64,000 nt of DNA, taken from positions 124,001-188,000 of the forward strand of contig KB899087.1 of assembly GCA_000378025.1 (NCBI GenBank). Reading direction: 5' to 3'. A program made the position numbers and the translations under genes. The stretch's first letter is position 1, and each line of letters opens with the position of its first letter. Shown here in pieces: positions 1 to 64,000 of this stretch. This stretch comes from Xanthobacteraceae bacterium 501b. GTDB lineage: Bacteria; Pseudomonadota; Alphaproteobacteria; Rhizobiales; Xanthobacteraceae. Below the pieces are notes generated by a model. It worked only from the letters and a program-made list of their open reading frames with translations. It made no database searches and was not told where the DNA came from.

Positions 1-977
1 GTGGAGGTGGTGCGCCCGCAGCCGGGGCAGGCGGCGACCAGCGGCACGAAGGTGCGCAGGCCCATGGTCTGCAGCATTTCCTGCGCCACCGTCACCTCGC
101 GGGTGCGGTCGCCGCCGGGCTCGGGGGTGAGCGAGACGCGGATGGTGTCGCCAATGCCTTGCTGGAGTAGCACGCCCATCGCGGCGGTGGAGGCGACGAT
201 GCCCTTCGACCCCATGCCCGCCTCGGTGAGGCCGAGATGCAGCGCGTAATCGGCGCGCCGCGCCAGCTCGGCATAGACGGTGATGAGGTCCTGCACCGCC
301 GAGACCTTGGCGGAAAGGATGATCTGGTCGCGCGGCAGCCCGATCTCCTCGGCCAGCGCGGCCGAGAGCAGGGCTGAGCGCACCAGCGCCTCGCGGGTGA
401 CGGCGCGCGCCTGCGCCGGGTTCGGCAGCTTCGCGTTCTCATCCATCAGCGCGGTGAGCAGATCGTCGTCGAGCGAGCCCCAATTGGCACCGATGCGCAC
501 CGGCTTGGCGTAGCGGATCGCCTGCTCGACGATGGTCGCGAAATGACGGTCGCGCTTCTGCCCGAAGCCGACATTGCCGGGATTGATCCGGTACTTGTCC
601 AGCGCCTGCGCGCAGTCCGGGTACTTGGTCAGCAGCAGGTGGCCATTGTAGTGGAAGTCGCCGACGATCGGGGTGTCGAGCCCCATCTTCAGCAGGCGTT
701 CCTTGATCGCGGGCACGGCGGCGGCGGCCTCGTCGCGGTCGACCGTGATGCGCACGATCTCCGAGCCGGCGCGGGCGAGCGCGGCGATCTGCCGGGCGGT
801 GCCCTCGGCATCGGCGGTGTCGGTATTGGTCATCGACTGCACGACCACAGGCGCGCCGCCGCCCACCATGACGCTGCCGACCTTGACGGCGACCGTCGCG
901 CGGCGCGGCGCAGGGCCGGCGGCCTCCAGATCCGGGGCGACGACGGGGGCAGGGGAAAGGGCGTCCATGGCGTTCAT
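1..977 (-). CDS. ispG: 4-hydroxy-3-methylbut-2-enyl diphosphate synthase, partial
   Basis: Reductive step of the non-mevalonate (MEP) isoprenoid pathway: converts the cyclic MEcPP to HMBPP with a [4Fe-4S] cluster in the cytoplasm. The minus-strand frame runs from an ATG at 977 (alternative in-frame ATG at 968) off the left edge, giving about 325 of the usual 420-440 residues. The N-terminal TIM-barrel is complete, with [18 protein letters not shown] near the start and RINPGNVG further on. The last visible residues contain [11 protein letters not shown], which carries the first two cluster cysteines; the third ligand lies outside the window. It lies 85 bases downstream of zur on the same strand, so co-transcription is possible. 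Confidence 0.95.
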
Positions 978-1062
978 CGTCCGGGGACCAGGGTCGTGCT
1001 TTGGGAGCGCAGCGTGCGGCAGGGGGTAAGCCGGCGCGGGCGGGGCGTCAACGGGCCGGGGC

Positions 1063-1659
1063 TCAACGCACCGCCTCGGCATGGGTGTGGGGATGGGGGT
1101 GGTCGTGTCCCACTTCCCGCGCGTCGCTTGCGGCGGCTTCGGCCCCGGCGGCGGTGCGGCATTTGGCGCAGGTGCCGGCGATCTCGATGACAGGGGTGCG
1201 CGGGGTGAAGCCGGCCGCCCGCGTCGCCCAGGCGAGGTCGCGGCCGATGGCGTGCGAGGCGACTTCCGCCGTCACGCCGCAGCTCTCGCAGATGAGGAAC
1301 ACGATGACGTCGTCGGGGCCATGTTCGCGCCCACAGACGAGATAGGCGTTGCGGCTCTCGATGCGGTGGGCCAGCCCCTCGCTCACCAGGAAATCCAGCG
1401 CCCGATACACCGACATCGGCGCCGGCTTCTCGCCGGACGCGCCGAGGCGTTCCACCAGATCATAGGCGCCGAGCGGGGTGTGGCTGTCGGCCAGAACCTC
1501 CAGCACGCGCCGGCGCAGCGGGGTGAGCCGCGCGCCGCTGCGGGCGCAGCTTTCCTCGAAGCGGGCGATGGCGCCGGCGACGCAGGCGGCATGGTCGTGG
1601 TCGTGACCATGGTGGTCATGCCCGTGCGGGCCGGCGGGCGGGGGAGAAGAGGTCGACAT
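1063..1659 (-). CDS. zur: Fur-family transcriptional regulator, Zur type, with His-rich ends
   Basis: Probable zinc-responsive repressor of zinc uptake genes (Fur superfamily, cytoplasmic DNA-binding dimer). The winged helix covers about residues 30-105. The dimerisation domain keeps two CxxC pairs, C124/C127 and C164/C167, for the structural zinc. Both ends are unusual: residues 12-23 contain seven histidines ([12 protein letters not shown]) and residues 185-193 contain five (HDHPHPHTH). Fur-type regulators are usually about 140-160 residues; this one is 198, mainly because of these tails. The ATG at 1659 was chosen because it starts directly before the N-terminal His tail. Zur rather than Fur or Irr is inferred from the CxxC pattern and metal-binding tails. 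No Zur box was recognised nearby. Confidence 0.85.
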
Positions 1660-1876
1660 GGGGGGAATATAGCGCTTGCCCGGTCACGGCGCCATGACGC
1701 GGCGCCAAGACGCTGAGTCATGACGCCATGACGCGGAAATGCGGCAGGTGCCGGTGGACAGCGGCCCCGGGTCATAAAAGTCTCGTCGCCATAAGCCACT
1801 TTCCGGCCGCCGCGCCCTTGTGACGCTCCGGGAGCCGGAGCAGGATAAGGTGGCTGGGTAGTTTAGTGGGGGTAAC

Positions 1877-2335
1877 ATGCAGGTTCTCAAATTCCTTTTC
1901 GTCGCCGCGCTCGCTCTGCCCTTGGCGGCGTGTTTTGAAGGCCCCGCCGGGCCGGCCGGCCCGGCGGGAGCCAAGGGCGAGGCTGGGGTGGCGGGAGTTG
2001 CCGGCGCTGCGGGTCCGGCCGGCGCCACCGGTCCCGCCGGGCCTGCGGGTCCTGCCGGCCCGGCCGGTCCCACCGGTCCGCAGGGGCCTGCCGGCACGGC
2101 CGGTGCGGCCGGTGCGCCGGGTGCCTCGTCCATCACCGTGCGCAGCGCGCCCTGCCCGTCGGCGGGCTGCACCAGCAGCTGCGAGAGCGGCGAGGTGATC
2201 GTCTCGGGCTATTGCGTCAACACCGAACGCGGCTTCCAGCACATCGCATCTTTCGCCGATGATGGCGGCAAGACCGTCGTCGCCTGCGAGCACCCGGTGA
2301 AGGAAGTCGTGGCGGTCTGCCTCAAGCAGCCGTGA
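1877..2335 (+). CDS. collagen-like lipoprotein with Gly-X-Y repeats
   Basis: A 152-residue probable lipoprotein. Residues 1-18 form a lipoprotein signal peptide and ALPLAAC is a lipobox with C19 as the lipidated residue. Directly after it come about 21 uninterrupted Gly-X-Y triplets (residues 22-84, mostly GPA, GAA and GPT), enough to suggest a collagen-like triple helix, so the protein is probably a trimer. The remaining 68 residues form a compact domain with six cysteines, which probably fold through disulphides in the periplasm or on the surface. The ATG at 1877 is the first codon of the signal peptide. The lipidation and repeats are seen directly; the trimer and location are inference. 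Role unknown. Confidence 0.85.
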
Positions 2336-2456
2336 TCTGCGCGCCCGATCCTCGATGCGGGGTGGTGTGCGCGCGTCATCGCCCCGCCCTAAGTTCCGGC
2401 GGGCGGGCCCATGCGGCTCGTCCTGACCGCTCGTCCTGTCGAATGGGGTACCGTGC

Positions 2457-3239
2457 ATGTCCTTGAAGGGTAAGAACGCCGTCATCACCGGCTCGACCAG
2501 CGGCATCGGCCTCGCCATCGCCCGCGCCTTCGCCGCCGAAGGCGTCAATGTCGTGCTCAACGGCTTCGGCAATGCCGCCGAGATCGAGGCGCTGCGCGCC
2601 GGCATCGCGGGCGAATTCGGCGTCACGGCGCTCTATTCCGACGCCGATCTCACCAAGGGTTCGGCCTGCGCCGGCCTGATCGCCTTCGCGGATGAGTCGC
2701 TCGGCTCGGTCGACATTCTGGTGAACAATGCCGGCGTGCAGCATGTCGCGCCGGTGGAGGAGTTCCCGGACGACAAATGGGACCTCGTTCTCGCGCTGAA
2801 CCTCTCGGCCGCCTTCCACGCCATCAAGGCCGCCGTGCCGGGCATGAAGGCGCGCAAATGGGGGCGCATCATCAACACCGCTTCCGCCCATGCGCTGGTC
2901 GCCTCGCCGTTCAAGTCGGCCTATGTCGCGGCCAAGCACGGCATAGCCGGTCTGACCAAGACGGTGGCGCTGGAAACCGCGCCCTTCGGCATCACCGTGA
3001 ATGCCATCTGCCCCGGCTATGTCTGGACGCCGCTGGTGGAAAAGCAGATTCCCGACACGATGAAGGCGCGCGGCATGACCGAGCAGCAGGTGAAGGACAT
3101 GCTGCTGGCCGAGCAGCCGACCAAGCAGTTCGTCACCGTCGAGGAGGTGGCGGCGCTGGCGGTGTTCCTCGCCAGCGACAATGCGCGCTCGATCACCGGC
3201 GCGCTGCAGCAGATGGATGGTGGCTGGGTGGCGAAGTAG
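2457..3239 (+). CDS. bdhA: D-3-hydroxybutyrate dehydrogenase (SDR family)
   Basis: Cytoplasmic short-chain dehydrogenase that oxidises D-3-hydroxybutyrate to acetoacetate with NAD, used when polyhydroxybutyrate stores are mobilised. At 260 residues it has the normal length. The cofactor motif TGSTSGIG is at 11-18, NNAG at 90-93, and the catalytic set is S143, Y156 and K160 (YVAAK). Q95 and H145, which follow NNAGV and the active-site Ser, fit the substrate pocket of bacterial 3-hydroxybutyrate dehydrogenases, as does the C-terminal QQMDGGW. It stands alone, 42 bases before the pseudouridine synthase. Confidence 0.93.
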   Translation: MSLKGKNAVITGSTSGIGLAIARAFAAEGVNVVLNGFGNAAEIEALRAGIAGEFGVTALYSDADLTKGSACAGLIAFADESLGSVDILVNNAGVQHVAPVEEFPDDKWDLVLALNLSAAFHAIKAAVPGMKARKWGRIINTASAHALVASPFKSAYVAAKHGIAGLTKTVALETAPFGITVNAICPGYVWTPLVEKQIPDTMKARGMTEQQVKDMLLAEQPTKQFVTVEEVAALAVFLASDNARSITGALQQMDGGWVAK

Positions 3240-3281
3240 GCGCCTCTCGACGCGCGGCCGGCTTTGTGGTGTGACGGCGCG

Positions 3282-4061
3282 ATGAGCCAGACCGTCACCC
3301 CCTCCGGCGACCTATCCGCCTCCGACGCCCCGTTCGACATCGCCGCCCGCGTGCTGCACCGCGACGGCATGATGCTGGTCATCGACAAGCCGCCGGGCCT
3401 TGCCGTGCACAAGGGGCCGAAGGGCGGCGAGACGCTGGCCGATCATCTCGACGCGCTGCGCTTCGGCCTGCCCAATGCGCCGGAACTCGCCCATCGGCTG
3501 GACAAGGACACCTCCGGCTGCCTCGTGCTCGGCCGCCACCGCAAGGCGCTGGCCGAGCTTGGCAAGGCCTTTGCCGATGGCACGGTGGGCAAGACCTACA
3601 TGGCGGTCGTGCGCGGCGTGCCGGGCGAGCCGCGCGGGCGGATTGAATTGAAGCTCTCCAAGCGCTCGCCGACGCGCGGCTGGTGGATGGCGGTGGACCC
3701 GAAGGGGCAGCAAGCCATCACCGAGTGGCAGACCATTGCCGTGGGCGAGGGGCTGGCGATGCTGGCGCTTTCCCCGCTCACCGGGCGCACCCACCAGCTG
3801 CGGGTGCATCTCGACGCCATCGGCCATCCGATCCTGGGCGACAGCATCTATGGCGGCGCCTCGCGCCTGCCGGGCGGGCCGATCCTGCACCTGCATTCGC
3901 GCCGGGCGGTGATCCCGCAGAAGAAGGGGCGCGACCCGATCGATGTGCGCGCGCCGCTGCCCGCCCATATGCGGGCGACGCTGGAGCGGGCGGGCTTCGA
4001 CCCCGCCGCGCTGGAGGCGCTGGCGGACGCCGCCGTCTTCACACCACGCGCGGCCCCGTAG
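3282..4061 (+). CDS. RluA-family RNA pseudouridine synthase
   Basis: Isomerises specific uridines in rRNA or tRNA to pseudouridine. The catalytic signature HRLDKDTSG is at residues 71-79, with D74 as the nucleophile. The second family block GRTHQLRVHL is also present. No S4 domain is visible at the N terminus, so it resembles the short RluA/RluC-core type rather than RluD. The ATG at 3282 is preferred over an in-frame TTG at 3264. Length is 259 residues. The target base cannot be told from sequence alone. Confidence 0.9.
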   Translation: MSQTVTPSGDLSASDAPFDIAARVLHRDGMMLVIDKPPGLAVHKGPKGGETLADHLDALRFGLPNAPELAHRLDKDTSGCLVLGRHRKALAELGKAFADGTVGKTYMAVVRGVPGEPRGRIELKLSKRSPTRGWWMAVDPKGQQAITEWQTIAVGEGLAMLALSPLTGRTHQLRVHLDAIGHPILGDSIYGGASRLPGGPILHLHSRRAVIPQKKGRDPIDVRAPLPAHMRATLERAGFDPAALEALADAAVFTPRAAP

Positions 4062-4103
4062 ACCAGAGCGCGTGACAATTGCGCACCCGGCAGCGGTGGG
4101 CCT

Positions 4104-4162
4104 TTGCCGATCCCATGACATATGGCAATATAATACCTTATATCGTCTACGGTAACAGGAGG
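4104..4162 (+). promoter_or_regulatory. candidate sigma-70 promoter and strong ribosome binding site
   Basis: A perfect -10 hexamer TATAAT lies at 4129-4134 in an AT-rich patch that is unusual for this chromosome. The best -35 is TTGCCG at 4104-4109, with a long 19-base spacer. A consensus Shine-Dalgarno AGGAGG sits at 4157-4162, five bases before the ATG at 4168. The RBS is solid; the promoter assignment is inference. Confidence 0.5.
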
Positions 4163-4167
4163 TTCCC

Positions 4168-4584
4168 ATGCGTGGGAGCGTGATTTTTCTGTTTGCTGCC
4201 ATGTGTTTCGCGGGTCCGGCGGTTGCGCAGGAAGCGTGGCCGGATCTCCTCGGAAAGTGGGTCGGGAAGAGCCGAGCCGTCATTATGAGCCCAGCGGGTC
4301 ACTATGGCAGCGCCGGCGGTGGCAGCGAGCCCCGGTTCGCCTCGTCCGATCTCGTTGTCGAGATTACGAAGCAGGATCAGGGCCGCTACATCGGTACGAT
4401 CGTATCCGCGGGCCATAGGGAAGAAAAATTGATGGTGGTGTCCGAAGACCGAAAAACTCTCCGCTCGGCGGACAGTGACGGGAACTCCTTCGGCCACCTT
4501 ATCGATTCGAACAGCTTTGAACTGTGCTATGCGCAGATAGCGCCGAGTGTTGCGTCCTGCACTCTATTCCGGCGCGAAAAATAA
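4168..4584 (+). CDS. small secreted protein of unknown function
   Basis: A 138-residue protein with a clear Sec signal peptide: a hydrophobic core at residues 4-18 and a likely cut after AVA at residue 20. The mature part is hydrophilic with two cysteines near the end (LCYAQ and ASCTLF), which could form a disulphide. No family was recognised; the WVGKS and GRYIGTI segments look like beta strands of a small periplasmic lipocalin- or APE-like barrel, but that is a guess. Base composition is visibly less GC-rich than its neighbours, and it has its own AT-rich promoter and a consensus RBS, which suggests later acquisition. A strong hairpin follows the stop. Confidence 0.7.
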   Translation: MRGSVIFLFAAMCFAGPAVAQEAWPDLLGKWVGKSRAVIMSPAGHYGSAGGGSEPRFASSDLVVEITKQDQGRYIGTIVSAGHREEKLMVVSEDRKTLRSADSDGNSFGHLIDSNSFELCYAQIAPSVASCTLFRREK

Positions 4585-4611
4585 CACGGCTGCTTGAGCT
4601 TCCACGCAAGC

Positions 4612-4654
4612 GCACGTTTCGCTCTGATGGCCTTGTCATCAGAGCGAAACGTGC
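4612..4654. repeat. perfect 18-bp inverted repeat between convergent genes
   Basis: Arms 4612-4629 and 4637-4654 are perfectly complementary across a 7-base loop. The element lies between the convergent small secreted protein gene and glk. It could act as a bidirectional terminator, although no T-run follows on either side. Its form resembles the dispersed palindromic elements common in Rhizobiales intergenic DNA. Confidence 0.8.
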
Positions 4655-4660
4655 TCCAGC

Positions 4661-5632
4661 CTAGACGACCCGCAAACCGGGCTTGAGCGTGCGGGCCAGC
4701 CGGCCGCCGTACTGGCCGCAGCCGATCAGCCCCGGCGTCGGGTGGGTGATGACCTGCACCGGAATCTCGGCCAGTCGCCCCTCGAAGGGCGGATGCTCCT
4801 CGAAGGCGGTGCGGAAGGCCGAGCCGGCAAACAGCGAGGCAAGGCCGACCGAGACGCCGCCGGCTAGAAAGACGCCGCCGCGCGCATTGGTGATCAGCGC
4901 GAGATCGCCGGCGATGCGGCCGAACAGCCGCAGGAACACATGGCAGCTGTGCTTTGCGGCGTCCTCGTCGCGCCTCGCCGCCGCGATCACCTCTTCCGGC
5001 GACAGGCTGACCCCGGACAGGATGCGGTGGATGCGGGCAAGGCCCGAGCCGGACAGAGCGTGCTCCACCACCACCGGCCCGAGCTCGCGCACCATGTGGC
5101 CGAGCAGCAGCGCCTCTTCCGAATCGGCGGCGCCGAGCCGCACCCGGCCGCCCTCGCCGGTGAGCACCATGCGGTTGCGGCCGGTCTTGACCAGCATGGC
5201 GGTGCCGAAGCCGGTGCCGGGGCCGCAGACCAGAATGGGGGCATCGCGCTCCGCATGGCCGCCGCCCACCGGGACCAGATCGTCCGGGGTAAGCGCGAGC
5301 ACGCCCAGCGCCAGCGCCTCGAAATCATTCAGCGCGGCGAATTTCTGCCAGCCGAAATGCCGGCGCATGTCGCGCTTGGAAAACGACCAGTCGCGGTTGG
5401 TCAGCCGGATGACCTCTTCATCCGCCGGCCCGGCCACCGCCAGCACCGCCCCGCCGACGGTGGCAGGGGCGCCCTCGCCGCGCTGGGCGAGGTCGGCCTC
5501 GATCATCTGCTTGAAGCCGGCGAAGTCGTCGTTGCGGTGGATCTGGATGTCACGCGGCGCGCCGTCCGGGCCGACAAGGGCGAGACGGGAGGAGGTTCCG
5601 CCGATATCGGCGATGAGGATCTGGTGGGGCAT
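4661..5632 (-). CDS. glk: glucokinase
   Basis: Phosphorylates glucose to glucose-6-phosphate with ATP in the cytoplasm. The 323-residue protein matches the proteobacterial Glk family rather than the ROK family. The phosphate-binding motif ADIGGT is at residues 8-13, N102-D103 supply the substrate-binding and catalytic-base pair, and GPGTGFG is at 137-143. A second glycine-rich ATP-binding segment (VFLAGGVS) lies near the C terminus. The frame stays open far upstream, but MPHQILIADIGGT at 5632 is the natural N terminus. It is divergent from rsmB across 183 bases. Confidence 0.95.
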   Translation of the reverse strand: MPHQILIADIGGTSSRLALVGPDGAPRDIQIHRNDDFAGFKQMIEADLAQRGEGAPATVGGAVLAVAGPADEEVIRLTNRDWSFSKRDMRRHFGWQKFAALNDFEALALGVLALTPDDLVPVGGGHAERDAPILVCGPGTGFGTAMLVKTGRNRMVLTGEGGRVRLGAADSEEALLLGHMVRELGPVVVEHALSGSGLARIHRILSGVSLSPEEVIAAARRDEDAAKHSCHVFLRLFGRIAGDLALITNARGGVFLAGGVSVGLASLFAGSAFRTAFEEHPPFEGRLAEIPVQVITHPTPGLIGCGQYGGRLARTLKPGLRVV

Positions 5633-5815
5633 GTTCCGTTCGCTGCAGGCGCAAGGCGGTGAGGCGGGCCGGTGAGGCGGGTGGGCGGGCCGATAGGGGA
5701 TAGGACCCAATCTTGCCCGCTTCGACAACCCCCAAGCGGCCATTTGGATGCCTCGCCCCGCAGGATCGTCGGGATAAGGTTGCCTTCCCGCGTGGCTCGG
5801 CCTAGTCCCAACGCG

Positions 5816-7138
5816 ATGAAAGAACCGCGCCCGCCTGCCCGCTCCCCCGCCGCCGATGCGCCCGGCCTCGCCGCCCGCCGGGCGGCCGCCGATGCCGTCC
5901 AGTCCGTCATGGAAACCGGGCATCCGCTCGAAGAGACGCTTGAGCGCCTGACCCGCGAGCTGGACGAGCGCGACCGCGCGCTGGCCCGGATGATCGCGGC
6001 GACGACGCTGCGCAAGCAGGGGAGCCTGCGGGCGCTGCTGCGCACGCTGATGGAACGCGGCATTCCGGAGAAGGCGCGCCGGGTCGAGATGCTGATGCTG
6101 GTGGGCGCGGCGCAGATCCTGTTCATGGATGTGCCCGACCATGCGGCGGTGGGCACCACGGTGACGCTGGTCGGCGAGCAGGCCAGCACCGCCGGCTTCA
6201 AGGGCCTCGCTAACGCCGTGCTGCGGCGGATCACGCGCGAGGGAAAAGCGATCCTGCCCGATGTCGCCGACCAGCCGGAATGGATGGTGGAGGGCTGGAC
6301 CGCCGCCTATGGCCCGGCGGCCGGCGAGGCGATCTCGCGGGCGCTGGCGCATGAGGCTCCGCTGGACCTCACCGCCCGGGAAAACCCGGAAATCCTCGCG
6401 GAAAAGCTCGGCGGCAGGCTGCTGCCGACCGGCTCGATCCGGCTGGTCGAGGCCGGCAACGTCACCGCGCTGGCGGGCTTCGAGGCGGGCGAATGGTGGG
6501 TGCAGGACGCGGCGGCGGCGCTGCCGGCGCGGCTGCTTCACCCGGCGGCCGGCATGACCCTTGCCGACCTGTGCGCCGCGCCCGGCGGCAAGACGGCGCA
6601 ACTGGCCGCCGCCGGGGCGCGGGTGGTGGCGGTGGACCGTTCCGCCCCACGCCTGCGCCGGCTGAAGGCCAATCTGGCGCGGCTCAACCTCACCGCCGAG
6701 GTGATCGAGGCCGATGCCACCCGCCTCAAGGCAGGCCCTTATGACGGGGTGCTGCTCGACGCGCCGTGCTCGGCCACCGGCACCATACGCCGCCACCCGG
6801 AAGTGGCGTGGACCAAGGCGCCAGCCGACATTGTCAGCCTCGCGGCGCTGCAGACGCGCCTGCTCGCCAACGCCGCCGAGCTGGTGAAGCCCGGCGGGGT
6901 TCTGGTCTATTCCACCTGCTCGCTGGAGCCGGAGGAGGGCGAGCGGCAGATCGCCGCCTTCCTCGCGCAACGCCCCGATTTTTCGCGTGATCCGGTAACG
7001 CCCGGCGAGTGCGGCATCCCGGCCGAATGGATCAATGAGGCGGGCGAGGTGCGCACCCTGCCGACGCATCTTCCGGACGAGGATCCCCGCTATGCCGGCC
7101 TCGACGGCTTCTTCGCCGCGCGGCTGCGCAAGGGGTGA
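5816..7138 (+). CDS. rsmB: 16S rRNA (cytosine-967 C5)-methyltransferase
   Basis: Methylates C967 of 16S rRNA with S-adenosylmethionine. The N terminus carries the NusB-like RNA-binding domain (about residues 25-140) that separates RsmB from other m5C methyltransferases. The C-terminal Rossmann domain has APGGKTAQLA, C318 in the PCSATG motif (product release) and the catalytic cysteine C368 in STCSLEPEE. The start at 5816 (MKEPRPP) fits the family; an upstream in-frame start would add 48 unrelated residues. Length 440. It is followed by a heparinase-like gene and purH. Confidence 0.93.
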   Translation: MKEPRPPARSPAADAPGLAARRAAADAVQSVMETGHPLEETLERLTRELDERDRALARMIAATTLRKQGSLRALLRTLMERGIPEKARRVEMLMLVGAAQILFMDVPDHAAVGTTVTLVGEQASTAGFKGLANAVLRRITREGKAILPDVADQPEWMVEGWTAAYGPAAGEAISRALAHEAPLDLTARENPEILAEKLGGRLLPTGSIRLVEAGNVTALAGFEAGEWWVQDAAAALPARLLHPAAGMTLADLCAAPGGKTAQLAAAGARVVAVDRSAPRLRRLKANLARLNLTAEVIEADATRLKAGPYDGVLLDAPCSATGTIRRHPEVAWTKAPADIVSLAALQTRLLANAAELVKPGGVLVYSTCSLEPEEGERQIAAFLAQRPDFSRDPVTPGECGIPAEWINEAGEVRTLPTHLPDEDPRYAGLDGFFAARLRKG

Positions 7139-7260
7139 GCGGGTTCCCGTGCACTGAGAGCGGTGTGTCGCCCCGGTTGGACGGCGTGTGCCGCTCCGCT
7201 AAGCTCGCGCCATGCATGTGCTGGTGATTCCCGGCGTCTTCGAGAGGGGCTGAGACGCTG

Positions 7261-8979
7261 ATGGCCCGCGAGATTTATGCCGATCGCGCCCGCCTGGCGC
7301 TGTTCGCGGCCGAGACCGGCTGGAACAGCCTGGTAGCGCGCACCCTGGCGCATCCGTGGTTTCCGTGGCGCGCCACCGCCGTGCCGCTGCCATCGCGGCT
7401 GCTGTTCGCCCCGCATGAGCTGCGCACCGGCGACCCGGCGCGGGCCACCGAATTCTATGCCGGGCGCTACAGCTTCGCTGGCAAGCTGGTGCTGACCGAT
7501 GGCGCTTCCCCTTTCGAGATGGTGCCGCCCTCGCCGGAATGGGCGCGCGAGCTCTATTCCTTCGGCTGGCTGCGGCATTTGCAGGCCGCCGCCTCGCCGA
7601 TCGCCCGCGCCCATGCCCGCGCGCTGGTGGGCGACTGGATCGCCATGCGCGGCCACCGCCTGCCGCAGGCCTCGGCGCCGGAAATCGCGGCGCGGCGGGT
7701 GGCGAGCTGGCTCACCCAGGCGCCTTTGATCCTGCAGGATGCCGATCCCGGCTTTCACCGCCGCTTCATCCGCAGCCTCACCGCGCAGGTGCGCTACATC
7801 AAGAGCGTCGGGCCGAATGCGCCGGACGGGCGGGCGCGCCTTGCCTGCGCGCTCACTTTGTCGCTGGCCAGCCTGTGCATGGCCGACCAGACAAGGCTGA
7901 TGCGCGCGGCGCAGAAGCGCCTGGTTGACGAGCTCAACCGGCAGGTGCTGGGCGATGGCGGCCATGTCAGTCGCAATCCCGGCATGCTGATCGAGGTTCT
8001 GCTCGACCTGCTGCCGCTGCGCCAGAGCTATGCCGCCCGCCATGTGGCGCCGCCGCCGGCGCTGTTGAACGCCATCGACCGGATGATGCCGATGCTGCGC
8101 TTCTTCCGGCATGTGGACGGCGCCTTCGCGCTGTTCAACGGCATGGGGCCGACGCCGGCGGATGTGCTCGCCACCGTGCTCGCCTATGACGATGCGCGTG
8201 GGCGCCCGGTGTCGAACGCGCCCTATTCCGGCTATCAGCGCATGGAGGCGGGCGGCACGGTGGTGATCGCCGATACCGGCGCCCCGCCGCCTTTGCCGCT
8301 GAGCCTTGAGGCGCATGCCGGGTGCCTGTCGTTCGAGCTTTCCGCCGGGCGGCACCGCATCGTGGTCAATTGCGGCCTGCCCGCCGCCGGGCGCGAGGAA
8401 TGGCGCGCGGTGGCGCGGCAGACGGCGGCGCATTCGACCGTCGTGGTGGAGGACGCATCCTCCTGCCGCTTTCTCTCCGCCGGCCCGCTGACGCGCCTAT
8501 GCGGGGCGCCTGTTCTGGGCGGGCCGACGGATCTGCATGTCGACCGGGGCGAGCGCGGCGGGTCGGATGTGCTGCGCGCCAGTCATGACGGCTATGCCCG
8601 GCGCTTCGGCGTGGTGCACCAGCGCTCCTGGCGGCTGTCGGCCGACGGCATGCGGCTCGACGGCGAGGATTTGTTCCGAGTGGCGCAGGGCGAGGAATTC
8701 TCCACCGACCAGCCGGGCCGCTACGCCGTGCGCTTCCACCTCCACCCCTCGGTCGAACCCTCGCGCGCCTCGGACGGGCAGACGGTGATCCTGCGGATGC
8801 CGGATGGCGATGACTGGGCGTTCACCGCCCCGGACAGTGCCGTCGTCATCGAGGAGAGCATCTTTCTCGGCAGCAATGCCGGCCCCCGCCGCACCGAGCA
8901 GCTGGTGATAACAGGCAATGCCCGGCAGACGCCGCGGGTGGAATGGACCTTCGTCCAGTTGCGGGCGCTGCGGGGGTAG
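7261..8979 (+). CDS. heparinase II/III-like family protein
   Basis: A 572-residue protein of the heparinase II/III superfamily. It has an alpha/alpha-toroid N-terminal half with WARELYSFGWLRHLQ near residues 95-110 and NPGMLIEVLLDLLPLRQ near 239-255, followed by a beta-sandwich C-terminal half. These families cleave or bind acidic polysaccharides. No Sec signal peptide is visible, so its location and substrate are unclear. The position between rsmB and purH is one I associate with many Rhizobiales, so it is probably core rather than part of a polysaccharide island. The ATG at 7261 follows GAGAGGGG. Confidence 0.85.
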   Translation: MAREIYADRARLALFAAETGWNSLVARTLAHPWFPWRATAVPLPSRLLFAPHELRTGDPARATEFYAGRYSFAGKLVLTDGASPFEMVPPSPEWARELYSFGWLRHLQAAASPIARAHARALVGDWIAMRGHRLPQASAPEIAARRVASWLTQAPLILQDADPGFHRRFIRSLTAQVRYIKSVGPNAPDGRARLACALTLSLASLCMADQTRLMRAAQKRLVDELNRQVLGDGGHVSRNPGMLIEVLLDLLPLRQSYAARHVAPPPALLNAIDRMMPMLRFFRHVDGAFALFNGMGPTPADVLATVLAYDDARGRPVSNAPYSGYQRMEAGGTVVIADTGAPPPLPLSLEAHAGCLSFELSAGRHRIVVNCGLPAAGREEWRAVARQTAAHSTVVVEDASSCRFLSAGPLTRLCGAPVLGGPTDLHVDRGERGGSDVLRASHDGYARRFGVVHQRSWRLSADGMRLDGEDLFRVAQGEEFSTDQPGRYAVRFHLHPSVEPSRASDGQTVILRMPDGDDWAFTAPDSAVVIEESIFLGSNAGPRRTEQLVITGNARQTPRVEWTFVQLRALRG

Positions 8980-9048
8980 TCGGCAGCGGGTGGGCCTGCA
9001 TGCTTCGGGGCCGCCTCAGCATGACGAGGTTGCCTCTTGAAGCGTCGT

Positions 9049-9085
9049 CATCCTGAGGTGCGAGCGCAGCGAGCCTCGAAGGATG
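9049..9085. repeat. dispersed intergenic palindromic repeat
   Basis: CATCCTGAGG near 9049 and CCTCGAAGGATG ending at 9085 form a hairpin around a GCGAGCGCAGCGAG core. The same type of intergenic sequence is widespread in Hyphomicrobiales genomes. It occupies the 195-base gap before purH, where no other feature was seen. Confidence 0.6.
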
Positions 9086-9174
9086 CATAGCTGTCCGGGG
9101 GGCTCGAAGGTTCACCCCGGGGGCCAGACGTGATAGGGCGGCGGCTTCCTGGTTCCAACGCACTGGCCGCTTCC

Positions 9175-10776
9175 ATGTCCTCTGACATCCGCCCCATCGC
9201 CCGCGCCCTCCTTTCGGTGTCCGACAAGACCGGCCTTGTGCCCTTCGCGCAGGCGCTGGCCGCCCGGGGCATCGCGCTGGTGTCCACCGGCGGCACGCGC
9301 AAGGCGCTGGCCGAGGCGGGGCTGGAGGTGAGCGACGTGTCGGACCTCACCGGCTTCCCGGAAATGATGGACGGCCGGGTGAAGACGCTGCACCCCGGCG
9401 TGCATGGCGGCATTCTCGCCATTCGCGACGATGAAGGCCACCGCGCCTCCATGGACGCGCACGGCATCCTGCCGATCGACCTCGTGGTGGTGAATCTCTA
9501 CCCGTTCGAGGCGACGGTGGCGCGCGGCGCCTCTTATGATGACTGTGTCGAGAACATCGACATTGGCGGCCCGGCGATGATCCGCGCCGCGGCCAAGAAC
9601 CATGCCGATGTGGCCGTGGTGGTCGACCCCGCCAGCTACGCCACCGTGCTGGCTGATCTGGAGGCGAAGGGCGGCACCACGCTGGCCACCCGCCGCACGC
9701 TGGCGCAGCTCGCCTATGCCCGCACCGCCACCTATGACGGCGCCATCGCCTCCTGGTTCGCGGAGGTGGAGGCGAAGGAAAACGCGGAAGCGGCGGCGGA
9801 AAGCCGGGTGTTCGGCGGCCGTCTCGCCGAGGCGCTGCGCTATGGCGAGAACCCGCACCAGAGCGCGGCGTTCTATATTGGCGGCCCGGCCCGGCCCGGG
9901 GTGGCCACCGCCCGCCAGCTGCAGGGCAAGGCGCTGTCCTACAACAATCTGAACGACACCGACGCCGCCTTCGAGGCGGTGGCCGAGTTCGATCCCGCCC
10001 GCGCGCCGGCGGTGGTGATCGTCAAGCACGCCAATCCCTGCGGCGTGGCGGAAGGGGCGACGCTGGTCGAGGCCTATCGCAAGGCGCTGGCCTGCGACCC
10101 AACCTCGGCCTTTGGCGGCATCGTGGCACTTAACCGCACGCTGGACGCCGAGGCCGCCCGCGCCATTGTCGACATCTTCACTGAGGTGATCGTCGCCCCC
10201 GACGCCACTGAGGAAGCCGCCGCCATCATCGCCACCAAGAAGAATCTGCGCCTGCTCGTCACCGGCGCGCTGCCGGACCCGCGCGGCGGCGGCCGCCTGG
10301 TGAAGTCGCTGGCCGGCGGCTTTCTCGTGCAGTCGCGCGACAATGCGGTGGTGGACGACATGGCGCTGAAGGTGGTGACGCAGCGCGCGCCGACCGAGAA
10401 GGAGCTGGCCGACCTCGCCTTCGCCTTCCGGGTGGTGAAGCATGTAAAGTCGAACGCGATCGTCTATGCCAAGGACCTCGCCACGGTCGGCATCGGCGCC
10501 GGGCAGATGAGCCGGGTCGATTCGGCGCGGATCGCCGCGCACAAGGCGCGCGATGCGGCCGAAGCCGCCGGCGCTGCCGAACCGCTGACGCGCGGCAGCG
10601 TGGTGGCGTCCGACGCCTTCTTCCCCTTCGCCGACGGGCTGATCACCGCCATCGAGGCCGGCGCCACCGCCGTGATCCAGCCGGGCGGCTCGATCCGCGA
10701 CGCGGATGTGATCGCGGCGGCGGATGCGGCCGGCATCGCCATGGTGTTCACCGGCGTGCGGCACTTCCGCCACTGA
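9175..10776 (+). CDS. purH: bifunctional AICAR formyltransferase/IMP cyclohydrolase
   Basis: Last two steps of de novo purine synthesis: formylation of AICAR and ring closure to IMP. The N-terminal MGS-like cyclohydrolase domain (about 1-200) begins [11 protein letters not shown] and contains STGGTRKAL. The C-terminal formyltransferase domain carries [11 protein letters not shown] and the KHANPCG catalytic segment. The end, [10 protein letters not shown], is the conserved C terminus of the family. The ATG at 9175 gives 533 residues, a normal size; an earlier in-frame start at 9130 adds nothing conserved. A hairpin terminator follows. Confidence 0.97.
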
Positions 10777-10794
10777 GCGGAGGCGCGCAAAACG

Positions 10795-10823
10795 AAAAAA
10801 GGGCCGGCGTGAGCCGGCCCTTT
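10795..10823. terminator. bidirectional intrinsic terminator between purH and the porin gene
   Basis: GGGCCGGC (10801-10808) pairs with GCCGGCCC (10813-10820) across GTGA. Six A residues before it (10795-10800) give a T-run for the minus-strand porin transcript, and TTT after it serves purH. It is stronger in the minus direction. Confidence 0.8.
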
Positions 10824-10842
10824 GCGTGTGAGGCCCGCCGCC

Positions 10843-11553
10843 TCAGAAGCGGTAGGTGACGCCGACGCCGACGATCCACGGGTCGAGATCGGCCTTGCCG
10901 GAGAGCGGCTGGCCGGCGACCACCACGTCGAAATCAGGCTTCAGGAACAGCTTCTTCACGTCGACGTTGATGCCCCAATGCGCGTCGAGCATGTAGTCGA
11001 AGCCGGCCTGCAGCGCCCAGCCGAACGTGTCCTTCACGTCGATCGAATCAGCCGAATAGGCCTTCTGGTCGAAGAAGAAGGTGTAGTTGATGCCCGCGCC
11101 GACATAGGGCTTGAAGGCGCCGAAATCGGTAAAGTGGTACTGCAGCGTCAGGGTCGGCGGCAGCAGCCACACTTCGCCGATCTTGTTGAGGCTGGTGATG
11201 GTGCCGGCGCCGTTGATGTCGTGCGGCGTGACGCCGAGGATCAGTTCGGCCGCCCAGTTTTTGGTGAAGTAGTAGGTGATGTCGAGTTCCGGCACGACCG
11301 AGTCGGACACGTCGAGATTCGAGCCGTTGACGCCGTGCACCGAGCCGCCATCCTCGGGGATGACGCCGAGCAGGCGCAGGCGAATCTGCCACGGGCTCTG
11401 CTCCACCACGGGAGCAGGGGCCTTGTAGGCGAGCGGGGGCGTGCTGGCGATGTCAGCGGCCAGCGCCGGGGCGCCGGCCAGCACAGTGCCGAGAAGAGCC
11501 AGACCCGCCGCCGGAGCGGAAAGACGATGTAGTGTTGATCCGATGGACGGCAT
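10843..11553 (-). CDS. OmpW-family outer membrane protein
   Basis: A 236-residue, eight-stranded outer membrane beta-barrel of the OmpW type, proposed to carry small hydrophobic molecules across the outer membrane. Residues 1-33 form a Sec signal peptide ending APALAAD. Family blocks follow: [60 protein letters not shown], and a C-terminal aromatic residue in VGVTYRF as required for BAM assembly. The ATG at 11553 is the start of the signal peptide. An FNR/FixK-type box lies 76 bases upstream, so oxygen-dependent control is likely. Confidence 0.92.
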
Positions 11554-11628
11554 GCCCCAAACCCCTTGTTTCCCTTGCCCCTGTGCGGAGCGCGGTCCCA
11601 GTGGTGAGCGGAGAGGGCGGGCCTTAGC

Positions 11629-11642
11629 TTGATCGAGATCAA
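11629..11642. promoter_or_regulatory. FNR/FixK-type box upstream of the OmpW gene
   Basis: The 14-base palindrome TTGATCGAGATCAA exactly matches the FNR/FixK consensus TTGAT-N4-ATCAA. It lies 76 bases before the OmpW-like start codon (minus strand) and 160 bases before the glutamate dehydrogenase start (plus strand). The closer porin is the more likely target; OmpW-type genes are known FNR targets in other proteobacteria. Confidence 0.7.
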
Positions 11643-11801
11643 ACCGGCGATACTCTTGTCTTTCTGTGACCGGAGGGCAACAGGAGGGAGAGCGACGGCG
11701 GTTCCGGCATTTCAGCGGGAAGAATAGACGTATAATAGAACAATCGGCTACAGCCGGTGGGCGGGCGGCCAAGCGGGGCCCGCAGCATCCGGCGGGGGGA
11801 A

Positions 11802-14800
11802 ATGATGGGTGTCGAAGGGTTCCTGGCCAGCGAGGACGAGCGCGTCGCGCGCCAGCTCGTCGAGCAGGCGGACCTTATCCTGCAGGCGACCGACGGCGAT
11901 GTGCCGGCCCGGTTCGCCCATGGCTTGTTCGGTCGGGCGGTGGCGGAGGATGTACGTGTCTACACCCCGCACGAACTCGCCGGCCTGGCGCGCCTTGCCT
12001 ATGGCCATCTGAAGGTCCGGCGGCGCGACAGCTCCGACATCCGCATCGAACAGCCCCAGCCCGCCGAGGGCGGCGACCGGCTCGCCCGGGTGTCGGTGAT
12101 CGAGATCATCAATGACGACATGCCCTTCCTGCTCGATTCGGTCATGGGCGCGCTCAACGCCCAGGGCCTGACGGCAAGCTTCGTGGTGCACCCGATCATG
12201 GGCGTGGACCGCGACGCGGCCGGGCAGGTGACGAGCCTTGTTCCCGGCGAGACGCCGGCCGGCGCGCGCATGCGGCGCGAGAGCCTGATCCAGATCCACG
12301 TCCCGCGTCTCGAGGACGAAGGCCGGCGCGCCGCGCTGATCGAGGAACTCACCCTGGTGCTGAACCAGGTGCGCGTGGTGGTGGGCGCCTGGCAGCCGAT
12401 GATGGCGCAGGTGCGGGCCGCCGTCACCAACCTCACCCTCGCCCCCGCCATGGTGCCGCGCGAGGACCGCGAGGAGGCGATCGCCTTCCTCGAATGGCTG
12501 CTGGCCGGCCGCTTCACCTTTCTCGGCTGCCGCCATTACCAGTCCACCGGCACGCCCGGCGGCGCGAAGACGACAGTGTTCGAGCGGCGGATGGAGGACG
12601 CGCTGGGGCTGATGGCGGATGAAGCCTTCCGCCTGTTCCGGCCAACGGGCGACCCGCGCACCGTCAGCACCGACCTCGCCGAAGCGCTGGCCGATCCCAG
12701 CCCGCTGATCGTCACCAAGTCGCGCGCCGTGTCCAATGTCCACCGGCGGGCCTGGATCGATGTGGTTCTGGTCAAGCGGTACGATGCGCAGGGGCGCGTG
12801 GTCGGCGGGCTGTGCATCGCCGGGCTGTTCACCGCCACCGCCTATACGAGTTCGGTTCGCACCATCCCGATGCTGCGGCGCAAGGCGGCAACCGTGCTGG
12901 CGCGGGCCGGCTTCGCCCCCGAGAGCCATTCCGGCCGGGCACTGGTGAAGGTGCTCGAAACCTATCCCCGCGACGACCTGTTCCAGATCGACACCACCGC
13001 GCTCTACCAGTTCTCGCTGGCCATTCTCCAGCTCGACGAGCACCCGCGCGTGCGGGTGCTGGCGCTTAATGAGCGGTTCGACCGTTTCGTCTCGATCCTC
13101 GTCTTCGTGCCGCGCGAGCGCTACGACAGCGACGTGCGCGAGAAGATCGGCCATCTGCTGGCGGGGAGCTTCGGCGGCCAGATCGTCGCCTTCCGGCCGA
13201 TGTTCCTGGAAGGGCCGCTGATCCGCGTCCACTTCATCATTGAGCGCGGCCCCGGCGAGGTGCCGACCGTCAATCGCGCCACGCTGGAGGAGGCGATCGG
13301 CGCCATCATCCGCACCTGGGGCGACGGCTTTGCCGAGGCGCTGGCCGCCACGGTGCCCGCCAGCAAGGCGAGCGAGCTGATGGAGCGCTACGCCAAGGCG
13401 TTCCCGGCGGGCTATCAGGCGGCCTCACTGCCGGCCGAGGCGATCGACGATCTGCGGCTGATCGAGGATCTGAGCGATGCCAGCCCGGTGGCGGCGGATT
13501 TCCGGCCCTCGGCGCTGCGCGAGCGCGGCCGGGTCTCGCTCAAGGTGTTCAGCTACAAGGTGCCGCGCCTGCTCTCCGAGCGGGTGCCGCTGCTCGAATC
13601 GATGGGCTTCGTCGTCATCGACGAGCGCACCTTCACCATCAAGGCCGGCGGCGGCGCGCCGGTCTATCTGCACGACATGCTGCTGTCGCGGCGCGGCGGC
13701 GGCGATATCCCGCTCGACAAGCTGGGTCCACGGCTGCACGCGACGCTGATGGCGGTGCTGCGTGGCGGCGAGAGCGACGGCTTCAACGCGCTGGCGCTGA
13801 ACGCCCTTCTCGGCTGGCGCGACATCGCGCTGCTGCGGGCGCTGGGGCGCTATCTCCGGCAGGTCGGCATTCCGTTCAGCCAGGACTATCTCTGGCAGAC
13901 GCTGAACGCCCATCCCGCCCTCGCGCAGAAGCTGGTGGCGCTGTTCCATGCCCGCTTCGACCCCGACCATGGCGAGCGGCGGGCGGAGCGGCAGGAGGAA
14001 CTGCGCGCCGCGATCGAGACCGCGCTGGCCGATGTGCCGAGCCTCGACGAGGACCGCATCCTGCGCCGCTTTGCCAACCTGGTGGGCGCGGCGGTGCGGA
14101 CCAATTTCTTCCAGCGCGGGGCCCAGGGCGGCCACCGGCCGACCATCGCCATCAAGTTCCTGAGTGCCGAGGTCGAGGGGCTGCCGCAGCCGCGCCCGCT
14201 GTTCGAGATCTTCGTGCAGTCGCCGCGCGTCGAGGGCATTCATCTGCGCTTCGGCCGGGTGGCGCGCGGTGGCCTGCGCTGGTCTGACCGGCCGCAGGAT
14301 TTCCGCACCGAGGTGCTGGGCCTCGTCAAGGCGCAGCAGGTGAAGAATGCGGTCATCGTGCCGGTGGGCGCCAAGGGCGGCTTCGTGCCCCAGCAGCTCC
14401 CCGCCGGCCCGCGCGAGGCCATTCAGGCCGAGGGTGTCGAGGCCTACAAGCTGTTCATTTCCAGCCTGCTCGACGTCAGCGACAATATCGAGGACGGCCG
14501 CACCGTCCATCCCGCGCACACGGTGCGGCACGACGAGGACGACCCCTATCTCGTGGTGGCCGCCGACAAGGGCACCGCGACCTTCTCCGACACCGCCAAC
14601 GCGCTCTCGCTGCAGCGTGGCTTCTGGCTGGGCGACGCCTTCGCCTCCGGCGGCTCGGTCGGCTATGACCACAAGGCGATGGGCATCACCGCGCGCGGCG
14701 CCTGGGAGGCGGTGCGCCGGCATTTCCGCGAGATGGATGTCGATATCCGCCGCACGCCCTTCACCGTTGCCGGTGTCGGCGACATGTCGGGCGACGTGTT

Positions 14801-16658
14801 CGGCAATGGCATGATCCTGGAAAACACGATCCGCCTGGTCGCCGCCTTCGACCATCGCGACATCTTCCTCGATCCCAATCCGGACCCGGAAGCCTCGTTC
14901 CGCGAGCGCCAGCGGCTGTTCGCGCTGCCGCGTTCCAGCTGGCAGGACTATGACAAGTCGCTGATTTCGCCGGGCGGCGGCGTGTTCCCGCGCACCGCCA
15001 AGAGCATTCCGCTCACTTTGGCGATGCGCGAGGTGCTGGGCTTCGACAAGAGTTCGGCCTCTCCCTCCGAGGTGATCAGCGCGATTCTGCGGGCGCCGGT
15101 GGACCTGTTGTGGTTCGGCGGCATCGGCACTTATGTGCGCGCCGCCAGTGAGACCGACGCGCAGGCGGGCGACCGCGCCAATGACGGCGTGCGGATCGCC
15201 GGCAACCAGGTGCGGGCGCGGGTGATCGGCGAGGGCGCCAATCTCGGCGTCACCCAGCGCGGGCGCATCGAGGCGGCGCGCCGCGGCGTGCGGCTGAACA
15301 CCGACGCCATCGACAATTCCGCCGGCGTCAACACCTCCGATATCGAGGTGAACATCAAGATCGCCATGGCTCCCGCCCTGCGCGAGGGGCGGCTCGACCC
15401 GCAGGCGCGGGCGCAGGTGCTCGCCGGCATGACCGGCGATGTCGCCGCGCTGGTGCTGGCCAATAATTATCTGCAGACGCTGGCGCTTTCGCTGGCCGAA
15501 ATGCGCGGCCTCGACGATCTCGGCTTCCTGCAGCGGCTGATGCAGCGGCTGGAAGGGCGCGGGCTGCTCGACCGCGCGGTGGAATATCTGCCCTCCGACA
15601 CCGAGCTGAACGAGCGGCGCGGCCGGGGCGAGAGCCTGACACGGCCGGAAATGGCGGTGCTGCTGGCCTATGCCAAGCTTTCCGCCCAGGCCGACCTGAT
15701 CGATACCGACGTGCCGGATGATCCCTATCTCGCGCGCGAGCTGGCGGCCTATTTCCCTGCCGAACTGCGCGAGCATTTCCCCGAGGGGATCGAGCATCAC
15801 CGGCTGCGGCGCGACATCATCGCCACCCGCCTGTCCAACGCCATGATCAACCATGGCGGCCCGGCCTTCGTCGCCCGGCTGACGGACGAGACCGGGGCGG
15901 GGATCGACAGCATCGCCAAGGCCTTCGCCGTGGTGCGCGACGGTTTCGGCCTCGCCGGTCTCAACCGCGAGATCGACGCGCTGGATGGTCTCGTGGCCGG
16001 CGCGGTGCAGCTGGACCTCTATGGCGTCGTGCAGGACATGCTGCTCGACCGCTCGATCTGGTTCCTGCGCAATGTCGACCTCCGGCGCAATCTCGACGAG
16101 CTGGTCGGCCACTACGCCGCCGGCATCGCTCCGGTGGAGAAGGTGCTCGCCGGCCCGGTGCGTGAGTTGCTGCCCGAGGAATCGCGGGTGCTGCACGATG
16201 CCCGCATCGACCAGTGGACGCAGGCCGGCGTGCCTGAGGTGCTGGCGCGGCGCATCGCCCGCCTGCCGGCGGTGGAGAGCGCCACCGACATCGTGCTGAT
16301 CGCCGACCGCACGCGGGCGCCGCTGGCCGACGCGGCCGTGACCTTCTTCGCCGTCGCCCTGCTGTTCCGGCTCGACCGCATCCTCGGCCCGGCGCGGACC
16401 CTCTCGGTGAGCGACTATTACGACCGGCTGGCGCTGGAGCGGGCGCTGGCCGCCTTCGAGAGCGCGGTGCGCCGGCTCACCGCCGAGGTGATCGAGGAGC
16501 ATGGCGCCGGCGTCGCCGGGGTGTCGAGCTGGGCGCGGGCGCGCGGCGAGGTGGTGGAGCGGGCGCGCAATGGCGTGCACGAGATCGCCGGCTCGGGGCT
16601 CAGCGTGTCGAAGCTCTCGGTGGCGGCCAGCCTGATCGGCGACCTGGTGCGGGGCTAG
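11802..16658 (+). CDS. large NAD-specific glutamate dehydrogenase (180-kDa class)
   Basis: Converts glutamate to 2-oxoglutarate and ammonia with NAD, feeding amino acid carbon into the TCA cycle. At 1618 residues it belongs to the very large bacterial NAD-GDH class with a long N-terminal regulatory part containing ACT-like segments (about 1-700) before the catalytic core. The core is visible at about residues 823-860: GGLRWSDRP.DFRTEVLGL then KNAVIVPVGAKGGF. Further on are the nucleotide-binding segment VGVGDMSGDVFGNGM-like and DNSAGVNTSDIEVN. Two adjacent ATGs (11802, 11805) follow a G-rich RBS. The stop is only 28 bases before the first gene of the lic-like cassette, so read-through into that cassette is plausible. 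Confidence 0.95.
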   Translation: MMGVEGFLASEDERVARQLVEQADLILQATDGDVPARFAHGLFGRAVAEDVRVYTPHELAGLARLAYGHLKVRRRDSSDIRIEQPQPAEGGDRLARVSVIEIINDDMPFLLDSVMGALNAQGLTASFVVHPIMGVDRDAAGQVTSLVPGETPAGARMRRESLIQIHVPRLEDEGRRAALIEELTLVLNQVRVVVGAWQPMMAQVRAAVTNLTLAPAMVPREDREEAIAFLEWLLAGRFTFLGCRHYQSTGTPGGAKTTVFERRMEDALGLMADEAFRLFRPTGDPRTVSTDLAEALADPSPLIVTKSRAVSNVHRRAWIDVVLVKRYDAQGRVVGGLCIAGLFTATAYTSSVRTIPMLRRKAATVLARAGFAPESHSGRALVKVLETYPRDDLFQIDTTALYQFSLAILQLDEHPRVRVLALNERFDRFVSILVFVPRERYDSDVREKIGHLLAGSFGGQIVAFRPMFLEGPLIRVHFIIERGPGEVPTVNRATLEEAIGAIIRTWGDGFAEALAATVPASKASELMERYAKAFPAGYQAASLPAEAIDDLRLIEDLSDASPVAADFRPSALRERGRVSLKVFSYKVPRLLSERVPLLESMGFVVIDERTFTIKAGGGAPVYLHDMLLSRRGGGDIPLDKLGPRLHATLMAVLRGGESDGFNALALNALLGWRDIALLRALGRYLRQVGIPFSQDYLWQTLNAHPALAQKLVALFHARFDPDHGERRAERQEELRAAIETALADVPSLDEDRILRRFANLVGAAVRTNFFQRGAQGGHRPTIAIKFLSAEVEGLPQPRPLFEIFVQSPRVEGIHLRFGRVARGGLRWSDRPQDFRTEVLGLVKAQQVKNAVIVPVGAKGGFVPQQLPAGPREAIQAEGVEAYKLFISSLLDVSDNIEDGRTVHPAHTVRHDEDDPYLVVAADKGTATFSDTANALSLQRGFWLGDAFASGGSVGYDHKAMGITARGAWEAVRRHFREMDVDIRRTPFTVAGVGDMSGDVFGNGMILENTIRLVAAFDHRDIFLDPNPDPEASFRERQRLFALPRSSWQDYDKSLISPGGGVFPRTAKSIPLTLAMREVLGFDKSSASPSEVISAILRAPVDLLWFGGIGTYVRAASETDAQAGDRANDGVRIAGNQVRARVIGEGANLGVTQRGRIEAARRGVRLNTDAIDNSAGVNTSDIEVNIKIAMAPALREGRLDPQARAQVLAGMTGDVAALVLANNYLQTLALSLAEMRGLDDLGFLQRLMQRLEGRGLLDRAVEYLPSDTELNERRGRGESLTRPEMAVLLAYAKLSAQADLIDTDVPDDPYLARELAAYFPAELREHFPEGIEHHRLRRDIIATRLSNAMINHGGPAFVARLTDETGAGIDSIAKAFAVVRDGFGLAGLNREIDALDGLVAGAVQLDLYGVVQDMLLDRSIWFLRNVDLRRNLDELVGHYAAGIAPVEKVLAGPVRELLPEESRVLHDARIDQWTQAGVPEVLARRIARLPAVESATDIVLIADRTRAPLADAAVTFFAVALLFRLDRILGPARTLSVSDYYDRLALERALAAFESAVRRLTAEVIEEHGAGVAGVSSWARARGEVVERARNGVHEIAGSGLSVSKLSVAASLIGDLVRG

Positions 16659-16686
16659 GCGCCCTCTGGCGCGCGGAGGGGGCACC

Positions 16687-17406
16687 GTGGACCGCTGCGC
16701 TGAGGTGGATGTCGTCATCCTCGCGGCCGGGCGGGGGCGCCGCATGGGCGTGGTGGAGCACAAGGCGCTGCTCCCGATCATCGACGGACAGGGAACGCTG
16801 GCGCGGCTGCTCGCCCAGTTGAGCACGGCCCCGGTGCGGCAGGTGACGGTGGTCACCGGTCATCGCCACGCGGCGGTCGAGGCCGTGGTGCGGGCGCGTC
16901 TTCCCCACGCGCGGTGCGTCTACAATCCACACTTTGCCGAAGGCGAGATGCTGCAAAGCCTCGCCTGCGCCTTCGCCGAAGAGGCGCAGGGGGCCGACTG
17001 CTGGGTGCTGCTGGCCGACACGGTCTACACCGATGCCACGCTCGACACCCTCTGGGCGTCGCCGGCGGGCGGGGTGGCGCTCGCGGTGGCGCCGCGCGAT
17101 CCGGCCGCCGATCGCGAGATCGCGGTGGAACTGTGCGGCGGGACCGTCGTCGCCCTGGCCGGTGAGGCGCCGCATGCCGCCTGGCGGATGGCGCATGCGG
17201 TGCGCTGGCCGGCATCGCTGCGTCCCCGGCTGTGTGCGGCGGCGCAGGCGGGCCTGCGCTTCCAGTGGCAGCTTATCGCCGCGCTGCTGCGGGAGGGTTT
17301 ACCGGAGCGGGCCACCGCGATTCATGCTATCCCGACACAGCCGGATGGGGCGTTCGACATTGATTCCGAGGCCGACCTCGCCCGTGTGCCGTCGATTCCG
17401 AGCTGA
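16687..17406 (+). CDS. NTP transferase domain protein, LicC-like nucleotidyltransferase
   Basis: A 239-residue GT-A-fold nucleotidyltransferase. The signature LAAGRGRRMG is at residues 12-21, with K26 positioned as the usual catalytic or binding lysine. The end reads FDIDSEADLARV, closely matching the Asp-containing C terminus of choline-phosphate cytidylyltransferase LicC and sugar-1-phosphate transferases. In this context it probably makes a CDP-activated small alcohol or a related NDP-activated phosphate donor for LicD; the substrate is not readable from sequence. GTG start with a strong GGAGGGGG ribosome site at 16675-16681. MobA- or GlmU-like roles cannot be excluded. Confidence 0.75.
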   Translation: MDRCAEVDVVILAAGRGRRMGVVEHKALLPIIDGQGTLARLLAQLSTAPVRQVTVVTGHRHAAVEAVVRARLPHARCVYNPHFAEGEMLQSLACAFAEEAQGADCWVLLADTVYTDATLDTLWASPAGGVALAVAPRDPAADREIAVELCGGTVVALAGEAPHAAWRMAHAVRWPASLRPRLCAAAQAGLRFQWQLIAALLREGLPERATAIHAIPTQPDGAFDIDSEADLARVPSIPS

Positions 17407-17430
17407 CGCCGTCCCCTTGCTTTCCGACGA

Positions 17431-18636
17431 ATGTGGATGAACCAGCAGCCTTATGACCTTGCCGGGCTTGTCGCCCGGTTCCGCGCCGACATCAGCAAGG
17501 ACGAATTCCATCGCGGTCGGGATGGCCGGTCGGGCCACGTCTTCGTCAAACAGGCGCGGGACGGCGCGAGCGCCCGGCGCGAATTCGAGGCGCTGAACCT
17601 GCTCGCGCATGCCGGCGGCGAGGCGCTGGTGCCCCGCCCGCTGGCGCTTCGTGGCCGCGAGCTCCGCCTCGAACTCGTGGAAGGCATCCGGCTCTACGAT
17701 CTGCTGCGCCTGTTCCGCCAGCTCGGCGACAGGGACGTGGCGCTGCGGGAGCGGGCCTCGCGCGCCTCGCTCGTGCTGCTGGGGCGCTGCCGCGCGCGGC
17801 TCGAACGGATGCAGGGGCTGCTGGCCGCTGCGGCCGGTGGGCTGAGCGTCGGGCCCTATCCCTGCGACGTCAAGGTGACGGGCATGTTCGCCATGCTGTC
17901 GCAACTGCTCGGCCTGCCCCCGCTGGACGCCGCCGAAACCGCCGAACTCGGCGCCTTCGAGGCGCGCTGGGCGCGGGAGGTGAGCGTGCCGTTTCGCGAC
18001 GCCACGCCGAAGAACATCATCGTCGCGGTGGAGAGCCTCGCCATCGGCCGGCATCCGAGCGAAGCGGCGCGGCGCGCGGCGCTGGCGCGGCTGCTGGAGG
18101 AGGGCGGGGCGGAGTTTTGGCGCAGCGTGCCGCTGCTGGATATCGACTTCTCCTCGGTCGAGCACCTGACGACGCCGGAGGACGATCTGGTGAGCCTGCT
18201 GGCGCATGAATCGAGCTTTGCCGCCGGTTTCCCGGCGGGCGCGAAGGTGGAGGACGGGCCGATGGGCACGGCGTGGCCGGACCCGGCGCGGGCGGCCTCC
18301 AGCTTCTTCGTGCGCTATCTCCGCTTCGCCGGACGCAAGGTCGCCTACCGGCTCATCAACCCGCTGGGCGGGGCGACGCGCTTCCGCCATGACCGCTTCG
18401 GCTTCTATTTCGAGACTCTGCCGGGCCTCCTCGCCGCCCTCGACCCGGCGCTGGCCGGAGCGATGCCTGCCCTCCTGGCACGCTGGTCCGCCATCGGCAC
18501 CGCCGCCGCCCCGTTCGATGTCGCCAACGGGAAGGGGCCGGACCTCTATCTCCAAGCCATCGGCCGGCCGGTGGATTACTGGCAGGAAAGCCCGCTGGAA
18601 CTGCCGGCCCGGCCGGCGCTTGCCGCTGCGCCATGA
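17431..18636 (+). CDS. kinase-like phosphotransferase (choline kinase/APH-like fold)
   Basis: A 401-residue protein with the layout of choline and aminoglycoside kinases. K40 (VFVK) with acidic E51/E53 soon after resembles the ATP-anchoring pair. FRDATPKNIIV places D190 and N195 as in the catalytic loop D-x4-N, and LLDIDFSS puts D237/D239 in the place of the metal-binding DxD/DFG element. The usual HxD becomes FRD, a departure from the choline kinase motif. It lies 24 bases after the LicC-like gene, and its stop overlaps the next start by four bases (ATGA). By position it is the LicA counterpart; the phosphorylated substrate is unknown. Confidence 0.6.
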   Translation: MWMNQQPYDLAGLVARFRADISKDEFHRGRDGRSGHVFVKQARDGASARREFEALNLLAHAGGEALVPRPLALRGRELRLELVEGIRLYDLLRLFRQLGDRDVALRERASRASLVLLGRCRARLERMQGLLAAAAGGLSVGPYPCDVKVTGMFAMLSQLLGLPPLDAAETAELGAFEARWAREVSVPFRDATPKNIIVAVESLAIGRHPSEAARRAALARLLEEGGAEFWRSVPLLDIDFSSVEHLTTPEDDLVSLLAHESSFAAGFPAGAKVEDGPMGTAWPDPARAASSFFVRYLRFAGRKVAYRLINPLGGATRFRHDRFGFYFETLPGLLAALDPALAGAMPALLARWSAIGTAAAPFDVANGKGPDLYLQAIGRPVDYWQESPLELPARPALAAAP

Positions 18637-19631
18637 ACGAGGCCGGCATCCGTGCCGTTATTGCCCGGCTGACCCAGCGGCCCACGGGCGGGCTGCCGGT
18701 GGAGCCGGCCGCGCCCGAACGCCTCGCCGCCCTCATCTGCGCCAAGCCGTGGCGCCGCTCGCGCGTCGATGCTGCGACGGGCAGCGACATCCGCGCCAAG
18801 GTCACGGCGGCCCGTGCGGCCGGCGCCCCGATCGAGTTCGCCGTGCCGTTCGGGGGCTACAAGGGGGCTCTGCAGCCATCGGCGCCGCATCCTGACTGGG
18901 CCGAGCTGTTCTGGATCGGCTATCTGCGCCGCTACGCGGAGAGCTTCGCCGCTGCGCATCCCGCCGGGGTGCTGTTTTCCCTGTCCTATTTTCACGGCGT
19001 GCTGGGCGCCATCAACGGCCTGCCGTTGGGCGATCAGGATGCCTATATCGCCGGCCTGCGGCCGCTGCTGGCTTATTTCTCCGATGCCCGCATCGGCTTC
19101 CGCCTGGTCGACCTGTCCGAGCATTTCGGCGGTGCGGCGGAGGCGGCGGCGGCGATCGAGCGCCGCTTTCAGGACCGGCGCGCGGCCATCGAGGCCGGCG
19201 GCGTGCCGGCGCTGGCGCTGCAGAGCGCGGCCCGCAACCTCCTCCGCCGGCCTGGGGATCCTGCACCCGCGCAGCCGGAGATCGTGGCCTCCGCGCTGCG
19301 CTGCGTGGCGATGGAGAGCCTGGAGGAGCGACGCCGCTTCAACAAGTTCAGCACCCGCATCCAGATCACCCATATTCGCGGCGCCGCGCTCGCCCTGCAC
19401 CTCGGCTCCTGTGCCACCTCGGTCATGCAGCCCTGGGTCGGGACCGGGGTGCTGGAGGGCGATGGCGCGGGCGGCTGGCGGCCGCGCATTCTGAACGGCG
19501 CTGGCGCCGGGATCGACGCCCGGCTCGACGTGCGCCACCCGCTGGAGAACATCGCCCCCGCGCTGCGCTCGATCGGCATCTGCCACCGGCCCGCGTGGGC
19601 CGGCGGGAAAGGCGGAGGTGGCGATGAGTGA
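18633..19631 (+). CDS. unassigned protein in lic-like cassette, possible isocyanide-synthase-like fold
   Basis: A 332-residue cytoplasmic-looking protein with no signal peptide or membrane segment. I do not firmly recognise it. The pattern IEFAVPFGGYKG, then PDWAELF, then HPAGVLFSLSY, and a late RIQITHIR...SVMQPWVGTGVLE segment, recalls the block order of the DIT1/PvcA (isonitrile synthase) family: P-F-x-x-K, PD-x-x-E, PG and a C-terminal TPWH region. This is a visual resemblance only. It overlaps the kinase-like gene by ATGA and the LicD gene by eight bases, so it is translated as part of the same unit and probably supplies or modifies the group transferred by LicD. Confidence 0.5.
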   Translation: MNEAGIRAVIARLTQRPTGGLPVEPAAPERLAALICAKPWRRSRVDAATGSDIRAKVTAARAAGAPIEFAVPFGGYKGALQPSAPHPDWAELFWIGYLRRYAESFAAAHPAGVLFSLSYFHGVLGAINGLPLGDQDAYIAGLRPLLAYFSDARIGFRLVDLSEHFGGAAEAAAAIERRFQDRRAAIEAGGVPALALQSAARNLLRRPGDPAPAQPEIVASALRCVAMESLEERRRFNKFSTRIQITHIRGAALALHLGSCATSVMQPWVGTGVLEGDGAGGWRPRILNGAGAGIDARLDVRHPLENIAPALRSIGICHRPAWAGGKGGGGDE

Positions 19632-20415
19632 TCTCGCCGGCCTCCAGCGCGAGGCGCTCGCCATGCTCCTCGAATTCGACCGCATCTGCCGCCACCACGG
19701 CATCGCCTATCAGCTCGCAGCCGGCTCGCTGCTTGGCGCGGCCCGCCATGGCGGCTTTGTCCCGTGGGATGACGATATCGATGTCTGCCTGCGGCGCGCC
19801 GCCTATGAGCGCTTTCTCGCCGTGGCGCCGGCGGAGCTGTCGCCATCCTACCGGCTGCTCCACAACGGAACCGAGCCGGGCTGCGGCTTTCTGTACTGCA
19901 AGATCGTCAGCCGCGGGGAGGGGGAGGCGAACTCCCCCGCCTTCGTCGACGTGTTCCCCTTCGACGGCGTCGAATCCGGGCGGTTCCTTGCCGGGCTGCA
20001 GATGTGGACTGCGTTTATCCTGATGCAGATGCTGTTTCTTCGTCAAATCGTGCCTGCGCCGGCTTCCCCTGCACCCTGGAGGATGCGGCGCTTGGTGCGC
20101 CGCGCGCTCACCTGGATCGTTGCCCGGCAGGACCCGCATCGCCTTGCCCGATGGCTGGAAAGGGTCGCACGATGGCACGAGGGACGCCCGACCGGGCACA
20201 TCGCCTGCCTTGTCTCCGGGCGGCTGCGCTACTGCCAGATACGGGCGGAGAGGGATTTCGACGACTGCATCGAGGCGGCCTTCGAGGGCCACGACTTCCC
20301 GGTGCCGCGCCGGTTCGACACGGTGCTGCGCCGGCTCTATGGCGACTGGCGCGTGCCGCTCCCGGTCGAGAAGCGTCAGCCGCACCACCAGATCGTAAAA
20401 AGCGATCCTCCCTGA
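19624..20415 (+). CDS. LicD-family phosphotransferase
   Basis: LicD proteins transfer phosphocholine or a related phospho-group from a CDP-activated donor to cell-surface glycans. The family hallmark is at residues 34-54: GSLLGAARHGGF followed by the acidic WDDDIDV metal-binding motif. A second block, VDVFPFDGV, is also conserved. Length 263. A hydrophobic stretch at about 123-140 may associate with the membrane. ATG at 19624 with GGAGG upstream, starting inside the last codons of the preceding gene; a GTG at 19618 is possible. It closes the four-gene cassette. The family assignment is firm, the transferred group is inferred. Confidence 0.88.
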   Translation: MSDLAGLQREALAMLLEFDRICRHHGIAYQLAAGSLLGAARHGGFVPWDDDIDVCLRRAAYERFLAVAPAELSPSYRLLHNGTEPGCGFLYCKIVSRGEGEANSPAFVDVFPFDGVESGRFLAGLQMWTAFILMQMLFLRQIVPAPASPAPWRMRRLVRRALTWIVARQDPHRLARWLERVARWHEGRPTGHIACLVSGRLRYCQIRAERDFDDCIEAAFEGHDFPVPRRFDTVLRRLYGDWRVPLPVEKRQPHHQIVKSDPP

Positions 20416-20418
20416 GCG

Positions 20419-20441
20419 GCTGGCCGCGCGTGGCGGCCAGC
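20419..20441. terminator. GC-rich hairpin between convergent licD and acs
   Basis: Nine-base arms 20419-20427 and 20433-20441 (GCTGGCCGC/GCGGCCAGC) flank a 5-base loop immediately after the LicD stop. No T-run follows, so it is a plausible but unproven terminator for both converging transcripts. Confidence 0.45.
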
Positions 20442-20455
20442 GCTGGGGGGCCGCC

Positions 20456-22414
<1,959 letters not shown>

Positions 22415-22590
22415 GGCGTTTCTCCCCCTTAAGGCTGGCGCTGTGCGCCTCTTGCTTCGCCGGGATTATGGGGAGCCGGCCCCGGCTGGACAAGCCGACG
22501 CTGCGCGCGACTTTGGTCGGTAGGTAGTCAAGCGGAGGGCGCGGGCGTGCCTGCGGTCCCTCCGGACCCCGGGGATGCCGGGCGCGCGGC

Positions 22591-23253
22591 TTACCGGCGC
22601 GGGCGCCAGACGCTGGTGGCCTTGATCTCCGAATCCTCCAGCTCGCGCGACACCGGCACGGCATAGTCCGCCACCTTTTCCAGCCGGTCGCGCGGCAAAT
22701 AGGAGCGGCCGGGATCGCCGATCCACACATCGGCGCCCTGCGCGGAAAGCGCTTCCAGCCAGGCGAACACCCTTGCCGCGAGGTCGCGCTCATAGGCGAT
22801 GTCGCCGGCGAGCACCACGTCCCAGCCGCCCTGCGTGCCCACCACATCCGTGGTCAGCACCGTTACAGTAGCGGCCTCGTTCAGCGCGGCGTTCAGGGCG
22901 ATGGCGGCATGGGCGAAGGGGTCGATGTCGGCGCAGGCGACGCGGGCTGCGCCCGCCTTCGCCGCCGCGATGCCGACCAGGCCCGAGCCGGAGGCGAAAT
23001 CCAGCACGCGTTTGCCGCGCACCGTCTCCGGGTGGTCGAGAATATAGCGGGCCAGCGCCTGCCCGCCGGCCCAGGCGAAGGCCCAGAAGGGCGGCGGCAG
23101 GCCGATTTCGCCCAGCTCCTCCTCGGTGCGCTGCCAGATCGGCAGCGATTCGGTGGCGAGGTGGAGGGTGATCTCGGGCACCAGCGGCGGGGCGAGGCAG
23201 GCTGTCTCGGTGCGGATGAAGCTGTCGGGATCGGCGATGACGCGGGGCGTCAC
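22591..23253 (-). CDS. class I SAM-dependent methyltransferase (ETF-beta lysine methyltransferase-like)
   Basis: A 220-residue Rossmann-fold methyltransferase. The SAM-binding motif RVLDFASGSGLVGIAAAK and the acidic post-motif ACADIDP are clear; a later LAGDIAYE segment replaces the usual NPPY. The arrangement PPFWAFAWAGGQALARYI before motif I is typical of the METTL20/Nnt1-type protein lysine methyltransferases, whose bacterial members modify electron transfer flavoprotein beta; that target is inferred. The GTG at 23253 overlaps the stop of the EVE gene (GTGA), implying translational coupling. Confidence 0.75.
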   Translation of the reverse strand: MTPRVIADPDSFIRTETACLAPPLVPEITLHLATESLPIWQRTEEELGEIGLPPPFWAFAWAGGQALARYILDHPETVRGKRVLDFASGSGLVGIAAAKAGAARVACADIDPFAHAAIALNAALNEAATVTVLTTDVVGTQGGWDVVLAGDIAYERDLAARVFAWLEALSAQGADVWIGDPGRSYLPRDRLEKVADYAVPVSRELEDSEIKATSVWRPRR

Positions 23254-23669
23254 CGTGTGCCGTCCGCCATCTCCAGCACAATGTCCCATTCAGCATCGGT
23301 GACGGGCTGCACCGACAGGCGGGAGAATTTCATCAGTGCCATCTCGGCCAGGCGCGGCTCGGTCTTCACCGCGGCGAGCGAGACCGGATTCTTCAGCGCC
23401 TCGACCGCCTTCACATCGACCATGACGAACTTGCCCGAGGGGTCGGAGGGGTCGGGATAGGCCTCGCGGATCACCTCGACGATGCCGACGATCTCCTTGC
23501 CCTCGTTCGAGTGGTAGAAGAACCCCCGGTCGCCCAGCTTCATCGCCAGCAGCTGCTGCTTGGCGAGGTGGTTGCGCACCCCGTCCCAATGCGTGCCCCT
23601 CGCCCCGGCCGCGACCTGCTGGTCCCAGGACCATTTGAACGGTTCGGACTTGTAGAGCCAGTGCACCAT
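23250..23669 (-). CDS. EVE domain-containing protein
   Basis: A 139-residue single-domain EVE protein of the PUA superfamily, a fold that binds modified bases in RNA or DNA. Family blocks are WLYKSEP at the N terminus, WDGVRNHLAKQQL in the middle (about 30-42), GDRGFFYHS and the late YPDPSDP and VDVKAVE. The ATG at 23669 has GGGGAG eight bases upstream and is preferred over a GTG six bases earlier. It is coupled to the downstream methyltransferase. The biological ligand is not known from the sequence. Confidence 0.9.
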   Translation of the reverse strand: MVHWLYKSEPFKWSWDQQVAAGARGTHWDGVRNHLAKQQLLAMKLGDRGFFYHSNEGKEIVGIVEVIREAYPDPSDPSGKFVMVDVKAVEALKNPVSLAAVKTEPRLAEMALMKFSRLSVQPVTDAEWDIVLEMADGTR

Positions 23670-23728
23670 TTCCACTCCCCGTGACCTCGCCGAGAGGTTC
23701 GTTCAACTATCAACCACACCCAGAATGC

Positions 23729-23821
23729 CGTCATCCCCGGGCTTGGCCCGGGGATCCACGACGTGCCGGGTACCACGCTTCATTGAAGGCGTGGTTGGCC
23801 GGGTCAAGCCCGGCCATGACG
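23729..23821. repeat. dispersed intergenic repeat with nested hairpins (copy 1)
   Basis: Starts CGTCATCCCCGGGC, contains TCCACGACG, and ends CCCGGCCATGACG. Internal hairpins include CCCCGGGC/CCCGGGG and ACCACGC/GCGTGGT. It is homologous in layout to the element at 31365-31449. It fills the gap between gpsA and the EVE gene. Confidence 0.75.
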
Positions 23822-23848
23822 CGCCTCTAACCCCCGACACGACCCATC

Positions 23849-24838
23849 TCAGGCTTCCGCTTTCTGCGGGCGGGCCAGCAGCGAGCCGATCGCCTGTTCG
23901 ATATCGCTGCGCCCGGCCAGCACCGCCTCGACCGCGCGGGCGATCGGCATGTCGACGCCGCGTGCCTGCGCCATCGCCACCAGCACGCTGGCGGTGAGCG
24001 CGCCTTCCGCCAGCTTGCCTGGCGGGTGCAGACCCTCGTCCTGGCCGAGGCTGAGGCCGAGCGCGAAATTGCGCGACTGCGCGGTGGAGCAGGTGAGGAT
24101 GAGATCGCCGAGGCCCGACAGGCCGGTCAGCGTCTCGGCCCGCGCGCCATAGGCCTTGCCGAAGCGCATCAGCTCGGCGAAGCCGCGTGCGATCAGCGCC
24201 GCCCCGGCGCTGGCGCCGAGCTTGCGCCCGCCGACGATGCCGGCGGCGATGGCCAGCACGTTCTTGGCCGCGCCGCCGATCTCGACGCCGCGCACATCGG
24301 CGCTGTGGTAGAGGCGGAACGAGGACGAGCCGAGCGCGGTGGCCAGCGCCTCGGCCATGCCGGGATCGCGCGCTGCCAGGGTGACGGCGGTCGGCAGGCC
24401 GGCCGCGACATCGGCCGCGAAGCTGGGACCGGAGAGGATGGCGGGAACCGCCTGCGGGCAGGCCTCGCCCAGCACCTGCGTCATGAACAGCGAGGTGCCG
24501 CGCTCGATGCCCTTGGCGCAGGTGACAACAGGGGTTCCGGCGGCGAGATGCGGGGCGAGCTCGGCGGCGACGGTGCGGCTCGCCTGCGCCGGCACCACGA
24601 GCAGGATGGCGTCCATGCCCGCCAACGCCGCGAGATCGGCGGTCGGGCGGACATTGTCGGCGAGAACGACCCCCGGCAGATGCGCCGGGTTGGTGCGGGT
24701 GCGCGCCATCGCCGCGATGAGGTCGCGGTCGCGGCCCCAGAGCATCACCTCGCGCCCGGCGCGGGCGCTGGCATTGGCAAGCGCGGTGCCCCAGGCGCCG
24801 GCGCCCACCACCCCGATGGAGGCGTAGCGTGCGGACAT
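23849..24838 (-). CDS. gpsA: glycerol-3-phosphate dehydrogenase [NAD(P)+]
   Basis: Makes sn-glycerol-3-phosphate from dihydroxyacetone phosphate for phospholipid synthesis. The N-terminal [13 protein letters not shown] (about residues 8-20) is the dinucleotide-binding loop. The C-terminal domain shows [13 protein letters not shown] with the catalytic lysine, and [19 protein letters not shown], both diagnostic. Length 329. Its ATG shares one base with the tsaD stop (TGATG), so the two are translated together. Confidence 0.96.
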
Positions 24839-26007
24839 CAGCCGCCGGTCCCGGCCGGACCAAAGGAGGGGGCGGGAAGAGCCGCCGCCGGGCTGACCGG
24901 TGCCGCCGGGTCGGTCGCTTCCGCCTCCGGGGCCGCGGCGCTGTCCGAGATCGCGAGCGCGGCCGCTTCCACCTCGGCCAGCGGCCAGCGGGCGCGGGGG
25001 GAGACGTCGAGCCCGTCATAAAGGCCGCGCGCCAGCCGTTCCGCCCCGGCCCAGGCGATCATCGCGCCATTGTCGGTGCACAGTTCCGGCGGCGGCACGG
25101 CGAGGCGGGTGCCGCCATCGGCCGCCACCTTGTGCAGCGCCCGGCGCACCGCCTGGTTGGCGCCGACGCCGCCGGCCAGCACCAGCGCGGAAGGCTTCAG
25201 CGCCTTTTGCCGCATCACCCGCAGGGCGCAGCGCACACGGTCGGACAGGATGTCGACAATGGCGGCCTGGAAAGAGGCGCACAGGTCGTTCACGTCCTGC
25301 TCGCTCAGCGGGGCGATCTTCAGCGCCTCGATCCGCACGGCGGTCTTGAGGCCGGAAAGCGAGAAATCGGGTACCGGCTTGCCGTGCAGCGGGCGGGGCA
25401 GGGCGAAGCGGCCGGGGTCGCCCTTCAGCGCCGCGCGCTCCACCGCCGGGCCGCCGGGATAGGGCAGGCCGAGCATTTTGGCGGTCTTGTCGAAGGCCTC
25501 GCCCACGGCATCGTCAATGGTGCCGCCGAGCTTGGTGTAGTCGCCAATGCCGGTGACGGCGACCAGCTGGGTGTGGCCGCCCGAGACCAGCAGCAGCAGG
25601 AAGGGGAAGGGCACCTTGTCGGTGAGGCGCGCGGTGAGCGCATGCGCTTCCAGATGATTGACCGCGATCAGCGGCTTCTTCGCCGCCAGCGCCAGCGCCT
25701 TCGCCGTGGTGAGGCCGACGATGACGCCGCCGATGAGGCCCGGGCCGGCGGCGGCGGCGATGCCGTCGACCTCGGCGAGGCTCAGCCCGGCGGCGCGCAG
25801 GGCGCGCGCGATCAGATGGTCGAGAACCTCGACATGGGCGCGAGCGGCGATCTCTGGCACCACGCCGCCATATTCGGCATGGTCCTCGGTCTGGGAATGG
25901 ACGATGTTGGACAGGATCGTGCCGGTGCCATCGGCGCGCCGGCGCACCACCGCGGCGGCGGTTTCATCGCAGGTGGTCTCGATCCCGAGCAGGAGAAGAT
26001 CGCGCAT
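24838..26007 (-). CDS. tsaD: tRNA N6-adenosine threonylcarbamoyltransferase
   Basis: Transfers threonylcarbamoyl to A37 of ANN-decoding tRNAs together with TsaB and TsaE. The ASKHA-fold protein has GIETTCDET near the start, the metal ligands in the [10 protein letters not shown] segment, and SGGHTQLV, all family hallmarks. It is 389 residues, longer than the usual 340-360 because of an Ala/Pro-rich tail of about 35 residues. The ATG at 26007 starts [12 protein letters not shown]. Divergent from hemC over 178 bases, as in many Rhizobiales. Confidence 0.96.
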
Positions 26008-26102
26008 TGACTTTACGGGGTTGGACAGTGAATTGAGCCGGCACCGAACCGCTTGTGGCCCGACTGTATCATCCGGCTCCGCAATGATACGGCCATGTCG
26101 GC

Positions 26103-26124
26103 CCACAAAATATTGATATTGTGG
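26103..26124. promoter_or_regulatory. AT-rich inverted repeat in the tsaD-hemC intergenic region
   Basis: CCACAA (26103-26108) and TTGTGG (26119-26124) flank a 10-base AT-rich centre with the palindromic core AATATTGATATT. It lies 62 bases before the hemC start in an otherwise GC-rich region. It could be an operator or a promoter element; no known consensus was recognised. Confidence 0.3.
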
Positions 26125-26185
26125 CCAAAAACCCGACATCTGAAACTCAGCTGCCGGATTTTACCCACTAGCACCGCAGGACCGC

Positions 26186-27115
26186 ATGACGCAATCGCTT
26201 CCCAGACTTCGGCTCGGCACGCGCGGCAGCCCGCTGGCGCTCTGGCAGGCGCATGCGGTGCGCGACGCGCTGCTCAAGGCCCATCGCTGGCCGGACGAGG
26301 CCGTCGAGGTGCAGGTGATCCGCACCACCGGCGACGCCATCACCGACCGGGCATTGTCGGAAGCCGGCGGCAAGGGGCTGTTCACCAAGGAACTTGAGGA
26401 GGCGCTGCTCGACCGGCGCATCGACCTCGCCGTGCATTCAGCCAAGGACATGCCCACCCGCCTGCCGGACGGGCTGCACCTCGTCGGCTATCTCCCGCGC
26501 GCGGATGTGCGCGACGCGCTGATCCTGCGCGAGGGCGTCGCGCTGCGCGACCTGAAGCCGGGGGCGAAGGTGGGCACCGCCTCGCTGCGGCGCGAGGCGC
26601 AGCTGCGCCGGCTGCGGCCGGACCTTCAAGTCTCGCTGCTCCGCGGCAATGTGCACACCCGCCTCGCCAAGGTGGAGAGCGGCGAGTTCGACGGCACGCT
26701 GCTCGCCTATGCCGGCCTCAGCCGCCTCGGCCTCGCCGACAAGGTCAGCTCGGTGCTGGAGACCGCCGATTTCCTGCCCGCCGTCGGGCAGGGGGCGGTG
26801 GCGATCGAGACCCGCTTCGGCGATATCGGCGTGGACGCGCTGGTGGTGCCGGTGGTGTGCCCGGCCACCGGGCTGGCGCTGCGGGTGGAGCGGGCCTATC
26901 TCGGCCAGCTCGACGGCTCCTGCCGCACGCCGATCGGCGGGCTGGCGCAGCTGGAGGGCGACGAGATCCGCTTTCGCGGCGCCGTGCTCTCGCCCGATGG
27001 CGCGCGCTATTACGAGATCGTGCGCTTTGGGCCGCGCAACCGCGCGCTGGAACTCGGCATCGCCGCCGGGCAGGAGATGCGCGCTCTGGTGCCGCCCGAA
27101 CTGCTCCCGCACTGA
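26186..27115 (+). CDS. hemC: porphobilinogen deaminase (hydroxymethylbilane synthase)
   Basis: Third committed step of heme synthesis: joins four porphobilinogens into hydroxymethylbilane. The N terminus RLGTRGSPLALWQA and the segment HSAKDMPT are highly conserved. The dipyrromethane cofactor cysteine lies in LDGSCRTPIGG. Length 309, normal. First gene of a plus-strand run hemC-hemD-Mic60-HemY, with 11 bases to hemD. Confidence 0.97.
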   Translation: MTQSLPRLRLGTRGSPLALWQAHAVRDALLKAHRWPDEAVEVQVIRTTGDAITDRALSEAGGKGLFTKELEEALLDRRIDLAVHSAKDMPTRLPDGLHLVGYLPRADVRDALILREGVALRDLKPGAKVGTASLRREAQLRRLRPDLQVSLLRGNVHTRLAKVESGEFDGTLLAYAGLSRLGLADKVSSVLETADFLPAVGQGAVAIETRFGDIGVDALVVPVVCPATGLALRVERAYLGQLDGSCRTPIGGLAQLEGDEIRFRGAVLSPDGARYYEIVRFGPRNRALELGIAAGQEMRALVPPELLPH

Positions 27116-27126
27116 CGGGGCGCGAC

Positions 27127-27828
27127 ATGCGGGTGCTGGTGACACGGCCACAGCCGGACGCGCAGGCCACGGCCGCGCGGCTTGAGGCCGCCGGGCATGG
27201 CGCGCTGATCGATTCCATGCTCGCGGTGGAGGCGGTGGCGGCCGTCCTGCCGCCGGGGGCGTTCGACGCGGTGGCGCTGACCAGCGTCAATGGCGCCCGC
27301 CTGCTGGCGGCCCGCCCGGAACTGCCGGCGCTGGCGGGGCTGCCGCTTTATGCCGTCGGCCGGCGCACGGCGGCGGCGGCGCCGGCGGCGTTCGACACCG
27401 TTCATGTCGCGGGAGGCGATGGCGCCGCGCTGGCCGAACTGCTGCGCGCCAAGCTGCCCCCCGGCGCCCGGCTGCTTTACGTCGCCGGCGAGGAGCGGGC
27501 GGTCGATCTCGGCGCGGTGCTGGCGGGCGACGGCATTTCCACCGAACTTTTCGTGATCTACCGCACCGTCCCGGCGCAGGCGCTGGCGGCGACGACCGTG
27601 GCGGCGGTGCGGGAGGGACGGATCGACGCGGCCTTCCACTTTTCGCCGCGCACCGCCGCCACCCTTGCCGACCGGGCGGAGGCAGCCGGTGTGGCGACGT
27701 ATTTCCGCCATGTCGTGCATCTGTGCTTCTCTGCCAATGTAGCGAAGCCGCTGGCGGCGGCCGGCTGGCCGAACCGGATCGCCGCCGCGCCGACGGAAGA
27801 GGGCCTGTTCGATCTCCTGAACGGGTAG
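27127..27828 (+). CDS. hemD: uroporphyrinogen-III synthase
   Basis: Closes and inverts ring D of hydroxymethylbilane to give uroporphyrinogen III. HemD is poorly conserved, but the 233-residue length, the start MRVLVTRPQPDA, the hinge-proximal AVALTSVNGAR and the C-terminal HFSPRTAATLAD match the two-domain family. The position directly after hemC supports the call. Start ATG at 27127. Confidence 0.9.
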   Translation: MRVLVTRPQPDAQATAARLEAAGHGALIDSMLAVEAVAAVLPPGAFDAVALTSVNGARLLAARPELPALAGLPLYAVGRRTAAAAPAAFDTVHVAGGDGAALAELLRAKLPPGARLLYVAGEERAVDLGAVLAGDGISTELFVIYRTVPAQALAATTVAAVREGRIDAAFHFSPRTAATLADRAEAAGVATYFRHVVHLCFSANVAKPLAAAGWPNRIAAAPTEEGLFDLLNG

Positions 27829-27922
27829 GCCATCGCAGTCTCCCGAGGTTGCGGCGCAGGGACAGGCGGTCTATCCCGGAACAAGGGCCGGCCCGGCGCT
27901 TTATCAAGGTAGAGGTAAGGAC

Positions 27923-29386
27923 GTGGCGACAGACGATCCCAAAAAAGGTGCTGAGGAGAAGGTCGAGGCCGGGGGCAAGCCCGCGCGCCGCAGGCCGCCG
28001 ACGCTCGACCTTTCCGCTCGGGAAGTGACGCCCGTTTCCGACGAGGCGGCGACCGCCGAGCCAGTGGTGCCCGCGCCGGAGGACGCCAAACCCGACACCT
28101 CCAAAACAGCCAACTCAACGGCGGGCGCCGCCCTGCCGAACGCCTCCACGCCGAACGCCTCCAAGCCTGACGTCTCCAAGCCTGACGCCTCCAAGCCGGA
28201 CACATCTCCCGACATGCCCCCTGAGACACTGAAGAGCGATGCCGCTGCCGCCACCGACGAGGTGCCGGTGCTCGACGCCGCCGACGAGAAGGGAAGCGCC
28301 AAGGGTGAGACGGCCGACGTGCCGCCGCCCGTTCATCCCGTGCCCCCGCCCGCCGAGCCTCGCCCGAAGCGTCAGCTTGGCCTTGTCGGCACCCTCTTCG
28401 TGGCGCTGCTCTCCGGTCTGATCGGCGGCGCGTTCGCGCTCGGCGTGGTGTCGACCTTCTATGGCGCCGAGGAGAATGTCGACGCCATCACCGAGCTTGA
28501 GGCGCGGGCGCTGGATCTGCGCCAGCGGGTGGAGCTGCTGGAGGCCCGGGCCGGCGAGGCGCCGGCTGCCGGCCTCAATGCTCCCGCCGAGCTGGCGACC
28601 CGGCTCGATGCGCTGGAGAGCGGACTGAACGCACTCGGCTCCAAGGTTGACGCCCTACCGGCGGCCCCTGCCACCGGGGCGGCCCCCGCCGCCTCGCCGG
28701 ACGACGTCGCGGCGGTGAAGGGCCAGGTGGAGGCGCTGGAACAGAAGGTGAGCGCGCTTCCCGCGCCGGCCCCTGCGGCCTCGCCGGAAGCTCTCAATGC
28801 CGCCACCGCCCGCCTCGACGCGCTGGAAGGCAAGCTCGCGGCTGCCACCGCCGCGCAGCGCGCCAGCGGGCAGGGCACGGCGCAGCTCGTGGTGCTGGGC
28901 ACGCTGCGCGAGGCGATCCTCGCCGGCCGTCCCTTCGCCACCGAACTGAAGGCGGCGCAGGCGCTGCTGGGCGAGGACGCGGCGCCGCTGGCGGCGCTGG
29001 AGGCTTCCGCCGCCACCGGCTTCGCCTCCGGCCCGGCGGTGGCCGCGCAGCTGCGCGCCGCCACCGCGCCCGCCCCGGCGGCGGATTCACCCGGCACGGC
29101 CGCGGATGAGGGCGTTGTCGCCACCCTGCTGAAGGGCGCGCAGAAGCTTGTCACCATCCGTCGTTCGGACGAAGCGGCGGCATCGCCCGACATCGCCCGG
29201 GCCGAGACGGCGTTGGCGCAGGGGGATTTCGAGGGCGCGCGGGCGATTCTCGCCGCGCTTCCCGAAGCCGAGCGTACCGCCGCGCAGCCCGTGCTCGCCG
29301 CGCTGGACGCCCGGCAGGCGGCGCTCGCCACCCTCGCCGAGCTGCATCGGCGCGTGCTCGCCACTCTCGCGGGAGGAAGCCAGTGA
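27923..29386 (+). CDS. alphaproteobacterial Mic60 (mitofilin-like) inner membrane protein
   Basis: A 487-residue inner membrane protein placed after hemCD, where alphaproteobacterial homologues of mitochondrial Mic60 are found. These shape inner-membrane folds and contact outer-membrane proteins. The order is: disordered Pro/Ala-rich cytoplasmic region (1-150), one transmembrane helix (152-178), a periplasmic coiled coil (about 185-300, with repeated LEARA/LDALE heptads), and a C-terminal mitofilin-like domain (about 330-487). Residues 73-97 are a pentapeptide tandem of the type [ND]-[AVT]-S-[KT]-P. GTG start at 27923. The stop overlaps the next start (GTGA). Confidence 0.8.
   Translation: MATDDPKKGAEEKVEAGGKPARRRPPTLDLSAREVTPVSDEAATAEPVVPAPEDAKPDTSKTANSTAGAALPNASTPNASKPDVSKPDASKPDTSPDMPPETLKSDAAAATDEVPVLDAADEKGSAKGETADVPPPVHPVPPPAEPRPKRQLGLVGTLFVALLSGLIGGAFALGVVSTFYGAEENVDAITELEARALDLRQRVELLEARAGEAPAAGLNAPAELATRLDALESGLNALGSKVDALPAAPATGAAPAASPDDVAAVKGQVEALEQKVSALPAPAPAASPEALNAATARLDALEGKLAAATAAQRASGQGTAQLVVLGTLREAILAGRPFATELKAAQALLGEDAAPLAALEASAATGFASGPAVAAQLRAATAPAPAADSPGTAADEGVVATLLKGAQKLVTIRRSDEAAASPDIARAETALAQGDFEGARAILAALPEAERTAAQPVLAALDARQAALATLAELHRRVLATLAGGSQ
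28139..28213 (+). repeat. 15-bp in-frame tandem repeat in the Mic60 gene
   Basis: Five 15-base units encode NASTP, NASKP, DVSKP, DASKP and the degenerate DTSPD at residues 73-97. They lie in the disordered N-terminal segment, so copy number could vary without disrupting the fold. Confidence 0.75.
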
Positions 29387-30975
29387 TCCGGCTCGTCGTC
29401 TATCTTCTCGTTCTCGCCCTCTTGGCCTTCGGCATCGCCTGGCTGGCGGACCGGCCCGGCGCGGTGGTGATCGACTGGCAGGGCTGGCAGGTCGAGACCA
29501 GCATCCTGGTCGCGGCCAGTGCCCTGCTGGCGCTGCTGGCGGCGGCGATCCTGCTCTGGACGCTGCTGCGGCTGATCGTTCGTTCGCCCGACACCATCGC
29601 CCATTCCTGGCGCAACCGGCGCCGCACTCGCGGCTGGGCGGCGGTGACGCGCGGCCTTGTCGCGGTGGGCTCGGGCGACGCGGTGGGCGCCCGCCGGGCG
29701 GCCAATGACGCCCAGCGCCTGCTCGGCGAGGAGCCGCTCAGCAAGCTGCTGGCGGCGCAGGCGGCGCAGCTTTCCGGCGATGCCGCCGGCGCCGAGGCGG
29801 TGTTCCGCTCGATGACCGAGTCTTCCGGCACGCGCCTGCTCGGCCTGCGCGGCCTGCATGTGGAAGCGCGCCGGCGCGGCGACCAGAGCGCTGCCCTGCA
29901 GGCGGCGGAGGAAGCGGCCCGGCATGAGCCCGGCCTCGCCTGGGCGGCGGATGCGGTGATCGAGGCGCGCTGCCTCAATGGTGATTTCGCCGGGGCGCTT
30001 GCGATGCTGGAGCGCGAGGCGGCGCATGGGGCGCTCGACCGGGCGACCCATCGACGCCGGCGCGCCGTGCTGCTGGCGGCGCAGGCGCAGGCGATCGAAC
30101 TCTCCGACCCCGCCAGCGCGCGGGAGAAGGCACAGGAAGCCGCGCGCCTCGCCCCCACGCTGGTGCCGGCGGCCGATATTGCCGGGCGCCTGCTCGGCGC
30201 GGCCGGCGATGTGCGCAAGGCGGCGAAGATCCTCGAGGCCGCCTATGCGGCGACCCCGCATCCCGACCTCGCCGACGCCTATCTGCACCTGAGGCCGGGC
30301 GATGCCTCGCGTGAGCGGCTGAAGCGGGTGCGCACCCTTACCGCGCATCAGCCGGCGCATCCGGAAAGCGCCATGGCGCTGGCCCGCGCCGCGCTCGACG
30401 CGCAGGATTTCGACGTGGCCCGCACGGCGCTGGCGCCGCTGCTGGTGGCGCCGACCCAGCGCGCCTGCCTGCTGATGGCGGAGCTGGAAGCGGGCGAGCA
30501 TGGCGATGTCGGCAAGGCCCGCGAATGGACCGCCCGCGCCGTGCGCGCCCAGCGCGACCCCGCCTGGGTGGCCGATGGCGTGGTGGCCGAGGCTTGGGGC
30601 CCGATCTCCCCGGTCAGCGGGCGGCTCGATGCTTATGAATGGAAGCTGCCGCCCGGCCTCGCCACGACGCCGATGCTGGAAAACGAGGCGGAGCGGGTGA
30701 AGCTGGCGATCGCCGCCGCCATCGAGAGCCGCCCGCAAGTGGCGGAGGGGCCGGTGGTCGATCTCAGCCCTGCGGGCGCCTCGCCCACCTTGGCGCCGGC
30801 CGTTCCCGAGGCGGAGGGCAAGGCAGAGCCGGAGAAGGCGGGCGCGAAGCCTGCGCCGCAGCCGGCCGCGCTGGCGACGCCTGTGGTGGCGATGCCGCAT
30901 CTGCCTGATGATCCCGGTCCCGGCGCGCCCTTCGCCGACGAGCCCGGCGCGGTGCCGCGCGGGCCCTATATGTGA
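29383..30975 (+). CDS. HemY N-terminal domain/TPR inner membrane protein
   Basis: A 530-residue HemY-family protein (not protoporphyrinogen oxidase). Two transmembrane helices (about 1-22 and 42-65) bracket a short periplasmic loop containing the family motif GAVVIDWQGWQVE. A helical TPR-like domain follows (about 85-400). The C-terminal 100 residues are Pro/Ala-rich and end RGPYM. GTG start overlaps the Mic60 stop, so the two are coupled; they may act as a pair in inner-membrane organisation. A direct role in heme synthesis is unproven. Confidence 0.88.
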   Translation: MIRLVVYLLVLALLAFGIAWLADRPGAVVIDWQGWQVETSILVAASALLALLAAAILLWTLLRLIVRSPDTIAHSWRNRRRTRGWAAVTRGLVAVGSGDAVGARRAANDAQRLLGEEPLSKLLAAQAAQLSGDAAGAEAVFRSMTESSGTRLLGLRGLHVEARRRGDQSAALQAAEEAARHEPGLAWAADAVIEARCLNGDFAGALAMLEREAAHGALDRATHRRRRAVLLAAQAQAIELSDPASAREKAQEAARLAPTLVPAADIAGRLLGAAGDVRKAAKILEAAYAATPHPDLADAYLHLRPGDASRERLKRVRTLTAHQPAHPESAMALARAALDAQDFDVARTALAPLLVAPTQRACLLMAELEAGEHGDVGKAREWTARAVRAQRDPAWVADGVVAEAWGPISPVSGRLDAYEWKLPPGLATTPMLENEAERVKLAIAAAIESRPQVAEGPVVDLSPAGASPTLAPAVPEAEGKAEPEKAGAKPAPQPAALATPVVAMPHLPDDPGPGAPFADEPGAVPRGPYM

Positions 30976-31025
30976 GGCTTAGCCTCACGGGCGCCTGAGG
31001 CCAGGCGAGCCTGCTAGGCTCGCCT
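30973..31025 (+). terminator. double hairpin after the hemC-HemY unit
   Basis: TGAGGCT/AGCCTCA begins at the HemY stop codon (30973). A stronger 10-bp hairpin follows: arms 31003-31012 and 31016-31025 with a 3-base loop. No T-run is present, so efficiency is uncertain. Confidence 0.55.
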
Positions 31026-31052
31026 GTGTCGGCTGCCCCGCGTGAAAAGCGC

Positions 31053-31079
31053 AAAAAAAAGCGCGCCATGCGGCGCGCT
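31053..31079 (-). terminator. Rho-independent terminator of the candidate small RNA
   Basis: AGCGCGCC and GGCGCGCT arms (31060-31067 and 31072-31079) with a 4-base loop are followed on the minus strand by eight T residues (31053-31060). This is a textbook intrinsic terminator, and its direction fixes the RNA strand. Confidence 0.88.
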
Positions 31080-31233
31080 GATTTCCCCGTAGAGGTGCCC
31101 TGTCAGAAACCGGCCGCTCGTCCAGCGGCCGGAGGGTACAGAAGCGGTCGGAGTACATCCGTCCTGACCGCCCCTCATCCGGCGAGGCACTGACGAGGTG
31201 CCAACGTGCCGGAAGCCCTGTTCTGACGGGGTT
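31053..31233 (-). ncRNA. candidate structured small RNA, about 180 nt
   Basis: The minus strand here has a promoter, an ordered set of stems and an intrinsic terminator, but no credible reading frame. The 5' end (31221-31232) can pair with 31085-31090 and 31104-31108 as a closing stem. Inside are three hairpins: 31179-31212 (CCGGC/GCCGG outer, GGCAC/GTGCC inner), 31144-31171 (GCGGTC/GACCGC) and 31110-31132 (nine base pairs). The start near 31233 is inferred from the -10 element. The family was not recognised; the branched layout argues against the rod-shaped 6S RNA. It lies downstream of cobT on the same strand but has its own promoter. Confidence 0.6.
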
Positions 31234-31239
31234 GATGCC

Positions 31240-31268
31240 TATATGGGGCAGGCTGCGGGGGATTCAAG
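31240..31268 (-). promoter_or_regulatory. rhizobial-type sigma-70 promoter for the candidate small RNA
   Basis: On the minus strand CTTGAA (31268-31263) is followed after exactly 17 bases by CATATA (31245-31240). This is close to the rhizobial housekeeping consensus CTTGAC-N17-CTATAT. The predicted transcription start is near 31233. Confidence 0.65.
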
Positions 31269-31364
31269 GGGGGCGGAAGGATTTGGGGGGCGGAAGGATT
31301 TGCATCCTCGCGCCTTCGCATCTACCTGTTCGCGTCCACGTGTCCGGGCATCCGCCTGAAGCGC

Positions 31365-31449
31365 CGTCATGCCCGGCCCTGGGCCGGGCATCCACGACGT
31401 GGGTGTCGGCCGAAAGTCTGGGATGGCCGGGCCAAGCCCGGCCATGACG
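31365..31449. repeat. dispersed intergenic repeat with nested hairpins (copy 2)
   Basis: Same layout as the 23729-23821 element: CGTCATGCCCGGCC, then GGGCATCCACGACGT, then CCCGGCCATGACG. The ends are inverted (CGTCAT/ATGACG). Together with the following tandem repeat it fills the space upstream of the small RNA promoter and after cobT. Confidence 0.75.
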
Positions 31450-31530
31450 TTCATCCAGCTCTGACGTTCATCCAGCTCTGACGTTCATCCAGCTCTGACG
31501 TTCATCCCGCTCTGGCGTTCATCCAGCCAT
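31446..31530. repeat. 17-bp tandem repeat, five copies
   Basis: GACGTTCATCCAGCTCT is present three times exactly (31446-31496), then once with one change and once with several. The first copy begins inside the end of the dispersed repeat (CATGACG), so the array may have grown from that end. It lies 28 bases beyond the cobT stop. Confidence 0.9.
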
Positions 31531-31557
31531 GACGAGCGGCGCCGGTGCCCGCGCCGC

Positions 31558-33546
31558 TCACTGCACCCGGCGGGTGGAGAGCGGGGCCGGGGAGGGGCGG
31601 CTGGCGGGTTTCACCGCCTTGGCCGCCTTGGCCGCCGGCGCGAAGGCCGCGGCGCTGCGGCCCTTCTGCTCCTTGGCGCTGGCGCGCGCGCCCTGCTCGC
31701 CAAACAGTTCCGCCAGCTTGTCGGTCATGGCGCCGCCCAGTTCCTCGGCGTCGACAATGGTGACGGCGCGCTTGTAATAGCGCGTCACGTCATGGCCGAT
31801 GCCGATGGCGATGAGCTCGACCGGGGACTTGTCCTCGATCTGCTGGATCATCCAGCGCAGATGGCGCTCGAGATAATTGCCGGGATTCACCGAGAGGGTG
31901 GAATCGTCGACCGGCGCGCCATCGGAGATCATCATCAGGATCCGGCGCGATTCGGTGCGCGCCAGCAGGCGGTTATGCGCCCATTCCAGCGCCTCGCCGT
32001 CGATGTTCTCCTTCAGCAGCCCCTCGCGCATCATCAGGCCGAGATTGCGCCGGGCGCGGCGCCAGGGGGCGTCGGCGGATTTGTAGATGATGTGACGCAA
32101 ATCGTTCAGCCGCCCGGGCGCGCCCGGCTTGCCGGCCGAGAGCCACGCCTCGCGTGCCTGCCCGCCCTTCCACGCCTTGGTGGTGAAGCCGAGAATCTCC
32201 ACCTTCACGCCGCAGCGCTCCAGCGTGCGGGCCAGAATATCGGCGCAGGCGGCGGCCACCGTGATCGGGCGCCCGCGCATCGAGCCGGAATTGTCGAGCA
32301 GCAGGGTGACGACGGTGTCGCGGAAATCGGTGTCGCGCTCGCGCTTGAAGGAGAGCGGCTGCATCGGGTCGAGAATGATGCGGTGCAGGCGCGCCGGGTC
32401 GAGCATGCCCTCTTCGAGGTCGAACTCCCAGCCACGGTTCTGCTGCGCCATCAGCTTGCGCTGCAGCCGGTTGGCGAGGCGGGCGACGATGCCGGACAGA
32501 TGCACCAGCTGCTTGTCGAGATGGGCCCGCAGCCGCGCCAGTTCGTCGGCGTCGCACAACTCGTCGGCGTTCACCGTCTCGTCGAAGCGCGGGGTGAAGG
32601 GGTGGTATTCCGGCGGGCGCGGCTCGGCCGGCACCGCGTTTTCCGGCTTCCACGGCTCGGAGGCATCGTCGGATTCGCCCAGCTCCGCATCGTCGGAGAG
32701 CTCGGAATTGGGCTGGTCCTGCTGCTCCTCCGATTCTTCCGGGTTCTGGTCGGAGGACAGGTCGGAATCGACCTCGGTCTGTCCTTCGGCGTTGTCCTCT
32801 TCCTCGGAATCGCTGCCCTTGCCGTTGTCGTCGTCGCGGCTGTCGTCGGCTTCGGTGGAGGGATCGTTGTTCTCGTCGAAGGGGGCGATGTCCTCGCCCA
32901 TGCCGAGCGAGGACAGCAAATCACGCATCGCCTCGGCAAAGCGGAGCTGGTTGTCGGCGGCACCGGAAAGCTCGTCGAGCGCGCTGGCGCCGTGCTCCTC
33001 GATGAAGCCGCGCCACAGATTGACCATCTCGCGCGCGGCGGCGGGCGGGGCCATGCCGGTCATGCGTTCGCGCAGGATGAGCGAGAGCGCATGCTCCAGC
33101 GGCGCGTCGGAGCGGTCGGCCAGATTGGCGAAATTGGCCTTCTGGTAACGGTCTTCCAGCATGGCCGAGAGGTTCAGCGCCACCCCGTCCATCCGCAGGG
33201 CGCCGAGCGATTCGCAGCGCGTCTGCTCGGCGGCTTCAAAAGCGGCGCGGGCCTCCTGGCCCATCGGCACCAGCCGCTGATGCACCTTGGGGTCATGGCA
33301 AGCCATGCGCAGCGCCATCGAATCGGCATGGCCGCGCATGATGGCGGCGTCCTGCTTCGACATGCGTCGGGCGGGCTCGGGCAGGCGGGCGCGCCCGTCG
33401 GCAAAGCCGGGCTTTTCCGAGCCGAAGGTCACGTCGATCTCGCGATTGCCGGCAATGGCGCGCAGGCAGCCGGTGACGGCGCGCTTGAGCGGCTCGGTCG
33501 GGGCTTCCTTGGGCGGGGTGCGGCTGGTGCGGTTCGACGTGGACAT
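31558..33546 (-). CDS. cobT: aerobic cobaltochelatase subunit CobT
   Basis: With CobS and CobN inserts cobalt into hydrogenobyrinic a,c-diamide in the oxygen-dependent B12 pathway. The 662-residue protein has an N-terminal helical part (1-220), a long highly acidic linker (about 225-310, rich in D, E and S) and a C-terminal von Willebrand A domain with the metal site DNSGSM. The start MSTSNRTSR at 33546 matches the family; the frame remains open upstream. It lies 77 bases after cobS on the same strand. CobN is not in the window, and no cobalamin riboswitch was found upstream. Confidence 0.95.
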
Positions 33547-33623
33547 GGCAAGCCTTGGATATGGGCAGCCCTCTCCCGATGGAGAGGGCGGGACCGGCGG
33601 CCGGCCGGTCCCGGGGATGGCCG

Positions 33624-34610
33624 TCAGGACATGACGACGTTGATGGCCGACTCGGTCAGTTCCTTGCCGAAGCAGCGCTGGTAGAACTCGGCCACCAGCG
33701 GGCGTTCCAGCTCGTCGCACTTGTTGAGGAAGGTGACGCGGAACGAGAAGGCCAGCTCCTGGAAGATCTCGGCGTTCTCGGCCCAGGTGATGACGGTGCG
33801 CGGGCTCATCACGGTCGACAGGTCGCCATTGATGAAGGCCTGCCGGGTGAGATCGGCAAGGCGCACCATGCGGGCGGCGGTGTCGCGGCCTTCCGGGGTC
33901 TGCAGGTTCTTGGCCTTGGAGACGACGATGTCGACCTCCTTGTCATGCGCCAGATAGTTCAGCGTGGTGACGATGGACCACCGGTCCATCTGCGCCTGGT
34001 TGATCTGCTGGGTGCCGTGATAGAGGCCGGTGGTGTCGCCAAGGCCAATGGTGTTGGCGGTCGAGAACAGGCGGAATGCGGGGTGCGGGCGGATGACCCG
34101 GTTCTGGTCCAGCAGGGTCAGGCGGCCGGCGGATTCGAGCACGCGCTGGATCACGAACATCACGTCCGGGCGGCCGGCGTCATATTCGTCGAACACCAGG
34201 GCAACGTTGTTCTGGTAGGCCCAGGGCAGGATGCCGTCGCGGAATTCGGTCACCTGAAGCCCGTCGCGCACCACGATGGCGTCCTTGCCGATCAGGTCGA
34301 TGCGGCTGATGTGGCTGTCGAGGTTGATCCGCACGCAAGGCCAGTTGAGCCGGGCGGCGACCTGCTCAATATGGCTCGACTTGCCGGTGCCGTGATAGCC
34401 CGTGACCATCACCCGGCGGTTATGGGCGAAGCCGGCGAGGATGGCGAGGGTGGTCGGCCGGTCGAACAGGTAGTCGGGATCGATTTCCGGCACATGGGCG
34501 TCCGGTTCGGCATAGGCCGGCACATCCAGATCGACATCGATGCCGAACACCTGACGAACAGAGACCTTCATGTCCGGCAGCGCGGGCGCTTGCGTGAGCG
34601 GGGCGGTCAT
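33624..34610 (-). CDS. cobS: aerobic cobaltochelatase subunit CobS (AAA+ ATPase)
   Basis: ATPase partner of CobT that drives cobalt insertion by CobN. Walker A GYHGTGKS is at residues 71-78 and Walker B LVFDEYD at about 136-142. [10 protein letters not shown] acts as sensor 1. The N-terminal VFGID and the C-terminal FNK-like segments match the family. Length 328, normal. Follows the J-domain protein gene and precedes cobT, all on the minus strand. Confidence 0.97.
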
Positions 34611-34663
34611 TCTTCCTCCGTTGCCGCGCGTGGGCGCGCGGGCTGGTCTGGCACACGTGCTTC

Positions 34664-35284
34664 CTAGCAGAAGCCCGCGTTCTTGAGATGATTATAGGAC
34701 TGGATCACGTCGCGCAGACGGTCCTCGGTTGAAATGTCGCCGCCATTGGCGTCGGGGTGGTATTTTTTCACCAGAACCTTGAAGCGGGCCTTGATCTCCT
34801 CGGGCGTGGCGGAAATCTCCACGCCCAGGGATTCGAAGGCGCGGCGCTCGGCATTGCGGATCATCCGGCTTTCGCGCGGCGCTTCCGGCTCCGGGCGGGC
34901 GCGCCCGCCCACTTCGCCGAACATGCCGAAGGGGTCGGCGATGTTCTCCGTCGCGTGGCGCTTGGCGTGCTCGGCGGCGCGGGCGGCCCCGCCCTTCGAG
35001 CCCATCTTCCAGGTCGGGCGATGGCCGGTGGCCGCGTCCTTTTGGTAGGCGGCGACGGCGTCGTCGGCCATGCCGTTGAAATAATTATACGACTGGTTGT
35101 AGGCGCGGGCATGCTCGAAGCAGAAGCGCCAGAACTGCCCCTCCATCTGCCGGCCCTTCGGCGCGCGATGAGTCGCGGGGTTGCAGCAGCCCTCCCACTC
35201 GCAAGCGGGGCCTTCCGCCTTCAGGCGGCGATCGCGGTCGGGCTTCACGCGGATGCGATCGAAGAGGGGGGAGTCGAGCTTCAT
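34664..35284 (-). CDS. J-domain (DnaJ-like) protein
   Basis: A 206-residue protein with its J domain at the C terminus (about 145-206), including the HPD tripeptide in [11 protein letters not shown] that stimulates Hsp70 ATPase. The N-terminal part has a cysteine-bearing segment ([15 protein letters not shown]) and [19 protein letters not shown], a layout found in a Rhizobiales J-protein family encoded beside cobS. Start ATG at 35284 (MKLDSPLFD); the frame opens earlier without similarity. Divergent from bolA over 237 bases. Its client is unknown. Confidence 0.9.
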
Positions 35285-35521
35285 GGTCCGACGATTATGC
35301 TGTTGCTGGAGCAGGTATACAAGAAACCGATGGTTCGTCACCGCCCTGAAGAGACATACGGGGCGCTGGGCCGATCAGATCGCGGTGGGCGGAATCGACA
35401 ATTCCCTCACCTGACCCGGTGAGGCTGAAGGATTGTCCCACCCGATTGCGGTTGCATCGGGTCGGTGGAAGGCGAGGGCGAAATGTTGACGCGGCTAGGG
35501 GGTGGGCGTACCGCATCGCTC

Positions 35522-35833
35522 ATGAGCACGCAAATCCCCCACCCGCCGATGCCCCCCGAGGATGCCGTGGCGCAGGCGCTGGCCCGCGTCCGGGCAGCGC
35601 TGGCCGAATTGTCGCCCAGCGTCCTCGACCTTGAGGATGAAAGTCATCGGCATGAAGGCCATGGCGGGCATCGTCCTGGTCAGCTGACGCATCTTCGCGT
35701 GCGAATTGTCGCGCAGGCGTTCCTCGGCCAGAGCCGGCTGGCGCGCCATCGCCTGGTGAATGGCCTGCTGGCGGACGAGATGGCGCGCGGCCTGCACGCC
35801 CTCGCCATCGAGGCAAAGGCGCCCGGAGAGTAG
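35522..35833 (+). CDS. bolA: BolA family protein
   Basis: A 103-residue BolA-like protein, typically a partner of monothiol glutaredoxins in iron-sulphur handling and a stress-linked regulator. The conserved series is LDLEDESHRHEGH, THLRVRIVAQAF, RHRLVNGLL and GLHALAIEAKAP. The conserved histidine near the C terminus (HAL) is present. The ATG at 35522 gives a normal length; earlier in-frame starts add unrelated sequence. The next 290 bases hold no recognisable feature. Confidence 0.93.
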   Translation: MSTQIPHPPMPPEDAVAQALARVRAALAELSPSVLDLEDESHRHEGHGGHRPGQLTHLRVRIVAQAFLGQSRLARHRLVNGLLADEMARGLHALAIEAKAPGE

Positions 35834-36124
35834 CCCCGGCGCGCGTCCTCCCGTCAGCGGCCCGCGCGATATAGGAAGTGCCGGCGCTTTTATCCAGTAG
35901 CGCGAAGGCTGTGCCGCGACGGGCGCGGGCGTCGCAGGACGACCAGCGTTGGCGATCGCGTCTCCGCGCTGGGCGGGAGTGACGCAGAGGCAGGGCGTTG
36001 TTTTTTCGCTCCTCCCTTCCATGTTCAAGGTGTTCTGTCTCGTTGAAAGGCTCGCATTCTCTGCGCGTGCGATCCTTCTTCGCAAGGCAGCACAGCCTGA
36101 TTATTTCAATAGGGGAGGTTGCTG

Positions 36125-36646
36125 ATGTCGTTGACGAACAAGGCCGAACGAAGCCTGATCAGCCATGAGGAATACGAGATTGTCCGCCGGACGCATCATC
36201 CCGCTATCTATGATGTGGCCGGCGAGGATCTCCAGTCGACCCGCAAGCGCCTGCGCGACCTGCAGGAAAAGGAGCGTACCCTGGCGCGGGAGAAGCGGCG
36301 CATCTCGCGCGGCAAGGCCGAGCCTCGCGGCGGCAGCTTTCCCGGCACGCAAGAGCGCCCGAGCCAGCGCAAGCAGGTCTTCGCCGCTGCCGTCAAGCGG
36401 CTGAGCCGGGAGATCGACCGTCGGGCACGGATCGCGGCGCGGGCCCCGCAGGCCGAGATTGCCGAGAGGGCCCTGGCGATGCGGCGCGAGAACTTCAATG
36501 CCCCGCACGCTGCCGCCGATACCGCCAATGAGGGCATGCAGGCCATCGCCAGCCGGCGCCGGCGCACCTCGGTGCATCCCGGAAAGGTGGGCCGCGTCTC
36601 CCAGCGCACCAAGGCCGCCCAGGCCCGCCGCGATGCGAAAGGCTAG
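36125..36646 (+). CDS. small basic hypothetical protein
   Basis: A 173-residue, Arg/Lys-rich, probably cytoplasmic protein with no signal peptide. Residues 30-75 (LQSTRKRLRDLQEKERTLAR and onward) should form a basic coiled coil. The end RVSQRTKAAQARRDAKG is also strongly basic, suggesting nucleic acid or ribosome contact. No family was recognised. The ATG at 36125 is chosen because GGGGAGG sits at 36111-36117. A palindromic element follows directly from its stop codon. Confidence 0.7.
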   Translation: MSLTNKAERSLISHEEYEIVRRTHHPAIYDVAGEDLQSTRKRLRDLQEKERTLAREKRRISRGKAEPRGGSFPGTQERPSQRKQVFAAAVKRLSREIDRRARIAARAPQAEIAERALAMRRENFNAPHAAADTANEGMQAIASRRRRTSVHPGKVGRVSQRTKAAQARRDAKG

Positions 36647-36693
36647 AGCATTTTCCGCGAAAGTTGAGAGACTTTCGCGACGAGAAAACGCTC
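36646..36693. repeat. palindromic element 1 in the convergent gap
   Basis: GAGCATTTTC-CGCGAAAGT and its near-complement ACTTTCGCG-ACGA-GAAAACGCTC form a hairpin with one mismatch and a 4-base bulge. It begins at the last base of the hypothetical gene's stop codon. The ends GAGC/GCTC are typical of palindromic repeats seen in Rhizobiales genomes. Confidence 0.7.
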
Positions 36694-36718
36694 CAGCTTG
36701 TTGAATGCAAAGTACTTT

Positions 36719-36795
36719 CTGATCGATCAGGTGATTCGACCCGTTCGGAAAGGGCTCTAGAGCATGGTCCGATCAGGTCGAATCAGTCTGATCGG
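36719..36795. repeat. palindromic element 2 in the convergent gap
   Basis: A long imperfect inverted repeat pairs 36725-36741 with 36777-36794. Nested within or beside it are the perfect palindrome CTGATCGATCAG (36719-36730) and a second hairpin, arms 36769-36776 and 36788-36795. It lies before the stop of the CNNM/CorC gene and could act as a terminator for either converging transcript. Confidence 0.65.
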
Positions 36796-36828
36796 TAAAT
36801 CGCCCTCCAGCTCTAACAGGCGCGTGGT

Positions 36829-38139
36829 CTACGCCTTACGGCCGGCGACGCTTCCGGGCGCAGCCGGCCCAGCCCGCCGCAGCGGGGCGACGCGCAGCAG
36901 GGTGATGCGGTTGCGCTGCTTGCGCATCACCTGGAAGCGGAAGCCGTGGAACATGAAGGCCTGCCCCGGCTCCGGGATGATGCGGGCCTCATGGATGACG
37001 AGGCCGGCGATGGTGGTCGCCTCCTCGTCCGGCAGGTGCCAGCCCATCGCCCGGTTGAGGTCGCGGATCGCCACCGTGCCCTCGACGCTGACCGAGCCGT
37101 CCGGGTTGCGGCGGGCGCCGGTGAAGGCCTTGTCGTGCTCGTCGGAGATGTCGCCGACGATCTCCTCCAGAATGTCCTCCAGCGTCACCAGTCCCATCAC
37201 CTCGCCATATTCGTCGACGACGAGGGCGAAGTGCTGCTTGCGGCGGCGAAAGGCCTTGAGCTGGTCGGGCAGGGAGGTGACGTCGGGCACGAACCACGGG
37301 GCGCGGGCGATCTTCTCGACGTCGAGCTTGGTGGTGTCGTTGCCGACCGCGATCAACTCGCGCAGCAGGTCCTTGGCGTGCAAAACGCCGATGATGTTGT
37401 CCGGCCGATCGCGCCACAGCGGCAGGCGGGTGTGCGGGGAGGCGAGCACCTCGTGGACGATGCGCTCGGGCGGCTCGTCGGCGTTCAGGCTCGCCATCTT
37501 GGTGCGGTGGACCATGATGTCGGAGACTTCCAGCTCGCCGAGATCCAGCAGGCCGCCGAGCATGTCGCGCTCGTCCTTCACCACGCTGCCCTCGCGGTGC
37601 AGCAGGTCGACCGTGCCGCGCAGTTCCTCCGAGGCGGAGAGCACGTTGGTGGTGGCGCCCAGTGGCACGCCCATGGCGCGGAGCAGGGCGCGCACCAGTG
37701 CCTCGATCGCCAGCGTCAGCGGGCCGAACAGGCCGACGATGAAGCGGATCGGCCCCGCCACCAGCAGCGAGACGCGGTCGGGGTGGTTGATGGCGATGGT
37801 CTTGGGCAGCACTTCGGAAAAGATGACGACGACGATCGTCATGCCCACCGTCGCATAAGCGATGCCGGCGGTGCCGAACCAGGCGAGCAGCAGTCCTGTC
37901 GTCAGCGACGATGCCGCGATGTTGACGAGATTGTTACCCAGCAGGATGCCGCCGATCAGGCGCTCGCGCTGCCCCATCATCCTGTTCACCAGCGCGGCGC
38001 GGGCATCGCCATTCTTTTCGAGCGTGTGCATCCGCGCCTTGGAGGAGGCGGTCAGTGCCGTTTCGCTTCCCGAGAAGAAAAAGGACAGCAGGAGGCAGAT
38101 GATTACGGCGCTGAGGGCAATCCAGTCATATGCGGTCAT
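36829..38139 (-). CDS. CNNM/CorC (HlyC/CorC) family membrane protein
   Basis: A 436-residue integral membrane protein of the magnesium/cobalt efflux CNNM-CorC group. The N-terminal DUF21 region has a helix at 6-26, the SGSETALTASSKAR signature, two further hydrophobic segments and VVVIFSEVLPKTIA. A CBS pair follows (about 205-330, including LVVDEYGEVMGLVTLEDILEEIVGDI), then a CorC_HlyC transporter-associated domain. Located nine bases downstream of aroB on the same strand, an arrangement common in Rhizobiales. The exact ion is inferred from the family. Confidence 0.93.
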   Translation of the reverse strand: MTAYDWIALSAVIICLLLSFFFSGSETALTASSKARMHTLEKNGDARAALVNRMMGQRERLIGGILLGNNLVNIAASSLTTGLLLAWFGTAGIAYATVGMTIVVVIFSEVLPKTIAINHPDRVSLLVAGPIRFIVGLFGPLTLAIEALVRALLRAMGVPLGATTNVLSASEELRGTVDLLHREGSVVKDERDMLGGLLDLGELEVSDIMVHRTKMASLNADEPPERIVHEVLASPHTRLPLWRDRPDNIIGVLHAKDLLRELIAVGNDTTKLDVEKIARAPWFVPDVTSLPDQLKAFRRRKQHFALVVDEYGEVMGLVTLEDILEEIVGDISDEHDKAFTGARRNPDGSVSVEGTVAIRDLNRAMGWHLPDEEATTIAGLVIHEARIIPEPGQAFMFHGFRFQVMRKQRNRITLLRVAPLRRAGPAAPGSVAGRKA

Positions 38140-38148
38140 GGCGCCTTC

Positions 38149-39300
38149 TTAGCTGGGCTGGCGTTCGACCTCAAGGAAGGCACGGATCTGTGACGGGTCG
38201 ACATCCCTGGCGATGTAGCTCTGGCCGATGCCGCGGGCGAGGATGAAGGTCAGCGCGCCGCGCGACACCTTCTTGTCCTGGCCGATCAGGGCCATCAGCC
38301 CGTCCGTGTCCGGCAGCGCGCCGGGAATGTCGGCGATGCGCGTCGGCAGCCCGACACTGCGCAGATGCGCCTCCACCCGCGCGGCGTCTGCTTGCGCGCA
38401 CAGGCCCTGTGCCGCCGAGAAGCGGAAGGCCTGCGCCATGCCGATGGCGACCGCCTCGCCATGCAGCAGGCGCTGCGAGAAGCCGGCGCCCGCCTCCAGC
38501 GCATGGCCGAAAGTGTGGCCGAGATTGAGCAAGGCGCGATCGCCCGTCTCCTTCTCGTCGCGGCTCACCACGGCGGCCTTGGAGGCGCAGCTGGTGGCGA
38601 TGGCCTCGATGCGCTCGGGCCCGCCGCCGAACACGGCCTGCCATTTGCGCTCCAGCCAGGCGAAGAACGGGGCGTTGTCGATCAGCCCGTATTTGGCGAC
38701 CTCGGCATAGCCGGAGCGGAACTCGCGCAGCGGCAGCGTGTCGAGCGCGCCGGTGTCGGCCAGCACCAGGATCGGCTGGTGGAAAGCGCCGACGAGGTTC
38801 TTGCCGTGGCGGGAATTGATGCCGGTCTTGCCACCGACCGAGGAATCGACCTGCGCCAGCAGGCTGGTCGGGGCCTGGACGAAATCGACGCCGCGCCGCA
38901 GCGCTGCCGCCGCGAAGCCCGCGAGATCGCCGACCACGCCGCCGCCCAGCGCCAGGACAAGGTCGCCGCGCTCGATCCGCGCGGCGAGCAGGGCGTCCAC
39001 CACCTCCTCGAACACGGCGAAGCACTTGGACTTCTCGCCGGGCGCGACCAGCACCGGGGTTGGCGACAGGCCGGCCTCGCGCAGCGCTGTCTCCACCGTG
39101 CCGAGATGGCGGTCGGCGACATTGTGGTCGGTGACGATGCCGACGCGGGCGCCCGGCCGCAGGGCGGCGATGCGCGCCCCCGCCTCGGCGAGCAGACCCG
39201 GGCCGATGACGATGTCATAGGAACGCGCGCCAAGCCCGACGCGCAGCTGCGTGCGATTGGCGTCGGGGGCGACAGATGCAGAAGCGGCGGGCATGTTCAT
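38149..39300 (-). CDS. aroB: 3-dehydroquinate synthase
   Basis: Second step of the shikimate pathway: cyclises DAHP to 3-dehydroquinate with NAD and a divalent metal. The glycine-rich block LALGGGVVGDLAGFAAA, the QAPTSLLAQVDSSVGGKTGIN segment and the metal-binding LNLGHTFGHALE with HGEAVAIGM are all present. Length 383. It overlaps the aroK stop by four bases (ATGA on the minus strand), so the two enzymes are coupled. Confidence 0.97.
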   Translation of the reverse strand: MNMPAASASVAPDANRTQLRVGLGARSYDIVIGPGLLAEAGARIAALRPGARVGIVTDHNVADRHLGTVETALREAGLSPTPVLVAPGEKSKCFAVFEEVVDALLAARIERGDLVLALGGGVVGDLAGFAAAALRRGVDFVQAPTSLLAQVDSSVGGKTGINSRHGKNLVGAFHQPILVLADTGALDTLPLREFRSGYAEVAKYGLIDNAPFFAWLERKWQAVFGGGPERIEAIATSCASKAAVVSRDEKETGDRALLNLGHTFGHALEAGAGFSQRLLHGEAVAIGMAQAFRFSAAQGLCAQADAARVEAHLRSVGLPTRIADIPGALPDTDGLMALIGQDKKVSRGALTFILARGIGQSYIARDVDPSQIRAFLEVERQPS

Positions 39301-39887
39301 GTCTCGTCTCCCGAAGCCGGCGCGGCGAGATGGGCGATCAGCGCCTCGATCACCGTGTCGACCATCACGTCCTGCGGCACGTCATGCGACACCACGGTGA
39401 CATCCGCCAGCGCATAGACCGGATAGCGCTGGTCGATCAGCCGCGCCAGCGTTCCCTCCGGATCATTCTTCAGCAGAGGCCGGTCGTCGCGCCGGCGCAC
39501 GCGGCGCAGCAGCACGTCAAGCTCGGCCTTGAGCCAGACACAGATGCCGCGGGCGGCGATGGCGGCGCGCGTTTCTTCGCTCATATAGGCGCCGCCGCCG
39601 GTGGCGAGCACCATCGGCCCGGCCTCCAGCAGGCGGGCGATCACCTTTTTCTCGCCATCGCGGAAGGCGGGCTCGCCCCGCAGGGCGAAGATCTCGGGGA
39701 TCGTCATGCCCGCCGCCGTCTCGATCTCGGTATCGGCATCGGCGAAGGGCAAAGCGAGGCGGCGGGCGAGGCGCTTGCCGACCGAGGATTTGCCGGCGCC
39801 CATCATACCGACAAGCACGATGGAGCGCGCGCCCTGAAGCTCGCGCAGGCGTGCCGCCGTCTCGTCCTGTTCGGGTTCCGCCGTCAT
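39297..39887 (-). CDS. aroK: shikimate kinase
   Basis: Phosphorylates shikimate at the 3-hydroxyl with ATP. The P-loop GMMGAGKSSVGKRLA lies near residues 27-41, the shikimate-binding DADTEIE follows, and the substrate-site GGGAYM and lid RRDDRPLL are conserved. Length 196 from the ATG at 39887; a TTG 18 bases earlier is possible. First gene of the aroK-aroB-CNNM run. Confidence 0.95.
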   Translation of the reverse strand: MTAEPEQDETAARLRELQGARSIVLVGMMGAGKSSVGKRLARRLALPFADADTEIETAAGMTIPEIFALRGEPAFRDGEKKVIARLLEAGPMVLATGGGAYMSEETRAAIAARGICVWLKAELDVLLRRVRRRDDRPLLKNDPEGTLARLIDQRYPVYALADVTVVSHDVPQDVMVDTVIEALIAHLAAPASGDET

Positions 39888-40119
39888 CGTACCCTGCTCG
39901 CTCAAACAAAGCGCGGACTAGCATTGGCGCAAGGGTGACGCAATGCGAGGGACGCAATGGGAGGCCGCCGCGCGCGGCGGTGGCGGTGTAACGCTCCGTT
40001 CAGACAGAAATGGCAGGGTGAAACCGACATCGCCCGGGTCGGGCGCGTTTCCGCCGGCCTGCCAAAGGCCGTAGGATCGGCGCCACCCTTCATCGAATCG
40101 CGCAAGGCCCCGCTTCCCC

Positions 40120-40263
40120 ATGCCGAGCCTCATCCGTCTTCTCGTCATTCTCGGCATTCTCGGCGGCATCGGCTATGGCACGCTGTGGGCGTTCGCCACG
40201 CTGGTGAAGCCGCAAATGCGCGAGATGAGCATCGTGGTGCCGCCGGATCGGTTCGCCAAATGA
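40120..40263 (+). CDS. 47-residue single-pass membrane protein upstream of xerD
   Basis: A short gene with one transmembrane helix (residues 4-27: IRLLVILGILGGIGYGTLWAF) followed by a positively charged cytoplasmic or periplasmic tail ending IVVPPDRFAK. The stop overlaps the xerD ATG (ATGA). Short proteins of this type, with the VPPD ending, occur upstream of xerD in related alphaproteobacteria, which supports it being real. Function unknown. Confidence 0.7.
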   Translation: MPSLIRLLVILGILGGIGYGTLWAFATLVKPQMREMSIVVPPDRFAK

Positions 40264-41240
40264 ACGCGCCGGCGCCGGCGCCCGCACAGGCGCGGCTTTT
40301 TCTCGACATGATGGCGGCCGAGCGCGGGGCCGGGCCGAACACGCTAGGCGCCTATCAGCGCGACCTTGAGGATTATGAGGGGTTTCTGGCGGCGCAGGGC
40401 TCGCACGCGCTGGACGCCGGGACGGCGCAGCTGCGCGCCTGGCTCGCCGCACTCTCCGTGCGCGGCCTCGCCAGCGCCAGCGTGGCGCGAAAACTCTCGG
40501 CGGTGCGCCAGTTCCACCGCTTTCTCTATGCCGAAGGCCATCGCGGCGACGACCCCGCCGCCGTGCTGGAAGGCCCGCGCCGCAGCCGGCCCTTGCCGAA
40601 GGTGCTGACGCTGGACGAGGTGAGCGGGCTCATCGCCACCGCCCATGCGCGGGCCGGCGAGGCGGTGTCGAGTTTTGCGGAAGGCGCGCGGCGGGCCCGC
40701 ACCGCCTGCTTCATCGAACTTCTCTACGCCACCGGCCTGCGCGTTTCCGAGCTGGCGGCGCTGCCGGCCTCGGCAGCGACCATGAAGGGCGACGCCCTCA
40801 TCGTGCGCGGCAAGGGCAACAAGGAGCGCCTCGTGCCGCTGGGCGAGCCGGCCAAGGCGGCGATGAGGCTCTACCGCGCCGCGCTGGAGACCGCGAACGC
40901 CGGCAAGGCGGGGAAAGGGCCGGGCACGCCGCCGCCTCGCGCGCGCTGGCTGTTCCCCTCCGGCGCCGCCAGCGGCCACATCACCCGCCAGCAGGTGGCG
41001 CTCGACCTGAAGGACCTCGCTCTGGCGGCGGGGCTCGATCCGGCGCGGCTCTCGCCACATGTGCTGCGCCATGCCTTCGCCAGCCATCTTCTGGCGCATG
41101 GGGCGGAGCTGCGCATCGTGCAGACGCTGCTCGGCCATGCCGACATCTCGACCACGCAGATCTATACCCATGTGCTGGACGAGCGGCTGAAAAGCCTGGT
41201 GCGCGACCTGCATCCGCTCAGCGATAACAGCGGCGATTAA
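40260..41240 (+). CDS. xerD: tyrosine recombinase XerD
   Basis: Resolves chromosome dimers at dif together with XerC and FtsK. The N-terminal SAM-like core-binding domain covers about 10-100. The catalytic set is visible: Arg in YATGLRVSEL, Lys in VRGKGNKERLVPL, HVLRHAFASHLL (His and Arg), the following GHADIS His, and the nucleophile Tyr in TTQIYTHV. Length 326, slightly longer than usual because of a Gly/Pro-rich insert near residue 220. Coupled to the short membrane protein upstream. XerC is the alternative, but the neighbouring accA favours XerD. Confidence 0.88.
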   Translation: MNAPAPAPAQARLFLDMMAAERGAGPNTLGAYQRDLEDYEGFLAAQGSHALDAGTAQLRAWLAALSVRGLASASVARKLSAVRQFHRFLYAEGHRGDDPAAVLEGPRRSRPLPKVLTLDEVSGLIATAHARAGEAVSSFAEGARRARTACFIELLYATGLRVSELAALPASAATMKGDALIVRGKGNKERLVPLGEPAKAAMRLYRAALETANAGKAGKGPGTPPPRARWLFPSGAASGHITRQQVALDLKDLALAAGLDPARLSPHVLRHAFASHLLAHGAELRIVQTLLGHADISTTQIYTHVLDERLKSLVRDLHPLSDNSGD

Positions 41241-41357
41241 GCGCATTTGCGGCCTTGCCTTGACGTCGCCACCCTCTCGGGGCAGCTTCCGCGCAACTTC
41301 GCGGGTTTCCCCTCCGGGCGGCCCCCCTTACCTTGTCAGCCGGTTCAGTCATTTCCA

Positions 41358-42311
41358 ATGCGCAGCTACCTCGATTTTGAGAAGCCCGTGGCCGAGCTTG
41401 AGGCCAAGCTGGAAGAATTGCGCGCTATGGCGGCGCAGGGCGACGCGGTCGCCATTGGCGACGACATCGCCCGGCTGGAGGGCAAGGCGCGCGACGCGCT
41501 GCTCCAGCTCTACGCGAATCTCTCCCCCTCGCAGAAGACGCAGGTGGCACGCCACCCGCTGCGCCCGCATTTCTCCGACTATGCCGCCAACCTGTTCGAG
41601 GAGTTCGACCCGCTGGCCGGCGACCGCAAATTCGGCGACGACTCCGCCATTCTCGGCGGCCTTGCCCGCTTTCGCGGCCGCGCCGTCTGCCTGATCGGGC
41701 AGGAAAAGGGCTCCACCACCGAAACCCGCATCAAGCATAATTTCGGCATGGCGCGGCCCGAAGGCTACCGCAAGGCGGTGCGCCTGATGGAACTGGCCGA
41801 CCGTTTCTCGCTGCCTGTCATCTCGCTGGTCGACACCGCCGGCGCATTCCCCGGCCTCGACGCCGAGGAGCGCGGCCAGGCCGAGGCCATCGCCCGCTCC
41901 ACCGATGCTTGCCTCTCGCTCGGCGTCCCCAATGTTGCCGTCATCATCGGCGAGGGTGGCTCGGGTGGCGCGATCGCCATCGCCACGGCCAACCGCGTGC
42001 TGATGCTCGAGCATTCCATCTACAGCGTCATCTCTCCGGAAGGGGCGGCCTCGATTCTCTGGCGCGATACCGCCAAGGCGCAGGAAGCCGCGATGAACAT
42101 GAAGATCACGGCGCAGGACCTGCTCCGCTTCCATGTCATCGATTCGGTGATTGCCGAGCCGCCCGGCGGTGCCCACCGTGCCCCCGAGGCGGCGATGCAG
42201 GCGGCGGGCGACGCCATCGAGGCGGCGCTCGGCGAACTGGACGGGCTGGACCCGGCGGCGCTGCGCAAGGCGCGCCGCGAGAAGTTCCTCGCCATCGGCC
42301 GGAACCTCTGA
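41358..42311 (+). CDS. accA: acetyl-CoA carboxylase carboxyltransferase subunit alpha
   Basis: Carboxyltransferase half that, with AccD, transfers CO2 from biotin to acetyl-CoA to give malonyl-CoA for fatty acid synthesis. The 317-residue protein begins [21 protein letters not shown]. Characteristic blocks are [24 protein letters not shown] (oxyanion and CoA region) and [32 protein letters not shown]. Start ATG at 41358; the earlier open frame has no similarity to the family. Confidence 0.97.
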
Positions 42312-42341
42312 GCCGGCCGGGCGAAGGCCACATGCCGTACT

Positions 42342-42380
42342 GACGTGCTGTGCGGACGTGCTGTGCGGACTTGCCGTGCC
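42342..42380. repeat. 13-bp tandem repeat downstream of accA
   Basis: GACGTGCTGTGCG occurs at 42342-42354 and 42355-42367, with a degraded third copy at 42368-42380. The rest of the 218-base gap before the next start shows no other feature. Confidence 0.7.
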
Positions 42381-42529
42381 TACGAATTGCCGACGTGTTT
42401 TTCGGACGTGCCGGCCCCTCGCGAAGGGGTGATGCAGGGGGGCGCGGGGCGGGATTGCCGACGCCATCGCTGCGGTATAACGCTTTGGGCCGGTGCTTTG
42501 GGCGCCGGGCTTTCGGGGAGACACCTGGG

Positions 42530-44215
42530 TTGAGGTTTCACGGGTTTTCGAGCCTCTCGCGCCAGGCGCGTGACCGGGGGTTCGGCGTGCGCTGGCGCGC
42601 GGCCCTGCTTGCCGGCTGTGCGGCGCTGGTGCTTGCCGGCTGCAATGGCGGCGACAGCAACTCGCCGATGTCCAAGGCCAGCAAAACCCTGTCGCCGCAG
42701 ACGCTGGCGCTGATCCAGCAAAAGGACATGACCAAGTCCAGCCCGATCGTGGTGCGGATCTTCAAGGAAGAATCCGAGCTGGAGGTCTGGAAGGAAACCA
42801 ATAGCGGCGAGTACGAACTGCTGAAGACCTACCCGATCTGCCGCTGGTCCGGCGAATTGGGGCCGAAGGTGCGGGAAGGCGACCGGCAGGCGCCGGAGGG
42901 CTTCTACACCATCACCCCCGGCCAGATGAACGCCAATTCCAGCTATTACCTCGCCTTCGACCTCGGCTTTCCCAATGCCTATGACCGCGCCTGGGGCCGC
43001 TCGGGCAGCAATCTGATGGTGCATGGCGACTGCTCCTCGCGCGGCTGCTATGCCATGACCGATGAGCAGGTGCAGGAAATCTTCGCGCTCGGCCGCGAGA
43101 GCTTTTATGGCGGCCAGCGCTCGTTCCAGGTGCAGGCCTACCCGTTCCGGATGACCGCCGACAATCTGGTGCGCCACCGCAACAACCCGAACCTCGCCTT
43201 CTGGAAGATGCTGAAGGAAGGCAGCGACGTGTTCGAGCTGACCAAGGCGCCGCCCAAGGTGGATTATTGCGGCAAGCGCTACGTGTTCAACGCGACGCCG
43301 GTGGACCCGAGCCAGAAGCTGCAGGCCTCCGCTCCCTGCCCGGACTACACGATGCCGGAAGGTCTGCAGGAGGCGGTGGCCGCCCGCCAGAAGGAAGCCA
43401 ATGCCAAGATCGCCAGCGCTGGCGTGCTGCAGCCGGCCGCCCCGGTCAAGACCGGCAAGGATGGCGGCATGCACAAGGTGTTCCTCGCCAAGCTGGAAAA
43501 TCCCGAGCTTTCCGCCCCGGGCTCACTGCCGCCGGTCGTGAAGCCGCCGGGCAGCGACTATGGCGTCTCGACCACCGAACCCGCGCCGGCCGAGAGCATC
43601 GCCCTCGCCACTGCCGACACGGTGAGCGAGACCGCCGCCGTGCCGCTGCCGGCACCGCGTCCCGATGACGCGCCGGGCGGCCCGCGCACCGCTATCGCCG
43701 CCGCGCCGGCCTCCGCAGGCGGGCTGTTTAGCCTGTTCGGCGCTCTCGCACCCACTGAGACCAAGCCGGTCGACGCTGCGGCCGTGCCGGCGGCTCCCGC
43801 GCCGCCGCAGGCCGCCAGCACTCTGGCCGCTGCCGCGCCGGCCGACGCCCAGCCCCGGCCGCCGGAGCGCGCGGCGCTGCCTCAGGTCGCGGCGCTCGAC
43901 GCCGGCAGCAATGGCGGATTTCTCGACAGCCTGAAGAACTGGTTCGGCGGCAGCACGCCGCCGGCGGCCGCACCGGCCGAGCCGATCGCTGATGTGCCGG
44001 TGCCGCCCGTCCGTCCGCCGGTGCCGCGCCAGGCGACGACGGCGCCCGCGGCCCAGCCCGCCCGCGCGAACCCGCCGGCTGCCGCCACGCCCACCGCCGC
44101 CACGGCGCCGCCTTCGGTGGCGTCGTCCAGCGGCGAGGCGGTGTCCGGCACCGTGCCGACCCTGCCGGGCGCCGCCGGAATCTTGGCGCCGGGCAGCTTC
44201 TCTACGGTTCAGTAA
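42530..44215 (+). CDS. YafK-like murein L,D-transpeptidase lipoprotein
   Basis: A probable lipoprotein of 561 residues with an L,D-transpeptidase (YkuD/YafK) domain that acts on periplasmic peptidoglycan crosslinks or on Braun-type protein anchoring. LVLAGC is the lipobox. The catalytic segment VHGDCSSRGCYAM lies near residues 163-175, with the last Cys as nucleophile. The C-terminal 260 residues are Pro/Ala-rich and disordered, probably reaching across the periplasm. TTG at 42530 is the best start, preceded by GGGGAG; a GTG at 42587 is possible. An ATG-less frame continues upstream without similarity. Confidence 0.82.
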   Translation: MRFHGFSSLSRQARDRGFGVRWRAALLAGCAALVLAGCNGGDSNSPMSKASKTLSPQTLALIQQKDMTKSSPIVVRIFKEESELEVWKETNSGEYELLKTYPICRWSGELGPKVREGDRQAPEGFYTITPGQMNANSSYYLAFDLGFPNAYDRAWGRSGSNLMVHGDCSSRGCYAMTDEQVQEIFALGRESFYGGQRSFQVQAYPFRMTADNLVRHRNNPNLAFWKMLKEGSDVFELTKAPPKVDYCGKRYVFNATPVDPSQKLQASAPCPDYTMPEGLQEAVAARQKEANAKIASAGVLQPAAPVKTGKDGGMHKVFLAKLENPELSAPGSLPPVVKPPGSDYGVSTTEPAPAESIALATADTVSETAAVPLPAPRPDDAPGGPRTAIAAAPASAGGLFSLFGALAPTETKPVDAAAVPAAPAPPQAASTLAAAAPADAQPRPPERAALPQVAALDAGSNGGFLDSLKNWFGGSTPPAAAPAEPIADVPVPPVRPPVPRQATTAPAAQPARANPPAAATPTAATAPPSVASSSGEAVSGTVPTLPGAAGILAPGSFSTVQ

Positions 44216-44232
44216 GAGCGCAGGGCGCCGTT

Positions 44233-44637
44233 TCAGGCGATCGGGGAACTGTGGATGCTGGCGACCCGCCAGCCATCCGGCTCGCGACGCCACACGCGGG
44301 TAAAGCGCAGCGTCGCCTCGAAGGGCGCACCGCCCGCCGTGCCGGCGGCGTCGGCCCGCAAGACCGCCAGCACAAGTCCGGGGGCGAGGCGGCTCAGCCG
44401 GTAGTCCGAAAAAGCCAGCCGCTCCAGCCGAAAGGCGCCGATGCGGTGCAGGTCGAGGTCGTCCTCTTTGCTCAGCACATGGCCGAACTGGTTGACGAAG
44501 ACCAGATCGTCGGCCAGCAGCGCGTCGAGCGCCGCGACGTCCCCCGCGAGGGCGGCGTCGCACAGGCGTTGTTCGGCGGCCGCGACGCCGTGCAGGTCCG
44601 CCTCAGTCGGATCGTCCTGCACCGCGCCGCCGCTCAT
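44233..44637 (-). CDS. NTF2-like (DUF4440) protein
   Basis: A 134-residue cone-fold protein of the NTF2-like superfamily. The pattern AALAGDVAALDALLADDLVFVNQFG then LRFTRVWRREPDGWRVASIHSSPI is typical of the DUF4440/SnoaL-like group, which includes enzymes, immunity proteins and small ligand binders. No catalytic residues can be assigned. It ends 18 bases from the transpeptidase stop (convergent) and starts nine bases before the secA stop on the same strand, so it may be read with secA. Confidence 0.85.
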   Translation of the reverse strand: MSGGAVQDDPTEADLHGVAAAEQRLCDAALAGDVAALDALLADDLVFVNQFGHVLSKEDDLDLHRIGAFRLERLAFSDYRLSRLAPGLVLAVLRADAAGTAGGAPFEATLRFTRVWRREPDGWRVASIHSSPIA

Positions 44638-44646
44638 GGCCCTGCC

Positions 44647-47442
44647 TCAGACGAACTTGCCGTGGCAGTGCTTGTACTTGAGGCCCGAGCCGCAGGGGCA
44701 GGCCTCGTTGCGCCCAACCCGGCCCCAGGTGGAGGGATCGTCGGGGTTGCGCGGCGGAGCGGCGGGGTCGTCGGCCGGCGCCAGCGTGGCTTCGGCGGCG
44801 AGCTCGGCATCGGCGAGCGCGAACTCGTCCTCGCCGGTGGCGGGGTCGATATGGTGCGGCGCCATCGGCGGCATGTCGTCGGTCTGCGGCGCGGCCATCA
44901 CCTCGACCCGCATCAACTGGGCGGTCACGGCCTCGCGCAGATTGGCGAGCATGGCCTCGAACAGCTGGAAGGCTTCCGACTTGTACTCGTTCAGCGGGTC
45001 GCGCTGGGCATAGCCGCGCAGGCCGATGACCTGGCGCAGATGATCGAGCGTTACCAGATGCTCGCGCCAGAGATGGTCGAGCGTCTGCAGCAGGATCGAC
45101 TTCTCGACATAGCGCATGATGTCGGGGCCGTATTTGGCCGCCTTCAGCGCCATCGCCTCGTCGGCCCGGCGCTGCACGCGCTCGCGCATCTCCTCGTCGG
45201 CGATGCCTTCCTCGGCCGCCCATTCCTTGACCGGCAGGTCGAGCCCCAGCACGCGCTGGAGCTGCTCGGCGAGGCCGTCCGTGTCCCATTGCTCGGGATA
45301 GGCGCTGGGCGGGACATGCTTGACGACGATGTCCTCGATGATGCCATGGCGCATCTCGGCCACGGTCTCGGCGACGTCCTCGTCCTGCATCAGCTCGACG
45401 CGCTGCTCGAACACCACCTTGCGCTGGTCGTTCATCACGTCGTCGTACTTCAGCAGGTTCTTGCGGATGTCGTAATTGCGCGCCTCGACCTTCTGCTGCG
45501 CCTTTTCCAGTGCCCGGTTGATCCAGGGATGGACGATGGCCTCGCCCTCCTTGAGGCCGAGCTTCTGCAGCATGCCGTCGAGCCGGTCCGACCCGAAGAT
45601 GCGCATCAGGTCGTCTTCCAGCGACAGGAAGAAGTGCGAATGGCCGGGGTCGCCCTGGCGGCCGGAGCGGCCGCGCAACTGGTTGTCGATGCGCCGGCTC
45701 TCGTGGCGCTCGGTGCCGATGACATAGAGCCCGCCGGCTTCCAGCGCCTTCGCCTTCAGCTTCGCGACTTCCGCACGGATCTGGGCCTCGGCGGCGGCGC
45801 GCTGTTCGCCTTCCGGCATGTCGCCGAGCTCGTGGGAGATCCGCATGTCGGCATTGCCGCCGAGCTGGATGTCGGTGCCGCGGCCGGCCATGTTGGTGGC
45901 GATGGTGACGGCGCCGGGCACGCCGGCCTGGCTGACGATGTAGGATTCCTGCTCGTGATGGCGGGCATTGAGCACCGCGAACACCTGGTCGTCCGCCGTG
46001 CCCTGGTCGCCGTCATAGAGCGGGCGGAAGGCGTCGGGGTCGGAAAAGTCCTTCTGCTTGAAGCCGCGCTTCTTCAGCAGTTCGGCCAGCAATTCGGACT
46101 TTTCGATCGAGGTGGTGCCGACCAGCACCGGCTGGCCACGGCTCTTGCAGTCGGTGATGAGGTCGATGATGGCGTTGTATTTCTCGGTCGCCGTCCGGTA
46201 GACCTCGTCATCGTCGTCGACGCGCTGCACCGGCAGGTTGGTCGGAATCTCGATCACTTCGAGATTGTAGATGTCCTGGAACTCCGCCGCCTCGGTATTG
46301 GCCGTGCCGGTCATGCCGGCCAGCTTCTCATACATGCGGAAATAGTTCTGGAAGGTGATGGAGGCCAGCGTCTGGTTCTCGGGCTGGACCTGCACCCGCT
46401 CCTTGGCTTCCAGCGCCTGGTGCAGCCCTTCCGAATAGCGCCGGCCCGGCATCATGCGGCCGGTGAACTCGTCGATGATGACGACTTCATTGTTGCGGAC
46501 GATATAGTCCTTGTCGCGCTGGAACAGCGTGTGGGCGCGCAGCGCCTGATTGACGTGGTGGACGACCGAGACATTCTCGATGTCGTAGAGGCTCTCGCCC
46601 TTGAGGATGCCGGCATCGCGCAGCAGGTTCTCGGCCTTTTCCATGCCGGCTTCGGTCAGGGCGACCGAGCGCTGCTTCTCGTCGACGTCGTAATCCTCCT
46701 TCGACAGCTTGGGGATATAGGCGTCGATGGTGGTGTAGAAATCCGAGCGGTCGTCGAGCGGGCCGGAAATGATCAGCGGCGTGCGGGCTTCGTCGACCAG
46801 GATGGAGTCCACCTCGTCGACCACGGCGTAGAAGTGCGGGCGCTGCACCATCTGGTTCAGCTCGTACTTCATGTTGTCGCGCAGATAGTCGAAGCCGAGC
46901 TCGTTATTGGTGGCGTAGGTGACGTCGCAGGCATAGGCCGCGCGGCGCTCATTGTCGTCGAGGCCGTGATGGATGATGCCGGTGGTGAGGCCGAGGAAGC
47001 GGTAGACGCGCCCCATCCACTCGGCGTCGCGCTTGGCGAGGTAGTCGTTCACGGTGACGACGTGGACGCCCTTGCCGGTCAGCGCGTTGAGATAGACCGG
47101 CGCGGTGGCGACCAGGGTCTTGCCTTCGCCGGTGCGCATCTCGGCGATGCCGCGCTCATGCAGCACCATGCCGCCGATGAGCTGCACGTCGAAATGCCGC
47201 TGGCCCAGCGCCCGGCGGGATGCCTCGCGCACCGTGGCGAAGGCGGGGACCAGCAGGTCGTCCAGGCTGGCGCCCTTGGCCAGCTGCTCGCGGAAGGCGA
47301 TGGTCCGGGCGCGCAGCGCCTCGTCGGAGAGCGCCTTCAGCTCCGGTTCGAGCGCGTTGATGGCCGCGACCTTGGGCTGATAGCCGCGCACGCGGCGGTC
47401 ATTGGCCGATCCGAAGAGCTTTCGCGCGAGAGCGCCGAACAT
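44647..47442 (-). CDS. secA: preprotein translocase ATPase SecA
   Basis: Motor of Sec-dependent protein export at the inner membrane. The 931-residue protein starts [17 protein letters not shown]. It shows Walker [31 protein letters not shown], the NBD2 GTTSIEKSE, and [14 protein letters not shown], followed by [21 protein letters not shown]. The C terminus has the SecB-binding zinc motif [14 protein letters not shown]. Divergent from the parvulin gene. Confidence 0.98.
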
Positions 47443-47867
47443 GAGACTTCCAATCCGAGTCCGCCAGGAGCAGGTGTCGGACGGGCGGTGACGGGCCGCC
47501 GCATCCTCTTGAGCAAGCTGCGGGCGCGAGCGCGCGGGCTGAAGCCTCATCGAGACGCCATTTGCGGCCGAAATGGGTCTTCAGGGCCGGGCCGCCGCGA
47601 ACGGCTTGCGGGTTCTTGCGTCACATAAGCGCGAGTGCCGGCGAGAACCCGCACCGCGTGCCACACTTATGAACGGGTTTGGGGGTTGTCAATCGCAGGC
47701 CGGACGACAGTTTTGCTAACCCGCAAGCCATCGCCCCGGCGGTCCCGTCCCCGACGCTCCGGCGGCGAAAAATCTGGCGTCGGTGATCTTACACGCTTGC
47801 AACCTGAACCGGGCTGGGCCAGCTTTCGCGGCCCCGCAGCGGCCAACCGAAAATTGAGGAACGCTTC
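47443..47867. other. secA-parvulin divergent intergenic region with repeated 10-mers
   Basis: This 425-base gap has no credible gene. TGCGGGTTCT (47607-47616) and AGAACCCGCA (47644-47653) form a perfect 10-base inverted repeat with a 27-base spacer. A further copy, AACCCGCAAG, lies at 47717-47726 and matches CTTGCGGGTT at 47606-47615. The set may mark an operator for one of the two divergent genes, but no known consensus fits. Confidence 0.4.
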
Positions 47868-48896
47868 ATGACCCGTCATAGCCCGCACACCGCGCCCAAG
47901 GCGGCCCATCGCCCCGCCGGCCGGGTCACCTCCAGCCCGCTGCGCGCTGGTCTTCTCGCCGCCCTGATCGGCACGGCCTTCCTTCCGGCGCTGCCCGCGC
48001 TCGCCCAGGACGCTGCGGCACCCGCTGCGGCACCCGCCGCCGCGCCGGCGACCGCCGCCGCCCAGAGCGATGACCCGGTGCTCGCCACCGTCAACGGCAC
48101 GCCGATCCGCCGCAGCGACGTGACCGCCGCCGCCGCCGAGCTCGCCCCGAACCTGCCGCAGCAGATCCAGGGTCCGGCGCGCGACGAATATGTGCTCGGC
48201 TTCCTCATCGATCTCAACGCCATGGCGCAGGCCGCCGAGGCCGAGAAGCTCTATGAGACCGAGGCCTTCAAGCGCGAGATGGAATTCATCCGCAAGCGCG
48301 TGCTGATGCAGGCCATTCTCACCAAGGCCACCAAGGACGCCCTGACCGACGAGGCCATGCAGAAGACCTACCAGGAAGCGGTGGCGCAGCAGAAGCCGGA
48401 GAAGGAAGTGCGCGCCCGCCACATCCTGTTCCGCGCCGACCCGAACAACAAGGAAGCCCAGGCGGCCGCCGAGAAGAAGGCGCAGGATGTCGAGGCCCAG
48501 CTGAAGAAGGGCGCGGACTTCGCCAAGCTGGCGACCGAGCTGACCGAGGACCCCTCGGGCAAGGCTGATGGCGGCGATCTCGGCTTCTTCACCAAGGAGC
48601 AGATGGTGCCGGAATTCGCCGAAGTTGCCTTCGAGCTGAAGCCCGGCGAAGTCTCGAAGCCGGTGAAGACCCAGTTCGGCTGGCATGTCATCAAGCTTGA
48701 GGAAACGCGCGAGCGCCCGGTGCCGACCTTCGAGGAGGTGAAGCCGCAGATCGAGCAGTTCGTGGCGCAGAAGGCGCAGGCCGAGGTGGTGCAGAAGACC
48801 CGCGACGCCGCCAAGGTGGAGAAGACCGAGGCGGCGCCGAAGCCCGGCGACCTCCTCACCCCGCCCGCCGCGACCCCCGCCACGCCGACGCCGTGA
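47868..48896 (+). CDS. periplasmic parvulin-type peptidyl-prolyl isomerase
   Basis: A 342-residue SurA/PrsA-like chaperone that assists folding of exported proteins. A Sec signal peptide with a long n-region ends near ALPALAQD (about residue 47). A Pro/Ala-rich linker leads to an N-terminal chaperone helix region (about 70-160). The rotamase domain covers about 175-270, with VRARHILFRAD, DPSGKADGGDLGFFTKEQMVPEF and FGWHVIKLEE. The tail is Lys/Glu/Pro-rich. Divergent from secA, a fitting neighbour. A terminator follows. Confidence 0.93.
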   Translation: MTRHSPHTAPKAAHRPAGRVTSSPLRAGLLAALIGTAFLPALPALAQDAAAPAAAPAAAPATAAAQSDDPVLATVNGTPIRRSDVTAAAAELAPNLPQQIQGPARDEYVLGFLIDLNAMAQAAEAEKLYETEAFKREMEFIRKRVLMQAILTKATKDALTDEAMQKTYQEAVAQQKPEKEVRARHILFRADPNNKEAQAAAEKKAQDVEAQLKKGADFAKLATELTEDPSGKADGGDLGFFTKEQMVPEFAEVAFELKPGEVSKPVKTQFGWHVIKLEETRERPVPTFEEVKPQIEQFVAQKAQAEVVQKTRDAAKVEKTEAAPKPGDLLTPPAATPATPTP

Positions 48897-48980
48897 TCGG
48901 GAGCACGCGCCGATCAGCCGGCAACGCAGGCTGATCGGATGGCGCCCGACGCGCCGCTTCGCATGGCGCGGCCATGAGAC

Positions 48981-49013
48981 AAAGCCCCGGGCCGGTGAGG
49001 TCCGGGGTTTTTC
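48981..49013 (+). terminator. intrinsic terminator after the parvulin gene
   Basis: CCCCGG (48985-48990) pairs with CCGGGG (49002-49007) across an 11-base loop and is followed by TTTTTC. It marks the end of conserved sequence and the start of the accessory island. Confidence 0.75.
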
Positions 49014-49269
49014 TTTGCCCTCGCGCGGGACCGGCCGCCGCCGATGCTGGCCAGGCGGCGAGACGCTGCCGCCGGCCTTGCCGGCGCGCCGCAGCCCCCG
49101 GCCGTCCCGAGGTGCGACCGGACCCAGATACTCAGGTGAGACGGCGCCGCTCGGGCTGGATCGCCCTCTGAAAACGCCTTTTGGCGGCGGCCCTAGGCGC
49201 GCCAGTCGTCATAATCCGATGTGGCCATCATTCTTGGCCATCATTTCCGCGAGCTCGCGGAAGTCACCT

Positions 49270-50090
49270 TGGGCGCCCAACTCAGGCTGGTGCGCGAAGC
49301 GGGCCAGCGGTTGCCGTCGCGGGTAGCCGATCGCCCATTGCGGTGAAGATGGCGGCGCAGGCCATGGGCGAGAGATGACCGAGCCCAGCCTGGTGCGCGA
49401 CGACTGAGGGCAACTCGCGCCCCGGCGTCGTTCCGAGGCGGAGGTGTCCGGTGCCACCGCGCTGCACAGCCTGGTCACAACGTCGACGATATCAGCAGAA
49501 ACGCCTCGCGCTTGCGGGGGGAGCGTGGTGCCGGCCGTTCGCGAACCGGTCGTGGACGAGACCGTGGACCGGCGCGTTCGCCTTCGCCGCGACCGGGTCG
49601 GCGCCCTGCACCTGTGCCGAGGCGTTGCCTTCTCGCCGATGAACAGGCGTCCGCAGCGCCGCCGCTTCTTGGCGAGGGCGCGCCGCCGGGCGCGAGGCGG
49701 CGTGTCCGGTGGCCGGCACGAGTGGTCGCGGATCATCGTTCGATCTGTGCTGACGATCTGGCCGTCGCGCCGCTCCGACAGGCCATGTTGGCCCCGCAGG
49801 GCGCGGCCCGCCCGCTTGGCGGCACGCATACCAATTTGCAAGGGTCTCGCGAAGCGTTGTCGCATCGAGCATTGGCTCGGCCAAGCGCTACTTCAGCCTT
49901 GCGTTCTCGTCGTCGAGCACCTTCAGGCGCCGGGCCTTGGAAACGTCCATGCCGCCGACCCGGCCTTCCAGTGTCGAGCGTCGCCTCCAAAATCCCGTGC
50001 CTGCCCGCCAGATCGGCGGTCTCCGCGCCGGCCTCGTGCTCCCTCAAGACCGACATGATCTGCTCGTCGGTCACCCTCGCTCGCTTCAAC
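49270..50090 (-). pseudogene. decayed IS3-family transposase (OrfA/OrfB remnants)
   Basis: Fragments of an IS3-type element are spread over different frames on the minus strand. From 50089 the OrfA start reads KRARVTDEQIMSVLREHEAG and continues ETADLAGRHG, the HTH region of the IS407/IS2-like OrfA. A second frame from 49884 gives LAEPMLDATTLRETL-type sequence, the OrfA C terminus. OrfB pieces follow: HGLSERRDGQIVSTDRT (about 49787 onward), RPPDTPPRARRRALAKKRRR, VHDRFANGR, and VVTRLCSAVAPDTS, resembling the DDE-domain segment DVVTRECL..PDTS. Several frameshifts make it inactive. Terminal inverted repeats were not found. Confidence 0.75.
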
Positions 50091-50184
50091 GGCGTGTCTT
50101 CGCCCGGGCCCGAGGCGGACGCTGCCCGAAGGAGAAACGCAGCGACAGGTCGGCAGGCCAAGACGTCGCCGGTGCTCCCGCCGA

Positions 50185-50818
50185 GATCGGCGAGCGGAAA
50201 GCCGCGCTCAGCGACGAAGGCAACCGCGCGCGATCAACCGGGCGGCGGATGCGAGGCTGTCGGCGTCGTCATCGAGCCGCCGGGTCAGCAGGCGCGCCCA
50301 GACATAGCCGCTGACCAGATCGAGGCCGGCGGCAAGCGCGAAATCCGCGGCCAGCTCGCCACGCCCGGCGGCGCGATTGAACAGATCGGCGAGCGGAAAG
50401 CTGCGCTCAGCGACGAAGGCAACCGCGCGCGATCAACCGGGCGGCGGATGCGAGGCTGTTGGCGTCGTCATCGAGCCGCCGGGTCAGCAGGCGCGCCCAG
50501 ACATAGCCGCTGACCAGATCGAGGCCGGCGGCAAGCGCGAAATCCGCAGCCAGCTCGCCACGCCCGGCGGCGCGATTGAACAGATCGGCGAGCGGAAAGC
50601 TGCGCTCAGCGACGAAGGCAACCGCGCGCGATCAACCGGGCGGCGGATGCGAGGCTGTCGGCGTCGTCATCGAGCCGCCGGGTCAGCAGGCGCGCCCAGA
50701 CATAGCCGCTGACCAGATCGAGGCCGGCGGCAAGAGCGAAATCCGCGGCCAGCTCGCCACGCCCGGCGGCGCGATTGAACATATCGGCGAGCGGAAAGCT
50801 GCGCTCAGCGACGAAGGC
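50185..50818. repeat. 199-bp tandem repeat copied from the tetR 3' end
   Basis: Units start at 50185, 50384 and 50583, with a partial fourth at 50782, all spaced exactly 199 bases. Each unit is a 37-base segment plus a 162-base segment; the fourth copy has only the 37 bases and then runs into unique tetR sequence at 50819. Copies differ at only a few positions, so the amplification is recent. As 199 is not a multiple of three, the extra copies cannot be read in the tetR frame. Confidence 0.95.
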
Positions 50819-51235
50819 TCGGAGCATTTCCAGCGCCGCCGGGTCGTGCTGGGCTTCCACCAGCAGCGCGGTGAACGCTTCGCCGGCTGGCGTATCGCGC
50901 CAGAATGCGAGCAGGCGACCCAGAGCCGCGACGAGATCGCCTTCCAGTGAGCCGGTGTTGGTGCCGGAAAGGTCGAGCGGCTGCCGGGCATAAATCTCGA
51001 TCAGCAGGGCCGGCTTGCCGTTCCACCAGCGGTAAATGGTCGGCTTGCCGGCGCCCGCGCGCCGCGCCACCTGCTCGATGGTGAAGCCGGCGTAACCCGC
51101 CTCGGCGAGCACCGCCTCGGCCGCCTCCAGAATGGCCTCGGCCGCCGCCTTGCTGCGGCGCGGGCCGGCCGAACTCCGGCGGCCTGCAGGCCCTCCATCC
51201 TGAAAAGACCTTTGCCGAAGGGGTCTGTTAACCAT
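50606..51235 (-). CDS. TetR/AcrR-family transcriptional regulator, altered C terminus
   Basis: A 209-residue one-component repressor. The N-terminal helix-turn-helix covers about residues 28-75 (ILEAAEAVLAEAGYAGFTIEQVARRAGAGKPTIYRWW in pieces), typical of TetR proteins. The ligand-binding half includes FWRDTPAGEAFTALLVEAQHD and FALAAGLDLVSGYVWARLLTRR. The last residues (about RGCLRR) are encoded by the start of the next 199-bp repeat, so the original C terminus was replaced when the repeat formed. No target gene adjoins it: an IS remnant lies downstream and non-coding repeats upstream. Twin candidate operators lie in its promoter region, suggesting autoregulation. Confidence 0.85.
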   Translation of the reverse strand: MVNRPLRQRSFQDGGPAGRRSSAGPRRSKAAAEAILEAAEAVLAEAGYAGFTIEQVARRAGAGKPTIYRWWNGKPALLIEIYARQPLDLSGTNTGSLEGDLVAALGRLLAFWRDTPAGEAFTALLVEAQHDPAALEMLRAFVAERSFPLADMFNRAAGRGELAADFALAAGLDLVSGYVWARLLTRRLDDDADSLASAARLIARGCLRR

Positions 51236-51333
51236 CTTCCTTAACCACGCCGGTGGATGTCGAGACGATCATGGCGTCGTGCCCGAGGCCCGCCGCGCTC
51301 CTCAGAAAAGAGGCCCGCTCACGTGCATAAAAT

Positions 51334-51370
51334 GAAACGAAACGTTCTGAATTATGAAACGGTACGTTTC
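51334..51370. promoter_or_regulatory. twin TetR-type operators upstream of the tetR gene
   Basis: GAAACG-GTA-CGTTTC (51356-51370) is a perfect 6-3-6 palindrome. A second, imperfect copy, GAAACG-AAA-CGTTCT, starts 22 bases away at 51334. The spacing is about two helical turns, so two dimers could bind the same face. The region is AT-rich with -10-like CATAAT and TATACT hexamers on the minus strand, so it probably overlaps the tetR promoter. Confidence 0.55.
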
Positions 51371-51745
51371 GTATCGAGTATAAAGCGCGGATATGTTTAC
51401 TATTTTACGAGTTCGCCGGCTAACGTTCACCGGTGATCGTCAATCCACGTCATGACACCGTCAAGCCGTCGCGAGCGAACCGGTGCACGCCGGACCCGCG
51501 TGAAGACGAACGAATCAGGCACAGAAGCGATCTCCCCTTTTCGCCCGTTCCGCAGCAAAGGTAAAGGTTTTCGGCGGGCCATACGATGATGCCCGGGGCG
51601 GGGAGAGCCGGGCGGACCGGGGCGGGGCGGACCGGGCGGCGCCAAGCCGGGGTGGACATACCAGGGCCGTAGATGGCGCGATGTCCCCGTTCGCGTCCCG
51701 TCGGCCAAGCGCGCTCAGGCACATCCCTGCGGCTGAGCCGGTCGG

Positions 51746-52220
51746 GTGCCAAACCGCAGTCGCTTGAGGCGTCGACAGCCGGGCGAGGGGGCGGTCGTGC
51801 GGATGAAGCGCGACCGGCATCGTGGTCGCGGTGGGGCGGCCATACCGTCTTGGTCGCCGGAGCGCGGGCGTCTGCGACCTTGGTGGCAGCGGGTCGGGTG
51901 GCGGGTGCCAAACCGCAGTCGCTTGAGGCGTCGATAGCCGGGCGAGGGGGCGGTTGTGCGGATGAAGCGCGACCGGCAACGTGGTTGCGGTGGGCGGCCA
52001 TACCGTCTTGATCGCCGGAGCGCGGGCGTCTGCGACCTTGGTGGCAGCGGGTCGGGTGGCGGGTGGCCAATCGCAGCCACTTGAGGCGTCTTTAGCCGGG
52101 CGAGGGGGCGGTCGTGCGGATGAAGCCGACCGGCAACGTGGTTGCGGTTGGGCGGCCCTACCGTCTTGATCGCCGGAGCGCGGGCGTCTGCGACCTTGGT
52201 GGCAGCGGGTCGGGTGGAAA
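51746..52220. repeat. 158-bp tandem repeat, three clear copies
   Basis: Copies at 51746-51904 (159), 51905-52062 (158) and 52063-52220 share an ordered set of words: CCGCAGTCGCTTGAGGCGTC, then AGCCGGGCGAGGGGGCGGT, TGCGGATGAAG, TACCGTCTTG, and GTCTGCGACCTTGGTGGCAG. Marker spacings are 158-159 bases. Single-base indels shift the frame between copies, so they do not encode a repeated protein domain. Confidence 0.93.
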
Positions 52221-52950
52221 ACCGCAGCCCCCGAGGTTATCCGCAGCCGGGCGAGGGGCGGTCCTGCGGGCGAAGCGCTCGCTCATACGGAACTGGCAAG
52301 TCAGTGCCTGCCCCCTTTGGCCACATGTTCAGGCCCAAACAGGGCCGGTCATGCCGACCCGCACGGGTTAGGACGACCGCTCGCAACCGTCCGCCGGGCG
52401 AGGAGAAGCAGGCGGGCCTCCGGGCAGAATGGGTCGGCCGGGTCGCGTATGGCCGTTGGGTCACGCTTCCCAAGCGCGGCCCGGCGCGCTCCTACGTATC
52501 TGACGCGGCTGGGCAGGTTGCTCATGCCCTGTACTGCGAACCAGGCTTAGCCAGCAGATGTTCGCGGTTGGGCGGCCATCCCGATTTCGCTGCCGGGCGC
52601 GCTCAAGCCCGGTCCTGCGAGCCAAGTTTAGCCCGCCGGCCTTCGCGGCAGGACGCGGCGATCCCTTTTTTCGTTGCCGAGCGCTCAGGCCCATTGATGC
52701 GGCAAAGCGCAACCATCAGGGCGTTCGGGGCAGGGCGCGGCTCTACCGTTTTCGCGGCCTAGCCCATCCGGCCCGACCAGGCGGGCTGAGCGGGCCGGGG
52801 GCAAACCGCAGCCACTGAGCTTGTCCGCAGCCGGGCGAGAGGGGCTCGGCAATGCGGCCCGGGCGCGGGGGCAAGACCCCATTGCTCACATCTCCACGCC
52901 CGATCAGAGCTGGCCATGCGGACCAGCACGGGTCATGTGGTCCTTCCTCA
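52221..52950. repeat. degenerate continuation of the 158-bp array
   Basis: Partial matches to the unit continue rightward. The CCGGGCGAG marker recurs at 52247, 52394 and 52831, and GGCGGCC/GGCTCTACCG-like words at about 52570 and 52738. Spacings (about 150, 147 and roughly three times 146) suggest further decayed units. Fidelity falls with distance from the clear copies. No gene was found here. Confidence 0.45.
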
Positions 52951-53247
52951 AGCGCGCCGCGCGCCGCGCGCCGCGTGCTGGGCGAGGCGGGACGGGCGCC
53001 CCATGTCGCCGCGTACACGTCACGTTGGCGATATGAAGTAAGACGCGGCCGGCGCCGGCCGGTGCCGGCCGGGGGCGGCAGCCCGGCCGGGCCGGCAGAG
53101 CTTCGCCACGGCACCGCCGCGCCCGGCCTGGCGGCACGGCGCTGTGAAAGGGGGCCGCGCGCTGCCTTCGGCGCGCCATCGTCTTGCGGATGTTGCGCAT
53201 CTCGGGCACATCGGTTCGGCCCTTTCCCGCGATCGAGTTCCCAGCCG

Positions 53248-54486
53248 ATGGCCCACGATTCTCCCGTCTCTCCGCTCGCCCCCAAGACGACGCCCGATGT
53301 CGGCCCCGTGGCCGGGGTGCGCTTCGCCACCGCCGAGGCGGGCATCCGCTATAAGGGCCGCACCGATGTGCTGCTGCTGACGCTCGATGCCGGCAGCACG
53401 GTGGCCGGCGTGTTCACCCGCTCCAAATGCCCCTCCGCACCGGTCGAATGGTGCCGCGCCAATCTCGCTCACGGCACGGCGCGGGCGCTGGTGGTGAATT
53501 CCGGCAATGCCAACGCCTTCACCGGCGCCAAGGGGCGGGAATCGACCGCGCTCACCGCCAAGATCGCCGCCAAGGCGTTGGGCTGCCGCGAGGAGGAGAT
53601 CTATCTCGCCTCGACCGGCGTCATCGGCGAGCCGCTCGACGCCACCAAGTTCGAGGGCGTGCTGGCGGAGACCGCCACACGGCTGGCGCCGCTGCCCTGG
53701 ATCGAGCCGGCCCGGGCGATCATGACCACCGACACCTTCCCCAAGCTCGCCACCGCCAAGGTGAAGATCGACGGGGTGGAGGTGACGATCGCCGGCATCG
53801 CCAAGGGCGCCGGCATGATCGCGCCTGATATGGCGACCATGCTCTCCTTCGTCTTCACCGACGCCGCGATCGCCGCGCCGGCGCTGCAGGCCCTGCTCTC
53901 CAAGGGCGTGGTGGACAGCTTCAATGCCGTGACCATCGACGGCGATACCTCGACCTCCGACACGCTGATGCTGTTCGCCACCGGCGCCTCCGGCGCGCCG
54001 CGCATCGATGATGCCAAGGACCCGCGCCTCGCCCGCTTCCGCAAGGCGCTGACCGGCGTGCTGGCGGATCTCGCCGAGCAGGTGGCGCGCGATGGCGAAG
54101 GCGCCCGCAAGCTGGTGAAGATCCATGTCACCGGCGCGACCTCGAAGCGTTCGGCCCGGCGCATCGCCATGTCGATCGCCAATTCGCCGCTGGTGAAGAC
54201 GGCGGTGGCGGGCGAGGACGCCAATTGGGGCCGCATCGTCATGGCGGTGGGCAAGGCGGGCGAGCCGGCCGAGCGCGACCGTCTCTCCATCTCGTTCGGC
54301 GCCATCCGCGTGGCGCATGAAGGGGCCCGCGACCCCGCCTATGACGAGGGCGAGGTTTCCGCCTACATGAAGAACGATGTTATCGACATCACCGTCGATC
54401 TCGGCCTCGGGCGCGGGGCAGACCGGGTGATGACCTGCGACCTCACCAAGGAATATGTCGCCATCAATGGCGATTACCGTTCCTGA
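53248..54486 (+). CDS. argJ: bifunctional ornithine acetyltransferase/N-acetylglutamate synthase
   Basis: Arginine synthesis: recycles the acetyl group from N-acetylornithine to glutamate, and in the bifunctional type also makes N-acetylglutamate from acetyl-CoA. The precursor self-cleaves between A196 and T197 within [14 protein letters not shown], with T197 as nucleophile. Other conserved parts are [13 protein letters not shown] and the C-terminal [15 protein letters not shown]. Length 412, start ATG at 53248. The frame stays open about 400 bases upstream into the island, without similarity. Heads a run of housekeeping genes, 19 bases before mutT. Confidence 0.96.
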
Positions 54487-54505
54487 GCGGCGAAGGGCGA
54501 ACGCC

Positions 54506-54916
54506 ATGAAACTCATCCTCGTCGCCGCCGCCGCCCTTGTCGATGCAGATGGCCGCGTGCTGCTGACCGAGCGGCCGGCGGGCAAGTCGCTGGCCGGGCT
54601 GTGGGAGTTTCCCGGCGGCAAGGTGGAGCCGGGCGAGCGGCCGGAGGAATGCCTCATCCGCGAGCTGGAGGAAGAACTGGGCATCACGGTCAAGGAGCCG
54701 TGCCTCGCGCCGCTCTCCTTCGCTTCGCACACCTATGAGACTTTCCAGCTGCTGATGCCGCTGTGGATCTGCCGGCGCTGGGAGGGGCAGGCGCAGGGCC
54801 GCGAGAGCCAGCGCCTCGCCTGGGTGAAGCCGGGCGCGCTGCGTGACTATCCCATGCCGCCGGCGGACGAACCGCTGATCCCGGTGCTGCTGGATCTGCT
54901 GGGGCCGGGGCGCTAG
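54506..54916 (+). CDS. mutT: 8-oxo-dGTP diphosphatase (Nudix)
   Basis: Hydrolyses oxidised dGTP to keep it out of DNA. The full Nudix box is present: GGKVEPGE at about 37-44 followed by LIRELEEELGI (G-x5-E-x7-RE-x2-EE-x-G). The length (136) and the ending TYETFQLLMPLWICRRWEG...LAWV fit the MutT/CTP pyrophosphohydrolase group. ATG at 54506. Downstream of argJ, as in many Rhizobiales. Confidence 0.9.
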   Translation: MKLILVAAAALVDADGRVLLTERPAGKSLAGLWEFPGGKVEPGERPEECLIRELEEELGITVKEPCLAPLSFASHTYETFQLLMPLWICRRWEGQAQGRESQRLAWVKPGALRDYPMPPADEPLIPVLLDLLGPGR

Positions 54917-54930
54917 CCGGTAGGCGTTTT

Positions 54931-55839
54931 CTAACCCTCGCCAGGCAGCTTGCCCTCCCCCTTCAGCTTGCCCTCCGGCACGTTCAGCGCGTCGGCGAGG
55001 CGGGTCTTGGCGGAGCCGGGGCGCAGCGGCTTCTGCTGGCTTTCATGTGGTGCCCAGCCGGAGATCCAGACAATTTCGAAGGTGGCGCGCAGGCGCCCGT
55101 CCGGGTCGGCGAAGCGCTCGGCATAGACCTCGAACAGCCGAACCAGCGTCTTCTTCAGCAGCGGCGCCCGCCGCCGGTCGGTGAGCGGGTTGGCGGCGCC
55201 CATGCGGCGCAGATCATGCAGCAGCGCCAGCGGGTCGCCATAGCGCACCACCACGCGGTCGACATCGGTGACGGGGAGGGCGAGGCCCGCGCGCTGCAGC
55301 AGCCCGCCGAGGTCGCGCAGATCGACAAAGGGCGCCACGCGCGGCGAGATGCCGCCCAGCGTGTCGCTCTCGGCAATGGCGAAGACCTCGCGCAACTCGG
55401 CAAGCGTGCCGCCGCCGAGGAAGCCGGCGAGCAGCAGCCCGTCCGGCTTCAGCGCACGGCGGATCTGCGCCAGCACGCCGGGCAGGTCGTTGACGCTCTG
55501 CAGCGCCAGCGCCGAGACGACGAGATCGAGCGAGGCCGGCGCGAAGGGCAGGATTTCCGGGTCGGTGACGACATCGACATCCCCCCGCTCGGCCGGGCCG
55601 AAGGCGACATAGCGCTCCACCATACCGGTGCCGGACAGCGCCTCGCGCAGCACCGGCGTCGGCGTGCCGAGGTCGGCCGCGGTGCCGAAAACCCGCTTCA
55701 CCGCGCTGAGGCGGTCGACCAGGTCTTCCGCCACGCGGTCGAGCAGGAAGGTTTCCGGGCCGAGCGCGCGCGCCCGCTGGCGGCGCTGCGCCAGCGCCTG
55801 AGGATCGAACACGTTCATCGGCGAGGGGGAGGTGGACAT
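54931..55839 (-). CDS. SAM-dependent methyltransferase/hydroxylase, NDUFAF5-like
   Basis: A 302-residue Rossmann-fold protein of the BioC/NDUFAF5-like group. The N terminus NVFDPQALAQRRQRA and ETFLLDRVAEDLVDRL match proteins related to the mitochondrial complex I assembly factor NDUFAF5, which hydroxylates an arginine of a complex I subunit. The SAM-binding part is weakly canonical (DVVTDPEILPFA and LDLVVSALALQSVNDLPGVL), followed by IRRALKPDGLLLAGFLGGGTLAELR. Whether it methylates or hydroxylates is unknown. ATG at 55839 or 55818. Divergent from comF. Confidence 0.8.
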   Translation of the reverse strand: MSTSPSPMNVFDPQALAQRRQRARALGPETFLLDRVAEDLVDRLSAVKRVFGTAADLGTPTPVLREALSGTGMVERYVAFGPAERGDVDVVTDPEILPFAPASLDLVVSALALQSVNDLPGVLAQIRRALKPDGLLLAGFLGGGTLAELREVFAIAESDTLGGISPRVAPFVDLRDLGGLLQRAGLALPVTDVDRVVVRYGDPLALLHDLRRMGAANPLTDRRRAPLLKKTLVRLFEVYAERFADPDGRLRATFEIVWISGWAPHESQQKPLRPGSAKTRLADALNVPEGKLKGEGKLPGEG

Positions 55840-55951
55840 CGGGGGCTCCTCGGCGAGAGGCATAGAGCCGGGGCGGCGACAGGTCAAAGCCGACCACGCC
55901 AAAGGCGGCCGGGCGACAGCGGGCCGACGCGGCCTGTGCTAGTATCCGGGT

Positions 55952-56785
55952 ATGAACCCGTCCCCGGAGCCGATGCGCGAAAATGCCCGCGAGGCGCAGG
56001 CGTCGCCCGCCCGGGCCGCGCCATGGCGCGGCTTGGGCTTGGGGCGCCGGCTGTGGCGCGGGCTGGTGGATGTCGCGCTGCCGCCGTCCTGCATGGCCTG
56101 CCGGGCGGCGGTGGACGAGCCGGGCTGCCTGTGCGGCAGCTGCTGGAGCCGCCTCTCCTTCATCGCGGCGCCGTTCTGCGACCGGCTCGGCACGCCGCTG
56201 CCCTATGGGTTCGGCGAAGGGCGGCTGCTCTCGCCCGCCGCGCGGGAGGCGCCGCCGGCCTATGGAAGGGCGCGGGCGGTGGCGGCATTCGGCGAGGTCG
56301 CGCGCGACCTGATCCACGCGCTCAAATATGCCGATCGGCTCGACATCGCCCCGCCGATGGGGCGGATGATGGCGCGCGCGGGGGCGGACATCCTTTCCGA
56401 TGCGCAGGCGCTGGTACCTGTGCCGCTGCATCGGCTGCGGCTGTGGCGGCGGCGGTTCAACCAGTCGGCGGCGCTGGCCGGGGTCATTGGCGGCGAGGCC
56501 GGCCTGCCGGTGCGGGCCGGCTGGCTGGAGCGTCAGCGCGCGACCGTGCCGCAGGTGGGGCTCGACCGGGCAGCGCGGGCGCGCAATGTGCAGGGCGCCT
56601 TCGCGGTGCCTGAAATCGCGAAAGGGGAACTGCGCGGCCGGCGCCTTGTTCTGGTTGATGACGTGCTCACGACAGGGGCGACGATCGATGCCTGCGTCAA
56701 GGCGCTGCTGCGCGCGGGGGCGGGACGGGTGGACGTTCTGGTGTTCGCCCGGGTTGCTGATGCGGTGGACGCGCCCCTATCATAA
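55952..56785 (+). CDS. ComF family phosphoribosyltransferase-like protein
   Basis: A 277-residue ComF homologue. It has an N-terminal zinc-ribbon-like cysteine cluster (CMACRAAV...CLCGSCW, about 47-65) and a PRT domain whose PRPP-binding motif LVLVDDVLTTGAT lies near residues 230-242. The segment FNQSAALAG is also conserved. ComF helps DNA uptake in competent bacteria; outside them its role is unclear. Precedes grxC by 48 bases. Confidence 0.9.
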   Translation: MNPSPEPMRENAREAQASPARAAPWRGLGLGRRLWRGLVDVALPPSCMACRAAVDEPGCLCGSCWSRLSFIAAPFCDRLGTPLPYGFGEGRLLSPAAREAPPAYGRARAVAAFGEVARDLIHALKYADRLDIAPPMGRMMARAGADILSDAQALVPVPLHRLRLWRRRFNQSAALAGVIGGEAGLPVRAGWLERQRATVPQVGLDRAARARNVQGAFAVPEIAKGELRGRRLVLVDDVLTTGATIDACVKALLRAGAGRVDVLVFARVADAVDAPLS

Positions 56786-56833
56786 GGCACCAGGATGCCG
56801 GCCGCAGCGGCGGCCGATGGTTAGGACGATTCG

Positions 56834-57091
56834 ATGGCGAAGATCGAGATTTACACCACGTCGAGCTGCCCCTATTGCCATGCAGCCAAGTCGCTGCTTG
56901 GGCGCAAGGGCGCAGATTTCTCAGAGGTCAACGTGACCGGCGATCCGGTGGCGCGCTCCTCGATGTCGAGCCGGGCCAATGGGCGCACCAGCGTACCGCA
57001 GATCTTCATCGACGGGCGCCATGTCGGCGGCTGCGACGACCTCTACGCGCTTGAGGAAGCCGGCGAGCTGGACGCGCTTCTCGCCAGCTGA
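56834..57091 (+). CDS. grxC: glutaredoxin 3
   Basis: An 85-residue dithiol glutaredoxin that reduces disulphides with glutathione. The active site is C12-P-Y-C15. TSVPQIFI with the cis-proline and GGCDDLYALE, which bind glutathione, are conserved. ATG at 56834. Followed 14 bases later by the nitrilase gene, so probably co-transcribed. Confidence 0.96.
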   Translation: MAKIEIYTTSSCPYCHAAKSLLGRKGADFSEVNVTGDPVARSSMSSRANGRTSVPQIFIDGRHVGGCDDLYALEEAGELDALLAS

Positions 57092-57105
57092 ACGAGAGTG
57101 ACACC

Positions 57106-58020
57106 ATGACCGGCTCTTCCGATACGCTCACGCCCGGCACCCCGCCGCTTGGCGCTCCCTTCCGCGCCGCGCTCATCCAGATGTGCACCGCCAAGAACGT
57201 CGCCGCCAATGTCGCGGCGGCCTCCGCGATGATCCGCGAGGCGGCGGCGGCCGGGGCGAGCTATATCCAGACGCCTGAAATGACCGGCACGATGGAGGAG
57301 AACCGCGAGGCGCTGTTCAAGGTGCTGCATGCGGAGGAGGACGACCCGGCGCTGGCCGCCTTCCGCGCGCTCGCGGCCGAATTGAAGGTGCATCTGCATA
57401 TCGGCTCGCTGGCGGTGCGGGCGAGCGAGCACCGCGCCGCCAACCGCTCCTACCTGCTCGCCCCGGACGGGACGATCGCCGCCTGCTACGACAAGATCCA
57501 CATGTTCGACGTCGACCTGCCCAATGGCGACGTCTACCGCGAATCCGCCGCCTACCGGCCGGGCGAGCTCGCCATCGTGGCTGAGCTGCCGCAGATCCGG
57601 CTCGGCTTCACCATCTGCTACGATCTGCGCTTTCCCGCGCTGTTCCGGGCGCTGGCCGAGGCGGGGGCGGGGATGATCGCGGCGCCGGCCGCCTTCACCC
57701 AGTCGACCGGCGAGGCGCACTGGCACATTCTGCTGCGCGCCCGGGCGATCGAGACCGGGTGCTATGTGCTGGCGGCGGCCCAGGGTGGCACGCATGAGAA
57801 CGGCCGCCAGACCTTCGGCCACAGCCTCATCATCGACCCCTGGGGCACCATCCTCGCCGAGGGCGGCACCGAGCCGGGCATCATCGCCGCCGAGATCGAC
57901 CCGGCCAGGGTCGCGGGCGTGCGCGGGCGGATTCCCTCGCTCTCGAACGGGCGGCGCTTCGAGCTGGTGATGCCGGCCGATCAGGACCGGCTGCATGTGG
58001 TTCCCGGTGGCGTGGCATGA
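57106..58020 (+). CDS. carbon-nitrogen hydrolase (nitrilase superfamily, Nit-like)
   Basis: A 304-residue amidase-type hydrolase. The Glu-Lys-Cys triad is E58 (TPEMTG), K130 (YDKIHMFDV) and C171 (FTICYDLRFP). It resembles the Nit1/Nit2 branch, which includes deaminated-glutathione amidases; the placement directly after grxC fits a glutathione-linked repair role, but that is inference. The stop overlaps the DUF1178 start (ATGA). Confidence 0.9.
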   Translation: MTGSSDTLTPGTPPLGAPFRAALIQMCTAKNVAANVAAASAMIREAAAAGASYIQTPEMTGTMEENREALFKVLHAEEDDPALAAFRALAAELKVHLHIGSLAVRASEHRAANRSYLLAPDGTIAACYDKIHMFDVDLPNGDVYRESAAYRPGELAIVAELPQIRLGFTICYDLRFPALFRALAEAGAGMIAAPAAFTQSTGEAHWHILLRARAIETGCYVLAAAQGGTHENGRQTFGHSLIIDPWGTILAEGGTEPGIIAAEIDPARVAGVRGRIPSLSNGRRFELVMPADQDRLHVVPGGVA

Positions 58021-58508
58021 TTCTCTATCGCCTGTGCTGCGCGAAGGAGCACGAGTTCGAGAGCTGGTTCCGCGATTCCGCCGCCTATGACGACCAGCGC
58101 GCGCGCGGCCTCGTCACCTGTCCGGTCTGCGGTTCGCCTGAGGTGGAGAAGGCGCTGATGGCCCCGGCGCTGGGCCGCGCGGCGCGCAAATTCGCCGCTG
58201 AGGCGGCGGCCGAAACGGCGCCGATGGAGGCCCCAGAGGCCACGCCGCCGGCCCCCACCCAGCCGGTCGCGCTGGTGTCGGAAAAGGAGCAGCAGCTGCG
58301 CGCCATGCTGCGGGCGGTGCGGGCCCATGTGGTCGCCAATTCGGTCGATGTCGGCGACGAGTTCGCCACGCGTGCCCGCCGCATGCATGAGGGCGAGGAG
58401 GAAAAGCGCGCCATTCGCGGCGAGGCCACCCCGGACGAGGTGCGGGCGCTGATCGAGGACGAGATCGAGGTGCTGCCGCTGCCGGTGCTGCCGGACGATC
58501 GGAACTGA
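58017..58508 (+). CDS. DUF1178 family protein
   Basis: A 163-residue protein of unknown function. A zinc-ribbon-like arrangement is visible: CC near residue 7 in YRLCCAKEHEFESWF, and CPVCGS near 35. The second half is helical and ends with DEFATRARRMHEGEEEKRAIRGEAT, the most conserved block. It is coupled to the nitrilase and lies in the argJ-side gene run. Confidence 0.9.
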   Translation: MILYRLCCAKEHEFESWFRDSAAYDDQRARGLVTCPVCGSPEVEKALMAPALGRAARKFAAEAAAETAPMEAPEATPPAPTQPVALVSEKEQQLRAMLRAVRAHVVANSVDVGDEFATRARRMHEGEEEKRAIRGEATPDEVRALIEDEIEVLPLPVLPDDRN

Positions 58509-58552
58509 GGGAAGGGCCTCGGTTTTCCGGCCCAGCGGAGCCGACGGCGAAG

Positions 58553-58665
58553 CGCAGAGCCGGGATCCGGCGCAAAGGTCCGCTGTTGGACGCCTCTCAA
58601 TCCAGTGAAGCACGCCGAGTCTTCGCTGGATCCCGGATCTGCGCCGCACTGCGTGCAGCTTGTCC
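58553..58665. repeat. dispersed intergenic inverted repeat
   Basis: CCGGGATCCGGCGCA near 58560 and GGATCCCGGATCTGCGCCG near 58630 are inverted relative to each other. A related element is at 60794-60885. It fills the gap between the convergent DUF1178 and ccmG genes. Confidence 0.5.
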
Positions 58666-58697
58666 GGGACACGGGCCTGCCATGATGCCGCGCCGCT

Positions 58698-59315
58698 CTA
58701 AGGCCCCGCCGTCCGCGCGCTCTCGATCTGCGGCAGCAGGCGTTCCTTCAGCCCCTGGGCGTCGATGGGACCGATATATTTGTAGGCGATGCGGCCATCC
58801 TTGCCGATGACGAAGGTCTCCGGCACGCCATAGACGCCCCAGTCGATGGCGGTGCGCCCATTGGCGTCGACGCCCACCGCCGCATAGGGATTGCCGAAGC
58901 GGCCGAGAAAGCGGCGGGCATTGGCGGCGTCGTCCTTGTAGTTCAAGCCGACGAGACGGAAGCCCGGCATCTTCGACAGCTCGACCAGAAAAGGGTGCTC
59001 GTCGCGGCAGGGCACGCACCAGGAGGCGAAGACGTTGAGCACCGTCACCTCGCCCTTGAGCGCGGCGGAGGTGAGGCCCGGCACCGGCTGGCCCTCGCGC
59101 GTCAGCCCCTCCAGCGCCGGCAGGTCGATCGCCGGCGCCTGCCGGCCGATCAGCGCCGAGGGCACGCGCGAGGGATCGCCGGAGAATAGCCGGCCATAGA
59201 ACAGCGCCGCCAGTGCCAGAAACGCGACGAGCGGCAGCAGCACCAGCAGCCGCGAACGGCGCGGCCGGGCGGCCGGGGCTTCCTCGGGAGGCGGGGTGTC
59301 GGAGGGAAGGCTCAT
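58698..59315 (-). CDS. ccmG: thiol:disulphide interchange protein CcmG/DsbE
   Basis: Membrane-anchored periplasmic thioredoxin that reduces apocytochrome c cysteines before heme attachment. One N-terminal transmembrane helix (about 22-41) is followed by the thioredoxin fold with C100-V-P-C103 (FASWCVPC) and the cis-proline region YGVPETFVI. The GVYGVPE segment is typical of CcmG. ATG at 59315 overlaps the ccmD stop by four bases. Length 205. Confidence 0.94.
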   Translation of the reverse strand: MSLPSDTPPPEEAPAARPRRSRLLVLLPLVAFLALAALFYGRLFSGDPSRVPSALIGRQAPAIDLPALEGLTREGQPVPGLTSAALKGEVTVLNVFASWCVPCRDEHPFLVELSKMPGFRLVGLNYKDDAANARRFLGRFGNPYAAVGVDANGRTAIDWGVYGVPETFVIGKDGRIAYKYIGPIDAQGLKERLLPQIESARTAGP

Positions 59316-59482
59316 GCGTCGGCCCGCCCGGCTGAGCGGCGGCGCACGCCGCGCGCCTCCAGTTCCGTGAGCCGGCGGCGCACCAGCCGCCCATCGGCGA
59401 AGATCCACAGCGCCAGCGCCCCGAGCGCCAGGGCGCTCACGCCGTAGCAGGCGATAATGAAGAAGCCGTGCTCGCCGAACAT
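59312..59482 (-). CDS. ccmD: heme exporter protein CcmD
   Basis: A 56-residue single-pass membrane protein that helps release holo-CcmE from the CcmABC complex. One helix (about 7-28, FFIIACYGVSALALGALALW) is followed by a basic tail RLVRRRLTELEARG, the CcmD signature. It sits between ccmC (10 bases before) and ccmG (ATGA overlap), which confirms the assignment despite the small size. Confidence 0.9.
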   Translation of the reverse strand: MFGEHGFFIIACYGVSALALGALALWIFADGRLVRRRLTELEARGVRRRSAGRADA

Positions 59483-59492
59483 TCAGAAGGCC

Positions 59493-60227
59493 TCACGCAT
59501 AGGCGGCCTCGGCGGCAGCGCGCGCTTCCAGCACGCGCAGGCGGCGGCGGTAGATTTCATTGCGCATCGCCGCCATGTGCAGCGCCAGCATCAGCAAGGT
59601 GAAGCCGAGGGCGCAGATCATCAGCGGCCAGAGCAGGCTGGGATGAATGGTCGGCCCGTCCATGCGAAACACCGAGGCCGGCTGGTGCAGCGTGTTCCAC
59701 CAGTCGACCGAGAACTTGACGATCGGCACATTGACGAAGCCGACCAGCGAGAGCACCGCCGCCGCCCGCCCGGCCTGGTTCGGGTCCTCGATCGCCGAGC
59801 GCAGCGCCAGCAGGCCGAGATAGAGCAGCAGCAGCACCAGCATCGAGGTGAGACGCGCATCCCAGACCCAATAGGTGCCCCACATCGGCCGGCCCCAGAG
59901 CGAGCCGGTGAACAGGCAGAGGAAGGCGAACACCGCGCCGATCGGCGCCATCGCCTTGTGCGCCACATCCGCCAGCGGGTGGCGCCAGACCAGGATGCCG
60001 AGGGCGGACGCGGCCAGCATCGAATAGCCGAACATCGCCAGCCACGCGAAGGGCACGTGGATATACATGATCCGCACCGTCTCGCCCTGCTGGTAGTCTT
60101 GCGGGGCGCGGAAGGCGAGGAAGAAGCCGAGCGCCAGCGTTGCCAGCGCAAGGCCGGTCAGCCATGGCAGGACGCGCCCGGAAAGGGCGAGGAAGCGGGT
60201 GGGGTTGGCAAAATCCATCAGCGCCAT
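59493..60227 (-). CDS. ccmC: heme exporter permease CcmC
   Basis: Delivers heme to CcmE in cytochrome c maturation (System I). The 244-residue protein has six predicted transmembrane helices. The tryptophan-rich heme-handling motif WGTYWVWDARLTS is complete, and conserved histidines lie at IHVPFAW and NTLHQPAS. Heads the ccmC-ccmD-ccmG run; ccmA and ccmB are not in the window. Confidence 0.96.
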   Translation of the reverse strand: MALMDFANPTRFLALSGRVLPWLTGLALATLALGFFLAFRAPQDYQQGETVRIMYIHVPFAWLAMFGYSMLAASALGILVWRHPLADVAHKAMAPIGAVFAFLCLFTGSLWGRPMWGTYWVWDARLTSMLVLLLLYLGLLALRSAIEDPNQAGRAAAVLSLVGFVNVPIVKFSVDWWNTLHQPASVFRMDGPTIHPSLLWPLMICALGFTLLMLALHMAAMRNEIYRRRLRVLEARAAAEAAYA

Positions 60228-60362
60228 GGGGCGGTTCTAATCCGGCGCGCGAGGGCCGGCAACCGGCGCGGTAGGCGTCAGGCATGGATCGATCGCCACA
60301 GGATGGACAAAACTGCGCTATTGAACTGTGGCCCGATTCGATCGAGAGGAAATCGAGCGCTT

Positions 60363-60770
60363 ATGCCGCACATCTCCGCTGCCCCCTTTGGCGTCCTGCT
60401 CCTGACCCTTGTGACCATGCCCCTGTTGCCGCCGGCGCTGGCGCGTTCCACCGATGACCAGATGATGCAGTTGGAGCCCTCGGAGCGGATCGAGCAGGTG
60501 TGCAACACGCGGGCGATGGGCGAGCTTCAGCGCGGGCAGAAGGGCATGCGCCCCGATGAGCTGGTCGCCTATGCCTATCGCGACCCGGTGGTGAAGGGCG
60601 CGAAGATCAACGCGCCGGGCGCGGCGGTGCGCTCGGGCGGCACCTGGTACCACATCGCTTATGAGTGCGAGACGGCGCATGAAGGGCTTGATGTGACGCG
60701 CTTCCACTACACGCTCGGCGCGGCGATCCCGACCTCGGAATGGGCCGGGCATTATCTCGTCGCGCCGTAG
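60363..60770 (+). CDS. DUF930 domain-containing secreted protein
   Basis: A 135-residue exported protein with a signal peptide (residues 1-28, ending ALARS). The body matches the DUF930 pattern: QLEPSERIEQVCNTRAM, DELVAYAYRDP, GAAVRSGGTWYHIAYECE and HYTLGAAIPTSEW. Two cysteines may form a disulphide. Function unknown. ATG at 60363 with a GAGAGGAAA-type ribosome site. Divergent from ccmC. Confidence 0.82.
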   Translation: MPHISAAPFGVLLLTLVTMPLLPPALARSTDDQMMQLEPSERIEQVCNTRAMGELQRGQKGMRPDELVAYAYRDPVVKGAKINAPGAAVRSGGTWYHIAYECETAHEGLDVTRFHYTLGAAIPTSEWAGHYLVAP

Positions 60771-60793
60771 GCTCGCCGGAACCCATTTCAGGC

Positions 60794-60885
60794 GTCATCC
60801 CGGACGGCCGCAGGCCGCGCCGGGATCGTGTACCGATATCGGATGACGAGCCCGGCTCTCCGCTGCGCTTTGGCCGGGATGAGGG
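60794..60885. repeat. dispersed intergenic repeat
   Basis: CGTCATCCCGGACGGCCGC and GGCCGGGATGAGG mark the ends of an element with inner hairpins, resembling the repeat at 58553-58665. It lies between the DUF930 gene and the pyruvate kinase-like gene, which converge. Confidence 0.5.
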
Positions 60886-60905
60886 TTCACCCGGCCTTCA
60901 CGCCG

Positions 60906-62423
60906 CTACCACGAATGCAGCGCCCGCAGGGTCGCGGTCTTCTTGTCGAGATGGTCAGCCATGCGGCCGAGCAGGCGGTCGAGCAGTTCCACCGCCTCGA
61001 CCACTGCCGGGCCCTTGTTCAGCATGACGCATTCGGCGCGGGCGGCCATGGCGGCGTCGGTCATCTCGCCGCGCGAGGGAATGCCGTCGCGCACCAGGTC
61101 CTCCAGCACCTGCGTCGCCCAGATCGCCGGCACGGAGGCGGCCTCGCAGATCCACAGCAGTTCCTCCTGCATTTCGGCGAGGCGGGTGAAGCCGATTTCG
61201 GCGGCGAGGTCGCCACGGGCGATCATCACGCTGAAATCGCCGGTGCGGGCGGCGCGGGCGATCAGGTCCGGCAGGTTCCGCACCGCCTCGGGGCGCTCGA
61301 TCTTGGCCATCAGGCCGAGCGGTCGCGCCCGCCCGGCCCCATGGCGGGCGATGGCGGCGTCGAGCAGATCGAGGTCTTCCGGCCGGCTGACGAAGGAATA
61401 GCCGAGGAGGTCGGCGCATTCGATGACGGTGGCGAGGTCGGCATCGTCCTTGGCGGTGAGCGGGGAGAGGCCGAGCGCGGTATCGGGCAGGTTGATGCCC
61501 TTTTCCGGCTTCAGCTTGGTGCCGCCGGGGCGGGTGTGGAGAATGCGCAGGATCGCCTCGCCCGGGCCCACGCTCTCCACCACCGCCTCGACCTTGCCGT
61601 CGTCATAGCGCACGCGGTGGCCGAGCCCGAGGCGGGTGACGATCTCCGGCAGCGAGACGGCGGCACTGAACAGGGCAGCGTCGTCGACGCGGGGTTCGCC
61701 CTCGGCGACGAGGCGCAGCGTGTCGCCGGGCAGCAGGCGGCCGGTCGGCTTGTCCTTGCGCATCGGCAGCACGGCGCCGGTGCGGATCTTCGGGCCGGCA
61801 ATGTCCATCAGCACCGCGATCGGGCGGCCGACCGCCTCGGCGGCGGTGCGCACATGGCCCGCCATCGCCCGCCAGGTTTGGGCGTCGTCATGGGCGCAGT
61901 TGATGCGGGCGACATCCATGCCGGCCTTCGCCAGCGCCAGGATAAAGGCCGGGTCGCTCCCCGCCTCGCCGGGCAGCGTGACCATGATGCGGGTGTAGCG
62001 CCCCTCCGGCTCCGGGCCGAGGCTCGCCTCGCTGGCCTTTTCCAGCCGGGCCTCGCCGGCGAAGAAGGTGGCGGGCTCCGGCGCCGGAAGGGCCGGGGTG
62101 CGGCCGGCGAGGGCGGCGAGCGCCGCCAGCACCGCGTCGAGCGTCGGCAGCACCCGGCTCTCCAGCCGCCCGAGCGAGGACAGCCCGCGCCACATCAGCT
62201 GGCGCTGCAGCGGGCGCAGCTCGTGCCGGCGCAAGGCGAGGTAATGCGCGAGATTTTCGAGCGCGGGGTCTTCGCGGCCGGCCTCGCGGTGGAAGCGCTC
62301 GATGAGCGGGGCGGCCTCCTCGACCACCGCCGCCCGCAGGGACAGCAGCGTCTCGAAAAGCGCGTTGTCATCGCTGACGACGTCATCGCTGGCGGCGGAG
62401 AGGGGCGCAAAGTCGCTGTTCAT
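60906..62423 (-). CDS. pyruvate kinase-like protein with N-terminal extension and no C-domain
   Basis: A 505-residue protein with a pyruvate kinase catalytic barrel in its second part: RIMVTLPG, AGMDVARINCAHDD, MDIAGPKIRTG, KIERPEAVRNL, ARGDLAAEIG and WATQVLEDL. The B-domain insert is present. An extra about 150-residue helical region precedes the barrel, containing HYLALRRHELRPLQRQLMWRGLSSLGRLE. After the barrel the protein ends without the usual allosteric C-domain. It may be a divergent pyruvate kinase or a paralogue with another substrate. ATG at 62423 (MNSDFAP). Confidence 0.8.
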   Translation of the reverse strand: MNSDFAPLSAASDDVVSDDNALFETLLSLRAAVVEEAAPLIERFHREAGREDPALENLAHYLALRRHELRPLQRQLMWRGLSSLGRLESRVLPTLDAVLAALAALAGRTPALPAPEPATFFAGEARLEKASEASLGPEPEGRYTRIMVTLPGEAGSDPAFILALAKAGMDVARINCAHDDAQTWRAMAGHVRTAAEAVGRPIAVLMDIAGPKIRTGAVLPMRKDKPTGRLLPGDTLRLVAEGEPRVDDAALFSAAVSLPEIVTRLGLGHRVRYDDGKVEAVVESVGPGEAILRILHTRPGGTKLKPEKGINLPDTALGLSPLTAKDDADLATVIECADLLGYSFVSRPEDLDLLDAAIARHGAGRARPLGLMAKIERPEAVRNLPDLIARAARTGDFSVMIARGDLAAEIGFTRLAEMQEELLWICEAASVPAIWATQVLEDLVRDGIPSRGEMTDAAMAARAECVMLNKGPAVVEAVELLDRLLGRMADHLDKKTATLRALHSW

Positions 62424-62512
62424 GACCGGGTTCCTCGCATGGATGCGGCACGCTAGGATGGCGCTGTTACGCGGCTGTGACCTCCGTAGTCTCCCGCAAA
62501 AGCGCGTCAAAA

Positions 62513-62541
62513 CTTGACTCTCTGGCGCGCGGCGGCTACGA
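62513..62541 (+). promoter_or_regulatory. candidate ffh promoter
   Basis: CTTGAC (62513-62518) is a perfect rhizobial -35. After 17 bases CTACGA (62536-62541) is a weak match to CTATAT. The predicted 5' UTR of ffh would be about 130 bases. Confidence 0.4.
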
Positions 62542-62682
62542 GCCCCACATCCTCGCAGACCCCGCGAGCCGATCCGCCGCCCGGCCCCTGAGGCCGGAGG
62601 TCAACGCCCGACAGCGCTTTGCGCCCTCGGGCGCCGTTCGGCATTGCGCTGTGAGCTGTGGGAAAAGGACCGGAGCGAACGC

Positions 62683-64000
62683 ATGTTCGATTCATTGACC
62701 GACCGCCTTGGCGGCATACTCGACCGGCTGAAACGACGCGGCGCCCTCACCGAGGCCGACGTGAACGAGGCCATGCGCGAGGTGCGCCGGGCGCTGATCG
62801 AGGCCGATGTCGCGCTCGACGTGGTGCGCTCCTTCACCGACAAGGTGCGCACCCGCGCCGTCGGCGCCGAGGTCATCAAGTCGGTCACGCCCGGCCAGAT
62901 GGTGGTGAAGATCGTCAATGACGAACTCGTCGCCATGCTCGGCTCCGACGCCAAGCCGATCGACCTCGACGCCGCCCCGCCGGTGCCGGTGCTGATGGTC
63001 GGCCTGCAGGGCTCGGGCAAGACCACCTCCACCGCCAAGATCGCCAAGCGCCTGACCGAGCGCGGCAACCGCAAGGTGCTGATGGCCTCGCTCGATACCC
63101 GCCGCCCGGCGGCGATGGAGCAGCTGGCCATGCTGGGCACGCAGGTCGGCGTCGCCACCCTGCCGATCGTCGCTGGCCAGTCCGCCGTGCAGATCGCCCG
63201 CCGCGCCATGGAAGCCGCCCGCCTCGGCGGCTATGACGTGGTGATGCTCGACACCGCCGGCCGCGTCACGCTCGACGAGGCGCTGATGGCCGAAGTGGCC
63301 GAGGTGAAGGCCGCGACCAAGCCGCATGAAGTGCTGCTCGTCGCCGACAGCCTCACCGGCCAGGACGCGGTGAACACCGCCAAGGCGTTCGACGAGCGTG
63401 TCGGCCTTACCGGCATCGTGCTGACCCGCGCCGATGGTGACGGGCGTGGCGGTGCCGCCCTGTCCATGCGCGCCGTCACCGGCAAGCCGATCAAGCTGCT
63501 CGGCACCGGCGAAAAGATGGACGCGCTGGAGGATTTCGATCCCCGCCGCGTCGCCGGCCGCATCCTCGGCATGGGCGATGTCGTCTCCCTGGTCGAGAAG
63601 GCGGTCGAGAACATCGACGCCGAAAAGGCGATGGCTGCGGCCGATCGCATGCGCAAGGGCCAGTTCGATCTCGACGATCTGCGCATGCAGCTCGACCAGA
63701 TGGAGAAGCTCGGCGGCCTTGGCGGGCTGATGGGCATGCTGCCCGGCGTCGGCAAGATGAAGAACCAGCTCGCCGCCTCCGGCATGAATGACGGGGTGCT
63801 GAAGCGCCAGAAGGCCATCATCGATTCGATGACCAAGAAGGAGCGGCGCAACCCGAAGCTGCTCGACGGCTCCCGCCGCAAGCGCATCGCCAGCGGCTCC
63901 GGCACCAAGGTCGAGGACGTCAACCGGCTGATGAAGATGCACCGCCAGATGGCGGACATGATGAAGGCGATGGGCGCTCCGGGTGCCAAGCGCGGCCCGA
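62683..64000 (+). CDS. ffh: signal recognition particle protein Ffh, partial
   Basis: GTPase that binds signal sequences and the 4.5S RNA to target membrane proteins to FtsY and SecYEG. The N domain is at 1-90 (MFDSLTDRLGGILDRLKRRG), and the G domain has GLQGSGKTT at about 107-115, DTAGR at about 189-193 and TRADGDGRGGAAL. The M domain (from about 300) has KMKNQLAASG and SRRKRIASGSG, which bind RNA. The right window edge cuts it at residue 439, after the methionine-rich MHRQMADMMKAMG tail, so only a short C-terminal piece is missing. Confidence 0.97.
   Translation, partial: MFDSLTDRLGGILDRLKRRGALTEADVNEAMREVRRALIEADVALDVVRSFTDKVRTRAVGAEVIKSVTPGQMVVKIVNDELVAMLGSDAKPIDLDAAPPVPVLMVGLQGSGKTTSTAKIAKRLTERGNRKVLMASLDTRRPAAMEQLAMLGTQVGVATLPIVAGQSAVQIARRAMEAARLGGYDVVMLDTAGRVTLDEALMAEVAEVKAATKPHEVLLVADSLTGQDAVNTAKAFDERVGLTGIVLTRADGDGRGGAALSMRAVTGKPIKLLGTGEKMDALEDFDPRRVAGRILGMGDVVSLVEKAVENIDAEKAMAAADRMRKGQFDLDDLRMQLDQMEKLGGLGGLMGMLPGVGKMKNQLAASGMNDGVLKRQKAIIDSMTKKERRNPKLLDGSRRKRIASGSGTKVEDVNRLMKMHRQMADMMKAMGAPGAKRGP

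Follow-up and report, generated by a model that had tools for sequence, protein, structure and literature searches.

A rare four-gene unit combining LicD with a distant PvcA/Dit1-superfamily protein points to what may be a novel type of surface decoration

The Lic-1 (licABCD) system brings together a kinase, an NTP transferase and LicD, and the available part of PMC10434233 describes LicD as transferring phosphocholine onto surface glycans. The cassette described here lies in a 64-kb stretch of DNA from Xanthobacteraceae bacterium 501b, the whole of which we call the window. A preliminary description had read it as a lic-type system with an extra gene. The layout and order of kinase, NTP transferase and LicD genes bear this out, and the extra gene is present; however, that reading misses what the gene is, a member of the isonitrile-synthase/Dit1 superfamily, which falls outside the Lic-1 pathway as described in that part of PMC10434233. 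The cassette also differs from Lic-1 in having no LicB gene, in a kinase-like protein that lacks the choline-kinase motif, and in its order (NTP transferase, kinase, PvcA-like gene, LicD).

Two other systems recall parts of the cassette. Treponema denticola has a LicC-LicA fusion in a choline pathway to phosphatidylcholine, and thus carries an NTP transferase and a kinase in one protein, as does one of the loci described below (L011). Surface phosphonate systems of the PntC/LicC type are similar in that nucleotidyl activation is followed by a proposed transfer to the surface (PMC6697681, available part), and in that the NTP transferase occurs within a fused protein; unlike in those systems, the host of the cassette lacks a PEP mutase and there is no C-P bond step.

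For the PvcA-like gene, yeast Dit1 offers a comparison within the same superfamily, although its product is a spore-wall precursor. We know of no kinase, nucleotidyl or LicD step associated with Dit1. Since Dit1 forms N-formyl-tyrosine, isonitrile formation is not a necessary outcome of this fold; the donor used by PvcA is ribulose-5-phosphate (both from the available part of PMC7345447).

Layout and recurrence of the cassette

The coordinates agree with the arrangement proposed in the preliminary description: four ORFs in one orientation (Table 1), with a gap of 24 bases between genes 1 and 2 and overlaps of 4 bases (ATGA) and 8 bases at the next two junctions. A promoter and terminator scan detected no promoter-like site, and terminator-like sites numbered 5, as compared with 3.5 (sd 2.0) in shuffles. 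A neighbourhood check for conservation of the gene order outside this genome was positive: the same order is found in one congener and in one Rhodobacter MAG (locus L011), making three genomes in total, with genes 1 and 2 joined into one fused ORF in the MAG. Such recurrence of the complete set, in unchanged order, in two further genomes leads us to conclude that the grouping is more than chance.

Table 1 Features of the cassette and its flanks (positions refer to the window)
Feature	Position	Strand	Description
Gene 1	16687..17406	+	MobA/LicC-type nucleotidyltransferase, 239 aa, GTG start
Gene 2	17431..18636	+	probable APH-fold small-molecule kinase, 401 aa
Gene 3	18633..19631	+	distant PvcA/Dit1 (isonitrile-synthase superfamily) protein, 332 aa
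Gene 4	19624..20415	+	LicD-family phosphotransferase, 263 aa from ATG 19624
Gene 2 catalytic-loop motif FRDATPKN	17992..18015	+	residues 188-195; single match in the 64-kb window
Gene 3 FGGYK motif	18849..18863	+	residues 73-77; K77 aligned with invariant Lys of PvcA
Gene 4 LicD motif PWDDDID	19762..19782	+	from translation
Inserted stretch between gdh and acs stop codons	16659..20455	.	cassette absent here in 28/30 genus genomes
NAD-glutamate dehydrogenase gene gdh	11757..16658	+	left flank, outside cassette; PF05088 820.9 bits
Acetyl-CoA synthetase gene acs	20456..22414	-	right flank, outside cassette; PF00501, PF16177

Family assignments of the four proteins

On sequence grounds, the membership of gene 4 in the LicD family is firm, as had been proposed: it scored 102 bits against PF04991 (cut-off 22.6; 114.8 for the L011 homologue), far above the cut-off, and PWDDD.D is kept in 3/3 cassette homologues. 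This is the only LicD match in the genome. The sole NCBIfam match of gene 4 was the cholinephosphotransferase Mf1 model, at 77.9 bits, below its cut-off of 225. In other bacteria, the LicD neighbourhoods of Proteus and Fusobacterium do not read as licABCD loci, and those of Ruminococcus and Lactiplantibacillus contain no annotated kinase gene; in Proteus mirabilis (locus L027), one ORF in the vicinity of LicD reads as TarI/TarJ-like.

Gene 1 was assigned by profile matching to the MobA/LicC-type nucleotidyltransferase family, with 73.6 bits against PF12804 (cut-off 27) and the signature LAAGRGRRMG...HK, whose lysine, K26, is invariant in 3/3 cassette homologues. The earlier label of a LicC-like protein holds at the level of the NTP transferase family; gene 1 may or may not be LicC itself, the closest profiles being of the general MobA/MocA/GlmU type and NTP_transf_3. 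PDB matches were mostly to GlmU (top E 4e-5); entry 6pd1, which we take to be PntC, matched at 0.002, and identity to a PntC-like protein was 25% over 130 aa. K26 is the only lysine in gene 1, and hence there is no lysine counterpart to Lys153, the second catalytic lysine of PntC (PMC6697681, available part).

Gene 2 is probably a small-molecule kinase of the APH fold, and this has been partly shown. A stretch of the gene (17476-18027) matched PF01636 (APH) at 30.8 bits, or 30.7 bits in the scan of the genome (cut-off 23.2), and residues K40, E51, D190, N195, D237 and D239 are invariant in 3/3 homologues. By contrast, full-length gene 2 and both its homologues had no APH match, no kinase family rose above its cut-off at full length, and PF01633 did not match gene 2. 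Comparison of gene 2 with APH alignments by hhalign gave Prob values of 0.8 to 1.3%, and an HMM built from nine local APH-family proteins did not score gene 2 above shuffles. The AlphaFold model was poor (pLDDT 47), with a best Foldseek E of 0.28, to an APH, and we count neither as evidence; PDB sequence searches with gene 2 and with the fused protein returned nothing useful.

The motifs of gene 2 bear on its substrate. At the place of the LicA choline-kinase motif, ID(FWY)E(YF)..., gene 2 has DIDFSSVEHL, which does not conform to it; compared with the Brenner motif, (CS)HNDhX3N, its PFRDATPKN keeps the Asp and the Asn and has Phe-Arg for His-Asn (both motifs from the available part of PMC4364537). 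The catalytic loop carries FRD instead of HxD, as first read. Because gene 2 has neither the choline-kinase motif nor a PF01633 match, the head group is probably something other than choline, a possibility that the preliminary description had raised.

Gene 3 belongs to the isonitrile-synthase/Dit1 superfamily, with the PvcA fold. It is nonetheless distant from PvcA/IsnA (PF05141; PDB 3e59, 9dh4, 9dhm): it has an FGGYK motif of its own, its overall identity to three canonical PvcAs is 14-18%, and it lies below PF05141 detection, with no match of its own. A relative, an ORF at locus L009, does match PF05141 (29.8 bits, cut-off 26.4). Gene 3 also differs in context, sitting with LicD in a cassette that contains no PvcB-type gene (Fe/2OG oxygenase, PvcB/IsnB); by ORF reading, a PvcB-type ORF adjoins two of the three canonical PvcA genes, and none was seen at the third. 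In some uncultured Alphaproteobacteria, gene 3 relatives have split transketolase genes as neighbours, and the relative at L005 is part of a gene row that also includes aminotransferase, methyltransferase and metK genes.

A proposed pathway and its alternatives

The data described above suggest that this rare four-gene unit could represent a new kind of surface decoration. We favour a reading, about evenly balanced between right and wrong, in which the genes act as a single biosynthetic unit: a small group linked through phosphate is assembled and attached, its head group arising via the PvcA-superfamily enzyme. The gene 3 enzyme would make or modify the head group; in the simplest chemistry it would place one carbon onto an amine, giving a formamide or an isonitrile, much as tyrosine or tryptophan is handled by relatives of the enzyme. 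The gene 2 kinase would then phosphorylate a hydroxyl of this product, gene 1 would turn the phosphorylated compound into its NDP-activated counterpart, and LicD would hand the phospho-group on to an acceptor hydroxyl, most likely on a surface glycan. We infer the order of steps, the gene 3 chemistry, the nucleotide, the head group, the acceptor and the surface location. Several observations count against this reading: gene 3 has no PF05141 match of its own and no PvcB-type partner in the cassette, the assignment of gene 2 as a kinase is weak, gene 1 has no lysine to match the second one of PntC, and the cassette includes no glycan-building gene. A more specific version, in which an isonitrile or N-formyl alcohol is phosphorylated, activated and planted by LicD on a glycan, would give the first bacterial surface to carry a phospho-linked isonitrile or formamide head group, possibly a metal-binding or antigenic coat that differs among close relatives; we consider this version doubtful.

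The cassette contains no glycan-building gene, a scan of 11 neighbouring ORFs in the window detected no glycosyltransferase family, and none was read among the L011 ORFs. The absence of a glycosyltransferase from these ORFs is consistent with an alternative that we judge unlikely, namely that the product is a soluble or lipid-linked natural product with a phosphodiester, for which the LicD acceptor would be a lipid or small molecule. In NCBIfam, gene 4 matches a lipid-modifying enzyme alone, at a score under the cut-off, and to our knowledge the PvcA relatives known so far all make small metabolites. However, the cassette lacks an exporter, and LicD is described with surface-glycan phosphocholine transfer (PMC10434233, available part). 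It is also conceivable that the substrate of gene 3 is a pentose phosphate and not an amine, in which case LicD would receive an NDP-activated polyol, CDP-alditol-like or other, made by the unit. Ribitol-phosphate-type LicD relatives transfer such polyols. The ribulose-5-phosphate donor of PvcA (PMC7345447, available part), the split transketolase genes next to some gene 3 relatives and the TarI/TarJ-like ORF at L027 are consistent with this idea, which we nevertheless rate as rather improbable: the cassette has no reductase/dehydrogenase, a pentose that already carried its phosphate would need no kinase, and the L005 relative keeps company with aminotransferase, methyltransferase and metK genes.

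We consider it very improbable that the cassette is an ordinary Lic-1 system for phosphocholine (or phosphoethanolamine) with an accessory gene. LicD above its cut-off, the side-by-side kinase, NTP transferase and LicD genes, and the sub-threshold Mf1 match would all be expected of such a system, but DIDFSS stands in gene 2 where LicA has its motif (PMC4364537, available part), none of the four genes between gdh and acs encodes a LicB permease, and the conserved PvcA-like gene would be left unexplained. The lack of the choline-kinase motif and of a PF01633 match led us to reject a plain phosphocholine system as first choice. AmgK/MurU is a sugar-kinase/nucleotidyltransferase salvage pair, and genes 1 and 2 could be a similar pair with genes 3 and 4 as chance neighbours. 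The GlmU matches of gene 1 and the APH-type match of the gene 2 fragment accord with such a pair, yet the four genes stay together, both at a single site and across into another taxonomic order, and this explanation seems to us just as remote as the previous one. Phosphonate decoration was also rejected: the signature of PEP mutase is EDKxxxxxNS, both PEP_mutase-family ORFs of the genome lack it, and the second reads as an isocitrate lyase.

Among open PMC papers, we found none joining an isonitrile synthase or PvcA with LicD, nor isonitriles with lipopolysaccharide and a cytidylyltransferase. If our favoured reading of the four genes is correct, Lic-type phospho-decoration would be joined to isonitrile or formyl-amine formation, LicD head groups would extend past choline and similar groups, and an outlying branch of the PvcA/Dit1 superfamily would gain a role, all in a compact four-gene unit (three-gene when fused) that could be reconstituted in a laboratory strain.

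Occurrence and origin

The scan of genome contigs for relatives used exact short patterns, some scans scoring the best 4 to 7 candidates per genome. Three of the 10 loci compared are short (7.0, 9.2 and 10.3 kb), and neighbours may fall outside these. A match to gene 3 in genome G011 was rejected as a true cassette gene: it reaches 34% over 99 residues, and tblastn detected no relatives of genes 1, 2 or 4 on loci L004 and L007. We likewise rejected a phage origin, as a scan of viral contigs contained no gene 3 relative; PHROGs gave no match beyond two weak LicD ones (E 0.083 and 0.18). A plasmid origin was set aside given that the plasmid matches of gene 3 were four Rhizobium records at 25% and gene 2 had none, as was recent foreign DNA by composition, with a G+C of 0.67-0.73 in the cassette and 0.65-0.70 in purH, gdh and acs.

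Within the genus, the cassette occurs sporadically and at one site, being present in 2 of the 30 genomes, both times between gdh and acs. Cassette proteins are 59-68% identical between these two carriers, as compared with 93-96% for the flanking proteins. Strong divergence between near-identical flanks is expected of a variable surface trait, and the divergence of the cassette fits this expectation.

Layout, conservation and rarity of the cassette

Four forward-strand ORFs lie between gdh and acs. Our ORF reading of the window bears out the coordinates and spacings given for them in the preliminary description: 24 bases separate genes 1 and 2, genes 2 and 3 share an ATGA overlap, and gene 3 has 8 bases in common with gene 4. 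Downstream of acs, hemC (porphobilinogen deaminase) and hemD (uroporphyrinogen-III synthase) occupy 26186–27828 as ordinary housekeeping genes.

Window coordinates of the cassette genes and the genes that flank them
Feature	Coordinates	Strand	Family match	Remark
gdh	11757–16658			NAD-glutamate dehydrogenase gene; upstream flank
gene 1	16687–17406	+	PF12804	
gene 2	17431–18636	+	PF01636, on fragment	
gene 3	18633–19631	+		
gene 4	19624–20415	+	PF04991	LicD
acs	20456–22414			acetyl-CoA synthetase gene; convergent with cassette; downstream flank

Conservation of the gene order outside the source genome, which the preliminary description would lead one to expect, was found by tblastn of the four proteins: all four genes lie on one strand, in the same order, in G016 (a genome of the same genus; 59, 68, 63 and 62.5% identity for genes 1, 2, 3 and 4) and in L011 (a Rhodobacter MAG locus; 39, 41, 46 and 37%). 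L011 has genes 1 and 2 joined in one 631-aa open frame; given the starts chosen for its genes 3 and 4, these two have 13 bases in common. L011 is the only one of ten loci carrying gene 3 relatives at which relatives of genes 1, 2 and 4 are present; tblastn did not find them at the other nine, three of which span merely 7–10 kb.

The four-gene unit is rare. Gene 3 relatives occur in three of 61 relatives' genomes, counting the source genome and one partial relative. Scoring the best 4–7 candidates per genome, we found gene 3 relatives in two of 385 class genomes (source genome counted) and one of 299 phylum genomes (the source genome itself); with the same limit, the gene 2 profile matched the source genome and, partially, one other (E = 6.7e-4) among 297 order genomes, and the source genome alone among the 385 class genomes at E ≤ 1e-5. 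Given this limit on candidates, and the dependence of the separate genome_contigs scan on exact short patterns, some relatives may have gone undetected.

A variable site between gdh and acs

All 30 genus genomes carry gdh. In 26 of these, acs follows within 1.5 kb with no cassette; in G019 and G025 it follows after ~1.9 and ~1.7 kb, respectively, also with no cassette; and the remaining two, the source genome and G016, have the cassette between gdh and acs. These two are exactly the genus genomes that have LicD. The cassette is absent from G026, the closest relative by the gdh stretch (98.9% for gdh across 1329 aligned residues and 99.1% for acs). Base-by-base comparison of 16 loci showed that flank homology ends close to the stop codons of gdh and acs. 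The flanking proteins of G016 are 93–96% identical (purH 93.6, gdh 93.4, acs 95.5), whereas its cassette proteins are 59–68% identical; the cassette has a host-like base composition. These data fit acquisition through exchange at a fixed site as well as retention with fast divergence, and either is usual for surface-antigen loci. Since the G019 spacer bears a different ORF (L097:181-948), resembling an EAL-type protein by reading, the gdh–acs spacer may accept different inserts.

Family evidence and a proposed pathway

Profile searches placed gene 4 in the LicD family (102 bits, cut-off 22.6), as the sole LicD match in the 5.1-Mb source genome, and gene 1 in NTP_transf_3 (73.6 bits, cut-off 27), a broad MobA-like NTP transferase domain. 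The NCBIfam models closest to gene 1 (DVU_1551 family, MocA and GlmU) each scored far under their own cut-offs, and a three-sequence profile matched GlmU (4e-5) and 6pd1 (0.002), which we take to be PntC, in the PDB. Gene 1 has one lysine, K26. These profile matches are compatible with a nucleotidyltransferase whose substrate is a small phosphate, but do not single out LicC.

Gene 2 is a probable APH-fold kinase. A whole-genome frame scan with PF01636 (APH) found it at 30.7 bits (cut-off 23.2), and its fragment 17476–18027 alone scored 30.8 bits (E = 3.3e-7). K40, E51, D190, N195, D237 and D239 are invariant among three homologues; we read K40 and E51 as the kinase-type Lys and Glu, D190–N195 as the catalytic Asp–Asn, and D237/D239 as the metal Asp. 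Several results speak against this call. None of three hhalign comparisons with alignments of APH-family proteins is significant (Prob 0.8–1.3%), although the FRDATPKN loop pairs with the APH catalytic loop in two of them. Full-length P0002, the gene 2 protein, matched no kinase family above cut-off by hmmscan (DUF6491 and RIO1 alone, E = 0.14), its G016 and L011 homologues gave no APH match, an HMM from nine local APH-family proteins did not separate it from 200 shuffles, and its AlphaFold model is of poor quality.

For LicA, PMC4364537 gives (CS)HNDhX3N as the Brenner motif and (ILV)X2ID(FWY)E(YF) as the beginning of the choline-kinase motif. Gene 2 retains the Brenner-motif Asp and Asn (PFRDATPKN). 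Because it has DIDFSS where the choline-kinase motif is expected and does not match the choline-kinase family PF01633, choline is an unlikely substrate, in keeping with the earlier guess of a different one.

In Lic-1, as described in PMC10434233, LicA and LicC yield CDP-choline and LicD passes the phosphocholine to a glycan. The cassette resembles Lic-1 in activation and transfer, and to this extent the lic-type decoration system first proposed stands; on sequence grounds we would not place it within Lic-1, since it has neither the choline-kinase motif nor a LicB gene in the operon. Gene 3 belongs to the PvcA/Dit1 superfamily by fold and family profile, although the window protein's own PF05141 score does not place it there; it is at most a candidate isonitrile synthase proper. 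We propose that gene 3 makes or modifies a head group, the simplest inference from its superfamily being one-carbon addition to an amine; gene 2 would phosphorylate this head group, gene 1 would activate it with a nucleotide, and LicD would transfer the phospho-group. The phosphorylation–activation couple is supported by the fusion of genes 1 and 2 in L011; that the acceptor is a surface glycan, we infer from LicD alone. A surface glycan bearing the putative isonitrile or formamide group would, if real, be more than a variant of a known system. Searches of open-access papers yielded no publication linking LicD to PvcA or isonitrile synthase.

Neighbourhoods of gene 3 and PvcA-like relatives

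Four loci from uncultured Alphaproteobacteria (L010, L014, L017 and L018; L014 and L017 from rumen) combine an SAM methyltransferase, an alpha/beta hydrolase, the N and C halves of a split transketolase and an FGGYK PvcA-like protein, with a RidA-type ORF in L010, L017 and L018. Pfam scans cover L014, the transketolase half of locus L009 and the L017 RidA-type ORF; the remaining cluster families were assigned by ORF reading. The recurring cluster looks like some small-molecule pathway. Together with the Rhizobium neighbourhood described next, it would fit a role for gene 3 relatives as small-molecule enzymes supplied by pentose phosphates.

On Rhizobium leguminosarum plasmid pCC283b_4 (L005:3595-8948), a class-III aminotransferase, a methyltransferase, metK, an MFS transporter and a gene 3 relative lie in a row; another R. 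leguminosarum relative (L016) has no ATG, GTG or TTG start in the searched part and may be truncated. In Candidatus Gottesmanbacteria (L012:7935-9906), a gene 3 relative has a D-Ala-D-Ala-ligase-type ATP-grasp gene (PF07478) immediately downstream. G011, of the same genus, has a different, more PvcA-like protein (L007:8242-8580 and L004; PF05141 22.5 bits, cut-off 26.4) adjoining an ABC-transporter ATPase ORF that, by reading, resembles a haem-type importer component. A 281-aa protein of G130, of the same order (L064:1192-2037; PF05141 22 bits, under cut-off), is possibly a further distant PvcA branch. Near LicD in Fusobacterium vincentii (L028:8970-10802), a 610-aa protein reads as a PntC-like NTP transferase–aminotransferase fusion.
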